A stretch of 64,000 nucleotides of DNA from Actinobacteria bacterium HGW-Actinobacteria-4 (GTDB lineage Bacteria > Actinomycetota > Actinomycetes > Actinomycetales > Demequinaceae), in assembly GCA_002841315.1 (NCBI GenBank), contig PHEW01000001.1, forward strand, positions 124,001 through 188,000. The letters run 5' to 3'. Under the pieces are notes generated by a model. It worked only from the letters and a program-made list of their open reading frames with translations. It did no database searches and was not told where the DNA came from. Shown piece after piece: positions 1 to 64,000 of this stretch; position 1 is the first letter of the stretch, and each line of letters opens with the position of its first letter. The position numbers and the translations under genes are program-made.

Positions 1-862
1 CCTGGTTGTCAATGCCTACTACAGATAGGTCGTCAGGAACACGCCGACGCGCAACGCGCGCCGCCCGAATTGCTCCAGCAGCCATGCGGTCGTTGAAGCA
101 GAACATCGCAGTGACATCCGGGCAGCGATCAATAATGGCACCGCCGGCCCGCACTCCACCGTCAAACTCATCGATATCGGCAGCCACCAGCGTCTGATCA
201 AACTCCAGACCCGCGTCCATGAGCGCTCCACGATAGCCCGCAATTCGCTCGTGGGCCGCCGGAATATCGGCGCTGCTGGTGACAAAGCCGATGCGCTGAT
301 GCCCGAGCCCCACGAGGTGAGAAGTGGCTTGCCGCGCACCGGCAAACTCGTCAGGGGTGACCGAAGGATGATTCCCGCGTGGCGCACGGATGTCGAGGAG
401 CACGGTCGGCACTAAGTCGAGCAACTCAGGAACGTCCCGATACTGGTGGTACATCGTGGCGTAGATGATTCCGTCGACGCGGCGATCAAGCATTGTCAGG
501 ATCGCGCGCTCCTCGACTTCGGGGTCGCCTCCGGAGTTCATCAAGAGCAACACCTTGCCGCGCTCCCATGCGGCATCTTGGGAGCCCTGGACCATCGCAC
601 CGGCATGAGGAGTACTGGCGATGACGTCGGACACGAAGCCAATCGTGTCGGTAGCGTTTCTCTTGAGCCCCACGGCAATTGCGTTACGCCTATAGCCCAT
701 CTCCTGCGCGATACGCAGGACGCGGTCGCGGGTGCCGTGCGGAATTCCGGCATCGACTCCCGCGAGTACCCGAGACACCGTCGAGGCCGAAACCTCCGCA
801 GCCCGAGCGACATCGGTCTGTGTCACCGGCCGGTACCGATGTGCCCGTTGCCACTCAGCCAC
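1..862 (-). CDS. LacI-family transcriptional repressor (3' part cut by window edge)
   Basis: Sugar-responsive repressor. From the GTG at 862 the first 287 codons are open to the window edge. An N-terminal LacI helix-turn-helix (TDVARAAEVSASTVSRVLAG, about residues 16-35) is followed by the periplasmic-binding-protein-like ligand domain, ending in the typical DVTAMFCFNDRMAAGAIRAA and VPDDLSVVGID segments. The start overlaps the stop of the upstream permease gene by 8 bases, so the two are probably translationally coupled. A later GTG at 826 is possible but would leave less sequence before the HTH. As last gene of the importer operon it probably represses that operon through the palindrome at 3956-3975. 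About 50 C-terminal residues lie outside the window. Confidence 0.93.
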   Translation of the reverse strand, partial: MAEWQRAHRYRPVTQTDVARAAEVSASTVSRVLAGVDAGIPHGTRDRVLRIAQEMGYRRNAIAVGLKRNATDTIGFVSDVIASTPHAGAMVQGSQDAAWERGKVLLLMNSGGDPEVEERAILTMLDRRVDGIIYATMYHQYRDVPELLDLVPTVLLDIRAPRGNHPSVTPDEFAGARQATSHLVGLGHQRIGFVTSSADIPAAHERIAGYRGALMDAGLEFDQTLVAADIDEFDGGVRAGGAIIDRCPDVTAMFCFNDRMAAGAIRAARVARRRVPDDLSVVGIDNQ

Positions 863-1688
863 GAATCGCCCCCGCCGTGACCCCTTCAACTATGCGCCGT
901 TGGGCGAAGGCATAGACAGCAATCAGAGGCAAGCTCACGAGCACAACGTGCGTGAAGACATAGTTCCACGCGGTCGCTTGGCTGATCCCACTCGATAGAC
1001 GGTAGAGCCCGAGCGGCAAAGTCGCGTGTTCGGGGTTGGCGATCAAGAAGAGAGGGCCGTAAAAGTCATTCCAGACCAACACAGTGACGACCACGAAGGT
1101 TGTCAGCATTACCGGCGACATCAGCGGTAGAACCACCGAGACAAAGGTGCGTGCGCGCGACGCGCCATCCATCGACGCCGCCTCTTCCAACTCGCGTGGT
1201 AGGCCTCGCGCAAATCCGGTCATCAGGAAGATTACCATCGAAATGCGGGCACCAACAGTGAAGAGGATGAGGCCAAGTTGGGTGCCTTGGAGGCCGACTT
1301 GCTGCATGAGGAACACGAGCGGAACGACAGGTAGCGGCAACAAGACCCCGACCACGGCGGTCCAGTACAACACGGCCATGACGCGGGATCGGGAACGCGC
1401 AAAGGCCCACGCGGCCGGAGCACCAATCGCAAGAAGAGCCCCTACTGAGACGCCGGTGATCAACAAGCTGTTGCCGAGCCCGCGCAGGTAGTCGCTTTGC
1501 TCGAAGACCGCAACGTAGTTCGCTACTAGCGCCCATTGGGTGGGCAGTCCGATGTCAAGCGCAGCGGCCTCCGTCTGGGTCTTGAATGAGTTGACAACGA
1601 CCATCCACAGAGGCACGCCCACCAGGGCGACCGCAACGACGGACAACGCCACAAGCCGCGCCGATCGAGCAACGAAGCGAGCATTCAT
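855..1688 (-). CDS. Carbohydrate ABC transporter permease, MalG/LacG type
   Basis: Inner-membrane subunit of a CUT1-type sugar importer, 277 residues. The sequence starts MNARFVARSARLV, with a first membrane span at about residues 14-35, a periplasmic stretch, then five more hydrophobic segments. The EAA loop that contacts the ATPase is visible (EEAASMDGASRARTF). The ATG at 1688 was chosen because it overlaps the stop of the preceding permease gene (ATGA); the longer open frame reaching 1970 lies inside that gene and is not protein-like. No ATPase gene is present, as is common in actinobacterial CUT1 operons that use a shared MsiK-type ATPase. Confidence 0.95.
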   Translation of the reverse strand: MNARFVARSARLVALSVVAVALVGVPLWMVVVNSFKTQTEAAALDIGLPTQWALVANYVAVFEQSDYLRGLGNSLLITGVSVGALLAIGAPAAWAFARSRSRVMAVLYWTAVVGVLLPLPVVPLVFLMQQVGLQGTQLGLILFTVGARISMVIFLMTGFARGLPRELEEAASMDGASRARTFVSVVLPLMSPVMLTTFVVVTVLVWNDFYGPLFLIANPEHATLPLGLYRLSSGISQATAWNYVFTHVVLVSLPLIAVYAFAQRRIVEGVTAGAIRG

Positions 1689-2614
1689 GATTGCATTTCC
1701 CTTCTGCGCAACCACAACACGAGCGGCACCGCGACAGCGATGACCATCACGGTCACCACTAGCGAGGTCATCGATGCGAGGCCGAAGTAGCCCGCTCCGA
1801 ATTGGTTGACCGTCAGCACGTTCAAGACCCGCGTTGCGGAGCCGGGCCCACCGCCTGTCATCGCGACAATGATGTCGAAGGCGCTCATGGCACCCACGAG
1901 CGTGACGGTGATGTTGTACGTGAAGGCAGGCGCCAGGAAAGGCAACTTCACGTGGCGAAAGATGTGCCACGCAGACGCGCCGTCGGTGCGCGCCGCTTCC
2001 TTCAACTCAACAGGCACCGTGGTGAGCGCCGCGATGTAGATCAGGGTGAAGAATCCACACCACTTCCAGCCGTCAACCGCGCCAACAAGAAAGATCGCGA
2101 GCGCCGGGTCGGCAAGCCACGCGTTGTCGCCGCTCGCGCCCACCGCAGCAAGTCCTTGGTTGAGAACGCCGTTGGGGCTCAGGATCCCAGCCCACACGTA
2201 GCCTGCGGCTAGGGGAGAGAGCAGGACTGGAATGAAGAACACCGCGCGGAAGAACTGGTTGGCCCTGGTACGGCGCTCGAGCGCGAGCGCGAGCGGCAGG
2301 GCGAGGCCATTGGACACGATCGACGCTGTGAGAGCGTAGACCAAGGTGAGTCGAACCTGGTTGAGCAACGAGTTCTGTTGCACAAGTGTCCGGAGATTGT
2401 TCCACCCCGAGAATGAGATGTCGCCGCGGAACGCGCTCCAGTTAGTGAAGCCCAATATTCCGTTGAGCACCAAGGGCAACACGTAGAGCAACACGACCAC
2501 GAGCACGCCGGCCAGCGCAAAGAGCCACCATGACTCCCGCGAACGACGCCGCCTGGCGGCGGGGACACTGGGCCCCCGCCGCGAAGCGGACTTCTTCACA
2601 TCAAGGGTGGACAT
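1685..2614 (-). CDS. Carbohydrate ABC transporter permease, MalF/UgpA type
   Basis: Partner permease of the same CUT1 importer, 309 residues, the usual length. A basic N-terminus (SASRRGPSVPAARRRRSRE) precedes the first membrane span (about residues 31-52). The EAA loop reads LKEAARTDGASAWHIF. The protein should pair with the MalG-type subunit to form the channel. It starts four bases after the stop of the binding-protein gene and overlaps the next permease by four bases, so the operon is tightly coupled. Substrate cannot be told from the sequence; an oligosaccharide is likely for this family. Confidence 0.95.
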   Translation of the reverse strand: MSTLDVKKSASRRGPSVPAARRRRSRESWWLFALAGVLVVVLLYVLPLVLNGILGFTNWSAFRGDISFSGWNNLRTLVQQNSLLNQVRLTLVYALTASIVSNGLALPLALALERRTRANQFFRAVFFIPVLLSPLAAGYVWAGILSPNGVLNQGLAAVGASGDNAWLADPALAIFLVGAVDGWKWCGFFTLIYIAALTTVPVELKEAARTDGASAWHIFRHVKLPFLAPAFTYNITVTLVGAMSAFDIIVAMTGGGPGSATRVLNVLTVNQFGAGYFGLASMTSLVVTVMVIAVAVPLVLWLRRREMQS

Positions 2615-2617
2615 TGA

Positions 2618-3931
2618 CTATTCCGCCCACGCCGGCAAACCAGCGGACTCCGCACCCTGCTCCGCCTGCAACTGCAGCAAGTCCACAGCCTGTTGCGGTG
2701 TCAATTCCCCGAGGATGACCTGGCCGGGGTAGTTCACCAAGTCGGTGATACCCGGCAACGGAACCCAGATTGGAGGCACGCTGCCATACGCCTCCACCGA
2801 CAGCTGCACGATCAGCCAAGGAGCCGGGATTCCGTCGGGCGTCGCGACGCCTTCGAGAGTGGGCAGTTGCTTGGTCGCGTCGACATAGCCTTGGTACGCC
2901 GGTCCAGTGACGAAGCGAATGAACTCGAGGGCTCCAGCCTCCCTGGCGTCATCGCCGGTCACGGGAAGGTAGTACGTGCCCACTGGACTCGACTCGGACG
3001 TCACCACTGGACGCGTGGCGGCCCACGGCGTCCAGCCGATGGTCTCGTCCACGCGCTCCTGGTCAGACGCGTCAATTGCCTGCTGAATGAAGCCCGTGTG
3101 CATCGACACAAACGCTGCCTGGCCGTCGAGCAGCACTTGAGCAGAGTTTTCGAACTGGGCCGTCATGATGTCGTCGTTGAAGCATCCTGCGTCGAGCATC
3201 TCCTTGTAGAACTCAAGCGAGGCGAGCCACGGAGAGTCAGCGTCATTCACCTTCGACACACGGGAAGTCACCGCACCGAAGAATCCGTCTTGCAGCGAAT
3301 CAGCCATGTAGGCCCCGTGGAACACCAGAGGAGTCCACAGAGATCCAGCCGACTCGTGGAACGGAGTAATGCTCGGGTCGTACGCGCGAATCCCTTCGCA
3401 CGCTGCCAAGAGCTCGGACGACGTAGTCGGGGGCGTCACACCTGCAGCATCAAGCACTTCGGAGTTGTAGAACAGGCCAAATGACGTTGGGGTGTTCAGA
3501 ATCGCGCCATAGACAACGCCGTCGACGCTCGCGTTGTTGTCGAGAATGCCGCCGACGGTGCGGGAGACGAACTCTTCGTCGCTGAGGTCGCGGAGGTTTG
3601 CAGCGGGGTTGACCGCTGCCACCCAGTTGAAGTTCCCGTGCCACTCAAGGATGTCGGGGCGGTCACCCGTTGACCATCGCTGGAGCAATGCGGTCTCGTA
3701 TCCATCGGACGGAAACGACGTGATATTGAGCTCGTACCCGGTCTCGGCAGTGAAAGCCGCGTATAGGTCCTTGAGCTGGTCGGTGTCAGCCGAGTTCACC
3801 CACATCGAAAGCGTGGGCTTGTCGCCTGAAGGCGCCGGTTGGTCACCGTCGGCTGCAGTGGAACACCCAGCCAGGGTGATCAGAGCTATCGCCGCGCCGG
3901 CGACAGCCCTACTAACAGAAGAGCGCTTCAT
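2618..3931 (-). CDS. Extracellular sugar-binding lipoprotein of ABC importer
   Basis: Substrate-binding protein (family 1 solute-binding fold), 437 residues, first gene of the operon. The N-terminus is a lipoprotein signal: basic MKRSSVSR, a hydrophobic stretch and the lipobox LAGC, with the lipid-bearing cysteine near residue 23. It would be anchored on the outside of the membrane and deliver sugar to the two permeases. An AAAGGA ribosome binding site lies seven bases before the ATG, and the palindromic operator at 3956-3975 lies 25 bases upstream. Family assignment rests on overall pattern (WVNSADTDQLKDLYAAFTAETGYELNI) and operon position. Confidence 0.94.
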   Translation of the reverse strand: MKRSSVSRAVAGAAIALITLAGCSTAADGDQPAPSGDKPTLSMWVNSADTDQLKDLYAAFTAETGYELNITSFPSDGYETALLQRWSTGDRPDILEWHGNFNWVAAVNPAANLRDLSDEEFVSRTVGGILDNNASVDGVVYGAILNTPTSFGLFYNSEVLDAAGVTPPTTSSELLAACEGIRAYDPSITPFHESAGSLWTPLVFHGAYMADSLQDGFFGAVTSRVSKVNDADSPWLASLEFYKEMLDAGCFNDDIMTAQFENSAQVLLDGQAAFVSMHTGFIQQAIDASDQERVDETIGWTPWAATRPVVTSESSPVGTYYLPVTGDDAREAGALEFIRFVTGPAYQGYVDATKQLPTLEGVATPDGIPAPWLIVQLSVEAYGSVPPIWVPLPGITDLVNYPGQVILGELTPQQAVDLLQLQAEQGAESAGLPAWAE

Positions 3932-3955
3932 TGGGCAATCCTTTCATTTATCGCT

Positions 3956-3975
3956 CTACGCAATCGTTTGCGTAG
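3956..3975. promoter_or_regulatory. LacI-type operator, perfect 20-bp palindrome
   Basis: CTACGCAATCGTTTGCGTAG has perfect 8-base arms around TCGT. It lies 25 bases upstream of the binding-protein ATG, where a repressor would block transcription. It has the usual form of a LacI-family site, and the operon itself ends with a LacI gene, so autoregulation is the natural reading. Confidence 0.75.
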
Positions 3976-4053
3976 CAGCTACATCGAGTGTTTCTCTCGC
4001 CACAGCACCGCGTCAAGCCTCACGCGGTTACGTCTTCATCACAAGAGATTGCG

Positions 4054-4121
4054 CGCACGCCATGCGTGCGGGAGAGCCCTGCCAAACACTGCCCTAGAGC
4101 CACAGTTGCTCGCCGCGAGCA
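4054..4121. repeat. Two short perfect inverted repeats in a divergent intergenic region
   Basis: The gap between the importer operon and the phosphotransferase gene holds CGCACGC-cat-GCGTGCG (4054-4070) and TGCTCGC-c-GCGAGCA (4107-4121). Each has perfect 7-base arms. They could be operators or small hairpins; nothing else ties them to a regulator. No gene is seen in 3976-4207. Confidence 0.4.
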
Positions 4122-4195
4122 GTGCGGAAGGACACGATTGCGATCACTCCCGGGTCGCCATCCGCCGTCGCGCAAACCCCTTCACCACGGCCGTC

Positions 4196-4201
4196 TAGGC
4201 T
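4196..4201 (+). promoter_or_regulatory. -10 element of a probably leaderless start
   Basis: TAGGCT lies exactly six bases before the ATG at 4208, and there is no Shine-Dalgarno sequence. This geometry recurs at many genes in the window. Confidence 0.5.
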
Positions 4202-4207
4202 GGGCGA

Positions 4208-5203
4208 ATGGACCAGCGACCCAACGGAGGACCGCTTGCGTTCAACACCATGAGGCTGACGTGGCCCGACCTCCCGCACCGGGTGCGCGACCGCGTCGCG
4301 GACCTGGCTGGCGCGGAGGTGGTCAACGCTCGGGGCACCACCACCGGCTTCGGCCCGGGGTTCGCGGGCATCGTGGACCTCGCGAACGGCACCCGGGTCT
4401 TCGTGAAGGCCACCGGCGAGCACGAGCACCCTTGGTCCATTGGCCTTGCTCGCGCCGAACTCCGGGCCAACGCCGCACTGCCTGAAACGGTTCCAGCTCC
4501 GCGCTTGCTGTGGAGCGACCAAGGAGCCTGGACCCTCGCCGGTTTCGAGTGCCTCGAAGGCGCGTCGCCGTCACTGCCGTGGTCAACCAGCGACCTCGGG
4601 CGGGTCTTCGACGCTCTCACTGACCTCGCGAGAACTCCCCTCACTCCAGGGCACGCCCTGATCCCCATCGTCACGTCCGACACCGAGTTCTTCACCGTGT
4701 GGGAGTCGTTCGCGAAGCGGCCCAAGCAAGAGCGCCTCGCGGCGGCAGCGCGCGGCGGGAGGTGGGGCGAGTGGGCGCTGCGCCACGTAGACACCTTTGT
4801 CGCATGGGAGTGCGAGGCCGCAGCGGCATGCGCTGGCGGTGCGCTCGTGCATGGTGACCTCCGAGCAGACAACGTCGTGATCGATACCTGTGGGAAAGCG
4901 TGGATGGTCGATTGGCCACACGCGACCGTGGGCGCGCCCTGGCTCGACCTCGCGTTCTTCTTGCCCAGCGTTGAGATGCAGGGCGGTGGGAGTGCACTCG
5001 AGCATTTCCGCTCCCATCCACTGGGCGTCTCTGTGGGTCACCGCGAGCTTCGCGCCGTCGTGACGGTGCTGACCGGGTACTTCATGCTGAGTTCGTGGCA
5101 AGACGCGCCGGAGCAGATACCAAGGCTCCGCGAGTTCCAGGCGGCGCAAGCGATTCCCGCCGCACGATGGCTGCAAGCGCTCGAGCCCGAACTCGCCGGC
5201 TGA
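4208..5203 (+). CDS. Aminoglycoside-phosphotransferase-like kinase
   Basis: A 331-residue protein of the APH/choline-kinase fold. The catalytic loop is visible as HGDLRADNVVID (about residues 217-228), followed by the metal-binding region MVDWPHATVGAPWLDLAFFLP. The N-terminal half carries the nucleotide-binding lobe. It probably phosphorylates a small hydroxylated compound. The family covers antibiotic kinases, homoserine and choline kinases and many unassigned enzymes, and no feature here points to resistance. It is monocistronic, with a leaderless-type promoter, and converges on the MMPL gene. Confidence 0.85.
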   Translation: MDQRPNGGPLAFNTMRLTWPDLPHRVRDRVADLAGAEVVNARGTTTGFGPGFAGIVDLANGTRVFVKATGEHEHPWSIGLARAELRANAALPETVPAPRLLWSDQGAWTLAGFECLEGASPSLPWSTSDLGRVFDALTDLARTPLTPGHALIPIVTSDTEFFTVWESFAKRPKQERLAAAARGGRWGEWALRHVDTFVAWECEAAAACAGGALVHGDLRADNVVIDTCGKAWMVDWPHATVGAPWLDLAFFLPSVEMQGGGSALEHFRSHPLGVSVGHRELRAVVTVLTGYFMLSSWQDAPEQIPRLREFQAAQAIPAARWLQALEPELAG

Positions 5204-5265
5204 CGGAGCCGGCCACGGCACCACCGGATGCTGGGTGACCCTGCCGCTAGGCCCGGGCCGCCTGG

Positions 5266-5316
5266 GTTGTGCGTTTGTCACGGACAAGCGCGCCCAATAC
5301 TCGACAAACGCACAAC
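5266..5316. repeat. 14-bp perfect inverted repeat, possible bidirectional terminator or REP-like element
   Basis: GTTGTGCGTTTGTC (5266-5279) and GACAAACGCACAAC (5303-5316) are exact reverse complements separated by 23 bases. The element sits between two convergent genes, where a bidirectional terminator would be useful, but there is no clear run of T. A short dispersed palindromic element is also possible; I saw no second copy in this window. Confidence 0.6.
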
Positions 5317-5348
5317 TCGCGTTATGGGATGGGCAACGCGAGCGCCGG

Positions 5349-7535
5349 CTAGGTCCGCGCGAGCTCGGGCGGGCGCACGGCAGTATTCGCCTCAGCGGGG
5401 TCCCCCTCAAGGTGAATCTCCGGCACCACGCGCTGCAACCAGTGCGGCATCCACCACGCGGCCTTGCCCAGGAGCGCCATCGCGGCCGGCACCAGTGTCA
5501 TGCGCACCACGAAGGCATCGATCAGCACCGCGAACGCGAGCGCGAAGCCCATGGACTTGATGATGACGTCGTCGTCCAACATGAACCCTAGGAACACCGA
5601 GCCCATAATCAGCGCGGCCGCCGTCACCACGCGCGCCGAGTGCGAGAAGCCCGCCACGATCGCCTGCGTGGGCTCAGCGCCACCCAAGTGCTCCTCGCGC
5701 ATGCGGCTCACCAGGAACACCTCATAGTCCATCGCGAGCCCAAAGGTGATGCCTATTCCGATGATCGGCATGAACGCGACAATTGGCCCGATGTACTCCA
5801 CCTGGAACACGTCGGCGAGCCATCCCCACTGGAACACAGCCACCACTGCGCCGGTGGTCGCGGCAAGTGTGAACAAGAATCCCAGGAGCGCCTTCACGGG
5901 AATCAGCACGGAGCGGAACACCACCAGCAGCAGGAGCAACGCGAGGCCAACCACTACGGCGAGGTAGCCGGGCAGTGAGTCCTGTATACCTTCAGCAACG
6001 TCGATCAGGATCGCGGCGGAGCCGGTCACGCCAAGGGTCACCTCACCTGGAGGCTCAAGCGCGCGAATAGCTCTCACCAGTTCCTCGGTCTCTGCGGCAT
6101 CGGGGCCAGTGCCGGGAATGATCTGCAACAGGAACGCACCGCCGTCGGCGCTAGGAATGGGCGGCGACACGAACATCACGTTCGGCAACGCAGCAACGGC
6201 CGATGCTGTTGCGGCTACGTCTGCGGCTCCCGCGGCAGGGTTGTCGGTTTCGGCCAGGAGCAGGATGGGTCCGTTGAAGCCAGGGCCGAAGGCCTCAGCG
6301 AGCAGGTCGTACGCCTGACGCGCCGAGCTCTCTTCGGGTTGCGACTGGTCAGAAGGTAGTCCCAGCCGCATGTCGGCGGCGGGGATCGCCAGGACTGCAA
6401 GTGCCGCGACGCCCACCGTCAGCACCCAGATGGGCTTGCGCGTCACCATGGCTACCCAACGGTTGTTCGACGGCTCGGCTACGGCAGCGGTCGTGGTTCG
6501 GGTCGCATCGGCCGCCTGAACTCGAAGCTTGCGGGGTAGCACCCGTAGCCCTGCGAAACTCATCACCGCGGGCAGGAGCGTCAGCGCCGCGAGCACGGCA
6601 AGCGCGACGGTCACGGCGGCCGCGTTGCCCATGGCGGTGAGGAAGGGGATATCGGCGATGAACAGTGCAAGCAAGGCCACGATGACTGTCGCGCCGGCGA
6701 ACACCACCGCTGCGCCAGCGGTGCCGTTCGCGCGAGCGATAGACTCGCGCACGTCCACGCCAGCAAGCAACTGCGCGCGGTGGCGCGCCAGGATGAACAA
6801 CGAGTAGTCGATGCCCACCGCGAGGCCAAGCATGAGCGCCAGGATAGGTGCGGTAGAGGGCAGTTCGATAGTGCCGGTGAGCGCATACACACCACCCACG
6901 CCCAGGCCCACGGCCGCGAGGGCGGTCACCAGCGGAAGGGCTGCCGCCACGATCGCTCGCAGCATCACGAAGAGCACGATGACGGCCACGAGGACGCCCA
7001 GCGCCTCTGTTACTCCACCTGGCTCTTCCCACTGAGTGAAGGCAGTGCCTGCGTACTCCGCGCGAAGCCCTGCGTCGGTGACAGGGACAACGGCAGATTG
7101 CGCGCTCGCGACGATGTCCTCGGGCAAGTCTGCGGGCGCAACGGTGAAGTTGACGGAGATGAATGCGACCGAGAGGTCTTGCGATACTGCCATGGACTGG
7201 AAGGGGTCCGCAGCAAAGGCCACTTGGTCAAGCTGGCCAAGCGCCGCAACGGCTTGCATGATCGCGGCTGCGTTGGCCGGGTCCGTGACCGATTGACCTT
7301 CAGGGGCCGCAACCACCACCTGCCCGGACGCGCCGCTTGAGGCTGGGAAAACGTCGCCCAAGCGCTCATAGGTCTGGGAGGCAGGGGAGCCGGGAATGCT
7401 GAACGAGATGTCGGCAGGCTCCGAAAAGGCGGCGGCCGATGCTGCGATGCCGGTCAGCAGCGCAAGCCAGACAGTGACGACGAGCCAACGCTTACGCGCA
7501 GAGAAAACGCCTACGGCATGCAGAACTGATCCCAT
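5349..7535 (-). CDS. MMPL-family RND-type transporter
   Basis: A 728-residue membrane exporter in the length range of actinobacterial MMPL proteins. It has a duplicated architecture: one membrane span near the N-terminus (about residues 15-36), an extracellular domain, a block of five or six spans (about 180-340), one span near 370, a second extracellular domain, and a final block of spans (about 520-690). Conserved MMPL segments include GLAVGIDYSLFILARHR and FGLAMDYEVFLVSRMREEH. Family members export lipids or hydrophobic compounds using the proton gradient. It is divergent from a TetR gene that probably controls it. Confidence 0.95.
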   Translation of the reverse strand: MGSVLHAVGVFSARKRWLVVTVWLALLTGIAASAAAFSEPADISFSIPGSPASQTYERLGDVFPASSGASGQVVVAAPEGQSVTDPANAAAIMQAVAALGQLDQVAFAADPFQSMAVSQDLSVAFISVNFTVAPADLPEDIVASAQSAVVPVTDAGLRAEYAGTAFTQWEEPGGVTEALGVLVAVIVLFVMLRAIVAAALPLVTALAAVGLGVGGVYALTGTIELPSTAPILALMLGLAVGIDYSLFILARHRAQLLAGVDVRESIARANGTAGAAVVFAGATVIVALLALFIADIPFLTAMGNAAAVTVALAVLAALTLLPAVMSFAGLRVLPRKLRVQAADATRTTTAAVAEPSNNRWVAMVTRKPIWVLTVGVAALAVLAIPAADMRLGLPSDQSQPEESSARQAYDLLAEAFGPGFNGPILLLAETDNPAAGAADVAATASAVAALPNVMFVSPPIPSADGGAFLLQIIPGTGPDAAETEELVRAIRALEPPGEVTLGVTGSAAILIDVAEGIQDSLPGYLAVVVGLALLLLLVVFRSVLIPVKALLGFLFTLAATTGAVVAVFQWGWLADVFQVEYIGPIVAFMPIIGIGITFGLAMDYEVFLVSRMREEHLGGAEPTQAIVAGFSHSARVVTAAALIMGSVFLGFMLDDDVIIKSMGFALAFAVLIDAFVVRMTLVPAAMALLGKAAWWMPHWLQRVVPEIHLEGDPAEANTAVRPPELART

Positions 7536-7643
7536 TGGAGGACTCCTTATCGAGGGGGCGGTGCGCTTCGGTGCGCTGTCTGAAGCAACCCAGGCGGTGC
7601 GGGCTCTACTGCGTCAGCAGTGACACCTGCGAGCCCCACAAAG

Positions 7644-7658
7644 TTGCAGTCAGTGCAA
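7644..7658. promoter_or_regulatory. Candidate TetR operator between MMPL and tetR
   Basis: TTGCA-GTCAG-TGCAA is a perfect inverted repeat. Extending to AAGTTGCA / TGCAAGTT gives 8-base arms with one mismatch. It is the most symmetric sequence in the divergent intergenic region and overlaps the likely -35 region of the tetR promoter. Confidence 0.55.
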
Positions 7659-7675
7659 GTTTAGACCCTCGGCGC

Positions 7676-7681
7676 TACAGT
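7676..7681 (+). promoter_or_regulatory. -10 element of leaderless tetR start
   Basis: TACAGT ends six bases before the ATG at 7688, so transcription would begin at or beside the start codon. No Shine-Dalgarno sequence is present. This fixes the start of the TetR gene. Confidence 0.5.
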
Positions 7682-7687
7682 GTCCAC

Positions 7688-8332
7688 ATGGAGGCACGCG
7701 AAGGCGAAGGCAAGCGGGAGGCGCGCAAGCGCGCCACCCGCCGCGCGCTCCACGAGGCCGCCATGGAACTGTTCGCCGAGCGCGGCTACCAAGAGACCAC
7801 AGTGGCAGAGATCGCAGTGGCGGCGGGCGTCTCGCCCCGCACCTTCTTCAGTTACTTCTCCACCAAAGAGGCAGTGATCTTCGCGCGGGTCGACGAGTCA
7901 CTCGATCTGCTGGTCGAGCAACTCGCGGATCGACCAGCAGATCAGGACACGCTGACGTGCTTGCGCGAGTGGCTCGCTTTCATCACCGAGGTTGATCCTG
8001 CGGGGCAGGATGCCTGGGCGCGGCTGGTCGACGCCCTGGCGCGCGCGCATGATTCCATCGCGGCGTACGGCGTACGGCAACTGGACAGGATTGGCCACAT
8101 GCTTGCAGCCTCGCTGAAAGAGGAGTTCGGGGGCCGGGGCCATCCCACCTTGCCTCGCATCACCGCAGCCGCGGCGGTGGCCGCTGTGGCGGCGAGCATG
8201 CCGTTCGGTGGCCTAGGGGTGCCCGGGAGCGATGAGTTGCCGTGGGCCGACCGGGATCCGGTCGCGGACCTTGACCTGGCGATCTCCTTTGTGAGAGCAG
8301 GCGTCGAGGCTTCAGCGCCAGAGCTGGGCTGA
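7688..8332 (+). CDS. TetR/AcrR-family transcriptional regulator
   Basis: A 214-residue repressor. The N-terminal TetR DNA-binding domain is clear: ALHEAAMELFAERGYQETTVAEIAVAAGVSPRTFFSYFSTKEAVIF (about residues 19-65). The C-terminal domain is helical and would bind an inducer. The frame stays open upstream to 7535, but that part is not protein-like, and the ATG at 7688 has the leaderless promoter geometry. The divergent arrangement with the MMPL exporter suggests that it represses the exporter and itself. Confidence 0.93.
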   Translation: MEAREGEGKREARKRATRRALHEAAMELFAERGYQETTVAEIAVAAGVSPRTFFSYFSTKEAVIFARVDESLDLLVEQLADRPADQDTLTCLREWLAFITEVDPAGQDAWARLVDALARAHDSIAAYGVRQLDRIGHMLAASLKEEFGGRGHPTLPRITAAAAVAAVAASMPFGGLGVPGSDELPWADRDPVADLDLAISFVRAGVEASAPELG

Positions 8333-8345
8333 AGGCGGTGCCCAA

Positions 8346-8445
8346 GGGCCACTCAGCAACCAGACTTCGCCCTCCAACGCGGGGAACCAGCCTCGAGCGG
8401 GGCGCTGAGACCCCGCGAGGACTCAAGTCGGTTGCTTAGTGGCCC
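8346..8445. repeat. Large multibranched inverted-repeat element in a convergent gap
   Basis: Two 16-base arms (8346-8361 and 8430-8445) are reverse complements with one mismatch. The stem continues inward as GACTT (8363-8367) / AAGTC (8425-8429). An inner hairpin pairs 8391-8402 with 8411-8420 (GCGGGG/CCCCGC plus CCTC/GAGG). The roughly 100-base whole could fold as a branched structure. It fills the gap between a TetR gene and an ankyrin gene that converge, so it may terminate both. It could also be a MITE-like insertion. Confidence 0.6.
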
Positions 8446-8458
8446 CTGGCACGTCTGA

Positions 8459-9178
8459 CTAGCCACCGAACTGCTCGATCAGTGCGGCAACGTCGCCGTG
8501 ACCGTAAGCCTTCGCCCACGCGAGCGGCGTTCCGCCCTCGACATCGGTAAGAGTGGGGTCGGCACCCATGGTGAGCAGTAGCTCCGCGGCACTCAGGTGC
8601 CCCGCCCACGCGGCCACCAGCAATGGCGTGCCTTCATAGGTGGCCTGACGTTGGTTGACATCCACGCCGCGTTCAAGCAACACCATGATGCCGTCAACGT
8701 GGTCTTGCGCGGCGCAGATGTGGAGCGGCATGCTACCCACGTTGTCGGAGGCTGGCACGGAGGGGTCGGCGCCTGCGTCGAGCAGCGCCGTGATCACCGC
8801 CGGGTTCTTGCCGTGTTCACACGCGAGCATCAGCACCGGATCGTTGGAGTCGTTGAGCGCGTGCACGTCGGGACTACCGCGCAGCACCGCCTCCACCAGC
8901 GCGATGTCGTCGCGGATCACTGCTAGGTGCAGCACCGTGGTGTTGCCGGAGACGGGCGCATCGATGTCGACGCCCGCATCAACGAGTGCGGACACCAGCG
9001 CAGCGTCGCCTGCGCGGACGGCCTCGTGTAGTTGGTCCTCAAGGGGCCGGCTGGGATCAACGGCGGCAACATGCTCCGTGGGAGAGGGCGAGGGCGCCGC
9101 CTGGGGCGCGGCCGCCGCACACGCGGTTGCCATCGTGACAAGCGCCACCACGGCGCACAGAGAAAGGGCTCGATTCAT
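8459..9178 (-). CDS. Ankyrin-repeat lipoprotein
   Basis: A 239-residue exported protein. The start ATG at 9178 is preceded by GAGGTGAAG, a good ribosome binding site; an earlier in-frame codon at 9211 is not. MNRALSLCAVVALVTMATAC is a lipoprotein-like signal with a weak lipobox (ATAC, cysteine 20). A short proline/serine-rich linker leads into about five ankyrin repeats (about residues 50-235), with repeat signatures such as GNTTVLHLAVIRDDIALVEA and GTPLLVAAWAGHLSAAELLL. Ankyrin repeats bind other proteins; the partner is unknown. Confidence 0.88.
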   Translation of the reverse strand: MNRALSLCAVVALVTMATACAAAAPQAAPSPSPTEHVAAVDPSRPLEDQLHEAVRAGDAALVSALVDAGVDIDAPVSGNTTVLHLAVIRDDIALVEAVLRGSPDVHALNDSNDPVLMLACEHGKNPAVITALLDAGADPSVPASDNVGSMPLHICAAQDHVDGIMVLLERGVDVNQRQATYEGTPLLVAAWAGHLSAAELLLTMGADPTLTDVEGGTPLAWAKAYGHGDVAALIEQFGG

Positions 9179-9389
9179 GGTCTTCACCTCGGGGTAGGTG
9201 CGCTCCGCCAACGCCGCAGGCAGAGCGCTCGGGGGACTTCATCGCGGCGCTAACCAGATGTTTGCCCCTCCGGAGCCGCTGCGGACCGGCCTGGCCAGAT
9301 CGTTACCAATGCGTGATTTACCAGCGCGAACGCGCAGTCTTGGCGAGAGCGCTCTCTCCGGGACGGGGCTGGTGGGCGGGCCCCACGCC

Positions 9390-10229
9390 TCACGGCAGTT
9401 CGATGAACACGGGCTCGACCAAGCCCGCGCGAGTGTCCTGGTAGCCGCCCACCCAGATGAACTGGATGTCGCCACTGAGACCGTAAGAGTCCGGCACCAG
9501 CTTGGTCACGAAGAACGGATACTCGCTGCCTAACGGGACGGCGGCGGCGTAGATCGACTCGTATCCGGCGGCAGCCAAGGAGTCGAGTTCGCAATAGCCG
9601 AAGTCCTCAACCAAGACGTCGTCCACATAGAGCCCTGCCAGCGGCACGTCCAAGAGTGAGGTCTCGAGTGCGCCGCCCTCGATGGCGGTGGGCGTCATCG
9701 TTCCCACGATCGCGTAGCAACGACCGTCCTCCGTGGGCGACCACTCGACGAACGGCAGCTCCACCAAGCCATGGATGGTGATGTCCCACACCGTGCCTTG
9801 CTGGCCGCTCCAAGACGAATCCCACACCCACGTCTCGCCCACCTCGTGCACCGTCAGTCCCGCAGACTCCGGGCCGTCGGCGTCAAGGTCGAAGACGCTA
9901 TCCCCGGACGTTGTCAGGTCTGGTTCCGCCTGGACCGAGTCGCTCTTGGAGGTGGTGAACACGTAGTAGCCCACCAACACGGCAACGGAGACAACAATGG
10001 CCGTCACGCTCGTGACCAAAGCGGCGATGGGCAGACCGTTCCGATCCTGGCTTCGGGAAGCCCCCACCAGTCCCAGGACCAGCGCGGGAAGGGCAAAGAT
10101 CCAGGCCGCGAACGCGAATGGTCCAGCGAACGCCGCACCGATCGCGATCACGCCAAGGATCAGCCCGATCAAGCCAGGCACACTGGTGACCTTGGGGGCA
10201 GGGGCAGGTGCAGGGGCATGTGCATTCAT
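9390..10229 (-). CDS. DUF4190-like membrane protein with an extracytoplasmic domain, function unknown
   Basis: A 279-residue protein. The N-terminus is rich in Ala and Pro and is followed by a glycine/alanine-rich block of three membrane spans (about residues 15-95: GLIGLILGVIAIGAAFAGPF, ALPALVLGLVGA, AALVTSVTAIVVSVAVLVGYYVF). An acidic hydrophilic domain (about 100-279), probably outside the membrane, follows. The membrane block resembles the DUF4190 pattern. Two ATGs are possible, at 10235 and 10229; the second lies six bases from a TAGATT -10 element and matches the leaderless geometry seen elsewhere. The role is unknown. Confidence 0.82.
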   Translation of the reverse strand: MNAHAPAPAPAPKVTSVPGLIGLILGVIAIGAAFAGPFAFAAWIFALPALVLGLVGASRSQDRNGLPIAALVTSVTAIVVSVAVLVGYYVFTTSKSDSVQAEPDLTTSGDSVFDLDADGPESAGLTVHEVGETWVWDSSWSGQQGTVWDITIHGLVELPFVEWSPTEDGRCYAIVGTMTPTAIEGGALETSLLDVPLAGLYVDDVLVEDFGYCELDSLAAAGYESIYAAAVPLGSEYPFFVTKLVPDSYGLSGDIQFIWVGGYQDTRAGLVEPVFIELP

Positions 10230-10235
10230 GCCCAT

Positions 10236-10241
10236 AATCTA
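10236..10241 (-). promoter_or_regulatory. -10 element of leaderless start
   Basis: TAGATT on the minus strand ends six bases before the ATG at 10229 and directly abuts the ATG at 10235. It favours 10229 as the start. Confidence 0.45.
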
Positions 10242-10309
10242 CGTGCTCGCTCTGCCGGCGCCCGGTGCCCGACTGGGCACATCGCGCTGGGTTTGCTACG
10301 TTGAATGGC

Positions 10310-10753
10310 ATGAACCGGACAATCAGGACGCAATCACGTCTCCTCGCAGTAGTCGCAGCAGCAGCCCTCGCCCTCGCCGCGTGCGGCGGCTCGAACGGCG
10401 CGGCGCCCATCCCGCCCAATCAGACCCCTGGCGCCGGGCCAGATGTCGAGGCCCCCGCAGCACCGGAAGCCCAGGGCACCGTCATCACGGTGATCGCCAC
10501 CGACACCTCGCTCCAGTTGTCAGAGTCCACATTCTCCCCTGGCACCTATACGTTTGTGCTCGAGAACCAGGGCAGCATGCCTCACGACCTCGCCGTTGAA
10601 GGCCCCGGTGTTGATCCGGTGGCGAGCCCGCTCATCGGCCCCGGTGACACCACGGAGCTCACCGTCGAACTGCAGGCCGGCACGTACGAACTGTGGTGCA
10701 CCGTGGGCAACCACCGAGCGCTAGGAATGGAAGCCACCATCAACGTGGCGTAG
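10310..10753 (+). CDS. Cupredoxin-like copper-binding lipoprotein
   Basis: A 147-residue exported lipoprotein. The signal ends in LAAC with cysteine 25. A single cupredoxin-like domain follows (about residues 55-147). The type I copper ligands are in place: His92 (MPHDL), Cys130 (LWCTVGNHRALGM), His135 and Met140. It could carry electrons on the outer face of the membrane or hold copper. A TACGTT -10-like element lies seven bases before the ATG; the upstream extension to 10265 is not supported. Confidence 0.85.
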   Translation: MNRTIRTQSRLLAVVAAAALALAACGGSNGAAPIPPNQTPGAGPDVEAPAAPEAQGTVITVIATDTSLQLSESTFSPGTYTFVLENQGSMPHDLAVEGPGVDPVASPLIGPGDTTELTVELQAGTYELWCTVGNHRALGMEATINVA

Positions 10754-10838
10754 CCCGCGCTCCACACCAGCCGCATGCCCCACAATGGTGTCGAGAGATC
10801 CACGGCCATGAAGCACGGATGACACCTGGGGGTTTGAC

Positions 10839-12212
10839 GTGAGCGAGGAGACCACCAACCTCACCGTGCTCGCGCGCCAGGAAGCGGAACGCAGGCGAAC
10901 CTTGATCGCGTTGGTCATCGCCGGAGTCGCATTAGCCTTCGCCGTGTGGTGGGGTGTGACCAAGCCGTTCGAACCCAGCCCCGGGCCCGATCCCGCCGCC
11001 ACGGACTCGCCTATCCCCACCACGGCCCCCATCCCACAGGGCCGGGTGACCGCCGCCGCTGGCCTGCCGGACGCGCTCCCCCTCACCGATGCCGTGCTCG
11101 CTCAAGTCGAGTCGCTATGGAGCCTTGTGACTTTCCGGGGCAACGTCGTCACGGAACAGGGAACCGTGTTGCTCGGAGGGCCCACAGTTCTCTACTTGGT
11201 GTCACCGGTGGGAGAGGTCTACGAGGTGACGAACATGGACACGCTGAGGGCCGATGCCCTCGTGGCCTGGGACTCGCGACGCGACGTCGCACTTCTTGCG
11301 TTCAACAACAACACAGAGGTCCGCTCTTACTCGTTGACGACGGGCGCGGTGGGGCCAGCCATCGATCCGTGTGACGGCGGCACTCCCCTCGCCCCCTCGA
11401 CCGGCACCGTTGGCGAGGCGAACTGGCGTCTGTACACGTACTGCGTGGACGGCGACGGAGACTTCTCCTATCTCCACTCCGCCTCGGTGGGAGACCGCGG
11501 GGATCTGGTGTGGGACAACTCGGTGGTCTACGTTCCGCTTGAACGGAGCCTCAAGGTGAGCGGCGACGTCCACATCACCTCCGCCATTGATAGGCCTGCT
11601 CCCACCACAGATGCGCCGTCACCGAGCCCCACCCCCGCGAGCCGGCAATGGATCGAAGTAGATGGGGCCGAGCTCGAGGCTCCCTCGCCGCCGAACTACC
11701 CGGTGTGTGACGTGGTGGGCGCGGGCCGCAATGGCACCGTTGTGGCGCACTGCGTCAACGCCCGGGCGGGATTCCTGTGGGAGCTCCCCACCGACGGCAG
11801 CATTCCCATTCGAGTGATGCGCGTGCACGAGTTTCCCGTGGACGCCATGGGCGAAGAGATGATGCGCGTCACCTCCTGCGCAGCGGGAGACGCGCTCGCC
11901 GTGCAATGGGCGAGCGTCGACGGTGCCGAAGGCGCGCTCACGCTCATTCAGGGCCAGGCCGTGACCACGGTGGCGATCAACCAGCAGCCGGCTACCCATT
12001 GCTTTGGGGTGAGCGGCATCCACATGTTGATTGGGGGGCCTGAAGGGCTCGCGTTCCTCGACACCACCACCGGGGCTGTGCGGCAACTGATCACCGCTCC
12101 CACTCCCCAGCAACTAGGCCTCGACCCGGGCGAGTGGGTAGGCGGCGTCGTGGCCACGGAACCCAACGCCGTTGCTGGTGCCGAACACCAGGGCGTGATC
12201 CTCGCGCCGTAG
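10839..12212 (+). CDS. Membrane-anchored exported protein, function unknown
   Basis: A 457-residue protein starting at a GTG preceded by a G-rich ribosome binding site. A short cytoplasmic N-terminus contains QEAERRR and is followed by one membrane span (about residues 23-45). The rest would lie outside. A proline/threonine linker (about 50-70) precedes a domain with repeated beta-strand-like segments (GGPTVLYLVSPVGEVYEVTN, VALLAFNNNTEVRSYSLTTG), which may be a beta-propeller. A second Pro/Ser/Thr linker lies near residue 255. I do not recognise the family. Confidence 0.8.
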   Translation: MSEETTNLTVLARQEAERRRTLIALVIAGVALAFAVWWGVTKPFEPSPGPDPAATDSPIPTTAPIPQGRVTAAAGLPDALPLTDAVLAQVESLWSLVTFRGNVVTEQGTVLLGGPTVLYLVSPVGEVYEVTNMDTLRADALVAWDSRRDVALLAFNNNTEVRSYSLTTGAVGPAIDPCDGGTPLAPSTGTVGEANWRLYTYCVDGDGDFSYLHSASVGDRGDLVWDNSVVYVPLERSLKVSGDVHITSAIDRPAPTTDAPSPSPTPASRQWIEVDGAELEAPSPPNYPVCDVVGAGRNGTVVAHCVNARAGFLWELPTDGSIPIRVMRVHEFPVDAMGEEMMRVTSCAAGDALAVQWASVDGAEGALTLIQGQAVTTVAINQQPATHCFGVSGIHMLIGGPEGLAFLDTTTGAVRQLITAPTPQQLGLDPGEWVGGVVATEPNAVAGAEHQGVILAP

Positions 12213-12271
12213 CGCTCCTGACGGGGTGCTGGCGCGCGGCCGATGCTCGCTCGCCTCGCGTGCTGACTTAC

Positions 12272-14140
12272 CTAGTTCTCGGCCAGCACCACGATGCGGT
12301 CGCCAGGACCAAACGCTCGCTTGGTTGCCTTGTGAGGGTTGATCACCACGTCGGCGTCGCCAACGTCGCTCGCAACGCACATGAACCCCACGGCGGTCTC
12401 ATGCTGTGCGAGCGCGGCGGCCACCACGGTGTAGAAGTCCACCTCAACGCCGGGCTTCACGTACCAGCTGGCGGGACGCAGGTAGACCTCAGAGCCGGCG
12501 GCCCCGAACAGCGCGTCAAACACATCCGCGAGGAGCTCGTGTTCAGAAATCTGAGCCATCATCAAGCTGATCAGATGGTCGCTCACAATGAAGTCGTCGG
12601 TTTGGGTCACCTCGGCGAGGCGTCTGTTGCGGTCGTCGAGCATTTCGCTCACCACGTTCAGGGTGGCGCCCTTCTCCTTCACGATCTCGCGTAGTTGCAG
12701 CAGCGTCACGAGCGTCTTTGCGTCGGCGTCCTGAACGCTCATGTCGTCCCGGTACGCCACCACGATGGCGTGGTCAAAGGCCGTCGCATCGAGGTTTAGT
12801 AGCGTCGACCTGCGAGCGGTGTTGCCCTCCACCACTGACACAGTGGAGTGTTGCAACTCCACCAGGTCCACCACGGGGACCTCGGAGACAATGGTCACCG
12901 TCGAACCGTCGGCTACGTATTCGTCGAGTTCCTTGAGCATGTTGGGAACGCGCTTGTTGAAGCCCAAGACCAGCGTGTGCTCCGGTGGTTGCTCGTGTGG
13001 AACAGGAGGCTGCAGGGCGTCAGCGTCTGGCAGTTGCGGCAGTGAGACCGCGATGCTTGAGTCGTCTTCGGCGAAGAGCACCAACTTCTCGCCTTCGGCG
13101 TAGACGTGGCTGGACTCAGGATTCATGATGACGGAGCCCTCGTGCGTGAGGCCAAGCACCGCGGACTCGGCGAACGCGAACAGCACCTCGCCGTAGGTTT
13201 TGCCGTACAGGCTGGGCTGGTCGCTGAAGTAGATCTCGCAGCCCTCGAAGCTCAGAAGTTCCGTGTAGACGTTGCTCAGGCCGGGCTGACGGCTGGTCTG
13301 TGCCGTGATCTGACCAAACTTCTCCGTTGCGAAGATCCAACTGACCTCGTCCTTGCCCACCAACGTGGCGACCTCGGCGTTGCCAGAGTTGCGGACCTGT
13401 CCCACCACGTGGAGCTTGCGTTCGGGGCGTTCGGGGTGGTGGGTCAGGGCGAGCGCCGTCTTGATGGCACGGACGTCAGGGTCCGAGTGTTGCTCGTCGC
13501 CCAGGATGATGATGCTCCGCGCGCCGAACGGGTTCACCAACAGCAGGTCACCTTGGTCGAGGGGATCGCCAGTCCGGCACACCACGCGGGTGCCCAGGGT
13601 GTCCGGCACCTTGGCCCGGATCTCGTCTTCCATCTCGACCTTCTCGCGCTCCGCGAGCACCACGATGGCTGGCCTGCGACGCGACTGATTAGCGAGGCTC
13701 AACTCTTGCACCAGCGGCACTACCTTGGAGTTCCACCCAAGGATCAACGTGTGCTCGCTCTCCAACACCGCGGAGCGGCCCTTGCGGAGCTGCTCCACCT
13801 TGTCGTTGAAGCCGCCGGAGATGATACCGATCAAGGTGGCCGCGATGAACACTCCGGCCACAGTGATGGCGAGCATCGCCAAGCGGTAGCCCCATCCGTT
13901 GTCTGGAGCGATATCGTCGGCACTCAAGGTCCGTAGCAGGTTGACCCAGAACACCTCGAGCACTTGCTCGTCTTCTTCAACGCCATCCAGACGGACATTC
14001 AGCAACAGAATAACGATGGCGTCGACGATCACGATGAGCAGCACCACCGCTGCCAGCACCGCGACTAACGCACCGGTTCCGCGGCTCATGAGGTTGTCGA
14101 ACCAGTACCTGAAACGCGACTGCAGTGATGGACGTTTCAT
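12272..14140 (-). CDS. CASTOR/POLLUX-like ion channel with RCK-type domains
   Basis: A 622-residue membrane protein. Two strong hydrophobic segments lie at about residues 25-48 and 86-110, with a pore-like stretch between them (EVFWVNLLRTLSADDIAPDNGWGYR). A long cytoplasmic part follows, with two Rossmann-like regulatory domains, the first starting at HTLILGWNSKVVPLVQEL and the second at HTLVLGFNKRVPNMLKEL. This matches the bacterial relatives of the plant CASTOR/POLLUX channels. The ion and ligand cannot be read from sequence. An AAGGGGC ribosome binding site precedes the ATG. Confidence 0.88.
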   Translation of the reverse strand: MKRPSLQSRFRYWFDNLMSRGTGALVAVLAAVVLLIVIVDAIVILLLNVRLDGVEEDEQVLEVFWVNLLRTLSADDIAPDNGWGYRLAMLAITVAGVFIAATLIGIISGGFNDKVEQLRKGRSAVLESEHTLILGWNSKVVPLVQELSLANQSRRRPAIVVLAEREKVEMEDEIRAKVPDTLGTRVVCRTGDPLDQGDLLLVNPFGARSIIILGDEQHSDPDVRAIKTALALTHHPERPERKLHVVGQVRNSGNAEVATLVGKDEVSWIFATEKFGQITAQTSRQPGLSNVYTELLSFEGCEIYFSDQPSLYGKTYGEVLFAFAESAVLGLTHEGSVIMNPESSHVYAEGEKLVLFAEDDSSIAVSLPQLPDADALQPPVPHEQPPEHTLVLGFNKRVPNMLKELDEYVADGSTVTIVSEVPVVDLVELQHSTVSVVEGNTARRSTLLNLDATAFDHAIVVAYRDDMSVQDADAKTLVTLLQLREIVKEKGATLNVVSEMLDDRNRRLAEVTQTDDFIVSDHLISLMMAQISEHELLADVFDALFGAAGSEVYLRPASWYVKPGVEVDFYTVVAAALAQHETAVGFMCVASDVGDADVVINPHKATKRAFGPGDRIVVLAEN

Positions 14141-14321
14141 GCCAGCCCCTTAGGCCACTCGCGAGCGCGAGTCATACACGCGGCCCGTTCCGCGCGTAGT
14201 GAGATCAACCTAGTACTCCGGCGACGGTTTGGATAGAGCGAATATCGCTGGTAGATCGCCGCTGTGTGAACAGTGTGTAACGCGGCTAGTCAGTGGGGCA
14301 GAGTCATGCCACCATGGGGGG

Positions 14322-16547
14322 ATGTCTGACCACACCGACGTCACCGAGCTCCTCACCGACGAGGTGTTTCCGCTCGCGCCCAAGGACGCGATGCCCCACG
14401 AAGTCACGGTGGACGAGGACGTGGTTGACGACCTCCCCGAGAACCGCTTCCTGGACCGCGAGCTCAGTTGGCTCGCGTTCAACGAGCGCGTGCTCGAGCT
14501 TGCCGAAGACCCGGACACCCCGCTGCTGGAGCGCGCGCGCTACCTCGCGATTTTCGCCTCCAACCTTGACGAGTTCTTCATGGTCAGGATCGCTGGCCTC
14601 AAGCGCCGCATCGCGGCGGGCTTTGCGGTGCCGTCTTCAACGGGCATGAGCCCCACCCGCCTGGTGGAGGCGCTGACGGAGCGCGCCCATGTGCTCATGG
14701 ACCGCCACGCGACGGTCTTCGAGGATGACATCCTGCCGGCTTTGTTCACCGAAGGCATTCACTTGGTGCGTTTTGACGAGCTCGAGGACTCCGAGCAGGA
14801 GCGCCTGCGCAAACTGTTTCGCTCGGACATCTTCCCTGTGCTCACCCCCCTCGCGGTTGACCCAGCCCACCCCTTCCCCTATATCTCCGGTCTGTCGCTC
14901 AACCTGGCCGTCGAGGTGCGCGAGCCGGACACGGGCAAGGATCGCTTTGCTCGCGTGAAGGTCCCCGAGACCTTGCCCCGGTTCCTGTCCGTAGACGCGA
15001 AGGGCCGCGCCACCCAGGTGACCGATGCATCGGCCCTGGGCGACGAGCCCCGCAGCTTTGTGCCCCTTGAGGACGTGATCGCCGCACACTTGGATTACCT
15101 GTTCCCGGGCATGGAGGTGGTGAACCACTACACCTTCCGCGTCACCCGCAACGAAGACGTCGAGGTGGAAGAGGACGACGCCGAGAATCTCCTCAAGGCC
15201 ATGGAACGCGAACTGCTGCGCCGCCGCTTTGGCCCCGCAGTGCGCCTTGAGGTCGCGGAAGACCTCTCCCCGGGGATTCGCGAACTGCTGGTGCGCGAGC
15301 TGGGCATCACGGAGCACGACGTCTTCCACCTGCCCGCGCCGCTGGACTTGACCGGCCTCACTGTGATCGCTGACCTGGACCGCCCCAAGCTCCAGTTCCC
15401 GGCGTTTAGGCCCACCACGCACCATCAGCTGGCACCGGTGGAGACGGCCGACGAGCAAAACATCTTCGAGTCGATCACCCGCGGCGACGTGCTGTTGCAC
15501 CACCCGTACGATTCCTTCTCGACGTCGGTGCAGGCGTTCCTGGCGCAGGCAGCCGTGGACCCGCGCGTGCTCGCCATCAAGCAGACGCTGTACCGGACGT
15601 CCGGCGATTCCCCCATCGTGGACGCCCTCATCGAGGCGGCGCGCAACGGCAAGCAGGTGCTGGCCCTGGTCGAGATCAAGGCCCGGTTTGACGAACAGCG
15701 CAACATCAGTTGGGCGCGCAAGCTCGAGCAGGCCGGCGTGCACGTGGTGTACGGGCTCGTGGGCCTCAAGACCCACTGCAAGCTGTCCCTCGTGGTCCGC
15801 CAAGAAGAGGACGGCCTGGTGCGGTACTGCCACATCGGCACCGGCAACTATCACCCCAGGACCGCGCGGCTCTACGAGGACTACGGCCTGTTGACCCGCG
15901 ATCCCGACGTGGGTGCAGACCTGACCAAGTTGTTCAACCAACTCTCCGGCTACGCCCCCAAGGCCAAGTTTAAGCGGCTCATCGTGGCGCCCACCGGTGT
16001 GCGCCTGGGGCTCATCGAGCGCATCGAGGCGGAAGCCGAACGCGCTCGCCGCGGCGAAGAGGCCTGGGTCAAGATCAAGTCCAACGCCATCGTGGATGAG
16101 AAGACCATGGACGCCCTGTACCGGGCGTCGCAGGCCGGCGTCACGGTGGACCTGGTGATCCGTGGCATCTGCTCGCTGCGGCCAGGCGTGCCGGGACTGT
16201 CCGAGAACATCCGCGTCCGGTCCATCCTTGGCCGGTTCCTGGAGCACTCACGGATCTACGCCTTCGCCAATGGCGGTGAGCCCGATGTCTTCATCGGTTC
16301 CGCAGACCTGATGCACCGCAACCTTGACCGGCGCATCGAGGCACTCATCGCGATCACGGACCCAGACCAGGTGGCCACACTGCTCGAGAACATCGACATG
16401 AGCATGAGCGACAAGTACTCCGGGTGGGAGTTGCAGGAGGACGGCGCGTGGTTGCGCGCTGTCGAAGACGCCACGGGAGCGCGCCTCAAAGACGTCCAGG
16501 AAACATACATTAGGCGTCAGCCCAAGCGCAGGGCCAAAGGTAAGTGA
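14322..16547 (+). CDS. ppk1: Polyphosphate kinase 1
   Basis: Reversibly makes inorganic polyphosphate from ATP. It has 741 residues, close to other actinobacterial PPK1 proteins. The N-terminal, head and two catalytic domains are present. The autophosphorylated histidine is His504 in HIGTGNYH; the second conserved catalytic histidine is His665 in [12 protein letters not shown]. The start at 14322 ([11 protein letters not shown]) was preferred to the longer frame from 14229 because the upstream part is not protein-like and a GGGGGG stretch provides a binding site. It is coupled by a 4-base overlap to the mutT1-like gene. Confidence 0.97.
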
Positions 16548-17575
16548 AGCGGTATCCGCCAGGCACGGTCATTGCGTCCGGTGCCCTCGTGTGGCGTGTT
16601 CGGGACGATGAACTGCAGGTGCTCGCGGTGCACCGCCCCCGCTACGAGGACTGGTCGTGGCCCAAGGGCAAGCTCGAAAAGGGTGAGACCCTGCCGCACT
16701 GCGCGATCCGCGAGATCGCAGAAGAGACCGGCAAGCAGGTCACGCTAGGCCAGCCGCTACCCACCATCCGGTACACCATCGGCTCCGGCAAGACCAAGGT
16801 GGTGAAGTACTGGGCCGCACAGGTGACGTCCTCCAAAGCGCCGTGCCTGAGCGCCCGGCCCAAGGTGAAATCGGCCCCCAAGCACGAGATCGACAAGAAG
16901 CGCTGGCTCACCGTCGAGCAGGCCAGGGAGATGATCACCCTCAAAGACGATCTCAAGCCGCTCGAGGCATTGGTGAAGGCGTACGAGGCCGACCGGCTCG
17001 ACACCCGCGCGTTTGTCTTGGTGCGCCACGCTCGCGCACGGCGCCGCAAAGCCTGGAATCGCGATGACGTGCACCGGCCCTTGACGTCTTCCGGCACGGC
17101 GCGCGCCAAGCAGCTGGTGCCGCTGTTTGCCGCCTTTGGGGTCAAGCACGTGGGGTCTTCCCCCGCCGAACGGTGCCTTGCGACGGTGCGCCCGTACGCC
17201 GAGGCCGCGGGGCTTGAGGTCAAGGTGTACGGCGCGCTAGCGGAGGCCGATCACGCCTCGAAGCCCCTCCAGACGGCATCCACGCTGGTAAACCTGCTGG
17301 GCAAGCCCGTGAGCCGCGCGGTGTGCGTGCACCGGCCCACCATGCCCACCATCGTGGAGATGGTGAAGGCCGCCACGCGCAAGTACACGCGTGGGTCGCT
17401 GCCCAAGAAGAACCCCTATTTGCCGGCCGGCGGTGTGCTGGTGGCGCACGTGATCGACACCGATTCCGGCCCGCGGGTGGTGGCTCTTGAGACCCACCTG
17501 CTCAACGTTCGCGACACCGTAGGGCCCATCATTGTGGACAAAGGATCAGCCTCAGTGGAGCGCGTGAGCGCGTAA
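16544..17575 (+). CDS. mutT1: Nudix hydrolase fused to histidine phosphatase (MutT1-type)
   Basis: A 343-residue, two-domain enzyme. The N-terminal Nudix domain has the box [20 protein letters not shown] (from about residue 43), which binds metal and hydrolyses nucleoside di- or triphosphate derivatives. The C-terminal half is a phosphoglycerate-mutase-like histidine phosphatase beginning [19 protein letters not shown], with the catalytic Arg-His. This arrangement matches mycobacterial MutT1, which cleans oxidised guanine nucleotides and can act on diadenosine polyphosphates. The GTG start overlaps the ppk1 stop (GTGA), so the two are co-translated, a pairing common in actinobacteria. Confidence 0.92.
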
Positions 17576-17603
17576 CCAAGGGCCGGGTCTGAGGCGAGAT
17601 TGA

Positions 17604-17689
17604 TGACATCGGACCGGGAGCGCCAGTCGGCGTTAAGGCCGCTCTTGGCGGCTTGTGTTGGAGCCCGGGGCTACCGCGGTCCGACGTCA
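17604..17689. repeat. Structured inverted-repeat element between convergent genes
   Basis: TGACATCGGACCG (17604-17616) and CGGTCCGACGTCA (17677-17689) are reverse complements with one mismatch, 60 bases apart. Inside is a small hairpin GCCGC-tcttg-GCGGC (17638-17652). The element occupies the gap between mutT1 (plus) and the unknown minus-strand gene, and may be a terminator or structured RNA. I see no gene in 17576-17794. Confidence 0.45.
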
Positions 17690-17794
17690 CTTTCAGGATA
17701 CGCGCTTTGCCAGGAACCGCTAGACCCTGTGATCAAATCGGCATCGAGCCAGCGCTGATGCTCCGGTTTGGCGGCGTGTCCAACGCGCCAGAGC

Positions 17795-18424
17795 CTAGTC
17801 CAACCGGCCGTCGGCCCACATCGCCGCGCACCGCTCGAGGTCCTCACCCGTGCGTAGCAGTTGAGCCGCGCGCATCGTGGTGCGGTGGGCGCGCTTGTCG
17901 GCGTGACCGTAGTCTGATTCGGCCTCGAACGCGGCCCCCGTCGCGACCACGCGGCAGAACGCTCCCGCGCGATCCAGGGCCACGGCGAGGTCACCCGCGA
18001 ACACACCGGACAGCACCGAGTCGGCGAGGGTGCGGACCTCCTCCGGACCGGGAGGATCCTCGACCCCCGCAATCGCGTGGCGCACGTGTGCTGCCTGGAC
18101 GCCGTGGTGATAAGACCTCGCCACAGCATCGGCGTCATACTTGACCCACTCGCGCAGCATGTACAAGCGCCACAGGGCTCCGGGCAAGGTGTGGGCGCCG
18201 GCCTTGGCCCACATCATGGCGACGGTGTCGATGCCCTCTTCGTCCACCAGGCGGATCAGCCGCGCCACCAGTTCTGGGTCGCGTGATTCGCGTGCTTGGG
18301 ACACCACGGCCGCGGCCGTCTCATGAGCGATCAACCCGCGGTCGGCAGGGTCGATGTCTCCCTCAATCTGTTCGGCTTGCTCCATGTCGAGCATGGCGGG
18401 ACGCCGGAACCTCGGTTCAACCAC
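17795..18424 (-). CDS. Conserved actinobacterial protein, function unknown
   Basis: A 209-residue soluble protein, mostly helical by composition, with no signal or membrane span. Notable segments are ETAAAVVSQARE, GALWRLYMLREWVKYDADAVARSYHHG and LSGVFAGDLAVALDRAGAFCRVVATG. I do not recognise a named domain. Start choice is uncertain: GTG 18424 (VVEPRFRRPAML) lies eight bases after the msrB stop and gives a plausible N-terminus; ATG 18394 is the alternative. It is probably co-transcribed with msrB. Confidence 0.7.
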   Translation of the reverse strand: MVEPRFRRPAMLDMEQAEQIEGDIDPADRGLIAHETAAAVVSQARESRDPELVARLIRLVDEEGIDTVAMMWAKAGAHTLPGALWRLYMLREWVKYDADAVARSYHHGVQAAHVRHAIAGVEDPPGPEEVRTLADSVLSGVFAGDLAVALDRAGAFCRVVATGAAFEAESDYGHADKRAHRTTMRAAQLLRTGEDLERCAAMWADGRLD

Positions 18425-18431
18425 GCAGTGC

Positions 18432-18929
18432 CTAACCGTCGCCAAAGATGCGGCCGTAGGGCCCAGTGGCCGGGTCCGCGAAGCCTTGGCCCTTGTCGAA
18501 CGGCTTGGCACCCTCGGCCTCCGCGGCGAGTTCTGCCTCGCCGGAGAACGTCAGCGACACCGAGTTGATGCAGTAGCGGTCGCCGGTGGGGGTTTGCGGG
18601 GCGTCAGGGAACACGTGCCCCAGGTGGGAGTCGCACGTGGCGCAGCGCACCTCGGTGCGGATCATGCCCAGCGCGGTGTCTTCGAGCAGCACCACGGCGT
18701 CGTTCTGGGCCGTGAAGAAGGAGGGCCAGCCGCAGTGGGAGTCAAACTTGGTCTCGGAGCGGAACAGCTCGGCGCCGCACGCGCGGCAACGGTAGATGCC
18801 TTCGCGCTTGTTGTCGAGCAACTGCCCTGTCCAGGGACGCTCAGTGCCGGCCTCGCGGAGCACGTGGAACTCTTCCTCGCTGAGTTCAGCGCGCCATTCG
18901 TCGTCGCTCTTCTTGATGGTGGGGCTCAT
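18432..18929 (-). CDS. msrB: Peptide methionine-R-sulfoxide reductase
   Basis: Reduces methionine-R-sulfoxide in damaged proteins. It has 165 residues, close to the family norm. Two zinc-binding CxxC pairs are present (CRACGAELF and [12 protein letters not shown]), and the catalytic cysteine is in [11 protein letters not shown]. The start is ATG 18929 rather than GTG 18935, because the strong AGGGAGGA site lies six bases before the ATG and directly abuts the GTG. It is the first gene of a probable two-gene unit. Confidence 0.95.
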
Positions 18930-19042
18930 CGCCACTCCTCCCTCTATGGGTCCAGCCTACGCGGACTGAGAGGTCCAGAACCCCGTCACGCACCTGGCCG
19001 CAAACGCGTAGCGCCCGGGCCTCTTAAGGGGGGTAGAGGACC

Positions 19043-19142
19043 GGGCAGCCAACGAGTTTTTCACCTGACGGCCGCGCGGCTCTCGTCGTGACGGCGTCAC
19101 TTAGTTCTACGCTGACGCCGTCCGATTTGTTCCCGGCTGCCC
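19043..19142. terminator. Nested hairpins behind the siderophore-interacting gene
   Basis: The core is a perfect hairpin GACGGCGTCA (19090-19099) / TGACGCCGTC (19113-19122) with a 13-base loop, just past the stop of the minus-strand gene at 19146. An outer pair GGGCAGCC (19043-19050) / GGCTGCCC (19135-19142) encloses it. Without a T-tract this is a likely but not classic terminator, or part of a larger fold. The rest of 18930-19145 holds nothing else I can name. Confidence 0.55.
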
Positions 19143-19145
19143 ACG

Positions 19146-19922
19146 TCAGGCGGTGTCCGCCTCCATCGCGGCGTTGAAGTCGCGTTTGATGGCACGCCAG
19201 TCCTCGTCCGTGTGGTGAGTGCGCCAGTAGCCCGAGATCGACAGGTGCGCCCGGTCCATGCCGCGCTCGCGCAGCAGGTAGCGCCGCAGCGGCTTCACCA
19301 TGTCAGCGTTGCCGTGCACGAACGCCTCCACGTCCCCCACCGGGAACGGCACCTCCGTGACCGCCTTGACAAGCCCCGGTCCGTACGCGCCGCCGTGCTC
19401 GTCGCGATGCACCCACATCACCTGCGTGTGGTCGGTGACCGGCAGGTCCACGTGATGCTCCGCGGATTCCACCTCCACAAAGGCCATTACTACGGCCGAT
19501 GCTGGCATCCGTTCCAGCGCAGCGGCGATCGCGGGGATCGCCGCCTCGTCACCTACCAGCAGGTGGGCTTGGGCATCGGGTCGGGGCGCCCAGTCGCCGC
19601 CGGGGCTGAGAAAGGTGATCGCATCGCCGGGTTTGGCGGCGGCTGCCCACGGTCCGGCGAGGCCTTGGTCGCCGTGGACCACAAAGTCAATGGCGAGCTC
19701 GTTGGCTTCGTGGTCGCGCGATCTGACGGTGTACGCGCGAACGGCGTCGCCAAAACGGAGCTTGACGTAGGTGTCCGCGAAGGGCAGGTCCGGGACGGCG
19801 GCGAGCTCTGGTCCGGTGAGGATCACACGCACCATGGTGGGCGACAGCCACTCGGTGCGCGCCACGGTGGCCGCGAACACCGGGCGGGCGGGCTTCAACG
19901 AGCCTGCGGAGGGGACAGTCAT
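19146..19922 (-). CDS. Siderophore-interacting protein (FAD-dependent ferric reductase)
   Basis: A 258-residue flavoprotein of the ViuB/SIP family that releases iron from ferric siderophores in the cytoplasm using NAD(P)H. The FAD-binding domain includes VRAYTVRS (about residue 72), and the C-terminal SIP domain ends with LSISGYWRTHHTDEDW, a family signature. The ATG at 19922 (MTVPSAGSLKP) begins the family-like part; the open frame reaching 20372 overlaps AzlC and is not real. No iron-box palindrome is visible in the short divergent promoter region. Confidence 0.92.
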   Translation of the reverse strand: MTVPSAGSLKPARPVFAATVARTEWLSPTMVRVILTGPELAAVPDLPFADTYVKLRFGDAVRAYTVRSRDHEANELAIDFVVHGDQGLAGPWAAAAKPGDAITFLSPGGDWAPRPDAQAHLLVGDEAAIPAIAAALERMPASAVVMAFVEVESAEHHVDLPVTDHTQVMWVHRDEHGGAYGPGLVKAVTEVPFPVGDVEAFVHGNADMVKPLRRYLLRERGMDRAHLSISGYWRTHHTDEDWRAIKRDFNAAMEADTA

Positions 19923-20018
19923 GAGGGCTTCAAGTCTAGATCGCGCTTTGGTGGGCGTCAGCGAGATGGAGCCAACGCGCGTCGCGGTGGCCCCGATTCT
20001 GCGTGACAAGATGGGCCG

Positions 20019-20783
20019 GTGACCCCTCCGTCCCCCGCCTTCGCGAGCATCGGCCGCGAGCAATGGCGTGACTTCTGGGCGGGCACGCGCGCCATGACAC
20101 CGCTCATGGCGGGATCCGCAGCATTCGGCCTTGCGTTCGGTGCGCTGGTCCGCACCGTGGGGATCGATCCGTGGACGGGCACGTTTGCATCGGTGTCCGT
20201 AGCGGCCGGGGCCAGCCAGATCGCGATCGTGGACCAACTGCGCGTGGGGGCGCCTGCCGTCATCGTGGTGCTGACCGCGCTGGTGATCAATGCCCGGCTC
20301 GCGCTGTATTCGGCGGCCCTCGCGCCTGTCTACGCGGCGTTCCCCCGTCGGTGGAAGTTGGGGCTTGCGCACATCATGACGGACCAGTCAGCGGTGATGA
20401 CGGTGCTGCACGCCGACAAGTGGCCCGATCCCGTTCGCCGACGCTGGTTCATCTTTGGCGTGTCCGGCCCGTTCGTGGGGGTGTGGGTGGTGGGCACGGT
20501 GGCCGGGATCGCACTGGGGCCGGTGATACCTGAGGCGTGGCAGATTGGGTTCATCGTGCCGCTGATGTTCATTGCGGTGGTCATGCCTGCGCTACGCACA
20601 TGGCCCGCACTTACGGCCGCGCTCGTGGCGGTCGCGGTGGTGGTGCTCACGAAGGACTTGCCGTACGGGCTCAACGTGCTGCTGGGCGCGCTGGCTGGAA
20701 TCGCGCTGGGGTCGCTGGTGCCAACCAAGCCGGTGCCCAACGTCGGCGAGGAAGAGGGCCCGGGCGGGGTGGAGACGCCATGA
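20019..20783 (+). CDS. AzlC-family branched-chain amino acid exporter subunit
   Basis: Large subunit of a two-component amino acid exporter, 254 residues. The AzlC fold shows as repeated hydrophobic segments, with GSAAFGLAFGALVRTVGIDPW and ASQIAIVDQL near the N-terminus and LVINARLALYSAALAPVYAAFPRRWKLG in the middle. The GTG start lies six bases after CAAGAT, a leaderless-type geometry. It is coupled to azlD by ATGA overlap. A second, related pair lies at 54995-56073. Confidence 0.92.
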   Translation: MTPPSPAFASIGREQWRDFWAGTRAMTPLMAGSAAFGLAFGALVRTVGIDPWTGTFASVSVAAGASQIAIVDQLRVGAPAVIVVLTALVINARLALYSAALAPVYAAFPRRWKLGLAHIMTDQSAVMTVLHADKWPDPVRRRWFIFGVSGPFVGVWVVGTVAGIALGPVIPEAWQIGFIVPLMFIAVVMPALRTWPALTAALVAVAVVVLTKDLPYGLNVLLGALAGIALGSLVPTKPVPNVGEEEGPGGVETP

Positions 20784-21094
20784 GAGTTTTCTTGATCTTT
20801 CTTGCTGCGGGCATTGGGACGTATCTGATCCGCATCTCAGGGATCCTGCTGCTTGGCGGGCCGCGTCAACTGCCTGAGCGGGTCAAACGGTCGCTTGTGT
20901 TGGTCGCGCCGGCCGCGATGGCGGCAATCATCGCGAACTCGCTGCTGCTGGAGGGCACCCAGTGGCGTGCGCCCGGCGCGTGGCACATCGCTGCCGCGGT
21001 GGCGGTGGGTGTGGCGTTGTGGAAGAAATCAGCTGGCTTGACCCTGCTCGTGGGAGTGGTGGTGTTCGCGGGACTACTCGCGGCGGGGCTGTAG
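20780..21094 (+). CDS. AzlD-family small subunit of amino acid exporter
   Basis: A 104-residue membrane protein with about four hydrophobic spans and the AzlD signature GIGTYLIRISGILLLGG. It pairs with AzlC to export branched-chain amino acids or analogues. The start ATG overlaps the azlC stop (ATGA); the frame continuing upstream to 20537 is inside azlC and is rejected. Confidence 0.92.
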   Translation: MRVFLIFLAAGIGTYLIRISGILLLGGPRQLPERVKRSLVLVAPAAMAAIIANSLLLEGTQWRAPGAWHIAAAVAVGVALWKKSAGLTLLVGVVVFAGLLAAGL

Positions 21095-21108
21095 TCCTAG
21101 ACTGGACT

Positions 21109-22092
21109 ATGAGCAACGCCTGGGTAGGGGTCAGCGAGTACGACCGCTTTGGGCCGTGGATCGACAAGGTCGAGGGTCCGGAAGACGTACCGCGCCTGTT
21201 CCGCACCCACCCTCTGGACTTCGCTACCGCGCGCCAAGTGCTCAAAGTGCCGCGCAACATTCCCCGCAGGGAAGCGAAGCCGGAGATGGATCTCTACGAC
21301 CATCTGCTGATCCTCGAGGACACGCAACTCACGGTGCTCAGCCGCATCACCAGCGAGGCCGCACTGAGCGCGGCGCCAGCGGACCCACGCGGGTATGACT
21401 CGTTCACTGCGCCGTTCGCAGAGGTGGTCGCCGTAAAGGATGTCGCCACGTTGCTCGATGGCCGATTGACAGTCGCGACGTCCGGTGGGGCGTCAACCAC
21501 CGTGCGCTACAACGCGGCAACGCGGCCCAAGATCACCGCCATGGTCAATGAGCTCCGCGAAGTGACGGCCACCGGTGCACCTGGGCCGATAGGCGCTGCG
21601 ATACAGAGCGGTGCTGGAAGGCTCGCGGGGTTCAGCGAGACTCCGGGCGTTGCCAATGCCGACCAACTGTTGGTCAGCGACTTCCTCGAAACCCGCCGCG
21701 GCAACCCCCAGTTGCGCGCATGGGCCAGCTACGGGCGCCGGCATGTGAAGCCCGGAGGCGAGGGCTTTGAGGCCGCCAAGCGAAGCATCGCTCACGCGCT
21801 GTCGCCCATGACCCTTCAGGGAGCGGTGTTCACCGTGGATGAGCACGCGCTCGAGATCTTTGGACGGCACGCGTGGTTGGTGCGCGGGAACACGCCGGTA
21901 CATTCGTCAGCCCGTTTGGTAGTGCCGCTGAGCGCGATTGATCGCATTGTGGTTGAGCCCAACGAAGTCTACCCAGGCGTCGCCATGATCACGATTCACG
22001 CTGGCGCGTGGTCCACGGACATTGCGGTGCCAAACGAGTCCGCGGCTCACAAGCTTCTCAGCACGGCGGCCGGGCCGCGAGCGCGTGGGTAG
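21109..22092 (+). CDS. Protein with two PH-like segments, function unknown
   Basis: A 327-residue soluble protein starting at ATG 21109, five bases after a TAGACT element. Two regions have the strand-rich then helical look of bacterial PH-like domains: LYDHLLILEDTQLTVLSRIT...KITAMVNELREV (about residues 62-150) and ALEIFGRHAWLVRGNTPVHS...AAHKLLSTA (about 245-320). This is inferred from pattern only. It follows azlCD by 14 bases, but the promoter-like element suggests it can be expressed separately. Confidence 0.7.
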   Translation: MSNAWVGVSEYDRFGPWIDKVEGPEDVPRLFRTHPLDFATARQVLKVPRNIPRREAKPEMDLYDHLLILEDTQLTVLSRITSEAALSAAPADPRGYDSFTAPFAEVVAVKDVATLLDGRLTVATSGGASTTVRYNAATRPKITAMVNELREVTATGAPGPIGAAIQSGAGRLAGFSETPGVANADQLLVSDFLETRRGNPQLRAWASYGRRHVKPGGEGFEAAKRSIAHALSPMTLQGAVFTVDEHALEIFGRHAWLVRGNTPVHSSARLVVPLSAIDRIVVEPNEVYPGVAMITIHAGAWSTDIAVPNESAAHKLLSTAAGPRARG

Positions 22093-22143
22093 TGCGCGTT
22101 TGGCCCTCCAAGACTCCCTCTAGTTTTGTCCCGAATGTCGCGC

Positions 22144-22149
22144 TAGCCT
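22144..22149 (+). promoter_or_regulatory. -10 element of leaderless start
   Basis: TAGCCT followed by six bases and the ATG at 22156; no Shine-Dalgarno sequence. Confidence 0.5.
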
Positions 22150-22155
22150 GGGCGC

Positions 22156-22872
22156 ATGAAGACTCCCCGCATCTTGGTTGTGTCCGTGATCGCCGCGATG
22201 GTGCTGTCCGCAGGTAGTTGCGATGCGGAGCCCGACGCCACGCCCAGCCCGTCGCCCAGCCCGGCGGCATCGCCTATTGTCACGCCGGAGCCGACGCCCT
22301 CGCCGGAGCCGGTGTTTGATCCGCACCCGCCGCTGAGCGACCTGTATGTCACGACGGACGGCATCCTGCCGCTGCAGATTGGTGTGCCGCTCGCGACCAA
22401 CACCGGTGCGGCCATGCTGTTCCTCGAGGTGGACTCGTGCTACAGCGCGGAGCTGGGCATCACCTCTGGTGATCTGGACCGGTGGATCGCTGACTACTCG
22501 CTAGGGATGCACCCGGACGGGTGGGAGATGCGGCCGTTTGGTGTGGATGTGTCTGGCGCGTTGCCGCTGTGGCGCATCGACGTGTTCAGTGACACGTTGA
22601 CCACGCCCGAGGGAATCGGGATTGGCTCCTTGCTCACGGACGTGCAGGCCGCGTACCCGGACTTGGTGACGGGCGTGAGCGATGCGCTCTCGCAGATCTA
22701 CTGGATCGAGGGCGCTAACGGCTACGTGGTGTTCGAGGTGCAGGATGACTCGGAAGGCTTCCAGCCGCCGGGCACGCCGCCCACGGTGATCTTGATGCGC
22801 GTGATCATGGCTGGCGAGGACCCCAACTGGCAGGCATCGAACTCCGGGAATGTGGCGGGGGCCTGCTTCTAG
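22156..22872 (+). CDS. Probable exported lipoprotein, function unknown
   Basis: A 238-residue protein. MKTPRILVVSVIAAMVLSAGSC is a signal peptide with a lipobox-like AGSC (cysteine 22). It is followed by a low-complexity Pro/Ser/Glu linker (about residues 25-60) typical of surface lipoproteins. The mature domain has aromatic and acidic segments (LRIDVFSDTL-like, GIGIGSLLTDVQAAYPDL), the latter reminiscent of domains that begin 'is set to turn point'. No known family is recognised. It is monocistronic with a leaderless-type promoter. Confidence 0.72.
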   Translation: MKTPRILVVSVIAAMVLSAGSCDAEPDATPSPSPSPAASPIVTPEPTPSPEPVFDPHPPLSDLYVTTDGILPLQIGVPLATNTGAAMLFLEVDSCYSAELGITSGDLDRWIADYSLGMHPDGWEMRPFGVDVSGALPLWRIDVFSDTLTTPEGIGIGSLLTDVQAAYPDLVTGVSDALSQIYWIEGANGYVVFEVQDDSEGFQPPGTPPTVILMRVIMAGEDPNWQASNSGNVAGACF

Positions 22873-22897
22873 CGGCTGGCGTTGGTGGCGCGCGGCG

Positions 22898-23128
22898 CTA
22901 CTTGTTCTTCTCGGTGTTCATGTTGGGGCTGCGCTGCTGCTTCTGAAGCTGCGCCGGGTTGGGAAGCTTGGCGTCGAGGTTCTGGTTGTGGACCTCGCCA
23001 TGGTGGGCGTGCTTGCCGGTGCCGTCGTCGCCTTGGTCCGGCCGGTGGTCCGCGGCGGTGGGGCGCTTGATGGGCATGTCGCGGTCCGCGGGGTTCTGAT
23101 CCTTGGGGCGGCGGGGCTTGTCGTTCAT
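22898..23128 (-). CDS. Small, highly charged, probably disordered protein
   Basis: A 76-residue protein rich in Lys, Arg, Asp, Gln and Pro, with no hydrophobic core (MNDKPRRPKDQNPADRD...). A good AAGGAG ribosome binding site lies six bases upstream of the ATG, which supports it as a real gene. It converges on the lipoprotein gene. The function is unknown; the composition suggests a disordered or nucleic-acid-associated protein. Confidence 0.65.
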   Translation of the reverse strand: MNDKPRRPKDQNPADRDMPIKRPTAADHRPDQGDDGTGKHAHHGEVHNQNLDAKLPNPAQLQKQQRSPNMNTEKNK

Positions 23129-23215
23129 GGCGAACTCCTTGCGCTGGGGGGTGGTGGCGGCTTTCTCTCAGGCTACGTCTGATGGGGGCTGGGCGCGGGC
23201 TGGGGGCGGCGCGGC

Positions 23216-23221
23216 TAGGAT
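23216..23221 (+). promoter_or_regulatory. -10 element of tRNA-Lys promoter
   Basis: TAGGAT lies nine bases before the first base of the tRNA, a normal distance for transcription to begin just upstream of or at the mature 5' end. Confidence 0.5.
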
Positions 23222-23230
23222 GGACCCTCG

Positions 23231-23303
23231 GGGCCTCTAGCTCAGTTGGTAGAGCAGCGGACTTTTAATCCGCGGGTCGTCGGTTCGAGCCCGACGGGGC
23301 CCA
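23231..23303 (+). tRNA. tRNA-Lys (anticodon TTT)
   Basis: Complete cloverleaf of 73 bases. Acceptor stem GGGCCTC pairs with GGGGCCC with one G-U pair; D-stem GCTC/GAGC; anticodon stem GCGGA/TCCGC around loop CTTTTAA; T-stem GTCGG/CCGAC around TTCGAGC; discriminator A. CCA is not encoded. A restriction-modification island begins directly downstream, but I find no repeat of the tRNA 3' end in this window. Confidence 0.97.
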
Positions 23304-23456
23304 CTTGGTGATGTCTCGGTTCATCGTTTTCACGTGTCTCGCGCTGTGTCTGACGCGACTCGTGAACTGTTCCACGCGGCACAAGCGACAATGGCCATCC
23401 TCGATCACTTCCGGCCGCGCGGCGAACACATCTCGGTTCCACAACACGGTGGTAGT

Positions 23457-23476
23457 GTCGACCGTATAACGTCGAC
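23457..23476. promoter_or_regulatory. Two GTCGAC sites flanking a TATAAC -10 in front of the R-M genes
   Basis: GTCGAC occurs at 23457-23462 and 23471-23476, with TATAAC (23465-23470) between them and a GGAGG site at 23480-23484. GTCGAC is the known recognition sequence of the XamI/SalI family that the downstream endonuclease resembles. Methylation of these sites by the partner enzyme could therefore alter expression of the operon. Confidence 0.55.
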
Positions 23477-23495
23477 GTCGGAGGATGACCGCAAG

Positions 23496-23708
23496 ATGAA
23501 GAGTCTACGTCGCCCGCACAACGAACTGAAGAACGCGATGCGTGAGCATCTTGGGTCCCTGAACGGCGGTGAGGCGTCGATAGCGGAGATTAAAGAGTCG
23601 GTCAAGCCGATAATTGGTACAGCGCCCGACTCGTCATACCGTAGCGCGCTCCAAGACAAGCGCTACTTCGAGCGCGTGAAGCCGGGGGTGTTCCGTCTTC
23701 GTGAATGA
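23496..23708 (+). CDS. Small winged-helix (HARE-HTH-like) protein of R-M island
   Basis: A 70-residue protein. The pattern LKNAMREHLGSLNGG-EASIAEIKESV, then SSYRSALQDKRYFERVKPGVFRLRE to the end, matches the HARE-HTH/ASXL type of winged helix found with DNA-modifying enzymes. ATG 23496 was chosen because GGAGG lies 11 bases upstream and the further N-terminal frame (to 23334) is not protein-like. It overlaps the methyltransferase start by eight bases. It may be a specificity partner or a controller of the operon; its role is inferred from position only. Confidence 0.72.
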   Translation: MKSLRRPHNELKNAMREHLGSLNGGEASIAEIKESVKPIIGTAPDSSYRSALQDKRYFERVKPGVFRLRE

Positions 23709-25377
23709 GCGACCGAGAATGTCGGAGCTTCCTGAGAACATGCACGACATGTTCCTGCCAACTTCTATCCCCGAACTTGTGGCTTTCGCGCGCGCTTTGG
23801 GCGCGGGTGAGGGAGGCGGTCTGTCCGACAGCGAGGCGACTCTAGTCGCGGAAGCCGGAGGCGAGCCGTCAGCTTGGGAGGTTCACTGGCTCAAGGACCT
23901 GATTCGGTCAGGTCAGGACCCGCTCGGCGATGCGTATTGCGCGATCCAAACACCTCAGGAGCGACGGCCGCTCGGACAAACCTACACGCCTCGCGCGATC
24001 GTAGAAGCTATGGTTGCCTGGGCGAGCGACCGAGAGCGTCCCGTACGAGTGGTTGATCCTGGCGCAGGCTCTGGCCGGTATCTCCTGGCGGCGGCCGCAG
24101 AGTTTCCTGAGGCCACGCTCTATGGCTCCGATATCGATCCGCTCGCTACCCTGATGTTGCGTGCCAACCTGGCGGTGATGGGTTTGACTGGTCGCTCAAC
24201 CGTTCAGGTGGGAGACTACCGTGCGTTGAAGCTTCCGGACGTTGCCGGGCCGACGCTATTCATAGGCAATCCGCCATACGTTCGGCACCACCAAATCGCC
24301 CCTGAGTGGAAAGCGTGGCTACACGAGACTGCGCGCAACCGAGGATTGAAGGCCAGTGGACTTGCAGGACTGCACGTCCACTTCTTCCTCGCAACGGCCG
24401 AGCACGGGCGGCCAGGTGACTACGGCACGTTCATCACAAGCGCTGAATGGATGGATGTGAATTACGGAAGTCTCGTACGCGACCTGCTACTAGACGGTCT
24501 CGGGGGCGAGTCACTCCACGTGCTGGACTCGAAGGCCGCGCCATTTGTAGACGCTACGACAACCGGGGCCATCACCTGCTTCAGACTCGGGGATCAGCCC
24601 GAGTCGATCTTAGTGCGTCGTGTCGAAACGGTTTCGGACCTCGGGAGACTGGATTTCGGCCGGGCGGTCTCGCGCCAACGTTTGGCTGAGGCGAGTCGGT
24701 GGTCTGTCTTAACACGCGTAACGCCGAAGTTGCCTGACGGGTACATCGAACTGGGTGAACTCTGCCGTGTGCACCGTGGTGCCGTCACCGGGGCGAACAA
24801 GATCTGGGTCCATCGGGATGGCGACGTCGATCTGCCGGCTAGGGTCCTGTTCCCCTCAGTGACCAAGGCGCGCGAACTCTTCGGTGCCGGCGATAGACTC
24901 GCGGCATCTAGCAGTCTCAAGCGTGTCATTGACCTACCAGTAGACCTGGACACGTTCGACGCAGAAGATCGTAAACTCGTGGATCGGTTTCTCCGACTTG
25001 CCAAGAAGCAGAACGTCCAAGACGGCTACGTCGCAGCCAATAGGAGAGCGTGGTGGAGCGTCGGCTTGCGCGATCCGGCCCCAGTCCTAGCGACCTATAT
25101 GGCCCGCCGTCCGCCGGCATTCGTTCGCAATGACGTGGAAGCTCGACACATCAATATCGCCCATGGCCTGTACCCGAGGCAAGAACTGTCGACCGCCACG
25201 CTGGATAATCTCGCGTCTTATCTGCGCTCAGCCGTTACCCTGGCCCAGGGACGTGTATACGCGGGTGGACTTACGAAGTTTGAGCCACGGGAGATGGAAC
25301 GTCTGCCTATCCCCAGCCTAGAGTCCCTGAGCGAAGGAGAGTTCAGTGGTCCAAGTTCCGCCGCCACAATGGGATGA
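23701..25377 (+). CDS. N6-adenine DNA methyltransferase, SalI/XamI-type
   Basis: A 558-residue modification enzyme. Motif I (SAM binding) is DPGAGSGR at residues 119-126, preceded by the frequent GQTYTP at 92-97. The catalytic motif IV is NPPY at 190-193, which indicates adenine-N6 methylation. The C-terminal third would be the target-recognition domain. From memory, M.SalI is about 587 residues and of this class, so size agrees. GTG 23701 overlaps the winged-helix gene; ATG 23719 is an alternative start. It overlaps the endonuclease gene by 32 bases. Rarer codons than in the flanking genes suggest transfer. Confidence 0.93.
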   Translation: MNERPRMSELPENMHDMFLPTSIPELVAFARALGAGEGGGLSDSEATLVAEAGGEPSAWEVHWLKDLIRSGQDPLGDAYCAIQTPQERRPLGQTYTPRAIVEAMVAWASDRERPVRVVDPGAGSGRYLLAAAAEFPEATLYGSDIDPLATLMLRANLAVMGLTGRSTVQVGDYRALKLPDVAGPTLFIGNPPYVRHHQIAPEWKAWLHETARNRGLKASGLAGLHVHFFLATAEHGRPGDYGTFITSAEWMDVNYGSLVRDLLLDGLGGESLHVLDSKAAPFVDATTTGAITCFRLGDQPESILVRRVETVSDLGRLDFGRAVSRQRLAEASRWSVLTRVTPKLPDGYIELGELCRVHRGAVTGANKIWVHRDGDVDLPARVLFPSVTKARELFGAGDRLAASSSLKRVIDLPVDLDTFDAEDRKLVDRFLRLAKKQNVQDGYVAANRRAWWSVGLRDPAPVLATYMARRPPAFVRNDVEARHINIAHGLYPRQELSTATLDNLASYLRSAVTLAQGRVYAGGLTKFEPREMERLPIPSLESLSEGEFSGPSSAATMG

Positions 25378-26272
25378 GGAACAGCTAGGCCTTCACGCCG
25401 CCGAGGCCATTCAGAAGTTCCGCGAAGCGCGAATGCATGAACCGCTGGAGCAGTACCTTGAGCAGTTTGACAACTTCCGTAGCGCCCTAGAGGAACTCAT
25501 AGAAGCTACGGTCGATCTCACACTCCTACGCGATCAGGCGGCCGAGCAACTCGCGCGTGCGGATATGCTCACCTCAGTCAGATACATCGCTGGTCCACCG
25601 ATCAGCGCTGATGACCTGAAGGAACTCGCTGGAGCAGGGGTGAGCTTAGCACCGACCAGGCTACGGCTCGATCCAGAGATGGCGAAGCTCATCATCGACA
25701 CCATCTTTCTTGGCCTGGATCGAGTCAGATTCCCCTGGATTGGCGAAGAGCGAGAGCCGACCGAGGCTGAACGGGAACGCGCCATCGTTGCAACCGCTGC
25801 GATGATTGCGACCCAGAAAGTCCAGACGGCGCGACGGAACGAAGCGAAAGACGAGCAGGAGGAAGCGGTCGCTGAGGCCCTCACGCGGAATGGTTTCACT
25901 CAGGTCCCAACTCGTGTGATCCAGAATGTCTCCCACTTTCCTGGCGTGGGCGAGTTCTGCCGAGAGAGCGACTTCGGTGGTAGAAAGGCAGACCTCATCG
26001 TGAGGATCTGGGATGGCAGGGTGCTTCCCATCGAGTGCAAGGTTTCCAACTCCTCGACCAACAGCGTCAAGAGGCTCAACAATGATGCAGCGGCGAAAGC
26101 CGAGGTGTGGCTCAAAGCGTTCGGTACGGCTACCGTGATACCCGCGGCAGTGCTATCTGGAGTGTTCAAGCTGCGCAACCTTGAGAGCGCGCAAGCGCGC
26201 GGACTAACCCTATTCTGGGCGCACCGGCTCGATGCGATGACCCACTTCATTGACTCGACGCGGACGTCGTGA
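25346..26272 (+). CDS. Type II restriction endonuclease, XamI/SalI-like
   Basis: A 308-residue nuclease predicted to cut unmethylated GTCGAC. A PD-(D/E)xK site is visible as Asp216 (RKADLIVR), then Glu230 and Lys232 (LPIECKVSNS). The N-terminal half is helical. From memory, R.SalI is about 315 residues and the XamI family cuts GTCGAC; I infer this specificity from family resemblance. GTG 25346 has AAGGAG eight bases upstream and lies inside the end of the methyltransferase gene, so modification is translated first. One 60-base line of this gene has 32 G+C, against 41 in a line of the enolase gene downstream. Confidence 0.85.
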   Translation: MVQVPPPQWDEEQLGLHAAEAIQKFREARMHEPLEQYLEQFDNFRSALEELIEATVDLTLLRDQAAEQLARADMLTSVRYIAGPPISADDLKELAGAGVSLAPTRLRLDPEMAKLIIDTIFLGLDRVRFPWIGEEREPTEAERERAIVATAAMIATQKVQTARRNEAKDEQEEAVAEALTRNGFTQVPTRVIQNVSHFPGVGEFCRESDFGGRKADLIVRIWDGRVLPIECKVSNSSTNSVKRLNNDAAAKAEVWLKAFGTATVIPAAVLSGVFKLRNLESAQARGLTLFWAHRLDAMTHFIDSTRTS

Positions 26273-27016
26273 CTCTTAGCGACCCAGCCTCACGACCCTC
26301 TTCCCAAGTATCTCGACTTTCACTCACGACGTGGGGGGCAGTTGAGGACCACGGAGAACCGGAACTTACCGGACGAGTCGACGGGCCAACTCATCCCGGA
26401 TAGCCGAAAGCCCTCGGTCCATGAACCCGTCAGCGTCAACCCAGCGCGCCACATCGATTCCGTCTGCCACGAGTACCGCAACCGCCTCTCTAGCGTCTGC
26501 GAGAGCATCGAAGTAACGCTCGGTGTTTCTAGGGTAGAGACTCCGCGCGAGTTCGTCATGGTCTCCTGGACGCAGAGACTTCGACGAGCCAGCGTCACCG
26601 GCACCTAATGGGAAGCGTTGCACCACCATCGCCTTGACGACGGCGCGAAATGTCGTGGCCCCGCCCTATAGTGGCGCAGTCCGCCTTGGGAATCGAGTGC
26701 ATCCCGTGGATCCGCGGCGACGCGACTCCCGAAGAACGCGCCCCCAACGGTTCTGCGTACGTGAGCGGCCACTGTCCCGTGCCCAGTCAGCTCTCCTGTC
26801 GAGCGCTACGTGGACGCCACACGCCAACTGCTTGCGATGCTCAGCCTGGCTCCAACGACCTACTACCCCCGGCATCGGCCGATCTTGAAGCAACCGCCCA
26901 CCACACGCCCAGCCCATCACCTTCGCAATCAGTACCACGCACGACTAGAATACAAAAGACGTGTGATGTATGCTGAATCCGTGCGGCAGCAGCCGCGAGA
27001 CCTATCGAGGACAGCA
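26273..27016. other. Degenerate stretch at the end of the R-M island
   Basis: About 740 bases with no convincing complete gene. It holds one weak minus-strand frame (26366-26629) and a plus-strand segment from about 26808 that reads VDATRQLLAMLSLAPTTYYP before losing sense, which could be the remains of a transposase or recombinase. TAGAAT (26946-26951) and TATGCT near 26969 may be promoter elements for the enolase gene at 27017. The segment GCATCGGCCGATCTTGAAG (26872-26890) is identical to one inside the marR gene (33031-33049). Confidence 0.5.
26366..26629 (-). CDS. Possible small protein or gene remnant
   Basis: An 87-residue frame whose C-terminal part (RYFDALADAREAVAVLVADGIDVARWVDADGFMDRGLSAIRDELARRLVR) looks like a helical protein. 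There is no clear ribosome binding site, and the first 15 residues look random. It may be the end of a broken gene. Not recognised. Confidence 0.3.
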   Translation of the reverse strand: MVVQRFPLGAGDAGSSKSLRPGDHDELARSLYPRNTERYFDALADAREAVAVLVADGIDVARWVDADGFMDRGLSAIRDELARRLVR

Positions 27017-28171
27017 ATGAAGATCACGGGCTACCGCACGCTCCAGACGATTCACGACTGGAAGCGCCCTGTTGGCGACGTCAACGGGCACATCGCCTCT
27101 GGTATTACCGAGGTTCCCCTCGTCATCGTGGACACCGACGAGGGCGTCAGCGGCGTGGGCATGGGTTCGCACCAGGACCTGGAGCGACTGTTCCCCGCGA
27201 TCGAGGGCGAAGACCCGCGCGCCGTCACCGCCCTCTACGACCGCATGCTCTCGCGCGTGTTCAAGGCCAGTCACGCGGGCGCGACCTTCGGCGGCATCGG
27301 CACCTTCGACATGGCGCTGTGGGACATCAAGGCCAAGCTCGCGGGCGAGCCGCTGTGGCGACTGCTGGGCGGCCGCGACCGGTTTGTCGCGGGATACGCC
27401 TCGGGCCTCGATATCGCGCTTGACGAAGATGCCCTGGCCGCCTTCTACACCGAGATGGCCGGCCGGGGATTCGCCAGCGGCAAGCTCAAGGGCGGGCGCC
27501 ACCTCGCCACCGACATTCGGCGCCTTGAGATCATCGCCGACGCGCTCCGCGTCAACACCCCCCAGCCCAGCCTCATGCTGGACGTCAACGAGTCGTGGAA
27601 CCTCAAGCAGGCCGTGCGCTACGTCACCAAGCTCGAAGAGTCGCTGGACCTCGCGTGGATCGAAGAGCCGCTGCGTCGCTGGGACGCCGAGGGCCACGCG
27701 CGGCTCAGCGGGTGCATCCGCGCCGCCGTCGCCACCGGAGAGAACCTCACGGGCCTCGAGCAGTACCGCCCGCTCCTGAACGCAGGCGGCGTGGACATCG
27801 TCCAGGCCGCAGCCACGTGGGGTGTCACCCACTTCTTGCGCGTCGCCATTGCCGCCCACAGCCGTGACCTGCCCGTGAGCCCCGTAGGGCTCACCGCCAA
27901 CTCCTCCGTGGCGCACGCAGCAGCGGCAGTGCCCAATCACCTCTCGGCCGAGGTCCAAGACACAGGGACTCCCTTTGGACTCACCATCGACGAGGAGATC
28001 GCGGACGGCGGCATCATCCTGGGCGACAAGCCCGGGGCCGGGGTCGAGGTGGACGAGGCGGCCATCGCCACGCTCCAGCACAACGAACCCGGGTGGCGGG
28101 CCGCCGCAGGTCCGCACGTGCGCCCTACGCGCGCGGGCCTGCGGCTCTCCAGCGGCGGCTCGGTCGCTTAG
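27017..28171 (+). CDS. Mandelate racemase/muconate lactonizing-type enzyme (probable sugar-acid dehydratase)
   Basis: A 384-residue enolase-superfamily enzyme that removes a proton alpha to a carboxylate with Mg2+. Visible features are the K-x-K base in SGKLKGGRH (about residue 157), metal ligands in LMLDVNESW, WIEEPL and TGENLTG, and a later HSRDLPVSPVG. With a neighbouring sugar dehydrogenase-like reductase and GntR regulator, it probably dehydrates a sugar acid such as a deoxy-aldonate; the exact substrate cannot be set. ATG 27017 has a GAGGA site eight bases upstream; the frame extending to 26810 is not protein-like. Confidence 0.88.
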   Translation: MKITGYRTLQTIHDWKRPVGDVNGHIASGITEVPLVIVDTDEGVSGVGMGSHQDLERLFPAIEGEDPRAVTALYDRMLSRVFKASHAGATFGGIGTFDMALWDIKAKLAGEPLWRLLGGRDRFVAGYASGLDIALDEDALAAFYTEMAGRGFASGKLKGGRHLATDIRRLEIIADALRVNTPQPSLMLDVNESWNLKQAVRYVTKLEESLDLAWIEEPLRRWDAEGHARLSGCIRAAVATGENLTGLEQYRPLLNAGGVDIVQAAATWGVTHFLRVAIAAHSRDLPVSPVGLTANSSVAHAAAAVPNHLSAEVQDTGTPFGLTIDEEIADGGIILGDKPGAGVEVDEAAIATLQHNEPGWRAAAGPHVRPTRAGLRLSSGGSVA

Positions 28172-28193
28172 CACGTCTGCTTGCGAGTTGGGT

Positions 28194-29162
28194 TTACTCC
28201 GGCCGATGCGCGATCGCGTCGATCTCGCCCCACAGCTTTGCGGGGATGCGGCAGGACAACCGAGTTAACGCCTGATCAACCTGCACGCCGTCCCGAGCAC
28301 CGATGACCACGCTCACTACCGCCGGATCATGCAACGGGAACTGGATCGCCGCCTCAGGAAGTTCGACGCCCTGAGCTGCACACGCCGCAGCCATGTCGCG
28401 TGCGCGCGCGAGCACGGATGCCGATGCTGCACCGTAGTCGAACCGCGCGTCATCCGTGATGTCTTGCTTGCTGAGCAGGCCAGAGTTGTAGACGCCCGCC
28501 GCGACCACGGCCACGCCGCGTTCCAGTGCTCGCGGAAGCAGATCCACTGTGGCGTGGCGCTCGATCAACGTGTAGCGCCCGGCGAGCATCACGACGTCAA
28601 CGTCGCACTGGTCCACGAAGTCCGCGAGCATCGCGGACTGGTTCATCCCGGCGCCGATGGCTCGCACCATGCCTTGATCGCGCAGCTCGATCAGCGCTCC
28701 GATGCCGGTGGTGGACGCAGCCTCCCAGTGGTCGTCGGGGTCGTGCAGGTAGGCAATGTCCAACGAGTCCATACCCAATCGCTCGAGGCTGCCCTCGATG
28801 GAACGCAGGATGCCGTCGCGACTGAAGTCCCACTCGCGCCTGTGCATTGCTGGCACGGCGAACCCGCCGTCGTCCCAAACCGCCGCGCGCTCAGGTGTGG
28901 GGACCAGGAGCCTTCCCACCTTGGTGGAGATGGTGAAGTCCGAGCGCGGATAGGCGCGCAGCAGGGTGCCAAGGCGGCGCTCTGACAGGCCCAGGCCGTA
29001 ATGAGGAGCCGTGTCGAAGTAGCGCACGCCGCCCTGCCATGCGGCGTCGATCGCGGCGGCGCATTGCTCATCCGAAGACTCGCGGCCCAGGTTGCCCAAC
29101 TGCGATCCGCCCATACCAAGTTCCGTGAGGGTGACGCCGCCGGCGATGTCGACGCTTCGCAT
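28194..29162 (-). CDS. Aldo/keto reductase, D-threo-aldose (L-fucose) dehydrogenase-like
   Basis: A 322-residue NAD(P)-dependent oxidoreductase with the TIM-barrel AKR fold. The catalytic tetrad is readable: Asp and Tyr in VRYFDTAPHYGLGLSERRLG, Lys in ISTKVGR and His in IAYLHDPDDHW. The close pattern ELGMGGSQLGNLGRESS is typical of aldose 1-dehydrogenases that oxidise L-fucose or related sugars to lactones, which a dehydratase would use after hydrolysis. A GGAGTT site precedes the ATG. It is divergent from the GntR gene across a palindrome at 29185-29200. Confidence 0.88.
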   Translation of the reverse strand: MRSVDIAGGVTLTELGMGGSQLGNLGRESSDEQCAAAIDAAWQGGVRYFDTAPHYGLGLSERRLGTLLRAYPRSDFTISTKVGRLLVPTPERAAVWDDGGFAVPAMHRREWDFSRDGILRSIEGSLERLGMDSLDIAYLHDPDDHWEAASTTGIGALIELRDQGMVRAIGAGMNQSAMLADFVDQCDVDVVMLAGRYTLIERHATVDLLPRALERGVAVVAAGVYNSGLLSKQDITDDARFDYGAASASVLARARDMAAACAAQGVELPEAAIQFPLHDPAVVSVVIGARDGVQVDQALTRLSCRIPAKLWGEIDAIAHRPE

Positions 29163-29184
29163 CGCGAACTCCGTTCATTCAAGA

Positions 29185-29200
29185 GTAGTATTCGTACTAC
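29185..29200. promoter_or_regulatory. Candidate GntR/FadR-type operator
   Basis: GTAGTA-TTCG-TACTAC is a perfect inverted repeat, 22 bases upstream of the reductase start and between it and the divergent GntR gene. It fits the T-x-G-T...A-C-x-A layout of FadR-subfamily sites. Confidence 0.6.
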
Positions 29201-29257
29201 ATCGTACAAGTCTCGGCGGTCGCGCGTGCCGTCCACGCCGCCCTCAGCCCACGAAAG

Positions 29258-29263
29258 TAGGAT
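29258..29263 (+). promoter_or_regulatory. -10 element of leaderless gntR start
   Basis: TAGGAT plus six bases and the ATG at 29270, with no Shine-Dalgarno sequence. Confidence 0.5.
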
Positions 29264-29269
29264 GAGCAC

Positions 29270-30046
29270 ATGACCAAGGACCAAGCGCAGCCGCTCGCGA
29301 CTGCCAAGCCGCAAGGACAGAGCATTCTGGGCAACGGCGTGGTGCGTGTACGTGCCGCCAACCTGGGCGTTGCCGTGGTGCGAGACCTGGTCAGCGCCAT
29401 CGTCACCGGCGAGGTCGCGCCAGGGGAAGTTCTGCCCCCTGAGGCGACGCTCAGCCAGCAGTTCGCCGTAAGCCGCACCGTCATCCGCGAATCCGTCAAG
29501 CGCGTCGAAGAAAAGGGCCTGGTGACCGTCAGCCAGGGCCGCGGGACCATCGTCAACCCGGCAGCACAGTGGAACGTGCTGGACCCCGACGTCCTCTCGG
29601 CACTCGTGGACCACGACGAGACCCTTGAAGTGCTCGATGAACTCGCGATAGTTCGCGGCAGCCTCGAGGCAACCATGGCGCGCGCCGCCGCCGAACGTCA
29701 GACACCCGAGCGCACCGCCGAACTTCGCGCGGCCTTCGAGCGCGCGGCAACGCAGATCGACGATATTTCTGCCTACAACGAGGCCGATGCCGCTTTCCAC
29801 GACGTCGTGATGGAGCAGTCGGGAATCCGACTCGCTGCGAACATCACACGCATCATGTTCTCGCGTGCTCGCGAAAGCAGTCGCTTCACCGGCCACACCT
29901 CGGATGAGGCAGCCCAGGTAACGCTTGAGGAGCACCTTGCGGTGCTTGAGGCGATCATCGCGGGCGATGGCGACACCGCCGCGACCGCTATGCGCGAGCA
30001 CATTGCGAAAGCATGGGAACGCCGGCGCGCGCCGGACAACGCCTAG
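29270..30046 (+). CDS. GntR-family regulator, FadR subfamily (FCD domain)
   Basis: A 258-residue repressor. The winged-helix domain (about residues 32-96) includes GEVLPPEATLSQQFAVSRTVIRESVKRVEEKGLVTVSQGRGT. The C-terminal FCD ligand domain (about 110-245) has the metal-binding pattern D-x3-H in DAAFHDVV and a late His in LEEHLAVLEAI. It probably controls the adjacent reductase and dehydratase in response to a sugar acid. The promoter geometry suggests a leaderless message. Confidence 0.93.
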   Translation: MTKDQAQPLATAKPQGQSILGNGVVRVRAANLGVAVVRDLVSAIVTGEVAPGEVLPPEATLSQQFAVSRTVIRESVKRVEEKGLVTVSQGRGTIVNPAAQWNVLDPDVLSALVDHDETLEVLDELAIVRGSLEATMARAAAERQTPERTAELRAAFERAATQIDDISAYNEADAAFHDVVMEQSGIRLAANITRIMFSRARESSRFTGHTSDEAAQVTLEEHLAVLEAIIAGDGDTAATAMREHIAKAWERRRAPDNA

Positions 30047-30101
30047 TCCCCGGATCCACTGCCACCTTCACTCAGCTAGCGGCACCCCCGTCCCGTTCCG
30101 A

Positions 30102-30107
30102 TAGCCT
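30102..30107 (+). promoter_or_regulatory. -10 element of leaderless start
   Basis: TAGCCT plus six bases and the ATG at 30114. Confidence 0.5.
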
Positions 30108-30113
30108 CTCCAC

Positions 30114-30887
30114 ATGACCTCTCTCGCCATCAACCTGTGGATCTGCGGCGGCGTGGCCGCTGCCTGCTGGCTCGCGTCCGTCGTGACGCGCGAGTACTCG
30201 TGGACCGACCGCATCTGGTCGATCGTGCCCATCGCGTACGCCTGGGTGTTCGCCGCGCACGCCTGGGACGCGCGAGTCACGCTGGTGGCCGTCCTCATCA
30301 CCCTGTGGGGCGCGCGGCTGACGTTCAACTTCTGGCGACGCGGCGGCTATGCCCCCGGCGGCGAGGACTACCGGTGGGCGATCCTGCGGGGCCGCATGCC
30401 CGGCTGGGCCTACGCGCTGTTCAACCTGGTGTTCATCGCGGGATTCCAGAACGCGCTGTTGCTCGCGATCACATTGCCCATGTGGACGATGCAGACTCAC
30501 CCTGGTGACCTAGGCCTAGTCGAGTGGGCGCTCGCCTTGGTCTTCTTGGGGCTGCTCGTGGGGGAGACGGTCGCGGACCAGCAGCGGTGGAACTTCTACC
30601 AGGGCGGGTCGGCGCGCGGAATCCTCACCACGGGGTTGTATCGCTATAGCCGCCACCCCAACTACTTCTTTGAGATCGCTCAGTGGTGGGTGGTGCTGGC
30701 GTTCGCGGCCGTCGCCGCTGGGACTCCGTGGTTGTGGACGGGATTGGGTGCAGTGGCTCTCACGGGGCTGTTCTTCGGGTCGACCATCTTTACCGAATCG
30801 ATCTCGCGCTCGCGCCACCCCGAGTTTGCCGGGTACGCGCGGGTGACGTCCATGCTGGTGCCGTGGCCGCCCAGGCGAGCCTCCTAG
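30114..30887 (+). CDS. DUF1295 membrane protein (steroid 5-alpha-reductase-like)
   Basis: A 257-residue integral membrane protein with about six hydrophobic spans. The family features GAARLTFNFWRRGG-type and QQRWNFYQGG segments and the C-terminal GLYRYSRHPNYFFEIAQWW are present; the last is the NADPH-binding signature shared with steroid 5-alpha reductases and isoprenylcysteine methyltransferases. The substrate is unknown and probably a lipid. Its stop codon and that of the convergent Fic gene share the four bases CTAG. Confidence 0.88.
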   Translation: MTSLAINLWICGGVAAACWLASVVTREYSWTDRIWSIVPIAYAWVFAAHAWDARVTLVAVLITLWGARLTFNFWRRGGYAPGGEDYRWAILRGRMPGWAYALFNLVFIAGFQNALLLAITLPMWTMQTHPGDLGLVEWALALVFLGLLVGETVADQQRWNFYQGGSARGILTTGLYRYSRHPNYFFEIAQWWVVLAFAAVAAGTPWLWTGLGAVALTGLFFGSTIFTESISRSRHPEFAGYARVTSMLVPWPPRRAS

Positions 30888-32113
30888 ACACTGCGCCTCA
30901 GCGCCCGTTCCGCGAAGGCATCCATCGCATCCAGCACGCCCTGCGCCTGCCACAGTTGGTTTCGCTTGTCGCGCGAGTTCTGGGTAAGGACACCGGCACC
31001 GGTGAGCACTTCCAGCGCATTGAACGCACCTTGCGCTGACAGCCCCAAGGTGCGTCTCACGTACTCAGAGTTCACCACGGGCTGTTCGACGATCACGTCA
31101 AGGAGCCGCCACGCGCTGGAGTCTGAGCGCGCCTTCACCACACTGCGCCACTGTTCCCTGAGCTCCACCAAGTCTCTCGCCAACGTGCGTCCATTCGCGA
31201 TGGCGAGATGCGTGGCTCCAACGAACGCTTCGACAATGGGGGCAAGCTCGCCCGCTCGGTATGCGGTGAGCGCGTCGAAGTAGCGGTTGATGGTACCGAG
31301 TAGTCCAGCCGACACGGGAACAGTTGAGTGGTTGGCGTAGCCCGAGCCGCGAAGCACGGTGTGGACCAACGCTCTGCCGGTACGGCCGTTGCCATCCTCG
31401 AAAGGGTGGATGGTCTCGAACTGCGCGTGGACCACCGCCGCTTGCACCAAGACAGAAACATCCGAACGGGCGGCAAACGCGGAAAGGTCCTCAATCGCTG
31501 CAGGAACGCGCGAGTAATGCGGAGGCACAAAGTCGGCACCGTGCGGGCTGACAGACGACTTCCCGATCCACACGGGGCGATCGCGAAGACGCCCCACGAT
31601 GTCAGGGTCCGTCCGCTCCAACAACGTGCGATGGATCTCAATGATGCTGTCTCGGGTGACTCCCTTGCCCACCGCTATCGCTTGGGCCATGGCTTGCCCG
31701 TTGGCGGCGATCAACGCGGCGTTTCCACCGACGCGCGCACCGAGCGCTGCCGCGGCGATCGTGCGCGCGGTCGCGGAGAGGTTCTCGATCTGAGAGCTCG
31801 AGGCCGATTCCGACCTCAACAACACTGCAGGCATCGCTACCGGAAGCGCGCCGGTTTCCGCGTCGAAGAGTGCAATGGACGTGAGCGCGTCGGCGGCTTC
31901 GCGGCGCAGGGCGGGATACAACGCTGCCTCGGGATCCGACCCGGCAATCGTTGCCGGAATGGACGCACTGTAGGTGGTCGATTCGAGCCGCCGTAGCACA
32001 AAGATGTCCACGGTGCCTTCTGCCTCGGGCGGGAGGGACCAGCTCAACGCCTCATGGCCCACCGACTCCCAGCCGCGGGCGTTGTCCGGGTCTTTCAAGG
32101 TGCGATCGCTCAC
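30884..32113 (-). CDS. Fic-family protein with N-terminal inhibitory motif (class II)
   Basis: A 409-residue protein predicted to transfer AMP (or another phosphate-containing group) to a hydroxyl of a target protein. The Fic motif HPFEDGNGRTGR is complete at residues 236-247, including the catalytic His and phosphate-binding loop. The inhibitory motif [ST]xxxE[GN] is present as SSQIEN (residues 106-111), before the Fic core, which places it in class II. The last ~80 residues resemble a winged helix (LLDVIVEQPVVNSEYVRRTLGLS). Start is a GTG without a clear binding site. It may be autoregulated or modify a host protein; no antitoxin gene is adjacent. Confidence 0.92.
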   Translation of the reverse strand: MSDRTLKDPDNARGWESVGHEALSWSLPPEAEGTVDIFVLRRLESTTYSASIPATIAGSDPEAALYPALRREAADALTSIALFDAETGALPVAMPAVLLRSESASSSQIENLSATARTIAAAALGARVGGNAALIAANGQAMAQAIAVGKGVTRDSIIEIHRTLLERTDPDIVGRLRDRPVWIGKSSVSPHGADFVPPHYSRVPAAIEDLSAFAARSDVSVLVQAAVVHAQFETIHPFEDGNGRTGRALVHTVLRGSGYANHSTVPVSAGLLGTINRYFDALTAYRAGELAPIVEAFVGATHLAIANGRTLARDLVELREQWRSVVKARSDSSAWRLLDVIVEQPVVNSEYVRRTLGLSAQGAFNALEVLTGAGVLTQNSRDKRNQLWQAQGVLDAMDAFAERALRRSV

Positions 32114-32197
32114 ACGCCACCGCCCTTCCTACCCTTGACTAGCCTTCGCCGTTATTCAAGGCTACATCAGTAACCTAGAATAAGCCTCCGAATCCAC

Positions 32198-32626
32198 CTA
32201 GTCCAGGATCACGTTCTCGCCGCGACGGGTCAGGTCCGCGAGGCCGTCGCGCATAGCCTGGATCTGCTCGGGCGTGTGGCCTGTCCAGTCGCGTAGCTCA
32301 CGGACTACCTTGACGGGTTCGCTGGTGCGGTAGGACAGCGTGGGGTTGCCCGGGAAGCGCTTGTTGGTGACGTTGGGATCGTCCTCGAGTGGGCCGGCGG
32401 GGTCCACGACGTAGATCCGTGGTGGGCCGTCGCCTGCGGCGAGCTCGGCGCCCCATGCGGCGGCGTCCAGGGTCTTGGAAACGTAGACGTGGTTGGAGAT
32501 GCGGCCGTCCTCGAAGTTGGAGTCGCGGCCCGGGACCAGGAGGTCTCCCGTGGCAAGCTCCGCCTTGGTGCCGTGCAGGTATGCGCCCGAGGGGTGAGCC
32601 TCGAAGGGCGTGGGTGGTTGGGTCAT
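32198..32626 (-). CDS. arr: NAD+-dependent rifampin ADP-ribosyltransferase
   Basis: Inactivates rifamycins by ADP-ribosylation. It has 142 residues, the family length. The catalytic triad known from Arr-ms aligns as His18 (YLHGTKA), Tyr48 (NHVYVSKT) and Asp83 (PLEDDPN). A strong GGGGAGGAG ribosome binding site precedes the ATG. It is transcribed away from a marR gene, with two identical operators overlapping the promoters, so resistance may be inducible. Such chromosomal arr genes are common in environmental actinobacteria. Confidence 0.93.
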   Translation of the reverse strand: MTQPPTPFEAHPSGAYLHGTKAELATGDLLVPGRDSNFEDGRISNHVYVSKTLDAAAWGAELAAGDGPPRIYVVDPAGPLEDDPNVTNKRFPGNPTLSYRTSEPVKVVRELRDWTGHTPEQIQAMRDGLADLTRRGENVILD

Positions 32627-32677
32627 GTGCTCTCCTCCCCCAAAGTGCTTTCACCGAATTCTACGACTGACACCCTG

Positions 32678-32716
32678 TTGTCAACTGGTTGACAAGACGG
32701 ATGTCAACTGGTTGAC
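32678..32716. promoter_or_regulatory. Twin MarR operators in the arr/marR divergent promoter
   Basis: TTGTCAACTGGTTGACAA (32678-32695) and GTCAACTGGTTGAC (32703-32716) share the same palindromic core GTCAAC-TG-GTTGAC, with centres 23 bp apart. A consensus -35 TTGACA lies within the first site on each strand (plus 32689-32694, minus 32684-32679). On the plus strand, TTGACT (32712-32717, 17-base spacing) or GACTAT (32714-32719) could be the -10, and TAGAAT (32663-32658) is the minus -10 candidate. Binding would block both promoters. Confidence 0.8.
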
Positions 32717-32724
32717 TATCGCTC

Positions 32725-33180
32725 ATGGCCGAGAACATCACCTACACACTCCACGAGTTGGTCTCCGCACTGGACTCCTACGCAGACGAGGTCTTGCGCG
32801 ATCAATACGACGTGAGCTTCAGTCAGTTCCAGTTCCTTGCGATCCTCGCAACAGAGCAGCCCTCTGACCTGTCGCACCTCGCCACATGCCTGGGCGTCAC
32901 CCGCGCCGCGGTGTCCAAGCGCGTGCCGTCCCTGGTTGCCGGTGGCTGGATCACCACCTCCGACGATCCTGAGAACGCGCGCCGAGTCATGGTGTCTCTC
33001 ACCCCGGCGGCGGAAGATCTGGTGAGGCTAGCATCGGCCGATCTTGAAGAAGCCTTTGCCTCGATGTTCGCGGACCCGCGCCTGGACCCGGCGACCACGC
33101 CCGGGGCGCTCTCGGTCACCGCGCTCAACGCTCACCTCAACACCCTCACATCCATCCTCCACGACAAGGGGCATTGTTAA
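32725..33180 (+). CDS. MarR-family transcriptional regulator
   Basis: A 151-residue dimeric winged-helix repressor. The recognition region is SDLSHLATCLGVTRAAVSKRVPSLVAGGWITTSDDPENARRVMVSLT (about residues 52-98), with the Asp-Arg wing typical of MarR. The stop overlaps the start of the quinone reductase gene (TAATG), so the two are co-translated. It probably binds the twin palindromes just upstream and controls itself, the reductase and the divergent arr gene. Confidence 0.93.
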   Translation: MAENITYTLHELVSALDSYADEVLRDQYDVSFSQFQFLAILATEQPSDLSHLATCLGVTRAAVSKRVPSLVAGGWITTSDDPENARRVMVSLTPAAEDLVRLASADLEEAFASMFADPRLDPATTPGALSVTALNAHLNTLTSILHDKGHC

Positions 33181-33842
33181 TGGCTACCAACATCCTGATC
33201 GTCATCGGCACGCCGTTGGCCGGCTCGCTCAACCACTCGCTGGCTCACGCCTACGCTGACAGCGCGCGCCAGGCCGGCGCCGAGGTGCGGATCGTGGACC
33301 TCGCCACGGACCCGATCCCCGCGCACCCGCGCCACATCAACGACCTCCGGATGCCGCGTGAAGGCGACGCTCCGCTCGATGCCGACGTTGCCCGCTACGT
33401 GGCGGACCTGGAGTGGGCCGACCACGTGAGCCTGTTCTACCCGCAGTGGTGGGGCACCTACCCCGCTGCGTTCAAGGCGTACCTGGACGCGGTGCTGCTG
33501 GCCGGGTTCGCGCACCGCTACGTGGGCAAGCGCGGCTGGGAGAAAATGCTGCGCGGGCGTACCGGGCGGGTGTTCACGACCATGGACTCCCCCGGCTGGT
33601 GGAACCTCGCGTGGTACTGGCAGGCAGCCGACGTCAGCGTGCGCCACGCGACTCTCTGGTACGTCGGCATCAAGGTGGTGGGGATCAAGCGCTTCGCGAT
33701 GGTTCGTCACACCGACGTTGCTACGCGCGAGCGTTGGATCGCTGCGACCGCGAAGCTGGGCGAGCGCGATGCTTCGCGTGGGCCTGCGCGCGGTGTGGTG
33801 CGGACGGAGCCCGCGTTGGCAGGCTCCGTCGCTACACACTAG
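33180..33842 (+). CDS. NAD(P)H:quinone oxidoreductase, flavodoxin-fold
   Basis: A 220-residue FMN- or FAD-dependent reductase of the NQO/MdaB type. The flavodoxin-like phosphate loop is GTPLAGSLNHSLAHAY (about residues 9-24), and the family motif is YPQWWGTYPAAFKAYLDAVL (about 88-107). Such enzymes reduce quinones by two electrons and protect against redox-active drugs. Rifamycins contain a naphthoquinone/naphthohydroquinone core, so co-control with arr by one MarR protein is meaningful. ATG 33180 overlaps the marR stop. Its stop shares CTAG with the convergent gene. Confidence 0.88.
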   Translation: MATNILIVIGTPLAGSLNHSLAHAYADSARQAGAEVRIVDLATDPIPAHPRHINDLRMPREGDAPLDADVARYVADLEWADHVSLFYPQWWGTYPAAFKAYLDAVLLAGFAHRYVGKRGWEKMLRGRTGRVFTTMDSPGWWNLAWYWQAADVSVRHATLWYVGIKVVGIKRFAMVRHTDVATRERWIAATAKLGERDASRGPARGVVRTEPALAGSVATH

Positions 33843-34480
33843 TAGGCCGCGGAGACGTGCTCGCGCGAGTGCTCGCCCGATTCGATCACGTCGAGAATCG
33901 CGATGGCGAAGTCCTCGGCCCCGATCGCGGAAACTCCGTCAGCATCGAACAGCGCGACGTCGCCACCCAGGCGGTAGGTTCCGCGCTTGGCGTGCGGCGC
34001 ATAGGATCCAAACTGTGCGGCGGGGCTGAAGTAGACCCAGTCAGCACCTTCGGGAGCGGCGAGCATCACCTCGAGCACAGCGGCACCCTCGAGCGCCTCG
34101 GTGCGGTACGTCTCGTCAATCTCGCCCTCGGAGAATCGCGGAGCCCCGGGCGCGGGCCGCAACGGCGAGAACCCGCCTACAACGCCCAACCTGGCACCAG
34201 CATCGGCCGCCTTGGAAAGCAGTTCGCGGTGGAGTCCGGGGAGCTTGCCCTCCATGTCGCCACGCGGCGAGGTGGTCGAGATCACGGCGTCCGCGCCCGC
34301 GAAGGCGCGCGCCTGGATGTCTGGATCAAGCACTGAGCCCTGGATGTAGGTGACGCCGTCCACGGGCTGGTCTGGCTGGGACCGAGAAATGGCGGTGACG
34401 GTGTGGCCGCGGTGTGCTGCCTCGGCGACGATGGCCGAGCCTGCGTAGCCGGTTCCGCCTAGCACTGTGATGGTTGACAT
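33839..34480 (-). CDS. NAD(P)-binding atypical short-chain dehydrogenase (NmrA-like)
   Basis: A 213-residue Rossmann protein. It begins with the dinucleotide-binding GGTGYAGSAIVAEA (about residues 8-21). It lacks an obvious Tyr-x3-Lys pair, as many NmrA/YesF-type members do, so it may sense rather than catalyse. Segments such as VLEVMLAAPEGADWVYFSPAAQFG and the ending EDFAIAILDVIE are family-like. An AGGAGGT site precedes the ATG. It lies 111 bases downstream of the TetR gene on the same strand and may belong to that operon. Confidence 0.85.
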   Translation of the reverse strand: MSTITVLGGTGYAGSAIVAEAAHRGHTVTAISRSQPDQPVDGVTYIQGSVLDPDIQARAFAGADAVISTTSPRGDMEGKLPGLHRELLSKAADAGARLGVVGGFSPLRPAPGAPRFSEGEIDETYRTEALEGAAVLEVMLAAPEGADWVYFSPAAQFGSYAPHAKRGTYRLGGDVALFDADGVSAIGAEDFAIAILDVIESGEHSREHVSAAY

Positions 34481-34577
34481 GGGGACCTCCTAGTAGCGAT
34501 GTGTTTGCGCGGAGGTGAACGCGGGGGTAGGTGGAGGTATTCCGGGCGGCCGATGCTGGGGCCGGGTACGGTGCGAG

Positions 34578-34605
34578 GCGCTAGCGGGGCGCTACGCGCT
34601 AGCGC
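34578..34605 (-). terminator. Hairpin at the end of tetR
   Basis: GCGCTAGC (34578-34585) and GCTAGCGC (34598-34605) are perfect arms with a 12-base loop, overlapping the TetR stop codon at 34592. There is no T-tract, so it may weaken rather than end transcription into the next gene. Confidence 0.35.
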
Positions 34606-35200
34606 GCGCGTTGAGTTGCGCCATCGCGGAGTGCAGGAGCCGTTCGGCGTCGTCTGCCTCGAGGAGCCGGAGGAACTGCTGGTACGCAAGCATCGAGCCC
34701 CAGAACTCAAACGCGTACTGACGGGGATCGAGGTCTGGCCTGAAATGGCCCTCTTCCACGGCAATCTGGGCGGCCTTGTCGATGAAGACGATCATGGTGT
34801 TGAAGTACTCCGCGAGCTTGGTGCGGACCACGCCAGGGCGGTCGTCAAACTCGGAGGCGGCAACGATGAAGGGGCAGCCACCCGCGAACTCGTCGCGTTC
34901 CCAGTGCATCCACTGAGTGAGTAGTCTCTCGAGGCGGGGCAGGCCGCGGGGAGCCGTGAGCGCTTGTCGCGCCACGACTTCCAAGAACCGGTCGGCAGCG
35001 GCGTCGAGGGCAGCGCACTGCAGGTCTTCCTTGGAGGAGAAGTGGGCGTAGAGCCCGCTCTTTGACATTCCCACCTTGCCCGCGAGCACGCCGATGGTCA
35101 GACCTTCGAACCCCAGTTCACTCGACAACTCAAGCGCTTGGTGCAGGATGGCGGTGCGCGTCGCGTCGCCCTTGCTCAGCGTTGGTGCCTTTGGATTCAT
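34592..35200 (-). CDS. TetR-family transcriptional regulator
   Basis: A 202-residue repressor with the HTH ALELSSELGFEGLTIGVLAGKVGMSKSGLYAHFSSKEDLQ (about residues 19-58) and a TetR_C-like ligand domain including WMHWERDEFAGGCPFIVAASEFDDRPG. The ATG overlaps the stop of a 49-residue upstream gene (TAATG), so translation is coupled. A palindrome ACGACCGTTCGT upstream of that small gene is the likely binding site. The target is probably its own operon, including the downstream Rossmann protein. Confidence 0.92.
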   Translation of the reverse strand: MNPKAPTLSKGDATRTAILHQALELSSELGFEGLTIGVLAGKVGMSKSGLYAHFSSKEDLQCAALDAAADRFLEVVARQALTAPRGLPRLERLLTQWMHWERDEFAGGCPFIVAASEFDDRPGVVRTKLAEYFNTMIVFIDKAAQIAVEEGHFRPDLDPRQYAFEFWGSMLAYQQFLRLLEADDAERLLHSAMAQLNARASA

Positions 35201-35349
35201 TACTCACGCCCGTAGGTCAGGTCCTCGAGGATCTCTTGTGGCTCTATTGTGACATCGGCTCCGGAGAAGGCGTTGCCCCAGTTGGGCAGCCTGGGCTCGG
35301 ACGATGGATGCGCGCTAGATGCGGCTCCGGCATGGATGGTTTGCGTCAT
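35200..35349 (-). CDS. 49-residue protein translationally coupled to tetR
   Basis: A short gene encoding a 49-residue acidic peptide (begins MTQTIHAGAASSAH, ends EILEDLTYGRE). The evidence is a strong AGAGGAGA ribosome binding site seven bases before the ATG, the TAATG junction with tetR, and a promoter with a TetR-type palindrome upstream. There is no signal peptide or membrane span. It might be a leader peptide that controls TetR translation, or a small ligand or partner of TetR. No homologue is recognised. Confidence 0.65.
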   Translation of the reverse strand: MTQTIHAGAASSAHPSSEPRLPNWGNAFSGADVTIEPQEILEDLTYGRE

Positions 35350-35412
35350 GGTGTCTCCTCTTGGTGCGCCCTGGCGGACGGCGGTGGGGGCGTGGTGCCC
35401 GCCACCCTTGCG

Positions 35413-35432
35413 AGATTAGCACGACCGTTCGT
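35413..35432 (-). promoter_or_regulatory. Promoter and TetR-type operator of the small-gene/tetR operon
   Basis: On the minus strand TAATCT (35418-35413) is a good -10. Directly upstream is ACGACCGTTCGT (35421-35432), with ACGA/TCGT arms, a common TetR half-site. Binding would cover the promoter spacer. Confidence 0.5.
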
Positions 35433-35457
35433 TTCTTGGCGGGCCACGGCGGACCTG

Positions 35458-35492
35458 GGCGGCTGGCGGCTGGCGGCTGGCGGCTGGCGGCT
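35458..35492. repeat. Heptanucleotide tandem repeat, GGCGGCT x5
   Basis: Five perfect head-to-tail copies of GGCGGCT in the 258-base gap between the tetR operon and the HNH gene. The unit length, not a multiple of three, and the intergenic position make it a candidate for slippage and copy-number variation between strains. Confidence 0.9.
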
Positions 35493-35607
35493 GAGCGTAT
35501 TCGCCGCAACCGCGCGACTGATGTCCACAGGCCCGGTTTCGCGTGGACTCTCCTCGGGCTTAGTGGGGCCCCGAACGTGAGGCGGGTCCTGCTGCTTCAC
35601 TGGGCGT

Positions 35608-37005
35608 ATGTCCTCGACTGCCACCTCTGCACCTCGCCTAGCGAGGCAGTTCGCCACGGGCGAGCTCGTAGGCTGGGGCGCGCCGGAGTGGGAGGCACTT
35701 TCCACCGATGAGTTGGTGAGCCTGGTGCAGGAGGTCGCGCAAGCCCGCCGGAGGGTTGACGCGGCCCTGGCGGGAGCATCGGCCGAAATCGCACGGCGCT
35801 CCACTGCCGATAATGGCGCGGGTGACATCGCGCGCCGCAAGGGCTTCGCGAATCCCAAGCAGATGATCGCGGCCGTCACCGGCGGCACCACTGCGGAGGC
35901 TGGGCGGCTCATCAGCGTGGGCAGGACCACTCTGGATGCGACCGCACCGGAGCTGAGACCTGAGGACCGCGTGCCTGGCGAGCCTGAGCCCCTGCGACTT
36001 GTGGAGCTGGCGGGCGCAGTGACCGGCGGATTCCTGAGCATCGACGGGGCGAATGCGGTGGGAGACTCGCTGACGCGACTTGCGCTGGTACTGGAACCCG
36101 GGATTCTGGCCGATGCTGAGCGTCACCTTGTGCAGCGGGCACAGGACCTTCCGTTGGACCGGCTTGCGGTCGTGATCCGCCAGATGGAAGCTGAGCTTGA
36201 CCCTGCTGCGTTGGCGCTCAAGGAAGAGGCGCGGCGCCGAGGGCGGTACCTGAACATCTTCGAGAACCGGCAAGGGGTCGTGGTGGTGGACGGGAGGCTC
36301 GATCCCGAGACCGCCGCGCCGCTCAAGGCCGTGATCGAAACCATGGTGACGGACGTGCTACGCGGGCGGCGTGATGGCTCCGGTGTGGGCATGGGCGATA
36401 GTGCAGGTGTGGATGACCGCACCGTGCCCCAGATTCGCGCGGATGCGCTCGCCACCCTCGCGGGGCACTGCTTGGGTTGCGAAGCGAAAGACCTCCCGCC
36501 TACCAAGACCACCGTCGTGGTGCGGGTGGGGCTCGCGGAGTTGAAGTCGGGCTTGGGCCTGGGTGAGATCGATGGATTCGATCAGCCCATGTCAGTGGAG
36601 GCGATTCGCCGCATGGCCGCCGACGCCGGCGTGGTTCCCATGGTCATGGGCGGGCCGTCCGAGGTACTCGACCTGGGACGCTCGAGGCGGCTGTTCTCGC
36701 CAGCGCAGCGGATGGCCTTGGTCGAGCGGGACGGCGGATGCGCACACTGTCACGCGCCGCCCATATGGTGTCAGGCTCACCATATTCAGTGGTGGGATCG
36801 GGACGGCGGCCGTACCGACCTGTCGAATGGGATTCTGCTGTGCACGACATGTCATCAACGCCTACATCGAGATGGCTGGGACATCTCTGTCCGCGGCGCG
36901 GAGGTGTGGTTCGTGCCGCCGGCAGACGTGGACCGCGAGCGCAAGCCGATTCGCGGGGGCAGGGAGAGATTCGAGTACCGGGGCATGGCATCCGCGGCCG
37001 CATAG
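35608..37005 (+). CDS. DUF222-HNH endonuclease-like protein (13E12 family)
   Basis: A 465-residue protein. The N-terminal two-thirds is a helical DUF222 domain (LVSLVQEVAQARRRVDAALAGASAEIARRS...). The C-terminal part is an HNH nuclease motif with zinc-type cysteines: CAHCHAPPIWCQAHHIQWWDRDGG...NGILLCTTCHQRLH (about residues 377-415). The family is abundant and often multi-copy in actinobacteria, sometimes linked to mobile DNA; its function is not established. It stands alone here, between a heptamer repeat and the beta-galactosidase gene. Confidence 0.92.
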   Translation: MSSTATSAPRLARQFATGELVGWGAPEWEALSTDELVSLVQEVAQARRRVDAALAGASAEIARRSTADNGAGDIARRKGFANPKQMIAAVTGGTTAEAGRLISVGRTTLDATAPELRPEDRVPGEPEPLRLVELAGAVTGGFLSIDGANAVGDSLTRLALVLEPGILADAERHLVQRAQDLPLDRLAVVIRQMEAELDPAALALKEEARRRGRYLNIFENRQGVVVVDGRLDPETAAPLKAVIETMVTDVLRGRRDGSGVGMGDSAGVDDRTVPQIRADALATLAGHCLGCEAKDLPPTKTTVVVRVGLAELKSGLGLGEIDGFDQPMSVEAIRRMAADAGVVPMVMGGPSEVLDLGRSRRLFSPAQRMALVERDGGCAHCHAPPIWCQAHHIQWWDRDGGRTDLSNGILLCTTCHQRLHRDGWDISVRGAEVWFVPPADVDRERKPIRGGRERFEYRGMASAAA

Positions 37006-37023
37006 CGTGTTCCCTGGGGAACG

Positions 37024-39000
37024 TCAGGTAGCGATCGGCTCGTAGTGTGCGCCGTACGGTTCCAGCTCCCAGGTCTTGCCCGCGATAGTCACGGTTCGGG
37101 GCTCGGCGGTGTGGTTGCCAGTGAACCGGAAGCCTCCACGCACGATCGTCTCGACCCCAGGCTCTGGTGCCGCGAACGCCGCACTGATTCCAGCATCGGC
37201 AAGCCACCGCTCCACGAGCGCGTCCATGAGCGGTGCTGTGGGCTGGGTGCCGACGTACCACGCGGCGCCCGGAGCAATTCCGGAGTTGGCGCCGTGCTCG
37301 CGGCGTGTGATCGCGGGCTGTCCGGCGGCGAACCCGTCGTCAAAGGAGGCGAGTACCTCAGCGTCGCGGACCTCTACACGTTCCTGCCAGTCCGTCGCGG
37401 CGCCCTGGATGGAGCCGTCAAGCAAGGTGACGGTTTCGGCAGATGCCAGTGGAGCAACCTCCTCGACCGCAACCCCGAGGGCTTGCTGCAACGCAGAGCC
37501 GACACCACCCAAGTAGCCACCGGTGTAGGCATGAAGTTGGGGATCGAGAACCCCGGACTGATAGGACACCACCAGGGTGTTGCCCCGAGTCGCCACGCTT
37601 GCAAGTTCGTCAAGTGCGGCGGTGGACGCCACGTGCAGCACCGGCACGACCACTAGTTGGTAGCCCGCCGTGGATGCTCCGGCTCGAGTGAAATCGACCT
37701 CTACACCTCGGCGGAGGAACCCCGCATACCAAGCGAGAACCGTCTCGAGGTAGTCGCGGCTCGCCGGCACGGCCTCCTGTTCGATCGCCCACCAGCTGTC
37801 CCAGTCGAGAACGATCGCTACCTGCGCCTTGACCTCCGTGCCCACCACAGCGTCCAGTCCAGCGAGTTCGCGCCCCAAATCCTGCACCTCGCGGTGAATC
37901 CGCGACTCGGTGCCGAAGTGCGGAAGCATCGCCGAGTGGAACTTCTCCGCCCCCGCCACGGATTGCCGCCATTGGAAGTAGCACACGGCATCGGCGCCTC
38001 GGGCTACGGCGTTCAAGGAGTGCAGTCGGTTCATGCCGGGCGCTTTGGGCATGTTGCGGTCGCGCCAGTTCACCGCGGAAGGAGCCTGCTCCATCAGCAA
38101 CCACGGCTTGCCGCCGCCCAGCGAGCGCATGAGGTCACGCTCTGCGCTGAGCAACACATACGAGTCGGGGTCCGCTGGATCAGGATAGGCATCATCGCTC
38201 ACCACGTCGACGTGCTCCGCCCATCGCCAGTAATCGACGCGCGGAAAGAAGCCCATGAAGTTGGTGGTGATGGGCACCCCCTGCGAGTACTCGCGGACTA
38301 TACCTGCCTCTTCGCGGTGCAGAGCGAGCAGTGCGTCGGAGCTGAACCTATTGAAGTCGAGTAGTTGTGCCGGGTTTCGGTGCGCCGGAGCCTGCGCGGG
38401 CACGCCAACCTCGGCAAACTCGCTGTACGCCTGCGACCAGAACGCGGTCCCCCATGCCTCGTTGAGCGCCTCGATCGTGCCGTACCGCTCGGTCAGCCAC
38501 GCGCGGAAGGCGGCAGCGCTCTCGTCATCGTAAGAATGCGAGACGTGACAGCCGTACTCGTTGTTGATGTGCCAAGCCTCGAGGGCCGGGTGAGAGTGGT
38601 ACCGGGCGGCAATCTGGTGAACCAAACGCATCGCGTAGGTGCGGTAGGCCGACGAACTTGGGCTGAAGTGTTGACGGGAGCCAAAGTTCAGGCGCGTCCC
38701 GTCCTCCTTCACCGGAAGCGACTCGGGGTGCAGGCGCGCGAGCCACGCCGGCGGCGAGGCCGTCGCCGTGGCCAGGATCACTCGAATGCCGCCCTCGTGG
38801 AGCTTGTCGAGGACCTCGTCAAGCCACTCGAAGTTGTACTCACCCGGTCGCGGCTCAAGCTTGGCCCATGAGAACACGCCGACGGTGGCGGACGTCATGT
38901 GGGCGCCTCGCATCAGGCGCACGTCTTCATCCCACACGGCCTTGGGCCATTGCTCCGGGTTGTAGTCGGCGCCAAATCGGATACTCGAGAAACCGGACAT
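37024..39000 (-). CDS. Beta-galactosidase, glycoside hydrolase family 42
   Basis: A 658-residue retaining beta-galactosidase. The N-terminal TIM barrel contains GADYNPEQWP (residues 10-19), the acid/base Glu148 in HINNEYGC and the nucleophile Glu304 in LLMEQAPSAVNW. A trimerisation-like middle domain and a small beta domain follow. There is no signal peptide, so it acts inside the cell on imported galactosides. It is divergent from lacI-galT across two operators, which places it in a galactoside-utilisation regulon with galactose entering the Leloir pathway. Confidence 0.95.
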   Translation of the reverse strand: MSGFSSIRFGADYNPEQWPKAVWDEDVRLMRGAHMTSATVGVFSWAKLEPRPGEYNFEWLDEVLDKLHEGGIRVILATATASPPAWLARLHPESLPVKEDGTRLNFGSRQHFSPSSSAYRTYAMRLVHQIAARYHSHPALEAWHINNEYGCHVSHSYDDESAAAFRAWLTERYGTIEALNEAWGTAFWSQAYSEFAEVGVPAQAPAHRNPAQLLDFNRFSSDALLALHREEAGIVREYSQGVPITTNFMGFFPRVDYWRWAEHVDVVSDDAYPDPADPDSYVLLSAERDLMRSLGGGKPWLLMEQAPSAVNWRDRNMPKAPGMNRLHSLNAVARGADAVCYFQWRQSVAGAEKFHSAMLPHFGTESRIHREVQDLGRELAGLDAVVGTEVKAQVAIVLDWDSWWAIEQEAVPASRDYLETVLAWYAGFLRRGVEVDFTRAGASTAGYQLVVVPVLHVASTAALDELASVATRGNTLVVSYQSGVLDPQLHAYTGGYLGGVGSALQQALGVAVEEVAPLASAETVTLLDGSIQGAATDWQERVEVRDAEVLASFDDGFAAGQPAITRREHGANSGIAPGAAWYVGTQPTAPLMDALVERWLADAGISAAFAAPEPGVETIVRGGFRFTGNHTAEPRTVTIAGKTWELEPYGAHYEPIAT

Positions 39001-39119
39001 GTCTACTCGCTCTCTTTTGTCTTCAGACCTTGGTAGGGCAGGAGATTCGGTGGCGCACCAGCGTCACTACGACCACCAGAGACGCGCGTGCGGGCTTCCG
39101 CCCTCACACTTGGCCTTGA

Positions 39120-39133
39120 TGTTGACGTCAACA
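39120..39133. promoter_or_regulatory. LacI-type operator 1 (perfect palindrome)
   Basis: TGTTGACGTCAACA is a perfect 14-base palindrome 120 bases upstream of the beta-galactosidase start. Confidence 0.75.
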
Positions 39134-39152
39134 CGCACCCATCAACCTAGCA

Positions 39153-39166
39153 TGTTAACGTCAACA
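39153..39166. promoter_or_regulatory. LacI-type operator 2
   Basis: TGTTAACGTCAACA differs from operator 1 at one base. The centres are 33 bp apart, about three helical turns, so both sites face the same side of DNA. It lies just upstream of the lacI -10 at 39173. Confidence 0.75.
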
Positions 39167-39172
39167 TTCGCC

Positions 39173-39178
39173 TATGAT
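39173..39178 (+). promoter_or_regulatory. -10 element of leaderless lacI start
   Basis: TATGAT, near consensus, plus six bases and the ATG at 39185. No ribosome binding site is present. Confidence 0.55.
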
Positions 39179-39184
39179 CAGTGC

Positions 39185-40243
39185 ATGACCAGCCAGGAAG
39201 GAGCTGCAGACAAGCGCACGCGCAGCGCGCCGTCCCAAGTGGACGTCGCTCGTTTGGCGAAGGTGTCCGGGCAGACGGTATCCCGGGTCGCCAATGGCTC
39301 AGCCTCCGTCAGCCCGGGGACCCGGCAACGGGTACTCGAGGCAATGGCCGCCGTCGGGTACTCCACGAACTCGGCAGCGCGCGCGCTACGCAGCGGCACC
39401 TTCGACACCCTCGGGGTCATTGTCCACAAGCTCGCGCGCACCGGCGAGTCCCGAATCGTCGAAGCTGTTGTTGCGGCCGCCCACCGCGCGCATCACATCG
39501 TCACGGTCGTCGATCTCGAGACATCGTCGAACCAAGAACTCGCCGAAGCGGCCACGCGGCTGTCCCACCAGGCGATTGACGGCTTGATCATCATTCGCGC
39601 GGAACTCGCGCGCACCTCCGACCTCTCGCTGCCCCACGGGCTGCCCGTGGTGGTCTCGGATTCGCAGTTCTTTGGGAACATGCCCGCCGTGGGATCCGAC
39701 CAAACGAGCGGCCCGCGCGCGGCGGTTGAGCACCTACTTGATCTGGGACACCGCACGGTCCACTTGCTGGCTGGCCCCGCCGACTCGGTGCCCGCTTCGA
39801 CGCGACACGAGAGCTGGGCCGCCACCCTCGCAGATCATGGACGCGAGGCCCCCGCGCCCATACGCGGGGATTGGACGGCAGCCTCCGGGTACGCAGCGGG
39901 CCAGTTGATCGCGAACGACCCCTCGGTGACCGCGGTGTTCAGCGCCAATGATGAAATGGCGGCGGGGCTTTACCTCGCACTGCGCGAGCGTGGCATCCGA
40001 ATCCCTGAGGACATCTCGGTCGTGGGGTTTGACGACGTGCCACTCGCGGCATACCTGTGGCCGCCGCTCACCACGGTGAGGCAGGACTTCGATGCGATCG
40101 GCCACGAACTTGTCGCGTCGTTGCTCGCGCAAATCGCGGGCGAGGCAACAGCCCAAGACGCGACAAAACTCATCCCAACCGAGTTGGTGATCCGACACTC
40201 AACGGCGCAGCCCAGCCCACGCTCAATCCACCGTCCGGCTTGA
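39185..40243 (+). CDS. LacI-family repressor of the galactoside locus
   Basis: A 352-residue repressor. The HTH is VDVARLAKVSGQTVSRVANGSASVSPGTRQRVLEAM (about residues 19-54), followed by the effector-binding core that ends PEDISVVGFDDVPLAAYLWPPLTTVRQD. It starts at ATG 39185, supported by the -10 geometry; the longer frame to 38999 crosses the operators. It is probably co-transcribed with galT, 35 bases downstream, and binds the two palindromes that separate it from the beta-galactosidase gene. Confidence 0.94.
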   Translation: MTSQEGAADKRTRSAPSQVDVARLAKVSGQTVSRVANGSASVSPGTRQRVLEAMAAVGYSTNSAARALRSGTFDTLGVIVHKLARTGESRIVEAVVAAAHRAHHIVTVVDLETSSNQELAEAATRLSHQAIDGLIIIRAELARTSDLSLPHGLPVVVSDSQFFGNMPAVGSDQTSGPRAAVEHLLDLGHRTVHLLAGPADSVPASTRHESWAATLADHGREAPAPIRGDWTAASGYAAGQLIANDPSVTAVFSANDEMAAGLYLALRERGIRIPEDISVVGFDDVPLAAYLWPPLTTVRQDFDAIGHELVASLLAQIAGEATAQDATKLIPTELVIRHSTAQPSPRSIHRPA

Positions 40244-40278
40244 GTCTGACAGCAACAACCACGAGGGGAAGCACCACC

Positions 40279-41454
40279 ATGGACCATGGCACCGACAGCA
40301 CGTCGCACCAATCATTCGTCGCAGATTCTCGAATTCGGGTGGCCCGCGACCACCTCGCCGACGGGCGGGAAATTCTCTACTTTGACGACGCAGGAACGGC
40401 GATGCATCATGACCGCAAACCTGACGGGCGCGAGCTCCCGGCGAGACCCCCGACTGCCGAACTGCGCCAGGACCCCCTCACCGGCGAATGGATTACGATC
40501 GCCGCAGCCCGCCAGAACCGCGTGATGTTGCCTCCCGCGCACCTGGACCCGCTAGCCCCGCAAACCCCCGAAAACCCGTCAGAGATCCCCGACAACTATG
40601 ACGTCGCGGTGTTCGAGAACCGCTCGCCCGCTTTCGGGCCGGACAGCGGCAGTTCTGGGGACGCAGTGCCCATCGACATCAGCGTTGGCCGCGCCGTCAC
40701 CTCGGTGGGTCGGTGTGAGGTGGTCTGCTTCTCGCCGGAACACGAAGGCTCCTACGCGATGCTGGGCGAGACTCGTGCACGCACGGTCATCGAGGCCTGG
40801 GCACAACGCACCCACGAGCTAACCCAGTTGCCGGGAGTCCAACAGGTGTTTCCGTTCGAGAATCGGGGAGAGGCCATCGGGGTCACGCTTCACCACCCAC
40901 ACGGGCAGATCTATGCCTACCCGTACGTCACGCCGCGCACCCAGCGGCTCCAAGCCGCGATCGCTGGTTACGGCACCAACCTCATGGCAGACATCCTTGA
41001 CGCCGAGCGCTCCGGCCCTCGCGTGATCATGTCCGGAGAACACTGGACAGCGTTTGTCCCCTATGCGGCCCGCTGGCCCGTGGAAGTGCACATGTTGCCG
41101 CACCGCGACGTTCCCGATCTCGCGCACACCACCCTTGCGGAACGCGATGAACTGGCCGTACTCCACCCGCGCCTGTTGCGCGCTCTCGATGCACTGTACG
41201 AGACCCCCACACCCTACATATCAGCATGGCATCAGGCCCCCGCATCTGGTGCCGACGGCATACGTGTGATGCTGCAAGTGACCAGCCCACGTCGAGGTGC
41301 TGACAAGATGAAGTTCCTCGCCGGCTCCGAGGCCGCGATGGGGGCGTGGGTAGGCGACCTCGTGCCGGAGAATGCCGCAACGAACGTGCGCGAAGCCCTC
41401 GCTGTGGCCGACGCACAGTGGGCCGCCACGACGCAGATCCCACCTACGACGTAG
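40279..41454 (+). CDS. galT: Galactose-1-phosphate uridylyltransferase
   Basis: Leloir pathway enzyme: exchanges UMP between UDP-glucose and galactose-1-phosphate. It has 391 residues. The active-site motif HPHGQ (residues 206-210) has His208 as the uridylylated nucleophile. The N-terminal QDPLTGEWITIAAARQNR and ENRSPAF segments are typical. A GAGGGGA site lies eight bases before ATG 40279; the frame reaching 40057 lies within lacI. Together with GH42 it turns imported galactosides into glucose-1-phosphate. No galK or galE is in the window. Confidence 0.95.
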   Translation: MDHGTDSTSHQSFVADSRIRVARDHLADGREILYFDDAGTAMHHDRKPDGRELPARPPTAELRQDPLTGEWITIAAARQNRVMLPPAHLDPLAPQTPENPSEIPDNYDVAVFENRSPAFGPDSGSSGDAVPIDISVGRAVTSVGRCEVVCFSPEHEGSYAMLGETRARTVIEAWAQRTHELTQLPGVQQVFPFENRGEAIGVTLHHPHGQIYAYPYVTPRTQRLQAAIAGYGTNLMADILDAERSGPRVIMSGEHWTAFVPYAARWPVEVHMLPHRDVPDLAHTTLAERDELAVLHPRLLRALDALYETPTPYISAWHQAPASGADGIRVMLQVTSPRRGADKMKFLAGSEAAMGAWVGDLVPENAATNVREALAVADAQWAATTQIPPTT

Positions 41455-41457
41455 CCT
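41452..41457 (+). promoter_or_regulatory. -10 element overlapping the galT stop codon
   Basis: TAGCCT begins with the galT TAG stop and ends six bases before the ATG at 41464, giving the reductase gene its own leaderless-type promoter. Confidence 0.45.
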
Positions 41458-41463
41458 GGGCAG

Positions 41464-42318
41464 ATGACTCCTACGATCCCGCACCTGACCCTGAATGACG
41501 GCCACGAGATCCCAGCGCTCGGCTTTGGCACATATCCGCTCAAGGGCGAGGACGGCTACGCGGCCGTACGCGCCGCGCTCGACAATGGCTACCGGTTGCT
41601 GGACTCTGCGGTGAACTACCAGAACGAGGACGTGGTGGGGCGCGCCGCCGTGGACTTCTTGCGCGAATCGGGCACGCCCCGCGACCAGCTCACGGTTCAG
41701 ACCAAGCTCCCCGGCCGTGACCACGACTACGATCGCGCCGTCGCCGCCGGACACGAATCGCTTGAGCGCCTTGGACTAGACCGCATCGATGTCATGCTCA
41801 TCCATTGGCCCAACCCCATCACGGGCAAGTACCGCGACGCGTGGCGCGCTCTCGTGGAGCTGCGACGCCAGGGTGTGGTCCGGACCATTGGCGTCAGCAA
41901 CTTCACCGAGCAACACCTCGCACACATCATCGAAGACACCGGCGTGACGCCCGCGATCAACCAGGTCGAGCTGCACCCTTACTTCGCCCAGGAAGGCCTA
42001 CGCGCCGCACACACAGGGCTCGGAATCATCACGCAGGCGTGGAGCCCGCTCGGCAAGCGCAACTCCCCGGTGAATGAGCCCGCAGTCGCCAACGCCGCTG
42101 CAGCGCACGGAGTCACGCCCGCGCAAGTGATCCTGCGTTGGCACGCGCACCTTGGCAACCTTCCGCTACCAAAGTCGGCGACTCCGTCGCGACAGGTCGA
42201 GAACTTGGACATCTTTGGCTTCGAATTGGGCGACGCTGAGGTCGCCGCAATCTCCGCACTCACCCGTGTCGACGGCCGCCTCTTTGGGGGAGACCCGAAC
42301 ACGCACGAAGAGATGTAG
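41464..42318 (+). CDS. Aldo/keto reductase, 2,5-diketo-D-gluconate reductase-like
   Basis: A 284-residue NADPH-dependent reductase. The catalytic tetrad is visible: Asp and Tyr in YRLLDSAVNYQNED, Lys in VQTKLPG and His in MLIHWPNP. NADP-binding residues lie in LPKSATPSRQVENLDIF near the C-terminus. The AKR5-type pattern suggests reduction of keto-sugars or small aldehydes; the substrate is not defined. It starts nine bases after galT and converges on the next gene with a five-base gap. Confidence 0.92.
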   Translation: MTPTIPHLTLNDGHEIPALGFGTYPLKGEDGYAAVRAALDNGYRLLDSAVNYQNEDVVGRAAVDFLRESGTPRDQLTVQTKLPGRDHDYDRAVAAGHESLERLGLDRIDVMLIHWPNPITGKYRDAWRALVELRRQGVVRTIGVSNFTEQHLAHIIEDTGVTPAINQVELHPYFAQEGLRAAHTGLGIITQAWSPLGKRNSPVNEPAVANAAAAHGVTPAQVILRWHAHLGNLPLPKSATPSRQVENLDIFGFELGDAEVAAISALTRVDGRLFGGDPNTHEEM

Positions 42319-42323
42319 CGCCC

Positions 42324-43280
42324 CTACCGGGCCTCGCGATCTACGCGGGCTGCAAGTTCTGTGACGTCCAGCCCGTCCCTGCGCGCCGGAAACTCGTACG
42401 GCAGTAGCCACCATTCCTCGGCGAAACTGGCCGCGTCGCCGGGAGCCAGCCGCTGCATCGGCCCCATGGGCTCCACCTCACACAGCAGATCCTGATAGCA
42501 CCACAGCGACACCGTGAGGCCCGCGATCTCGTTGTAGACGCGGTCGGAGTAGACGGGGAAGCGCTTGACGAAGAGGACGTCCGACGTCAGCAGGTAAGCC
42601 ATCCATCCGGCGCGCGAGTCCATGCCGAGCTTGGGATGGCGAAGCGTGTCGATGACCTGGAGGTACCCGTCCACGACCACCACGTTGGGGTCGGTGGGCT
42701 CGTAGTTGATGGTGGGCTCGGTAGTGTCGTATTGAACGTATCCATGCGGGAAGCGACTGGGCTGCGTAAGCGGCACGATGGCGATGCCGCCGCCCGTCAC
42801 CAGCGTGCGGCTCCAGTGGCATAACTCGTGGGTCTCATCGCTGAGATTCTCGATGGTCTGCGTGCAGGTAAGCCGCGTGGAGTCTTCCGCGAGAGCGAAC
42901 TCCCGCGTCAAACGTACCCCGGTCGCACGGTCAATCTCGCTCACCAGCCGCGCGGTACCGTCCTCACCAACCGAAGCCGTCCACGCCCCCACCCACAACT
43001 GCGGGTGCGGGGCCACGACCTTCTCCGGACCAATGTCGAGCCGTCCGCCCCACGGGTCGATCGCCTGTGCTCCGTCAGTTGAATCAGCAGGATCCCAGGT
43101 CCACCCCGCCTGAGCGGGATCCAATGCCAGCACGTTTCCCTCACCCGGTTCCGCGCCCGTCAGCGCGTACTCCAACACCCTGCCACCGCAGTGATGTCCC
43201 AGCACCACCCGCACGTGGTCGTTCTCCAGCGCGATGCAGTCGCGGTACCCATGGAAGTCCACTCGAGTCGCGCCGGTCAT
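42324..43280 (-). CDS. Galactose-mutarotase-like protein (DUF4380 type)
   Basis: A 318-residue beta-rich protein. Features such as ENDHVRVVLGHHCGGRVLEYAL, LTCTQTIENLSDETHELCHWSRTLVTGGG and FVKRFPVYSDRVYNEIAGLTVSLWCYQD recall the galactose mutarotase-like fold of DUF4380 proteins. I see no complete set of mutarotase catalytic residues, so it may bind or process a sugar in another way. The location beside the galactose genes fits a carbohydrate role. Confidence 0.7.
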   Translation of the reverse strand: MTGATRVDFHGYRDCIALENDHVRVVLGHHCGGRVLEYALTGAEPGEGNVLALDPAQAGWTWDPADSTDGAQAIDPWGGRLDIGPEKVVAPHPQLWVGAWTASVGEDGTARLVSEIDRATGVRLTREFALAEDSTRLTCTQTIENLSDETHELCHWSRTLVTGGGIAIVPLTQPSRFPHGYVQYDTTEPTINYEPTDPNVVVVDGYLQVIDTLRHPKLGMDSRAGWMAYLLTSDVLFVKRFPVYSDRVYNEIAGLTVSLWCYQDLLCEVEPMGPMQRLAPGDAASFAEEWWLLPYEFPARRDGLDVTELAARVDREAR

Positions 43281-43365
43281 GCTTCATCTCACCACAACGC
43301 CACTGGCCCGGGCGCCAAGACCCGCGATGCAAACAACGCACCGTCCCGTAGGGCACGCCGCAAGG

Positions 43366-43379
43366 GGGACCTTCGTCCC
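43366..43379. promoter_or_regulatory. Palindrome resembling a DosR/DevR hypoxia box
   Basis: GGGAC-CTTC-GTCCC is a perfect inverted repeat about 90 bases upstream of the oxidoreductase start. Against the mycobacterial DosR motif (GGGACTTNNGNCCC) it differs at one specified base. An oxygen-sensitive operon behind a hypoxia-type box makes sense, but a DosR homologue is not in this window. Confidence 0.45.
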
Positions 43380-43466
43380 ACCGGCCACCCTCAACGCAGG
43401 ACGAGCATGGAAAGTGCAGAAGTATCTCACCACTCGTAGTTCCCGGAAAGCATGCCTGGAGGCATC

Positions 43467-46400
43467 ATGAAGGGCGTAGAACCGCAGTACCCCGGCATCG
43501 AGACCGTCATCAATGGCAACGGGGCCGTCGCCGAGGTCATGAGACACGTGTGCGATGGCGTCATCGGATACCCGATCACCCCGTCGACCGAAATCGCCGA
43601 ACTGTTCGAGGCAGCCCGCGCTGACGGCAACCTCAACGTCTGGGGCCGGCACCCGTTCTTTGTGGCGACTGAAGGCGAACACTCGGCGCAAAGTGGCGCG
43701 CTGGGCGCAACACTGACCGGTGGACAGTACATCTCCAACGCCTCCTCGAGCCAGGGCATCCTGTACGCGATCGAGTCGCACTTCGTGACCGTTGGCAAGA
43801 AGGTCGGCGGCTTCGTCCTGCAAGTCGCAGCCCGCGTGGTCTCCAAGCACTCCCTCAACGTCATGGCCGGGCACGACGACGTCTACGCGCTGCTTCCCTC
43901 GGGGTACACGATCATCTTTGGGTCTAACCCGCAGGAGGCAGCCGACCTCGCCGCAATCTCGTACCGGACCTCGGCGCTGTCCCTTGTCCCCGTGGCGAAC
44001 GCGATGGACGGATTCGCCACGAGTCACGTCATGAGCGAGGCGCTCATGCCCGAGCCTGAGCTCTTGCGCGAGTACCTGGGAGACCCCGCCTCCCGCATCC
44101 CGTGCCCCACTGTCGCCCAAGACATGCTCTTTGGCGCCAAGGGTCGCGTCTTCCAGCTCGAGCAGTACCTTGACCGCCACGCCGACACCATCCCCGCAGA
44201 TGATGCCGTGGCACTCAAGGCCTTCCTCGACGTCAACGCATGGATGGTCGAGAAGGACAACGCGGGAGACTTGGTCGAGAAGACGGCCGCCTGGATCCCC
44301 GCAGCGCTCAGGTCACAGTGGCGCCGTCAGTGGTTGGGAGCCCACGAGAAGGGCACGCGTCAGCTCGTCCCGGCGCTCGTCGACATTCATAACCCCGGCC
44401 TCACCGGCCCCGTTCAGAACCAGCCAGACTTCCAGGCGGGTGCCGTTGACCACCGCACCCACTTCGCGAACGCGGTTCCCGGTCTGGTTCGCCAGGCGAT
44501 GGATGAGTATTCGGCCCTCACGGGACGCGCCTACTCGCCGATCCACACCTACGACTGCGATGACGCCGACTACATCATGGTTGGCATGGGATCCATCACG
44601 GACGATGTCAGGGCCGTGCTCCCGCACTTGCGCTCCAAGGGCCTCAAGGTTGGCGTGGTCTCCGTCAAGCTACTGCAACCGTTCCCCGAGGCCGAGCTCG
44701 CCGCAGCGCTGACGGGCGCCAAGGCTGTCACCATCCTCGAGCGCTCTGACGACACCGCCTTGACGCGCGCCGTCACCCAGGCCCTTTTCAAGGCGAGCGC
44801 GAACGCGAACGCGACCGGCGAGCAATACGCGGGCATCCCCGCACTCGAGTCCGTCCCGTCGCTCACCACCGCGATCTTTGGTCTCGGCGGTCACGACGTG
44901 CAGCCACGCCACCTCATCGCAGCCTTCACCCACATGGCCGAGGGCAAGTCCACTCCGCTGATATACATCGGCTCCCAGTTCTTTGACCCCAACCCCACTC
45001 CGTCGATGGCCGCGCTCCAAGATAGACTCCGCGAGGCGTACCCCGAGACTGTGGCGATGGCCCTCGAAACGGAGCCCAACCCCGCCGTCCTGCCTCCAGG
45101 GGCGCTACGTATCCGCTTTCACTCGGTGGGCGGCTACGGCACCATTGCCACAGGCAAGCTGCTGACAGACATCCTTGCCGGCGTGCTCGGCATGCACTCG
45201 AAGTCCGCGCCCAAGTACGGCTCGGAGAAGAGCGGCGCGGCCACCAACTACTACATCACGTTGAGCCCGGACGAGGTGCTACTCACCAACGCCGAACTTG
45301 AGGATGTCGAGGTGGTCATCTCGCCAGACCACAAGGCCTTTGTCCACACGAACCCCCTCAAGGGTCTTGTTGAGGGCGGAACATTCATCCTGCAATCCAA
45401 CGTCTCGCCCGAGGAAACCTGGCGGAGCCTCCCCTCGTACGCCCAGCGCACCATCCGCGACAAGCAGATTCGCTTCCTCGTAGTCGACGCCTTCACAGTC
45501 GCGAAGAAGCATGCCCCGACGGTGGAACTCGAGACCCGCATGATGGGCATCGCGTTCATCGGAGCGGTGGTCGGGCACGTTGACCGCGTCTCCCAGGGAG
45601 CACCCCGGCGTGCGATCCTCGAGAAGGTGCGAGCCCAGATCGCCAAGAAGTTCGGCGGCAAGGGTGGCGCCGTCGTGGACGCCAACATGGCCGTCATTCA
45701 AGATGGAATCGACGCGACCGTTCCGGTCGACTACAACGACTCATCGTTCGAATCAGCAGAAGCCGGACCTGCCGCACTACCAATCCGTAGCATCGCACTG
45801 TCGGAGGCGATGTGCCCTGCCGCGGCTCAATCCCGCACCACCGGTCTGTTCGACCCCGGCTACTACGAAGACCTGATCGCACGGCCATTCCGCGAAGGCA
45901 CCATCAGCGAGTCCCCAGTCCTACCCGGGGCAGGCATGTTCATGCCCGTCGGCACCGCCATCGGCAAAGACAAGGGGCTCTTCCGACGCAGCGTCCCGAT
46001 CTTCGACTTCTCCGCATGCACTGGGTGTCTGGACTGCGCTCTCGCCTGCCCTGACGCCGCCATTCCGAACACGGTGCACGAGGTATCCGACCTGCTATCT
46101 GCGGGTATAGCAAAGGCCGATGTCACGGAGACCCAACGCAAGGCGCTGCTCGATCAGGTCCCCGCATGGCGGGACCGCGTTCACGAGATCTATAGAGCCG
46201 ACAAGTCGATCCGAGCCTTCGCGGACGTCGCGGCCCAGGCGTCCGACGCCCTCAAGCCCACCACCCAGGCCAACGCTGAAAAGGTCGTCACCGCTCTTGC
46301 AGGCTTCCCAGTCGCCAGAACCCGACCGTTCTTCGACTCGGTCGAGAAGGAAAGCCCGGGAACCGGGGCGCTGTTCTCGGCCGTCATTGACCCGTGGAAG

Positions 46401-48488
46401 TGCACTGGCTGCCTCGAGTGTGTCGACGTCTGCGGTCCAGGCGCCCTCACCGAGATTGACCAGGACGCCGACGTCCTCGCCGGGCTCGAGGAGCGCTTCG
46501 AGGCGATGACCACGCTCCCCGCCACTCCCGAGCGGTTCCTCGAGGGCTCAACTTCCGTTGACGGCGACCTGAAGCGCATCATGCTCGACCGCACCAACTA
46601 TTACGCGACCGTGGGCGGCCACGGCGCTTGCCGCGGGTGCGGCGAAGTCACTGCCATCCGGCTGGTGACGTCCATGAGCCGGGCCTTGGGAGACAAGAAG
46701 CGGCAAGCCCACATCGCCGAGCTCGAGTCGCTCACATCCCAACTGCGCGACAAGTCCGCCGCGCTCGCCAAGGACGACATCCCACGGCGCCAGCGCATCG
46801 GCGCCGTCATCGCCGAACTCGAGCGCCGCCTGTACTTGTATGAGGGTGGCCCCACCGGAAGCGGTCCCGCCCCCACCGTCATCGCAAACTCCACAGGCTG
46901 CAGCAGCGTGTACGCCTCCACCGTGCCGTTCACGCCCTACATCGACCCATGGGTGAACAGCCTGTTCCAGGACGCGCAACCGCTCGCATCAGGGATCTTC
47001 GAAGGCATCTCGGCGCAGTCGGTGGCCGAGGTTAGGGCGCTCCGGCAGGCGCGACTCGAACTTGAGGACGCCTACGATCCCGCGGTTCACGACAAGCAGC
47101 TGAGCCTGCTCGGTTGGAGGGGTTTCACGTCCGACGAGTTGTCGCTCCTTCCCACCGTTCTCACCATCGGTGGAGACGGCGCAAGCTACGACATCGGGTT
47201 TGGCGCGATGTCACGGGTGTTGGCCTCGGGAACGCCCGTCAAGATGCTGGTCCTCAACACCGGCGCGTACTCCAACACCGGCGGCCAGGCGTCTACCGCG
47301 AGCCTTACGGGTCAGGACGCTGACCTTGCCCGCTTTGGCGGCGCCCACACCGGCAAGCAAGAGGGCCGCAAGGAGCTGGGTTTGCTCGCGGCATTCCACC
47401 CGAACGTGTATTCATGTGTCACGGCGACCGCCCTCCATGGCCACTTCCTGACGGCCACGATGGAACTGCTGGGGTTCAAGGACGGCGCAGCCGTGATGGA
47501 TGTCTACACCCCCTGCGGCACAGAGAACGGCATCGCGGAGAACCTGTCTAGCGCGCGCGGTCGACTCGCCGTGGAAAGCCGCATGAGCCCTGTCTTTGTG
47601 CACGACCCCCGGCGCGGTGAGAGCCTGAGCGAACGCTTCAGCCTCGACGGCAACCCGGACCCAGACAAGACCTGGTCAACGTCCACCCTGCAGTATGTGG
47701 ACGACGACGGTCAGCTCCAGCTCATGACCACACCCCTCACCCCTGCGGAGTTCGCGCTTGGCGAAGTGAGGTTCAAGAAGCAGTTCCACAAGCTCACGGC
47801 CGATGCTGCCGCAGACGCGGTCCCGATCGCAGAGTTTGTCGAATTGCCGGTTGCAGAGCGCACCGGGAAGGTCCCGTTCGTGTTCGCCACCGACGACGAC
47901 AAGCACTTGGTCAAGGTGGGCTGTGCGGCCCCGATCGTCACGCTGGTCGAGGAGCGGCGTCATCACTGGCGCACGCTCCAGTCCCTGGCCGGGCTGGGCG
48001 AGGCCCTGGTTGCGGCTGAACACGCCCGCGAGGTCCAGGCGTTGCGCGCTCAGTACGAGGAAGCGATGACGCTGAGAGACAGCTCTCTCGATGACATCGC
48101 CCGGGCCATGTCTGAGCTGGTGACCTCAAGCAGGGCACCCGCGGGCCTCGACTTGGCGCTCGGGGTTGCTCGCACTGGTGGCGCTGGAGGAGCGGTCAGC
48201 ACGAGCGACGGGGTGTCCGCGACGGACTCGCCTGGGGCGGCGGCAAGCGGAGATTCAGGCGCGCCGGTCTATCTCGACCCAGCCGAGGCGCACCTGTGCA
48301 ACGACTGCGGAACGTGCTACCAGGAGCTGCCACAGTTCTTTGAGAAGACCACCCAGATCATTGACGGCGAGGCCAGAATCGTGGCCCACCTCATCCCCGG
48401 CTCGACGGACAACGTCGAGGTCACGCCGGAGATCGCGAAGCGTATCGCCAGAGTCAGGGCCAACTGCGACGCGGAGATCATCCGGTGA
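43467..48488 (+). CDS. Giant pyruvate:ferredoxin (2-oxoacid:acceptor) oxidoreductase
   Basis: Oxidatively decarboxylates pyruvate or another 2-oxoacid with CoA, yielding acyl-CoA and reduced ferredoxin. All modules are in one chain of about 1673 residues, much longer than usual NifJ (about 1170-1200). The order is alpha (GVIGYPITPSTE), gamma (RIRFHSVGGYGTIATGK), a two-cluster ferredoxin segment (CTGCLDCALACP at 46017-46050; CTGCLECVDVCG from 46401), then the thiamine-diphosphate domain with CRGCGE (46629-46640) and GGDGASYDIGFG near 47169. Extra parts are a coiled insertion after the CRGCGE region and a ~300-residue tail ending in a further cluster motif, CNDCGTC (48297-48317). ATG 43467 has GGAGG upstream; ATG 43452 is possible. 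It overlaps the next gene (GTGA). Confidence 0.92.
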   Translation: MKGVEPQYPGIETVINGNGAVAEVMRHVCDGVIGYPITPSTEIAELFEAARADGNLNVWGRHPFFVATEGEHSAQSGALGATLTGGQYISNASSSQGILYAIESHFVTVGKKVGGFVLQVAARVVSKHSLNVMAGHDDVYALLPSGYTIIFGSNPQEAADLAAISYRTSALSLVPVANAMDGFATSHVMSEALMPEPELLREYLGDPASRIPCPTVAQDMLFGAKGRVFQLEQYLDRHADTIPADDAVALKAFLDVNAWMVEKDNAGDLVEKTAAWIPAALRSQWRRQWLGAHEKGTRQLVPALVDIHNPGLTGPVQNQPDFQAGAVDHRTHFANAVPGLVRQAMDEYSALTGRAYSPIHTYDCDDADYIMVGMGSITDDVRAVLPHLRSKGLKVGVVSVKLLQPFPEAELAAALTGAKAVTILERSDDTALTRAVTQALFKASANANATGEQYAGIPALESVPSLTTAIFGLGGHDVQPRHLIAAFTHMAEGKSTPLIYIGSQFFDPNPTPSMAALQDRLREAYPETVAMALETEPNPAVLPPGALRIRFHSVGGYGTIATGKLLTDILAGVLGMHSKSAPKYGSEKSGAATNYYITLSPDEVLLTNAELEDVEVVISPDHKAFVHTNPLKGLVEGGTFILQSNVSPEETWRSLPSYAQRTIRDKQIRFLVVDAFTVAKKHAPTVELETRMMGIAFIGAVVGHVDRVSQGAPRRAILEKVRAQIAKKFGGKGGAVVDANMAVIQDGIDATVPVDYNDSSFESAEAGPAALPIRSIALSEAMCPAAAQSRTTGLFDPGYYEDLIARPFREGTISESPVLPGAGMFMPVGTAIGKDKGLFRRSVPIFDFSACTGCLDCALACPDAAIPNTVHEVSDLLSAGIAKADVTETQRKALLDQVPAWRDRVHEIYRADKSIRAFADVAAQASDALKPTTQANAEKVVTALAGFPVARTRPFFDSVEKESPGTGALFSAVIDPWKCTGCLECVDVCGPGALTEIDQDADVLAGLEERFEAMTTLPATPERFLEGSTSVDGDLKRIMLDRTNYYATVGGHGACRGCGEVTAIRLVTSMSRALGDKKRQAHIAELESLTSQLRDKSAALAKDDIPRRQRIGAVIAELERRLYLYEGGPTGSGPAPTVIANSTGCSSVYASTVPFTPYIDPWVNSLFQDAQPLASGIFEGISAQSVAEVRALRQARLELEDAYDPAVHDKQLSLLGWRGFTSDELSLLPTVLTIGGDGASYDIGFGAMSRVLASGTPVKMLVLNTGAYSNTGGQASTASLTGQDADLARFGGAHTGKQEGRKELGLLAAFHPNVYSCVTATALHGHFLTATMELLGFKDGAAVMDVYTPCGTENGIAENLSSARGRLAVESRMSPVFVHDPRRGESLSERFSLDGNPDPDKTWSTSTLQYVDDDGQLQLMTTPLTPAEFALGEVRFKKQFHKLTADAAADAVPIAEFVELPVAERTGKVPFVFATDDDKHLVKVGCAAPIVTLVEERRHHWRTLQSLAGLGEALVAAEHAREVQALRAQYEEAMTLRDSSLDDIARAMSELVTSSRAPAGLDLALGVARTGGAGGAVSTSDGVSATDSPGAAASGDSGAPVYLDPAEAHLCNDCGTCYQELPQFFEKTTQIIDGEARIVAHLIPGSTDNVEVTPEIAKRIARVRANCDAEIIR

Positions 48489-51256
48489 CGACCACCACGA
48501 CTTCCCGCGACGGCGCCTCCCTGCTGCCGGAGCCGGAGAAGTTCGGCCCCGAACTCCAGGTGCTCAAGCGGAGGCTTGCTGCCGAGCCCCGCGCATTCCG
48601 CGACCTGTTCATCACCGAGGGTATGCAGGCTGTCGCATGGGAGTTCCAGCAACCCGAACTCAGCGAGGAGTTTGTGAACCAGTTGTGGGCCGCGTTGCTC
48701 AGGGAAGACGACGCGAGCACGCTCCTGATGCGCTTTGTTTGGAACCTGCCCGTTGGCAAGAAACGCGCCTTCATCAGGGCACTGGACCAGCACCTCAGCG
48801 ACCGCTATCCGATGTTCACAGGGCTCTCCGAGCATTGGCCCGCGGGCAATGCGATCCAACCGTACATCCGAGAGGCGGACGAGCGCGCCCATGACTTCGA
48901 ACTGGTGAACAAGGGCTATCTGGGCTACATGGACCTGGGCTATTCGCGACGCGAGATTGACCTGCTGGTGTGGCTCGAGGCGCTCAGAGACAAACAGTGC
49001 GCCGAGAAGCCGTGCGTGCTCGGGGTGTTCCTCGAGGGCTGCAAGGAGCCCACCGGCGGATGCCCGGTGCAAATCAACATTCCCGAGATGTTCGAGCGGA
49101 TTGGCACCGGACGCTTCCGCGAGGCGCTGGAGTTGTTGGAGTCCTGCAACCCGCTGCCGGACGTCACTGGCCGCGTGTGCCCGCAAGAACTTCAGTGCCA
49201 GGGCGTCTGCCTCCACAAGACCGCCATGTCCATCGGGCAACTCGAGTGGTTCCTTCCCGAACGGGAGAAGCTCGTCAACCCCAACGCGAACGCGGAACGG
49301 TTTGCTGGCGTGCGCAACCCCTGGGACGCGGCGACCCGGCCGCCTGTCGCCATCGTCGGCTCGGGGCCGTCGGGCCTCATCAACGCCTACTTGCTTGCCG
49401 CGGCGGGCTTCCCTGTCACGGTCTTCGAGGCGTTCCACGCTCTCGGTGGCGTGCTCCGGTATGGCATCCCTGAGTTCCGCTTGCCTAATGAGCTCATCGA
49501 CGATGTGGTGGAGAAGATCGAGCTACTCGGCGGCACCTTTGTTCGCAACTTCGTGGTCGGCAAGACGGCAACGCTGCAGGAGTTGCGCGACGCTGGGTTC
49601 TGGAAGATCTTTGTGGGCACCGGCGCTGGCCTCCCGCGGTTCATGAACATCCCGGGCGAGCACCTCCTCAACGTCATGTCCGCAAACGAGTTCCTGACGC
49701 GCGTCAACCTCATGCAGGGGCTCCGGGAGGACTACGAGACGCCGCTTCCGGAGATCAGGGGCAAGGAGGTCCTCGTCATTGGTGGCGGCAACACCGCGAT
49801 GGACGCGGCCCGGACCTCGCAGCGCCTTGGCGGGAACGTCACCATCGTGTACCGGCGCACCCAGAAGGAGATGCCCGCTCGAGTGGAGGAACTCGAGCAC
49901 GCCCTCGAGGAGGGCATCGCCCTGGCCGCCCTGCGTTCGCCTTCGGAGTTCGTGGGTCGCGACGACGGCTTTGTGACAGCCACGACCCTCGACATCATGG
50001 AACTCGGGGAGCCAGACGATTCCGGTCGCCGCAAGCCGGTGCCCACGGGCGCCACCGAGACCGTCCCGGCCGACCTCGTGATCATGGCCCTGGGCAACGA
50101 CGCCAACCCGATCATCAAGGACTCGGAACCCCAACTTGAGGTGTCCAAGTGGGGCACCATCAACCTCAGCCGTGAGGGCTCGCAAGAGACCACGCTCGCA
50201 GGCATCTATACGGGTGGGGACGCCGCCCGTGGGGGGTCGACGGCGATCATGGCTGCGGGCGATGGCCAGCGCGCAGCGCGGGAGATCCTTGGCGCCATCG
50301 ACGTCGACCAAAACACGATCACTGCGATGGTCGCGAGCGCCAGGACGTACTCGGCGCGCGCGGCGGCAGTGCCGCGCCTTCTCGCCAAGGCTCACCTGAG
50401 CGATGGGATCGAGGAGTTCACGGTCTATGCGCCTGTCATCGCGAAGTCCGCCCAGGCGGGCCAGTTCGTGCGGGTTCTCCCCCGCGAGGACGGCGAGCTC
50501 ATCCCGCTCACACTCGCCGACTGGGACGCACAGGCAGGAACGATCTGTCTGGTCATTCAGGGCATGGGCACGTCAAGCCTCGAGATGAACGCCATGGAGG
50601 TGGGGGACGCGTTCGCCGGAGTCGCCGGTCCGCTTGGGCAGCCAAGCAAGCTCCACCGGTATGGCGCCGAATCCACGGTGGTCTTCACCGCTGGTGGCCT
50701 GGGCCTCCCGCCGGTCTACCCGATCATGCGCGAGCACTTGCGGCTCGGCAACCACGTGACCCTGATTTCGGGCTTCCGCAGTAAGGATCTAGTGTTCTGG
50801 GATCAGCCCCACGAACGCGTAGGCGCGCTCCAAGCGGAGTTTGGTGACTTGCTCGATGTCATCTACGCCACCAACGACGGGACGTTCGGAGTCAAGGGCT
50901 TCGTGACCACTCCGCTTGAGGAACTCCTGGTGGGCAACAAACGGGGTGAGGGCCGCACCGTCGCCGAGGTCGTCGCGATTGGCCCACCCCTCATGATGCG
51001 AGCCGTTTCCGACCTCACCAAGCCCTACGAAGTGCCATGCGTGGCGAGTCTCAACTCAATCATGGTCGACGCCACCGGGATGTGCGGGGCGTGCATGGTA
51101 CCCGTGGTGGTGGAAGGCAAGCTCGTGCGCAAGCACGCCTGCATTGACGGGCCAGAGATCGATGCGCACATCATCGACTGGGAGAAGTTCCTGCCGCGGT
51201 TCAACCTGTTCAAGGCGCAGGAGCAGGAGAGCCGGGTTCGGCACGGATTGGTCTAG
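48485..51256 (+). CDS. Single-chain NfnB-NfnA-like flavoprotein (ferredoxin:NAD(P) oxidoreductase)
   Basis: A 923-residue fusion. After a ~165-residue N-terminal extension comes a GltD/NfnB-like half. It has two 4Fe-4S cysteine sets (172, 177, 186, 193 and 221, 232, 238, 242), FAD-binding GSGPSG at 292-297 and pyridine-nucleotide-binding GGGNTA at 433-438. From about 640 an NfnA/PyrK-like half follows, with FAD and NAD folds and a 2Fe-2S motif: DATGMCGAC with Cys867 and Cys870, Cys886 in HACIDGPE, and Asp862 as possible fourth ligand. NfnAB passes electrons among ferredoxin, NADH and NADPH, in some organisms by bifurcation. Here the pair would take electrons from the upstream oxidoreductase, to which it is coupled by a 4-base overlap. 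Confidence 0.9.
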   Translation: MTTTTTSRDGASLLPEPEKFGPELQVLKRRLAAEPRAFRDLFITEGMQAVAWEFQQPELSEEFVNQLWAALLREDDASTLLMRFVWNLPVGKKRAFIRALDQHLSDRYPMFTGLSEHWPAGNAIQPYIREADERAHDFELVNKGYLGYMDLGYSRREIDLLVWLEALRDKQCAEKPCVLGVFLEGCKEPTGGCPVQINIPEMFERIGTGRFREALELLESCNPLPDVTGRVCPQELQCQGVCLHKTAMSIGQLEWFLPEREKLVNPNANAERFAGVRNPWDAATRPPVAIVGSGPSGLINAYLLAAAGFPVTVFEAFHALGGVLRYGIPEFRLPNELIDDVVEKIELLGGTFVRNFVVGKTATLQELRDAGFWKIFVGTGAGLPRFMNIPGEHLLNVMSANEFLTRVNLMQGLREDYETPLPEIRGKEVLVIGGGNTAMDAARTSQRLGGNVTIVYRRTQKEMPARVEELEHALEEGIALAALRSPSEFVGRDDGFVTATTLDIMELGEPDDSGRRKPVPTGATETVPADLVIMALGNDANPIIKDSEPQLEVSKWGTINLSREGSQETTLAGIYTGGDAARGGSTAIMAAGDGQRAAREILGAIDVDQNTITAMVASARTYSARAAAVPRLLAKAHLSDGIEEFTVYAPVIAKSAQAGQFVRVLPREDGELIPLTLADWDAQAGTICLVIQGMGTSSLEMNAMEVGDAFAGVAGPLGQPSKLHRYGAESTVVFTAGGLGLPPVYPIMREHLRLGNHVTLISGFRSKDLVFWDQPHERVGALQAEFGDLLDVIYATNDGTFGVKGFVTTPLEELLVGNKRGEGRTVAEVVAIGPPLMMRAVSDLTKPYEVPCVASLNSIMVDATGMCGACMVPVVVEGKLVRKHACIDGPEIDAHIIDWEKFLPRFNLFKAQEQESRVRHGLV

Positions 51257-51271
51257 CGCCGGCGACAGGGC

Positions 51272-51841
51272 TCAGGCGTCTGCAAACAGCCCTGGTGCAA
51301 TGGCCGCCCAGTGGGCGCGAATGTCGAACCCGTCGGGGTCCCGCAGCCACGACAACTGCAAGCCATCAAGGATCGCCATGAACCGCAGCGCGCGCGCCTT
51401 GGCATCAGGAACGTCGGGGCCCATGCGCGCGGCGAACTCGGAGGCGGCTCGGTGGCCGCGTTCAAGGAAGTAGTGGTGTGCGGGGTGCTTGGGGTCTAGG
51501 GACTCGGCCTGCACCATCGCGAATAGGCGTGCTCCCTGAGGGTTCGACGCCATCCGGTCGACGATGCGGTCAGCGACTTCGCGCATTGACGCAAGCGTGG
51601 GCCGGTCGGCTTCGACCTGCTCCGCCACGGCCGCTTGGTCCTTGGCATCTCGATGGTCGAGCACGGCCATGAGCAGCGTCGGCATATCGGCGAAGTAGTG
51701 CATGAGGCCGGGCGCGGACATGCCGCAGCGCCGCGCCAGCCCCCGTAGCGTCAGGCCTCGGTAGCCTTCTTCGGCGATGTAGTCCATGGCGGTCTCGAGA
51801 ATACGTAGCCGCCGCACCTCCGGCGCCAACCGCTCTGCCAT
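51272..51841 (-). CDS. TetR-family transcriptional regulator
   Basis: A 189-residue repressor. The DNA-binding domain is ILETAMDYIAEEGYRGLTLRGLARRCGMSAPGLMHYFADMPTLLMAV (about residues 14-60). The C-terminal domain is typical of regulators of carbohydrate hydrolases (PGLMHYF class). A GGGGGTGG site precedes the ATG. It is divergent from the GH3 beta-glucosidase gene, with a palindrome between them, so it probably controls that gene. It converges on the oxidoreductase operon with a 15-base gap. Confidence 0.92.
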   Translation of the reverse strand: MAERLAPEVRRLRILETAMDYIAEEGYRGLTLRGLARRCGMSAPGLMHYFADMPTLLMAVLDHRDAKDQAAVAEQVEADRPTLASMREVADRIVDRMASNPQGARLFAMVQAESLDPKHPAHHYFLERGHRAASEFAARMGPDVPDAKARALRFMAILDGLQLSWLRDPDGFDIRAHWAAIAPGLFADA

Positions 51842-51902
51842 CGTCCACCCCCTTGTGACTATTGCCTCTTGCCAATGAGCCGTTCTGGCCTTACGCTTAC
51901 CT

Positions 51903-51922
51903 TATCTTACAAACGTTAGATA
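51903..51922. promoter_or_regulatory. Candidate TetR operator between tetR and GH3 gene
   Basis: TATCTTAC-aaac-GTTAGATA has 8-base arms with one mismatch, in an AT-rich patch that also offers -10-like hexamers on both strands. It is the only strong symmetry in the 150-base gap. Confidence 0.65.
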
Positions 51923-52010
51923 GTGGTGCGGTGCCGTCAATCGCCGCACTCTACGCGTCACACACGACGCATCCACTAGTACCCGTTCACACCCAATGAC
52001 GAGGAATCTC

Positions 52011-54479
52011 ATGACTCCCCCTACGCTTCACGCTCGCATCGCCAACGCCGGCCTCACCGCCGCCCAAGTGGTCGCAACACTCGACACCACCCAGAAGATC
52101 ACGCTGGTTTCGGGGCGCGACTTCTGGACCACCGAGGCCATCGAGAGCGCCGGCCTGCCCCCGGTGATGCTCACCGACGGCCCTCATGGCCTGCGCAAGC
52201 AAGCGGGAGACTCTGACCACATTGGCCTCGCCAACTCCGTACCCGCCACATGCTTCCCCACTGCGGCCACGCTGGGCTCCACCTGGGACCCCGCCCTGCT
52301 CGAAGAGGTTGGCGCCGCCCTGGGCCGTGAATCCCGCGCAGAGAACGTGGGCGTGCTCCTGGGCCCTGGCCTCAACATCAAGCGCCACCCTGCGGGCGGG
52401 CGCACCTTCGAATACCTGTCCGAGGACCCCTTCCTTTCCGGCAAGATGGCCGCGGGACTGGTCCGTGGGATCCAGTCGGAGGGTGTGGGCGCGTGCCTCA
52501 AGCACTACGCCGCCAACAACCAAGAATCCAACCGCATGATCGTGGACACCCTGATCGACGAGCGCACCCTGCGCGAGATCTACCTGACCGGCTTCGAGAT
52601 TGCCGTCAAGGAATCCGCGCCCTGGACCGTCATGTGCTCCTACAACAAGATCAACGGCGAGCACGCCGGAGAGAGCCGACGTTTGCTCACCGACATCTTG
52701 CGTAGCGAGTGGGGTTTTGACGGCCTGGTCATGACCGACTGGTTCGCCACGTACGACCGCCCGCGCGCCATCGCCGCCGGGCTCGACCTCGAGATGCCAG
52801 GCACCGCTGGCACCTGGGACGCCTCCGTCGCCGCTGCACTCACGTCCGGCGAGCTGTCGATGGCGGATCTTGACCGTGCCGCCACGCGCGTGGTGGACAT
52901 GATGATCCGCGCCACCACCCACGACGGCGCGAGTGACAGTGCTCCTATCACGGTGGATTTCGATGCCCACCACGCGCTAGCGATCAAGGCAGCAGCCGCG
53001 GGCTCAGTGCTCCTCACCAACAACGGGCTGCTCCCCCTTGCCGCCAAGGGCACCATCGCCGTGATTGGCGCTTTCGCCGACCAGCCGCGCTTCCAAGGCA
53101 ATGGCAGCTCACTGGTGAACCCCACTCAACTCACCACATTCCGCCACTCGATGCGGGAGGCCCTGGGTGAGAAGGCGGCGTTGCTCTACGCCCCCGGGTA
53201 CGACGCTGCCACCGGCGACACTACTGACCAGCTCATTGCGGAAGCGGTCGAGACGGCAAGTCACGCCGACGCCGTGGTGCTTGTGGCCGGGCTCCCGGGC
53301 CGGATGGAATCCGAAGGCTACGACCGCGACCACCTCGACCTGCCCGCAGGCCACAACGCTCTGATCGAGGCGATCACGGCCGCGAACCCCAACACGGCCG
53401 TGATCCTCGTGAACGGTGCCCCCGTGGAGATGCCGTGGGCGGACAAGCCCGCGGCAATCCTCGAGGCGTACCTAGGTGGTCAGGCTGGAGGCCGCGCCCT
53501 CGCTGACATCGTGCTGGGCATGGCGGAACCAGGCGGACGCCTCGCAGAAAGCTTCCCCTTCCACGCCTCCGACATCGCGAGCGACAAGAACTTCCCGGGT
53601 GCACCCACCCAGGTCGAATACCGCGAAGGCCTCTACGTTGGCTACCGCTTCCACGACACTGCCGACGTGGCACCGCGCTTCGCTTTTGGCCATGGGCTCA
53701 GCTACACCACGTTCGCGTACAGCGACCTGACGGTGAAGGCTTCCGGCGAAGGTGGCCACTACTCGGTGAGCGTCACGGTCACCAACACCGGCAAGCGCTC
53801 CGGCACCGAGGTAGTGCAGCTCTACGTCCACGACGTCGAATCCACGATGCACCGCCCCATCAAGGAGCTCAAGGGCTTCGCGAAGGTGAGCCTCAAGCCC
53901 GGCGCGTCGCAAACGGTCACGCTGGAGCTGGACCGCCGCGCCTTCGCCATCTACTGCCCCAAGGCATCCGATTGGGTCATCGAGTCCGGCGAGTTCGCCA
54001 TCCAGGTGGGCTCATCGTCAGCCAATATCCAGGTGTCGCAGACCATCACGGTTGATTCGGCCGATGCCGTCTCCACCTCCGCTGCCCCGTTGCGTTTGAT
54101 CGCGGACGACGTCGAGTTCGCGTCAATGCTGGGCCGCACGATTCCCGAACCCTTGCCGCTGCTTCCTTTCCACCGTGACTCCACGGTCGCGCACCTGCAG
54201 CAGACCGTGCTGGGGCGGCGTCTCTATGCGCTGATTCTGCGCGCGATTTCCAAGCGCATGGGCGCCCAGGCGGAGGCCCCAGCCCCCAGCGACGCTCCAG
54301 CGCCGATTGACGACAGTCCAGAAGTGATGCAGGCCATGCTGATGGCGATGCCGCTCCGAGGTGTGGCCATGGCGAGCGACGGCAACATCAGCCTGACGCG
54401 CCTCGATCGCATCATTGGCGTCCTCAATGCCGTGTCGATCAAGGCGCTCAAGGCCCGCATGGCACGTCCCGCGGCGTAA
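52011..54479 (+). CDS. Beta-glucosidase, glycoside hydrolase family 3
   Basis: An 822-residue intracellular enzyme (no signal peptide) that removes beta-linked sugars from short oligosaccharides. The catalytic TIM barrel contains LTDGPHGLRKQ and the nucleophile Asp243 in VMTDWFAT. The alpha/beta sandwich domain (from about residue 340) and the C-terminal fibronectin-like domain (about 580-660, YTTFAYSDLTVK...GTEVVQLYVHD) are in the standard GH3 order. About 150 residues after that are unassigned. ATG 52011 was chosen because GAGGA lies five bases upstream; ATG 51996 has no binding site. Confidence 0.94.
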   Translation: MTPPTLHARIANAGLTAAQVVATLDTTQKITLVSGRDFWTTEAIESAGLPPVMLTDGPHGLRKQAGDSDHIGLANSVPATCFPTAATLGSTWDPALLEEVGAALGRESRAENVGVLLGPGLNIKRHPAGGRTFEYLSEDPFLSGKMAAGLVRGIQSEGVGACLKHYAANNQESNRMIVDTLIDERTLREIYLTGFEIAVKESAPWTVMCSYNKINGEHAGESRRLLTDILRSEWGFDGLVMTDWFATYDRPRAIAAGLDLEMPGTAGTWDASVAAALTSGELSMADLDRAATRVVDMMIRATTHDGASDSAPITVDFDAHHALAIKAAAAGSVLLTNNGLLPLAAKGTIAVIGAFADQPRFQGNGSSLVNPTQLTTFRHSMREALGEKAALLYAPGYDAATGDTTDQLIAEAVETASHADAVVLVAGLPGRMESEGYDRDHLDLPAGHNALIEAITAANPNTAVILVNGAPVEMPWADKPAAILEAYLGGQAGGRALADIVLGMAEPGGRLAESFPFHASDIASDKNFPGAPTQVEYREGLYVGYRFHDTADVAPRFAFGHGLSYTTFAYSDLTVKASGEGGHYSVSVTVTNTGKRSGTEVVQLYVHDVESTMHRPIKELKGFAKVSLKPGASQTVTLELDRRAFAIYCPKASDWVIESGEFAIQVGSSSANIQVSQTITVDSADAVSTSAAPLRLIADDVEFASMLGRTIPEPLPLLPFHRDSTVAHLQQTVLGRRLYALILRAISKRMGAQAEAPAPSDAPAPIDDSPEVMQAMLMAMPLRGVAMASDGNISLTRLDRIIGVLNAVSIKALKARMARPAA

Positions 54480-54489
54480 GGTTTCGTGT

Positions 54490-54888
54490 ATGGGGATATT
54501 TACCAGGAGTCATTCAAGCCGGTGGGAGTCGTGGGCGTTGCTCGACTACGGCGACCACGGTCTTGGCGCGGCGCGGCGCGACCCCAACCGTGTGGGGTTC
54601 ATTGAACTCACCGACGCACTGCGGTGGGTGCCTCAGGCCGGCGACGGCTGGGAAGTCCCGATCGCCACTATCACCGTGAAGACGCCAAAGACGTGGCTCA
54701 ACCGCCCGTCGAAGGGCGTCGAGATCGAGGTGCCTGAAATGGGGCCGGTGCGCATCCGCGGCATGGTCCTCGCGCCCGGCACTGTCGCGCCACCGAGCAC
54801 CGGTGTCGCAGGGCAAGCGCGCCGGTCGGGCCGCATTCTTGTGGAGCTCCTCGCGCGTGGCGCCAAGGACGGCTCGGCGTCGCCGTAG
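54490..54888 (+). CDS. Small protein of unknown function
   Basis: A 132-residue soluble protein (MGIFTRSHSSRWESWALLDYG...). It is predicted to be beta-rich, with a middle segment TITVKTPKTWLNRPSKGVEIEVPEMGPVRIRGMVLAPGT. No signal peptide or known motif is visible. A TAAGGT element overlapping the GH3 stop lies seven bases before the ATG. The frame to 54415 lies inside the GH3 gene and is rejected. Confidence 0.65.
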   Translation: MGIFTRSHSSRWESWALLDYGDHGLGAARRDPNRVGFIELTDALRWVPQAGDGWEVPIATITVKTPKTWLNRPSKGVEIEVPEMGPVRIRGMVLAPGTVAPPSTGVAGQARRSGRILVELLARGAKDGSASP

Positions 54889-54994
54889 GCCCTCGCGACG
54901 CCTTGACCAACACCGTCAGCAACGGCGGCACCCGTGTGGTCCAAGCGGGACCTTAGCCCGCATCGGCCGCCAACTGCGGCGCGCACAATGAAGG

Positions 54995-55762
54995 ATGACC
55001 GTTACGCGAGAGATCTCGCGTCCCATCGTGGCACCTATGCAATGGCAGCAGTACCGCGCTGGAGCGCGCACTGCCCTGCCGTTGGTGCCGGCGTCGGTGG
55101 TGTTCGGCCTCGCGTTTGGGGCTGTTATCTATACCTCGACGGTTGATCCCGTCGCGGGGGCATTGAGCTCGGTGTTCATGTTCGCCGGGGCAGGACAACT
55201 CGCCATGGTCGACCAGATCGATGCGGGCTCACCCGCCGTGCTGGTGATCATGACCGGCCTGGTGATCTCCGCCCGGTACGCCCTGTTCTCCGCATCGCTC
55301 GCGCCCACTATGGCGCGCTTCCCGCGCCGCTGGAGGCTTGGTCTGGCGTTCATGCTCTCCGACATCGTCTCCGTGCTGTGCTTGCGTCGCACCAAAATCG
55401 ACCCTGATCCCGTGCGGCAACGTTGGTATTTCCTTGGAGTGGGGACCATGTTCGCGGGCTTCAACATCTCGGGCACGGTGGCAGGCGTTGCGTTGGGGTC
55501 GGTGCTCCCCGCATCTTGGCAGATGCAGTTCGTAGTGCCGCTGATACTCATCGCCGTTGTGGTTCCCGTCATCAGGGACGTACCAGCAGTGGTCGCCGCA
55601 CTCGTGGCGCTCACCGTGGTGCTCGTGGGGCGCGACTTGCCCAGCGGTTCCACCATCATCGTCGCGGCCCTCGCAGGAATCGCCGCCGGCTACCTGGTGC
55701 CCGAGTCCAAGCGCAAGGAGCCGCACGGCCCACCCACCCTCGACGAGGCGAGCCAAGCATGA
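54995..55762 (+). CDS. AzlC-family branched-chain amino acid exporter subunit (second copy)
   Basis: A 255-residue membrane protein clearly related to the one at 20019. Shared segments are VVFGLAFGAVIYTSTVDP, GAGQLAMVDQIDAGSPAVLVIMTGLVISARYALFSASLAPTMARFPRRWRLG and GTVAGVALGSVLPASWQMQFVVPLILIAVVVP. CACAAT lies five bases before the ATG. It is coupled to azlD by ATGA. It and its partner likely export branched-chain amino acids or analogues. Confidence 0.92.
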   Translation: MTVTREISRPIVAPMQWQQYRAGARTALPLVPASVVFGLAFGAVIYTSTVDPVAGALSSVFMFAGAGQLAMVDQIDAGSPAVLVIMTGLVISARYALFSASLAPTMARFPRRWRLGLAFMLSDIVSVLCLRRTKIDPDPVRQRWYFLGVGTMFAGFNISGTVAGVALGSVLPASWQMQFVVPLILIAVVVPVIRDVPAVVAALVALTVVLVGRDLPSGSTIIVAALAGIAAGYLVPESKRKEPHGPPTLDEASQA

Positions 55763-56073
55763 CCCCCCTGGTGATGTTCGCCATCGCGGGCGTGGGCGTG
55801 TACCTGATCCGGCTCAGCGGAATCGTGCTCCTCGCGGGCGACCGCGAACTACCAGACGGCGCCGCCAAGGCCCTGCGCTTGGTCGCGCCCGCCGCCGTCA
55901 CCGCTGTGGTGGCCAGCGCGGTGTTGCTTGACCACGGCGACATTCGCGGGTTCAGCGCGTGGCACCTCGCGGCTGCGATAGCGATCGCACTGGCCGTGTG
56001 GAAGCAACACATGGTGCTGACAATCGGCGTGGGCGGAGCAGTCTTCGCCGCGTTGCTGTTCGCGGGTTTGTAG
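55759..56073 (+). CDS. AzlD-family small subunit (second copy)
   Basis: A 104-residue membrane protein, the same length as the AzlD at 20780 and with the same signature (GVGVYLIRLSGIVLLAG). About four spans. It starts inside the azlC stop codon (ATGA). The two azlCD pairs in one window are diverged paralogues rather than a recent duplication. Confidence 0.92.
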   Translation: MTPLVMFAIAGVGVYLIRLSGIVLLAGDRELPDGAAKALRLVAPAAVTAVVASAVLLDHGDIRGFSAWHLAAAIAIALAVWKQHMVLTIGVGGAVFAALLFAGL

Positions 56074-56091
56074 CAGCGCCCACACGCGCGC

Positions 56092-56652
56092 TCAGGGCGC
56101 CGTGAGCATGCGGATCTCGACGGTGCCCCACGGTCCCGCTGGGCTCTCCACGGGGTCCGTGACGTAGAGCTCGTACCAACAGCCCCACTCCCCGCCAGGC
56201 GCAGATTCGGTACCGATCACAAGGTCGCCTCCGTGAGCCGGCACCCCCGGCGCGTTAGCCACTGCGAAAGTGACGCCCTCAGCATCGGCCCACCGCAGCA
56301 GCTCGTCTGTCGAGTCTCCGAGCGCGCCGTACGGGCCCACGTGAGTTGCGGTGGCGTAATGGCCCTCCGGCAGAACGTCGGCCACGTAGGGTGCGTCAAT
56401 CCATAGCCCCTCGGCGGTGATCCACCCCACCTCGATCATGAAGGGCGTGTGTTCGGACAGTGCGCGGTAACGGATCAGAGACGGGCCCGCGGGATCGATG
56501 CCACGCGAGGCCATGTATCGCTCCAGCTCATCGAGTGCTTCGACCACTCGCTCACCGATGCTGTCCATGGTCACGTCGACCAACGCCGCCACATACGTCA
56601 ACGCGGGCAGGCGGGTCAACGACGGCGGGCTTGTCAGGTGGGTGTGCGCCAT
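56092..56652 (-). CDS. GyrI-like small-molecule-binding protein
   Basis: A 186-residue single-domain protein of the SRPBCC-unrelated GyrI/AraC effector-binding fold. Features are ALTYVAALVDVTMDSIGERVVEALDELERYMASRGI, then PFMIEVGWI, LPEGHYATATHVGPYGALGDSTDELLRWA and a final WYELYVTDPVESP, typical of GyrI proteins. It may bind or hydrolyse small hydrophobic compounds. No DNA-binding domain is attached. TACGCT plus six bases precede the ATG, a leaderless geometry. Confidence 0.85.
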   Translation of the reverse strand: MAHTHLTSPPSLTRLPALTYVAALVDVTMDSIGERVVEALDELERYMASRGIDPAGPSLIRYRALSEHTPFMIEVGWITAEGLWIDAPYVADVLPEGHYATATHVGPYGALGDSTDELLRWADAEGVTFAVANAPGVPAHGGDLVIGTESAPGGEWGCWYELYVTDPVESPAGPWGTVEIRMLTAP

Positions 56653-56658
56653 CCCGCT

Positions 56659-56664
56659 AGCGTA
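56659..56664 (-). promoter_or_regulatory. -10 element of leaderless start
   Basis: On the minus strand TACGCT is followed by six bases and the ATG at 56652. Confidence 0.5.
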
Positions 56665-56702
56665 CGGCGGGCGGGTGCACCAACCAGCTCACAGTCACTG
56701 TG

Positions 56703-57452
56703 TCACCGATACTCCGGATTCGGGTGATCAAACCGCTCGCCAGCGTCCCACGCTTCCCTGGAGTTGCCACCCGCGGGAAAGCCGCCGGCGCCCTTGAGCC
56801 ACGCCGCCATGTGCATCAGGTTCCACGTCATGAACGTCGTATTGCGTTGGGTGAACTCGTTCTCCGGCCCGCCCGATCCCTCATCAAGGTACGACGGGCC
56901 CGGACCTGCTGGCCCAATCCACCCGGCGTCGGCATTGGGGGGGATCGCGTAGCCGATGTGCTGGAGCGAGTACAGCAGGTTCATGGCGATGTGCTTGACG
57001 CCGTCTTCGTTGCCGGTGACCACCACGCCCGCGGTGCGCCCGTAGAAGCGGTACTGGCCACGATCGTTGGTCTCCCCGGAGTGCGCGTACAGCCGCTCCA
57101 CCAGGCGCGTCGCGACCGAGGACTTCTCACCCAACCAGATGGGTGTACCCACCACGAGGATGTCGACATCAAGCACGCGCGGCGCGAGATCGGGCCATGC
57201 GTCCGACGCTTGCCCTCCTCCCATGACGTCCTCACGCATATCTGGGTAGACGCCGGGCGCGATGTCGAAGTCAACGGCCCTGAACTGGTCGACGGCGACG
57301 CCTTGCTTACGCATGATGGCCGCCGCCACGTCCATGAGTCCCTGAGTGTGGCTACGTTCCGGTGAGGGCTTGAGCGTGCAGTTGATGAAGCACGCGCGCA
57401 GGTCAGAGAAGTCGGCCGGGCCAGTCGAGGGTGCGGGCTCTAGAGAGGTCAT
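56703..57452 (-). CDS. Flavodoxin-fold NADPH-dependent FMN reductase
   Basis: A 249-residue flavoprotein of the WrbA/FMN-reductase group. The phosphate-binding region is CFINCTLKPSPERSHTQGLMDVA (about residues 21-43), and the flavin contact segments are VGTPIWLGEKSSVATRLVERLY and FYGRTAGVVVTGNEDGVKHIAMNL. The C-terminal tail is longer than in the core family (QRNTTFMTWNLMHMAAWLKGAGGFPAGGN). It may reduce quinones, flavin or disulfides. TAGCGT lies seven bases before the ATG. Confidence 0.85.
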   Translation of the reverse strand: MTSLEPAPSTGPADFSDLRACFINCTLKPSPERSHTQGLMDVAAAIMRKQGVAVDQFRAVDFDIAPGVYPDMREDVMGGGQASDAWPDLAPRVLDVDILVVGTPIWLGEKSSVATRLVERLYAHSGETNDRGQYRFYGRTAGVVVTGNEDGVKHIAMNLLYSLQHIGYAIPPNADAGWIGPAGPGPSYLDEGSGGPENEFTQRNTTFMTWNLMHMAAWLKGAGGFPAGGNSREAWDAGERFDHPNPEYR

Positions 57453-57609
57453 CTCTTTGACGCTACGCCGGTTGGGCGCTCATCGCACGCGCTCACTGCG
57501 GCTCACGCGTGGGACTAAGGTCCGTGGCAGCAGTCCCGCCACGCATGTTCGATCAGCGCCACACAGACTTCGCTCACGCGTCCCGTCGCGGAACACACCC
57601 TGCTGCGAT

Positions 57610-57615
57610 TAGGGT
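57610..57615 (+). promoter_or_regulatory. -10 element of leaderless start
   Basis: TAGGGT plus six bases and the ATG at 57622. Confidence 0.5.
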
Positions 57616-57621
57616 TGACCA

Positions 57622-58302
57622 ATGACTCGATTCGTGGTGGGCATGCGCATGCTCATGATCGCGCTGATCGCCATCGCGCTCGTAGCCACACTGACAGACA
57701 CGTCCGGCCTTGTGCCAGACAGTTTCTTCGATATCGCGTCGTTCTACACCTTCCAGACCAACATCATTCTGGCCATCGTGTTGGTGGTCCTCACTTGGCA
57801 CAGCTTGCGTGGCTCGACTCCCGGAAGGTGGGTTGAGTATGGTCGCGCGTTCTCGGCAGTGAACCTGGTGGTGGTCGGGATTCTCTACTGGTCCATGATC
57901 TTCCCGCGCGGCACGGAAGACGGCGCCCAGATGGTGTGGGTGATGATCATCTCCCACATCGCCACACCGGTGTACTTCGCGGTCGAGTACATGGTGGTGG
58001 GATCGCGCGAGGCGCTGCCGCTCCGGCACTGGTGGATCATCGCCGGGTACGCAGGGGTGTGGACGGTAGCGACGGTGGCGCGCACTGCGCAGGGCGACTA
58101 CATCGCGTATGACCACCTGGACCCCGCCCAACACAGCTACCTCACCATCGCCACAACGGTCTCCTGGCACAGTGTGATTCTCCTCGCCGCGACGGTGGTG
58201 GCCCTGCGGGTGCGGCGATTCCGAGCCATCGACGAGCCTGCCCAGGGCACGGAACCCGTGAGGGCAAGGCAACCAGCCCGCGTCTTGACCCGCGTGCGGT
58301 AA
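57622..58302 (+). CDS. Pr6Pr-family membrane protein
   Basis: A 226-residue protein with six hydrophobic spans. The family pattern is FYTFQTNIILAIVLVVLTWHS (second span) and IISHIATPVYFAVEYMVVG in the middle. The eukaryotic FAR-17a/AIG1 relatives hydrolyse lipid esters, but bacterial function is not known. The last 30 residues are basic and cytoplasmic. It is a single gene with a leaderless-type promoter. Confidence 0.85.
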   Translation: MTRFVVGMRMLMIALIAIALVATLTDTSGLVPDSFFDIASFYTFQTNIILAIVLVVLTWHSLRGSTPGRWVEYGRAFSAVNLVVVGILYWSMIFPRGTEDGAQMVWVMIISHIATPVYFAVEYMVVGSREALPLRHWWIIAGYAGVWTVATVARTAQGDYIAYDHLDPAQHSYLTIATTVSWHSVILLAATVVALRVRRFRAIDEPAQGTEPVRARQPARVLTRVR

Positions 58303-58330
58303 CGCGACCCGTAGGGCAGCGTCCTGCCCG

Positions 58331-58585
58331 CTACTCCTTGGTCGCCGGAATGGTCACGGATTCTGAGCTCAACTGCGCTATCCACCGCTGACGTTCACGG
58401 TTGGCGAGCACCATCACCACACCCCACAGCCCCAGGTCATCCAGGAGCCCCACTACCGGGATCACATCGGGAATCAGGTCAAAGGGCCACAGCGAGTAGG
58501 CGACAGTCGCGGCGAGCGCGACCCAGGTGAGGGCAGCAATCTTGAACTCGCCACGCCTTACTGCCGTGAAGAATGCCTTCCACAT
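58331..58585 (-). CDS. DUF1232 (YkvA-like) small membrane protein
   Basis: An 84-residue protein with the family core YSLWPFDLIPDVIPVVGLLDDLGLWGVVM. One or two short hydrophobic segments are present. ATG 58585 has an AGAGGAG site eight bases upstream; the frame reaching 58642 has none. Function is not established for this family. Confidence 0.88.
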   Translation of the reverse strand: MWKAFFTAVRRGEFKIAALTWVALAATVAYSLWPFDLIPDVIPVVGLLDDLGLWGVVMVLANRERQRWIAQLSSESVTIPATKE

Positions 58586-58784
58586 CGCGTGGCTCCTCTC
58601 GCTCTTCGGGATTTCACTCCGCGAAGTCCACCGTGCGCTCACTGGCGCTACCGCTCAAGTTTACGCGCGTGCACTTCGACGCGCGCCACGGTGCCATTCG
58701 GAGCACACTGGGTGGAGGGCGCGCCTAGCGTCCGCCCTCGCGCTTGATTGCGCGTCCGCACCCACGTCCTAGAAGGAGACCATC

Positions 58785-58994
58785 ATGGCCGGCACCGTAG
58801 CCCGCGTCACCGAAATCACTGCCCGCTCAGACAAGAGCTTTGAAGACGCCACCAAGATCGCCATCGACCGCGCGTGCTCGACGCTACGCGGCGTCAGCGG
58901 CGCGTGGGTCAAGGAACAGAAGGTCGAGATTGCCGACGGCAAGATCTCCGCTTACCAAGTAGACCTCAAGGTCACGTTCGTTCTCGAGGGCTAG
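58785..58994 (+). CDS. Dodecin (flavin-storage protein)
   Basis: A 69-residue protein that forms hollow dodecamers and binds FMN or riboflavin. The sequence VARVTEITARSDKSFEDATKIAIDRACSTLRGVSGAWVKEQKVEI and the ending YQVDLKVTFVLEG match the family over its whole length; Trp42 is the flavin-stacking residue. An AAGGAGA ribosome binding site precedes the ATG. It may buffer free flavin for the several flavoenzymes in the cell. Confidence 0.95.
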   Translation: MAGTVARVTEITARSDKSFEDATKIAIDRACSTLRGVSGAWVKEQKVEIADGKISAYQVDLKVTFVLEG

Positions 58995-59006
58995 TCACCG
59001 GTCGCG

Positions 59007-59495
59007 CTACTGCACCTCGCGCAGTTCCCCGGAGTGCACATCGAACACGAACCCGCGAATGTTGTCTTTGTGAGGCAAGAACGGGTTGGCGCGCAACCGG
59101 GCCATCGACTGGCGCAGGTCAGAATCCAGATCAGTGAACGATTCGGGCGACCACGTGGGCTTAAAGCCGGTCTCGGCGTGGAGCTGGTTGCGTAGCTCGT
59201 CGTCGGTAAACGTGAGCGCTCCGCAGTTGGTGTGGTGCACCAGGATGATCTCGCGGGTCTTGAGGAAGCGCTGCGAGATCACCAGCGAGCGGACCATGTC
59301 GTCCGTGACCACCCCGCCGGCGTTGCGCATGATGTGCGCGTCGCCCAACTCGAGCCCCAACATCGCAAAGGTGTCGAGGCGCGAGTCCATGCAGGAAACA
59401 ACCGCGAGCTGCAACCGCGGCGGCAGCGGCAGGTCGGGTGTGTAGGTCTCGGCGTAGGCCTTGTTGTTCGCCAGCAGTTGGTCAGTGACGCCCAT
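59007..59495 (-). CDS. Beta-class carbonic anhydrase
   Basis: Interconverts CO2 and bicarbonate using zinc, 162 residues. The zinc ligands are Cys35 (VVSCMDSRLD), His88 and Cys91 (HHTNCGA), with the Asp37-Arg39 pair. The short length, with the sequence GFKPTWSPESFTDLDSDLRQSM, is typical of the actinobacterial Rv1284-like type. ATG 59495 has GGAGG six bases upstream. It converges on dodecin with a 12-base gap. Confidence 0.92.
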   Translation of the reverse strand: MGVTDQLLANNKAYAETYTPDLPLPPRLQLAVVSCMDSRLDTFAMLGLELGDAHIMRNAGGVVTDDMVRSLVISQRFLKTREIILVHHTNCGALTFTDDELRNQLHAETGFKPTWSPESFTDLDSDLRQSMARLRANPFLPHKDNIRGFVFDVHSGELREVQ

Positions 59496-59577
59496 GCGTA
59501 CCTCCACGTTCGGGGCGCGCCAGGCGCGCAGTGTTGACGCCATCCTAAGGCACGCAGCCGTATGCGACGATGGGGTC

Positions 59578-60348
59578 ATGTCGCGCATTCTGGTCACGGG
59601 TTCAGCACAGGGCGTTGGCGCCGAGGCCTCACGCCAGTTGATCGAAGCGGGCCATGAAGTGGTGGTTCACGGACGCAGCGATGAGCGGTGTCGTGAGGCG
59701 CTCCGAGCCAACCCGGACGCGCTGGGCGCGGTCCCGGGAGCCTTCGACTCCATCGCCTCGACCACAGCATTCGCCCAGGCGTCCGAAGCCTACGCTCCCT
59801 TCGACGTCATCATTCACAACGCCGCCGTAGGCCCGCACCAAGACAGGCCCGTGTTCACGCAGGACGGCCTCGAACGCATCTTTCACGTCAACGTCGTGAG
59901 CCCGTACCTTCTCAGTTGCCTCCTGCCAGTCCCGCAGCGAGCGGTCTACGTGGGCTCAGACGCGGGCCAGCACGGCAGCGCACACTTTGACGACCTCCAA
60001 TGGGACACGCGCGAGTGGAACGGCATGGGTGCCTACAACGACTCCAAGCTCTACCTCGCAATGATCGCGATGGAGATGGCGCACCGTCACCCTGGTTCGC
60101 TGGTGAACGTGGTCCATCCGGGGTGGGTTCAGACATCGATGGGGGGCGCGAATGCCCTCCTTCCCGTCGATCAAGGTGCCGACTCCGTGGTCTGGCTCGC
60201 AACATCGGCCGATGCTGTGGCTACCACCAGCGGTCAGTTCATCGAGAAGCGAGCGGCCCTGAAACTGAATCCCCAGGCACGAGACTCAGCGTTGCGGGCC
60301 CGCCTGCTGGATGAGTTGGAGCGCATCACCGGCGTCGCACTTCCCTAG
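59578..60348 (+). CDS. Short-chain dehydrogenase/reductase (first of a tandem pair)
   Basis: A 256-residue Rossmann enzyme. The NAD(P)-binding motif is TGSAQGVGAEASRQL (about residues 7-21), HNAAVG marks the central strand, and the catalytic pair Tyr-x3-Lys is in AYNDSKLY. GACGAT lies six bases before ATG 59578. The next gene has the same length and is similar throughout, so they are tandem paralogues. The substrate is unknown. Confidence 0.9.
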   Translation: MSRILVTGSAQGVGAEASRQLIEAGHEVVVHGRSDERCREALRANPDALGAVPGAFDSIASTTAFAQASEAYAPFDVIIHNAAVGPHQDRPVFTQDGLERIFHVNVVSPYLLSCLLPVPQRAVYVGSDAGQHGSAHFDDLQWDTREWNGMGAYNDSKLYLAMIAMEMAHRHPGSLVNVVHPGWVQTSMGGANALLPVDQGADSVVWLATSADAVATTSGQFIEKRAALKLNPQARDSALRARLLDELERITGVALP

Positions 60349-60398
60349 CCCGCGCGGTTCGCACCAGCGGCGAAGCACGGTACGCTGAAGCGGTTCAC

Positions 60399-60412
60399 TC
60401 GAAACGTTTCGA
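60399..60412. promoter_or_regulatory. LacI-type operator in front of second SDR gene
   Basis: TCGAAACGTTTCGA is a perfect 14-base palindrome of classic LacI-family form, 15 bases before the ATG and just downstream of a TACGCT -10 (60381-60386). A bound repressor would block the start of transcription. The first SDR gene has no such site. Confidence 0.7.
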
Positions 60413-60427
60413 TAGCCAGGAGCACCC

Positions 60428-61198
60428 ATGTCACGCATCTTCATCACCGGTTCGGCCCAAGGCATCGGAGCGGAGACAGCGCGGCAACTCATCGGCCTGG
60501 GTCACGAGGTGGTTGTCCATGGCCGCACTGAGGAACGGTCCGCTGCTGCACTCGCCGCGAACCCTGATGCCCTCGCCGCCGTCACTGGCGACCTCGGGGA
60601 TATGGCCTCGAGCAAGGCTCTCGCGCAAGAAGCCAACCTGCACGGGCCATACGACGCGATCGTCCATAACGCCGGCATCGGCGGCGGCGCGAAGGAACGC
60701 GTCCAGTCCACCGACGGCCTTGAGCGCATCTTCCACATCAACGTGGTGGGGCCCTACATCCTGACGTGCCTCATGCCGCTCGCACCACGCATGGTGTATC
60801 TGACGTCGGGCCTCGAGAGCCAAGGCCGCACCCGGCTCGACGACCTCCAGTGGACCACCCGCGAGTGGGACGGCATGCAGGCCTACAGCGACTCCAAGCT
60901 CTACGACTCAATGCTCAGCTTTGAGCTCGCTGCTCGCCACCCTGACGTCATCGTGAACTGCGTAGACCCGGGCTGGATCAAGACCCAGCTAGGCGGCCCA
61001 GACGCGTGGGACCCGGTCGACGAAGGCGCCGAGACTCAGGTGTGGCTCGCAACATCGTCCGACGACATTGCCACCACCTCCGGGCAATACGTGAAGCGCC
61101 GCGAGGTACACACGCCAAACCCCGAGACGGGCGACGCCGCACTGCGCGCGGGCCTGGTCGCGACGTTGGCGGAGATCACAGGGCTACAGCTCCCTTAG
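60428..61198 (+). CDS. Short-chain dehydrogenase/reductase (second of a tandem pair)
   Basis: A 256-residue paralogue of the preceding gene. It keeps TGSAQGIGAETARQL, HNAGIG, AYSDSKLY and the C-terminal SDDIATTSGQYVKRRE. An AGGAG site lies six bases upstream. Unlike its neighbour it has a normal leader with a LacI-type palindrome, so the two copies are probably regulated differently: one constitutive or leaderless, one sugar-responsive. A strong terminator follows. Confidence 0.9.
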   Translation: MSRIFITGSAQGIGAETARQLIGLGHEVVVHGRTEERSAAALAANPDALAAVTGDLGDMASSKALAQEANLHGPYDAIVHNAGIGGGAKERVQSTDGLERIFHINVVGPYILTCLMPLAPRMVYLTSGLESQGRTRLDDLQWTTREWDGMQAYSDSKLYDSMLSFELAARHPDVIVNCVDPGWIKTQLGGPDAWDPVDEGAETQVWLATSSDDIATTSGQYVKRREVHTPNPETGDAALRAGLVATLAEITGLQLP

Positions 61199-61266
61199 CC
61201 CCACGAGCCGGAGTCCACCTGCCGGAGCCTGCCCGCGTTCCGCACAGTCGCGGCCGAGGACGACGA

Positions 61267-61303
61267 AGCGCCCGGCTCCGAGGGGGGCGGAGAACCGGGC
61301 GCT
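61267..61303. terminator. Strong bidirectional hairpin terminator
   Basis: AGCGCCCGG (61267-61275) pairs with CCGGGCGCT (61295-61303), and CTCCG pairs with CGGAG inside, with a two-base bulge and 7-base loop. It sits between the SDR gene and the convergent transporter operon and can serve both. No long T-tract is present, as is usual in high-GC genomes. Confidence 0.75.
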
Positions 61304-61348
61304 GTCGCCACCTAGGGGAAGGTGTTGGTCGCGAGCGCGATGCTTGCG

Positions 61349-62524
61349 CTAGCCGCGAGCGCGACGCTTGTTGTAGACATCGAAGGCAACGGCGAGTAGG
61401 AGCACAAGGCCCTTGACCACCTGTTGCGTGGACTGGTCGATGCCCATCAGCTGCATACCGTTGCTCATGACGGCCATGATCAAACCACCGACCATGGCGC
61501 CGGTTACTCGGCCCACACCGCCGGTCACGGCGGCACCACCAATGAAACAGGCGGCAATGGCGTCGAGCTCGAACATCTGCCCGGCGCTTGGTTGTGCACC
61601 ATTAGAGCGAGACGAGAACACCACACCGGCGACACCGGCGAGGAAGCCCATGTTGACCATGATTCCGAAGTTGACCCAGCGCACCTTCACACCGGAGAGC
61701 ATCGCGGCGTTGAGGTTGCCACCGATCGCGTACACGTGGCGGCCGAACACCGAGCGGGTGGTCACCAAGGTGTAAGCGATGATGAGGATCGCGAGAATGA
61801 TGAGCACGTTCGGAAGTCCACGGCTACGGGACAGCTGGTAGCCAAACGCCATCACCACGGCGGCCACCACAACGAGGCGCGTGATGAACAGTGGCATCGC
61901 TTCTACGCTCTGCTTGTAGGCAAGCCGTGCACGGCGTCCGCGCAACGCACTCACGCCGTACCCGACCACCGCAATGGCGAAGATGACGAGCGTGAAGACG
62001 TCAAACCCTGGCCCGCCAAACAACCCGTTCTGGAAGCCAGCCGCGATCTTCGAGTACTCGGTGGGGAACGGAGACAGCGAGATGTTGTTGAGCGTCTGCA
62101 GCGTGAGTCCTCGGAACAGCAACATGCCGGCCAGCGTGGTGATGAACGCCGGGATGCCAACGAAGGCCACCCAGAAGCCCTGCCAGACGCCTGCGATGAG
62201 CCCCACGGCGATCGCAGCGAGCACGCCCATCCACCATGGGTTACCACCGCGAATCACAACCACCGCAGAGACGGCACCTGTCAGAGCGACGAGCGAACCG
62301 ACTGAGAGGTCGATGTGACCACCGATGATCACGATCACCATGCCGATGGCAAGGATAAGGATGTACGAGTACTGCAACACGATGTTGGTGAGGTTGCCTG
62401 GACTGAGCAGGGTGCCCTCCGTCAGGATCGCAAAGAACGCGACGATGAACACGAACGCAATATAGATACCGCTCTGGCGCGCGTTGCGCGTCACGAGTTC
62501 CTTGAGGTTGAGGATCGCGGTCAT
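61349..62524 (-). CDS. Monosaccharide ABC transporter permease (MmsB/XylH-like)
   Basis: A 391-residue membrane protein of the CUT2 family with about ten spans, beginning [31 protein letters not shown]. Typical segments are [37 protein letters not shown] and the late [47 protein letters not shown] 62524 overlaps the ATPase stop (ATGA). Two near-identical 16-base repeats straddle its stop codon near 61330-61370. The imported sugar is likely xylose, galactose or another monosaccharide. Confidence 0.93.
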
Positions 62525-64000
62525 GAGGACTTCTTCTCCTTTGTCTGTGCACTCGCGCCTTGCGATGCCTTCTCTTGAGTCATGAGTTCCATCAAGCCTT
62601 CTGGGGTGGCGTCCTTGAGCAGGACTTCTCCCGTGACGCGTCCAAAGGCGATGGTGTAAATCCGGTCGCACGTGCCGAGCAGTTCAGGCAGTTCCGATGA
62701 GATCAGAATGACTGCCTTGCCTTCGGCAACCAAGCGATTGATGATCGTGTAGATCTCGTACTTGGCACCCACGTCGATTCCGCGAGTGGGTTCGTCGAGA
62801 ATCAGCACATCGGCATCCGAGTAGATCCACTTGCTGAGCACCACCTTCTGCTGGTTTCCACCAGAGAGGTTGCCTACCGTCTGCAAGACCGACGGTGTCT
62901 TGATGTTCATGCTGGTGCGGTACTCCTCAGCGACCTTCAACTCCTGGTTGCCGTTGATCCAGCCGCGAACCGACAACTTGCCGAGCGAGGCAGCAGAAAT
63001 GTTGCGCCGCACGTCCTCGATGAGGTTGAGCCCGTACTTCTTGCGGTCCTCGGTGGCGTAGGCGATCCCGTGATCGATCGCCTCGGCGACGTTGCGAATA
63101 CCGATCGGTTCGCCGTGCTTGAACACCTGCCCCGTGATGTCACGCCCATAGCTCTTGCCGAACAAGCTCATGGCTAGCTCGGTGCGCCCCGCGCCCATCA
63201 GGCCAGCAATTCCGACCACCTCGCCGGCCTTAACCGAGAGGTGGGCCTTGTCAACGACCACGCGGCCGGGCTGGGTGGGATGGAAGACAGTCCAGTTCTC
63301 CACCCGCAAGACTTCCTCGCCGATCTTGGGCGTCCGGCTTGGGAACCGGTTCTCGAGCTCGCGGCCCACCATGCCGCGGATGATGCGGTCTTGGGTGGAG
63401 TCCTTGTCGCTCATGTCGAGAGTCTCGATGGTGCGTCCGTCACGAAGGATCGTAGTGCGGTCAGCGATGTTCGCGATCTCGTTGAGCTTGTGGGAGATCA
63501 TGATCGACGTGATCCCACTTGCCTTGAGTTGGCGCAGCAGACCCAGCAGGTGAGCGGAGTCTTCGTCGTTCAGTGCAGCAGTCGGCTCGTCGAGGATCAG
63601 CAGGCGCACCTCCTTCGACAACGCCTTGGCGATCTCGATGAGTTGCTGCTTGCCGACGCCCAGTTGCGAGACCGGCGTCGTGGGGTTCTCGTGGAGACCC
63701 ACCCGGTCCATGAGCTTCTCTGCTTCATGGTTGGTGGCGTTCCAGTCGATCAACCCGGTCTTGCCGCGCTGCTCGTTGCCCAAGAAGATGTTCTCGGCAA
63801 CGGAAAGATGGGGGATGAGGGCGAGCTCCTGGTGGATAATCACCACACCGTGGTGCTCGCTGTCCTTAATGCTGGAGAACTTCGCGACTTCGCCGTCGTA
63901 GAAGATCTCGCCGTCGTAGTTGCCATGCGGGTAGACCCCGGACAGCACCTTCATGAGTGTTGACTTGCCGGCGCCGTTCTCACCGCAGATGCCGTGAATC
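62521..64000 (-). CDS. Monosaccharide ABC transporter ATPase (MmsA/XylG-like), 5' part cut by window edge
   Basis: Two-domain ATPase of the same CUT2 importer. The frame is open to the right edge, where the first Walker A is visible (GENGAGKST). The first domain has [18 protein letters not shown] and [12 protein letters not shown]. The second domain has a degenerate Walker A (GLMGAGRTE), as is normal for this family, with [14 protein letters not shown] and [19 protein letters not shown]. About 30 N-terminal residues lie outside. The sugar-binding protein gene is probably further upstream. Confidence 0.95.

Follow-up and report, generated by a model that had tools for sequence, protein, structure and literature searches.

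In the passages covered of the survey of Nfn transhydrogenases (Liang 2019, PMC6405883), the enzyme in its known direction forms NADPH from reduced ferredoxin plus NADH, and fused forms are described as uncharacterised; one fused form, defined there as Pattern C, is assigned to Actinobacteria, Alpha- and Gammaproteobacteria and is named as a form needing attention. PFOR occurs in these same passages only among the abbreviations of the Figure 2 legend, and PFOR-Nfn adjacency may therefore be drawn there. In the part covered of a second study, a Mobiluncus protein, and with it the Pattern C lineage, represents the earliest Nfn branch (Poudel 2018, PMC6085437). The fused Nfn is, as Pattern C and as family NF009415 of NCBIfam, a known form. 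An earlier sequence-only reading of the window (the whole stretch of 64,000 nucleotides analysed here) had treated a single-chain Nfn as unusual and such chemistry as little described in actinobacteria; both claims had to be withdrawn, since fusions of Patterns B and C have been published and have NCBIfam entries, and the covered passages already list Actinobacteria among the taxa of Pattern C (PMC6405883). Neither a role assigned to Pattern C Nfn nor a characterised homologue of the same form with another role was found in the literature searched. The search, made mainly at the level of titles and abstract openings, likewise turned up no report of a PFOR that carries a tethered ferredoxin, no paper on the pairing of a giant PFOR with a Pattern C Nfn and no distal-cluster Asp of Pattern C Nfn in print. 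What appears to be new here is the ferredoxin-like arm, the Asp at the cluster where electrons would enter the Nfn, and the almost invariable pairing of the two genes.

The locus consists of a gene for a giant PFOR followed by one for a Pattern C Nfn, the features of which are collected in Table 1. Their ORF coordinates place the stop of the first gene and the GTG start of the second on 4 shared bases, and both ORFs and domain matches bore out the earlier description of a PFOR-type protein of about 1670 residues overlapping by four bases a 923-residue protein with NfnB-like and NfnA-like parts. A mutarotase-like gene (42324..43280) lies upstream of the pair in divergent orientation and a weakly BetI-like regulator gene (51272..51841) lies downstream and is convergent, whilst the region of the pair does not differ in GC content (0.65) from the window as a whole. 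Given the overlap, the directions of the flanking genes and the matching GC content, the pair looks like a two-gene operon. The PFOR of this unit most likely feeds the adjoining fused Nfn directly. Sugar-use genes were found among the further neighbours, with galT scoring above its cut-off and a LacI-type regulator and an arabinopyranosidase-like glycosidase near the pair both scoring below theirs.

Table 1. Features of the PFOR-Nfn gene pair, numbered by position in the window.
Feature	Coordinates	Strand	Evidence or remarks
Giant PFOR-like 2-oxoacid oxidoreductase	43467..48488	+	1673 aa plus stop; an alternative ATG at 43452 would give 1678 aa
PFOR domain I (POR_N, residues 26-201)	43542..44069	+	Pfam, alignments; YPITPS and VAAR motifs retained
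Insertion relative to YdbK, residues 194-306	44046..44384	+	Conserved across the family (identity to the window 69% on average)
First ferredoxin-domain Cys motif, C851xxCxxCxxxC861	46017..46049	+	14/14 homologues
Second ferredoxin-domain Cys motif, C979xxCxxCxxxC989	46401..46433	+	14/14 homologues
TPP region, with invariant C1055, C1058, C1145 and C1350	46629..47516	+	14/14; alignments
Flexible low-complexity linker, residues ~1556-1600	48132..48266	+	pLDDT <50 at 1557-1597
Putative tethered single-[4Fe-4S] ferredoxin-like domain, residues 1601-1673	48267..48485	+	C1611/C1614/C1617/C1667
Pattern C fused Nfn (NfnL-like then NfnS-like)	48485..51256	+	923 aa, GTG start
Helical N-terminal extension, residues 1-165	48485..48979	+	Without Pfam match; model
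NfnL-like half (two predicted Fe-S clusters, FAD, NADPH-type site)	48980..50299	+	
Asp169 at the first-Cys position of the distal cluster	48989..48991	+	Alignment
NfnS-like half (FAD, NAD, predicted [2Fe-2S] with D862, C867, C870, C886)	50366..51229	+	

Regarding the control of the pair, no match to a sigma-70-type promoter was found in 43250-51600 and no match to a Rex-like site near the PFOR gene. FNR-like sites with 1-2 mismatches were present upstream in three loci (L024, L021 and L028) and a CRP-like site with 1 mismatch upstream in another (L019), all of them too weak to claim, so that a regulatory site for redox control was rejected. Plasmid carriage was also rejected, there being no plasmid match at 60% identity or above.

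The giant PFOR was matched by the Pfam models POR_N, PFOR_II, POR and ferredoxin, and its domain order of POR_N, PFOR_II, POR, ferredoxin and TPP is the architecture of the single-chain PFOR superfamily. In the TPP region the TPP_enzyme_C match fell below its cut-off (19.8 vs. 21.9), and PorB-type models matched likewise below theirs. The best matches among solved structures were 6cin, a Moorella-type PFOR, and 7plm and 1b0p, PFORs of the Desulfovibrio type. When aligned with E. coli YdbK (1174 aa), the protein is 499 aa longer, in keeping with the excess of about 500 residues noted before; it has insertions in three regions, at about 194-306, 876-970 and 1076-1128, and extra sequence in a longer tail after about residue 1400. 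The motifs YPITPS, VAAR, GDG and YSNTGGQ, which are familiar from the active sites of PFOR, are common to YdbK and the giant PFOR in the alignments. Identity to the window is 58-82% over the 13 full-length homologues among the matches listed, and 12 Cys at the three usual cluster positions are invariant in all 14 full-length sequences (window included, among the matches listed); by alignment, these Cys would correspond to three [4Fe-4S] clusters. C1055, C1058, C1145 and C1350 align with the proximal-cluster region of PFOR, with an insertion between C1058 and C1145.

We infer that the giant PFOR oxidises pyruvate or a close 2-oxoacid. Its match to TIGR02176, the PFOR equivalog of NCBIfam, reached 393.7 bits (E 1.9e-117) and not the cut-off of 911 bits, and the protein is therefore related to the equivalog but not filed in it. 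The divergence from characterised PFORs that is seen in this score would suit a 2-oxoacid other than pyruvate as the substrate, a proposal that we regard as very unlikely, because the single-chain domain order and the four motifs named above are kept as in YdbK.

The tail of the PFOR was modelled from residue 1400 to 1673 with 14 sequences (mean pLDDT 80, pTM 0.45), giving a beta-rich portion, a long helical hairpin, a disordered stretch at 1557-1597 and a small domain. The extra Cys cluster that had been remarked on in the tail proved to be C1611, C1614, C1617 and C1667, in a CxxCxxC ... C pattern, and these residues are invariant in 16/16 tails and in 14/14 full-length homologues among the matches listed. 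The stretch 1551-1600 is rich in Ala, Gly, Ser and Pro and measures 50 aa in the window and 39-46 aa in 13 others, and mean identity is 23% over the linker (1556-1600) vs. 65% over the ferredoxin-like domain. By its composition and drift, the linker looks like a flexible tether under weak sequence constraint.

A search with a profile built from the tails of the family matched 7m1o, a 72-aa ferredoxin (E 5.4e-5), and a PDB search with the window tail alone returned the same entry at E 0.09, ranked behind a spurious neuraminidase match. At E values up to 0.1, Fer4_15 was found in 16/16 members and Fer4_13 in 15/16 (among the matches listed); the window tail itself gave 17.4 bits for Fer4_15 vs. 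a curated cut-off of 22.4, and all of its Pfam scores were below the curated cut-offs. The top PDB fold matches of the small domain were 2z8q and 1iqz, both of them single-[4Fe-4S] ferredoxins (probability 0.97-0.98, E 0.09-0.15), with nothing at E ≤0.001 in the PDB fold search with the modelled tail. From sequence and model together, the tail resembles a ferredoxin domain of the single-[4Fe-4S] kind carried on a poorly conserved Ala/Gly/Ser-rich linker of 39-50 residues, and clusters would be expected to be bound both here and in the body of the PFOR.

The downstream protein matched NF009415 with 1638.2 bits over residues 23-922, above the curated cut-off of 1519, and its identity to 16 homologues among the matches listed is 65-87%. 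The large subunit of P. furiosus NfnI matched residues 190-601 (E 8e-106) and the small subunit residues 631-914 (E 1e-67). Sequence comparison showed that the large half retains its FAD and NADPH regions and the small half its FAD/NAD region, so that those of the NfnA side are present. The model of the protein (17 sequences, mean pLDDT 72.6) gave target-normalised TM values of 0.87 for the small and 0.56 for the large subunit of NfnI, and was poor around the clusters (pLDDT <50 at 172-194 and 230-246). In the small half D862, C867, C870 and C886, presumably the [2Fe-2S] ligands, are kept in 17/17 Pattern C proteins among the matches listed.

The set of four distal-cluster Cys of bifurcating Nfn is incomplete in this protein, Asp169 standing at the position of the first. 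Among the matches listed, this position is Asp in 17/17 Pattern C proteins and Cys in 65/65 other Nfn-type proteins, the latter being the remaining named-genome loci plus L006, that is, nearest relatives and not an even sample. In the same sets, 14-15 residues lie between the final two distal-cluster Cys in 17/17 Pattern C proteins and 3 in 65/65 others, and an insertion of 11-12 residues before the last Cys is found in 17/17 and 0/65, respectively. D169 is also present in 24/24 readable loci of the window's order, the window included. The remaining six Cys of the large half are common to all the proteins compared and Glu254 to all but one, being kept in 17/17 Pattern C proteins, again among the matches listed.

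A carboxylate stands in for a Cys ligand in the ferredoxin of P. furiosus, and Asp169 may be an iron ligand of the distal cluster of the Nfn. Loss of the Cys ligand could also mean a 3Fe or a missing distal cluster, without bifurcation. In a rival reading the pair would be a simple pyruvate:NAD(P)+ oxidoreductase, a bacterial counterpart of eukaryotic PNO, whose arm feeds a non-bifurcating Nfn-like protein that reduces NADP+ or NAD+; apart from Asp169 itself, this is favoured by the fact that Nfn homologues may bifurcate or not, which sequence cannot tell according to the covered passages (Liang 2019, PMC6405883). We consider it unlikely, however, as the FAD/NAD(P) regions, the [2Fe-2S] ligands and Glu254, all kept in 17/17 among the matches listed, would be superfluous for a plain reductase. 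The tethered-ferredoxin look of the PFOR tail and the Asp for Cys in the Nfn distal cluster, to us the most telling features, were both absent from the sequence-only reading.

Homologues with the same gene pair occur in other genomes, and chance is therefore ruled out. The scan of named genomes kept at least 80 loci, at least 16 of them with full-length or nearly full-length Nfn homologues, and Mobiluncus curtisii was left out of the carriers named, which are those among the matches listed. The actinobacterial carriers among these matches are Actinotalea, Cellulomonas, Demequinaceae, Bifidobacteriaceae, Propionibacteriaceae and other actinobacterial MAGs, and the proteobacterial ones are Rhodopila globiformis, two other alphaproteobacterial MAGs, an Accumulibacter MAG and a gammaproteobacterial MAG. 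In 15/16 named loci among the matches listed, the gene immediately upstream of the Pattern C Nfn, on the same strand, encodes the giant PFOR, with a spacing of -11 to +234 bases from its stop to the Nfn start, both as chosen by script; in one locus (L018) a contig end truncates the PFOR, and in another (L022), which holds two N, it is split over two frames.

Within the window's order the Nfn was detected in 25/396 genomes and 10/109 genera. Together with one more genome (G013), 26 loci were checked, two of which are cut at a contig edge, and a PFOR tail with the four Cys was found directly upstream of the Nfn in 24/24 testable loci, the window included. The order genomes probably repeat some of the named loci, so neither set is independent of the other. 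When genomes were sampled evenly over the phylum, either protein was present, at the limits set, in only 1/396, namely the window's own, and no statistics were therefore drawn from it.

The single exception among the matches listed (L020) has other sequence upstream of an Nfn with a shortened N-terminus, and elsewhere in this draft PFOR-type matches reach 30-36% identity only. A Pattern C Nfn without giant PFOR would be in line with an ordinary co-operon, in which free cellular ferredoxins link the PFOR and the Nfn and the tail is structural or vestigial. Against this, the tail Cys are invariant in 16/16 (among the matches listed) while the linker drifts freely, and the PFOR-Nfn pairing is nearly constant, so that we give an ordinary co-operon little credence.

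The distance matrices of PFOR and Nfn agree (r 0.88, 0/10000 permutations, 16 pairs among the matches listed), as is expected for any two genes inherited together. In the PFOR tree two loci (L096 and L097) cluster with the window (support 0.92), in the Nfn tree with the proteobacterial group (support 0.97), and this supported conflict makes some exchange possible. No other widely shared gene family was found near the pair in flanks of up to 9 kb of the 16 named loci among the matches listed. Clusters of neighbours span two loci at most, except for a single cluster that covers seven loci and consists of frames antisense to NfnL-type genes, and a larger conserved operon was rejected for this reason; the comparison rests on simple ORF calls in GC-rich DNA, where such antisense frames took the place of real genes at several loci, and contig ends truncate several of the loci. 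Another NfnL-type gene lies within the flank in 3/16 loci (L017, L022 and L025) among the matches listed. The adjacency in named and order loci and the lack of other widely shared neighbours give good support to the dedicated two-protein module that had been proposed from the letters.

With respect to the metabolic setting, PDH E1 was detected in 24/25 genomes of the genus and 37/39 relatives, and a PFL-like enzyme and COX1 each in 25/25 genomes of the genus, the window's own included in all cases. Therefore, the genus looks facultative, with other routes for pyruvate. Replacement of PDH or PFL by the module was rejected, as both occur in the window's genome. FeFe hydrogenase was found within the genus in 4/4 pair-bearing genomes vs. 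1/21 others (Fisher p 4e-4, relatedness ignored) and within the order in 12/26 bearers vs. 1/54 non-bearers (p 1.7e-6, relatedness ignored). One family (f91) has it in 6/15 bearers and in the sole non-bearer examined, and another (f15) in 0/4 bearers and 0/2 non-bearers, so that outside the genus the hydrogenase link follows families and is confounded. It was also found in 8/16 named-locus genomes among the matches listed, many of which are drafts, and in 69/396 genomes of the phylum sample, those listed lying outside the window's class except for the window's own. H2 metabolism as a general role is weakened by the 14/26 bearers and the 8/16 named-locus genomes, many of them drafts, that lack FeFe hydrogenase.

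The hydrogenase of the window's genome, encoded outside the window, is a single chain of 1058 aa in which a 2Fe-2S domain, an NfnL/GltD-like FAD domain and an H-cluster domain are fused. This fused kind is present in 7/12 hydrogenase-bearing carriers of the order plus one exception (G507), and the other 5 resemble the fusion weakly. In Cellulomonas chitinilytica (L017) the gene for an NfnL-HydA fused hydrogenase is divergent from the PFOR gene, the two starts being about 330 bp apart. By its domains the fused enzyme recalls group A2 of HydDB, the role of which HydDB calls undetermined; there, in the part of the source covered, a GltD-type gene lies downstream of the catalytic subunit (PMC5037454), whereas in the window's genome the GltD/NfnL-type domain is part of the 1058-aa chain.

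In another rival reading electrons flow in the reverse direction: NADPH would be bifurcated and the arm would bring low-potential electrons to the PFOR, which would then synthesise pyruvate, or else to a nitrogenase or a hydrogenase. The presence among the carriers of Rhodopila globiformis, a phototroph, and of an Accumulibacter MAG would fit such a flow. AadN, another fused Nfn, has moreover been proposed to reduce ferredoxin, in the part of that paper covered (PMC9973337). The sugar-use neighbours, the PFL-like gene and the hydrogenase of the window's genome are nevertheless fermenter-like, and a tethered carrier appears ill suited to serve outside enzymes, which makes the reverse direction quite unlikely in our view.

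It is reasonable to infer from the two sequences that oxidation of a 2-oxoacid is coupled to NAD(P). The explanation that we favour, with slightly more confidence than doubt, is a dedicated two-protein pyruvate:NAD(P) module in which the arm feeds a confurcating Nfn that makes NADPH. According to this model, the PFOR-like protein would convert pyruvate (or a close 2-oxoacid) and CoA to acyl-CoA and CO2, and the two electrons would pass, one at a time, over three internal [4Fe-4S] clusters to a fourth in the tethered ferredoxin. The ferredoxin arm would then swing on its flexible tether, dock on the distal cluster of the Nfn, held by three Cys and Asp169, and unload. The bifurcating FAD would join these low-potential electrons with those of NADH, arriving via the NfnS-like half, in the reduction of NADP+, the net reaction being pyruvate + CoA + NADH + 2 NADP+ -> acetyl-CoA + CO2 + NAD+ + 2 NADPH. 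In carriers with the NfnL-HydA fused hydrogenase, this NADPH could drive fermentative H2 evolution. The PDH and PFL-like genes of the genome mean that the module would not be its only pyruvate route.

The arm-fed confurcating module is preferred because of the PFOR and Nfn domains, the invariant Cys, the ferredoxin matches of the tail, the drifting linker and the near-constant adjacency, together with the agreement of the distances (r 0.88), the lack of another widely shared neighbour and the occurrence of Asp169 with the 11-12 residue insertion. It is also preferred because L020, the sole named carrier without giant PFOR among the matches listed, has the shortened Nfn N-terminus as well, and because of FeFe hydrogenase in the genus (4/4 bearers vs. 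1/21) and the divergent hydrogenase neighbour in L017; its odds do not rest on the hydrogenase link outside the genus. Against it stand the weak model of the Nfn clusters, the weak fold and Pfam scores of the tail, the TIGR02176 score (394 vs. 911 bits), the tree conflict of L096 and L097 and the 14/26 bearers without FeFe hydrogenase. About a bolder version we are somewhat more doubtful than convinced, namely that a PFOR with its own swinging ferredoxin feeds a bifurcating transhydrogenase through an entry cluster re-ligated by Asp to receive it, pyruvate oxidation and confurcation then running as one insulated machine, even in bacteria able to respire O2.

The near-constant partner, an extended PFOR with an apparently built-in ferredoxin, gives the Pattern C Nfn a concrete and testable role. 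A tethered ferredoxin, if true, would show low-potential electrons shielded from oxygen and rival acceptors, and such shielding is also a design aim in the engineering of H2 and NADPH production.

When compared with known systems, the giant PFOR has in common with the single-chain PFORs of Moorella (6cin), Desulfovibrio (1b0p) and E. coli (YdbK) the domains I, II, III, ferredoxin and TPP and the Cys for three clusters, and differs from the YdbK type by its additional 499 aa, with several insertions and a ferredoxin-like end on a linker. The Nfn of the window has by sequence the cofactor regions of both halves of the NfnAB/NfnLS transhydrogenases of P. furiosus (5jca) and T. maritima (4ylf) but, in contrast to these, it is a single chain with a 165-residue helical N-terminal extension, Asp169 and an insertion of 11-12 residues ahead of the final distal-cluster Cys. 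It has the L-then-S order and the approximately 200 aa beyond other fusions of Pattern C (NF009415/PRK12779), which in the covered passages of Liang 2019 (PMC6405883) appears without a partner PFOR and without the Asp. AadN of Rhodopseudomonas palustris is, like the window protein, a single-chain Nfn, and genetic evidence points to a role in electron transfer; in the part of the paper covered, however, its authors assign it to Pattern B and tie it to benzoyl-CoA reductase, not to PFOR (Lewis 2023, PMC9973337). The putative swinging ferredoxin arm of the giant PFOR would have a parallel in the lipoyl arm that pyruvate dehydrogenase carries. Finally, both the window pair and the pyruvate:NADP+ oxidoreductase of Euglena and Cryptosporidium join a PFOR to an NADP+-reducing flavoprotein, the latter enzyme being a single fusion with a P450-reductase-like domain, without Nfn and without a tethered ferredoxin.

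The genome of the window encodes, outside the window itself, a FeFe hydrogenase fused into a single chain of 1058 aa, whose other parts are a 2Fe-2S domain and a NAD(P)H domain resembling NfnL/GltD. Within the genus, the fused hydrogenase and the PFOR-Nfn pair were found together, and in Cellulomonas chitinilytica (L017) the hydrogenase gene is divergent to the pair.

At locus L020, a Pattern C Nfn was detected with a shortened N-terminus and no giant PFOR upstream; this locus offers a natural test of the role of the N-terminal extension. At L022, a locus of an alphaproteobacterial MAG, a separate NfnL-like gene was detected immediately downstream of the region around the pair, and at L025 a similar NfnL-like gene was detected near the pair.

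Coordinates and strands of the features
Feature	Position	Strand
Fused FeFe hydrogenase	G000:C1:492711-495887 (= L094:6712-9888)	minus
Pattern C Nfn	L020:4770-7472	
NfnL-like gene	L022:12545-14140	
NfnL-like gene	L025, about 559-2058	minus
465-aa ORF	window 35608-37005	
Palindrome	window 32678-32695	

In the window, the C-terminal part of the 465-aa ORF weakly matched the model for IscB, with a score well short of the cut-off (E 3.5e-6), and this protein perhaps carries an HNH-type endonuclease domain. The palindrome TTGTCAACTGGTTGACAA, a short distance ahead of an ORF at 32725, showed two mismatches to the Rex consensus and is possibly the operator of a regulator other than Rex.
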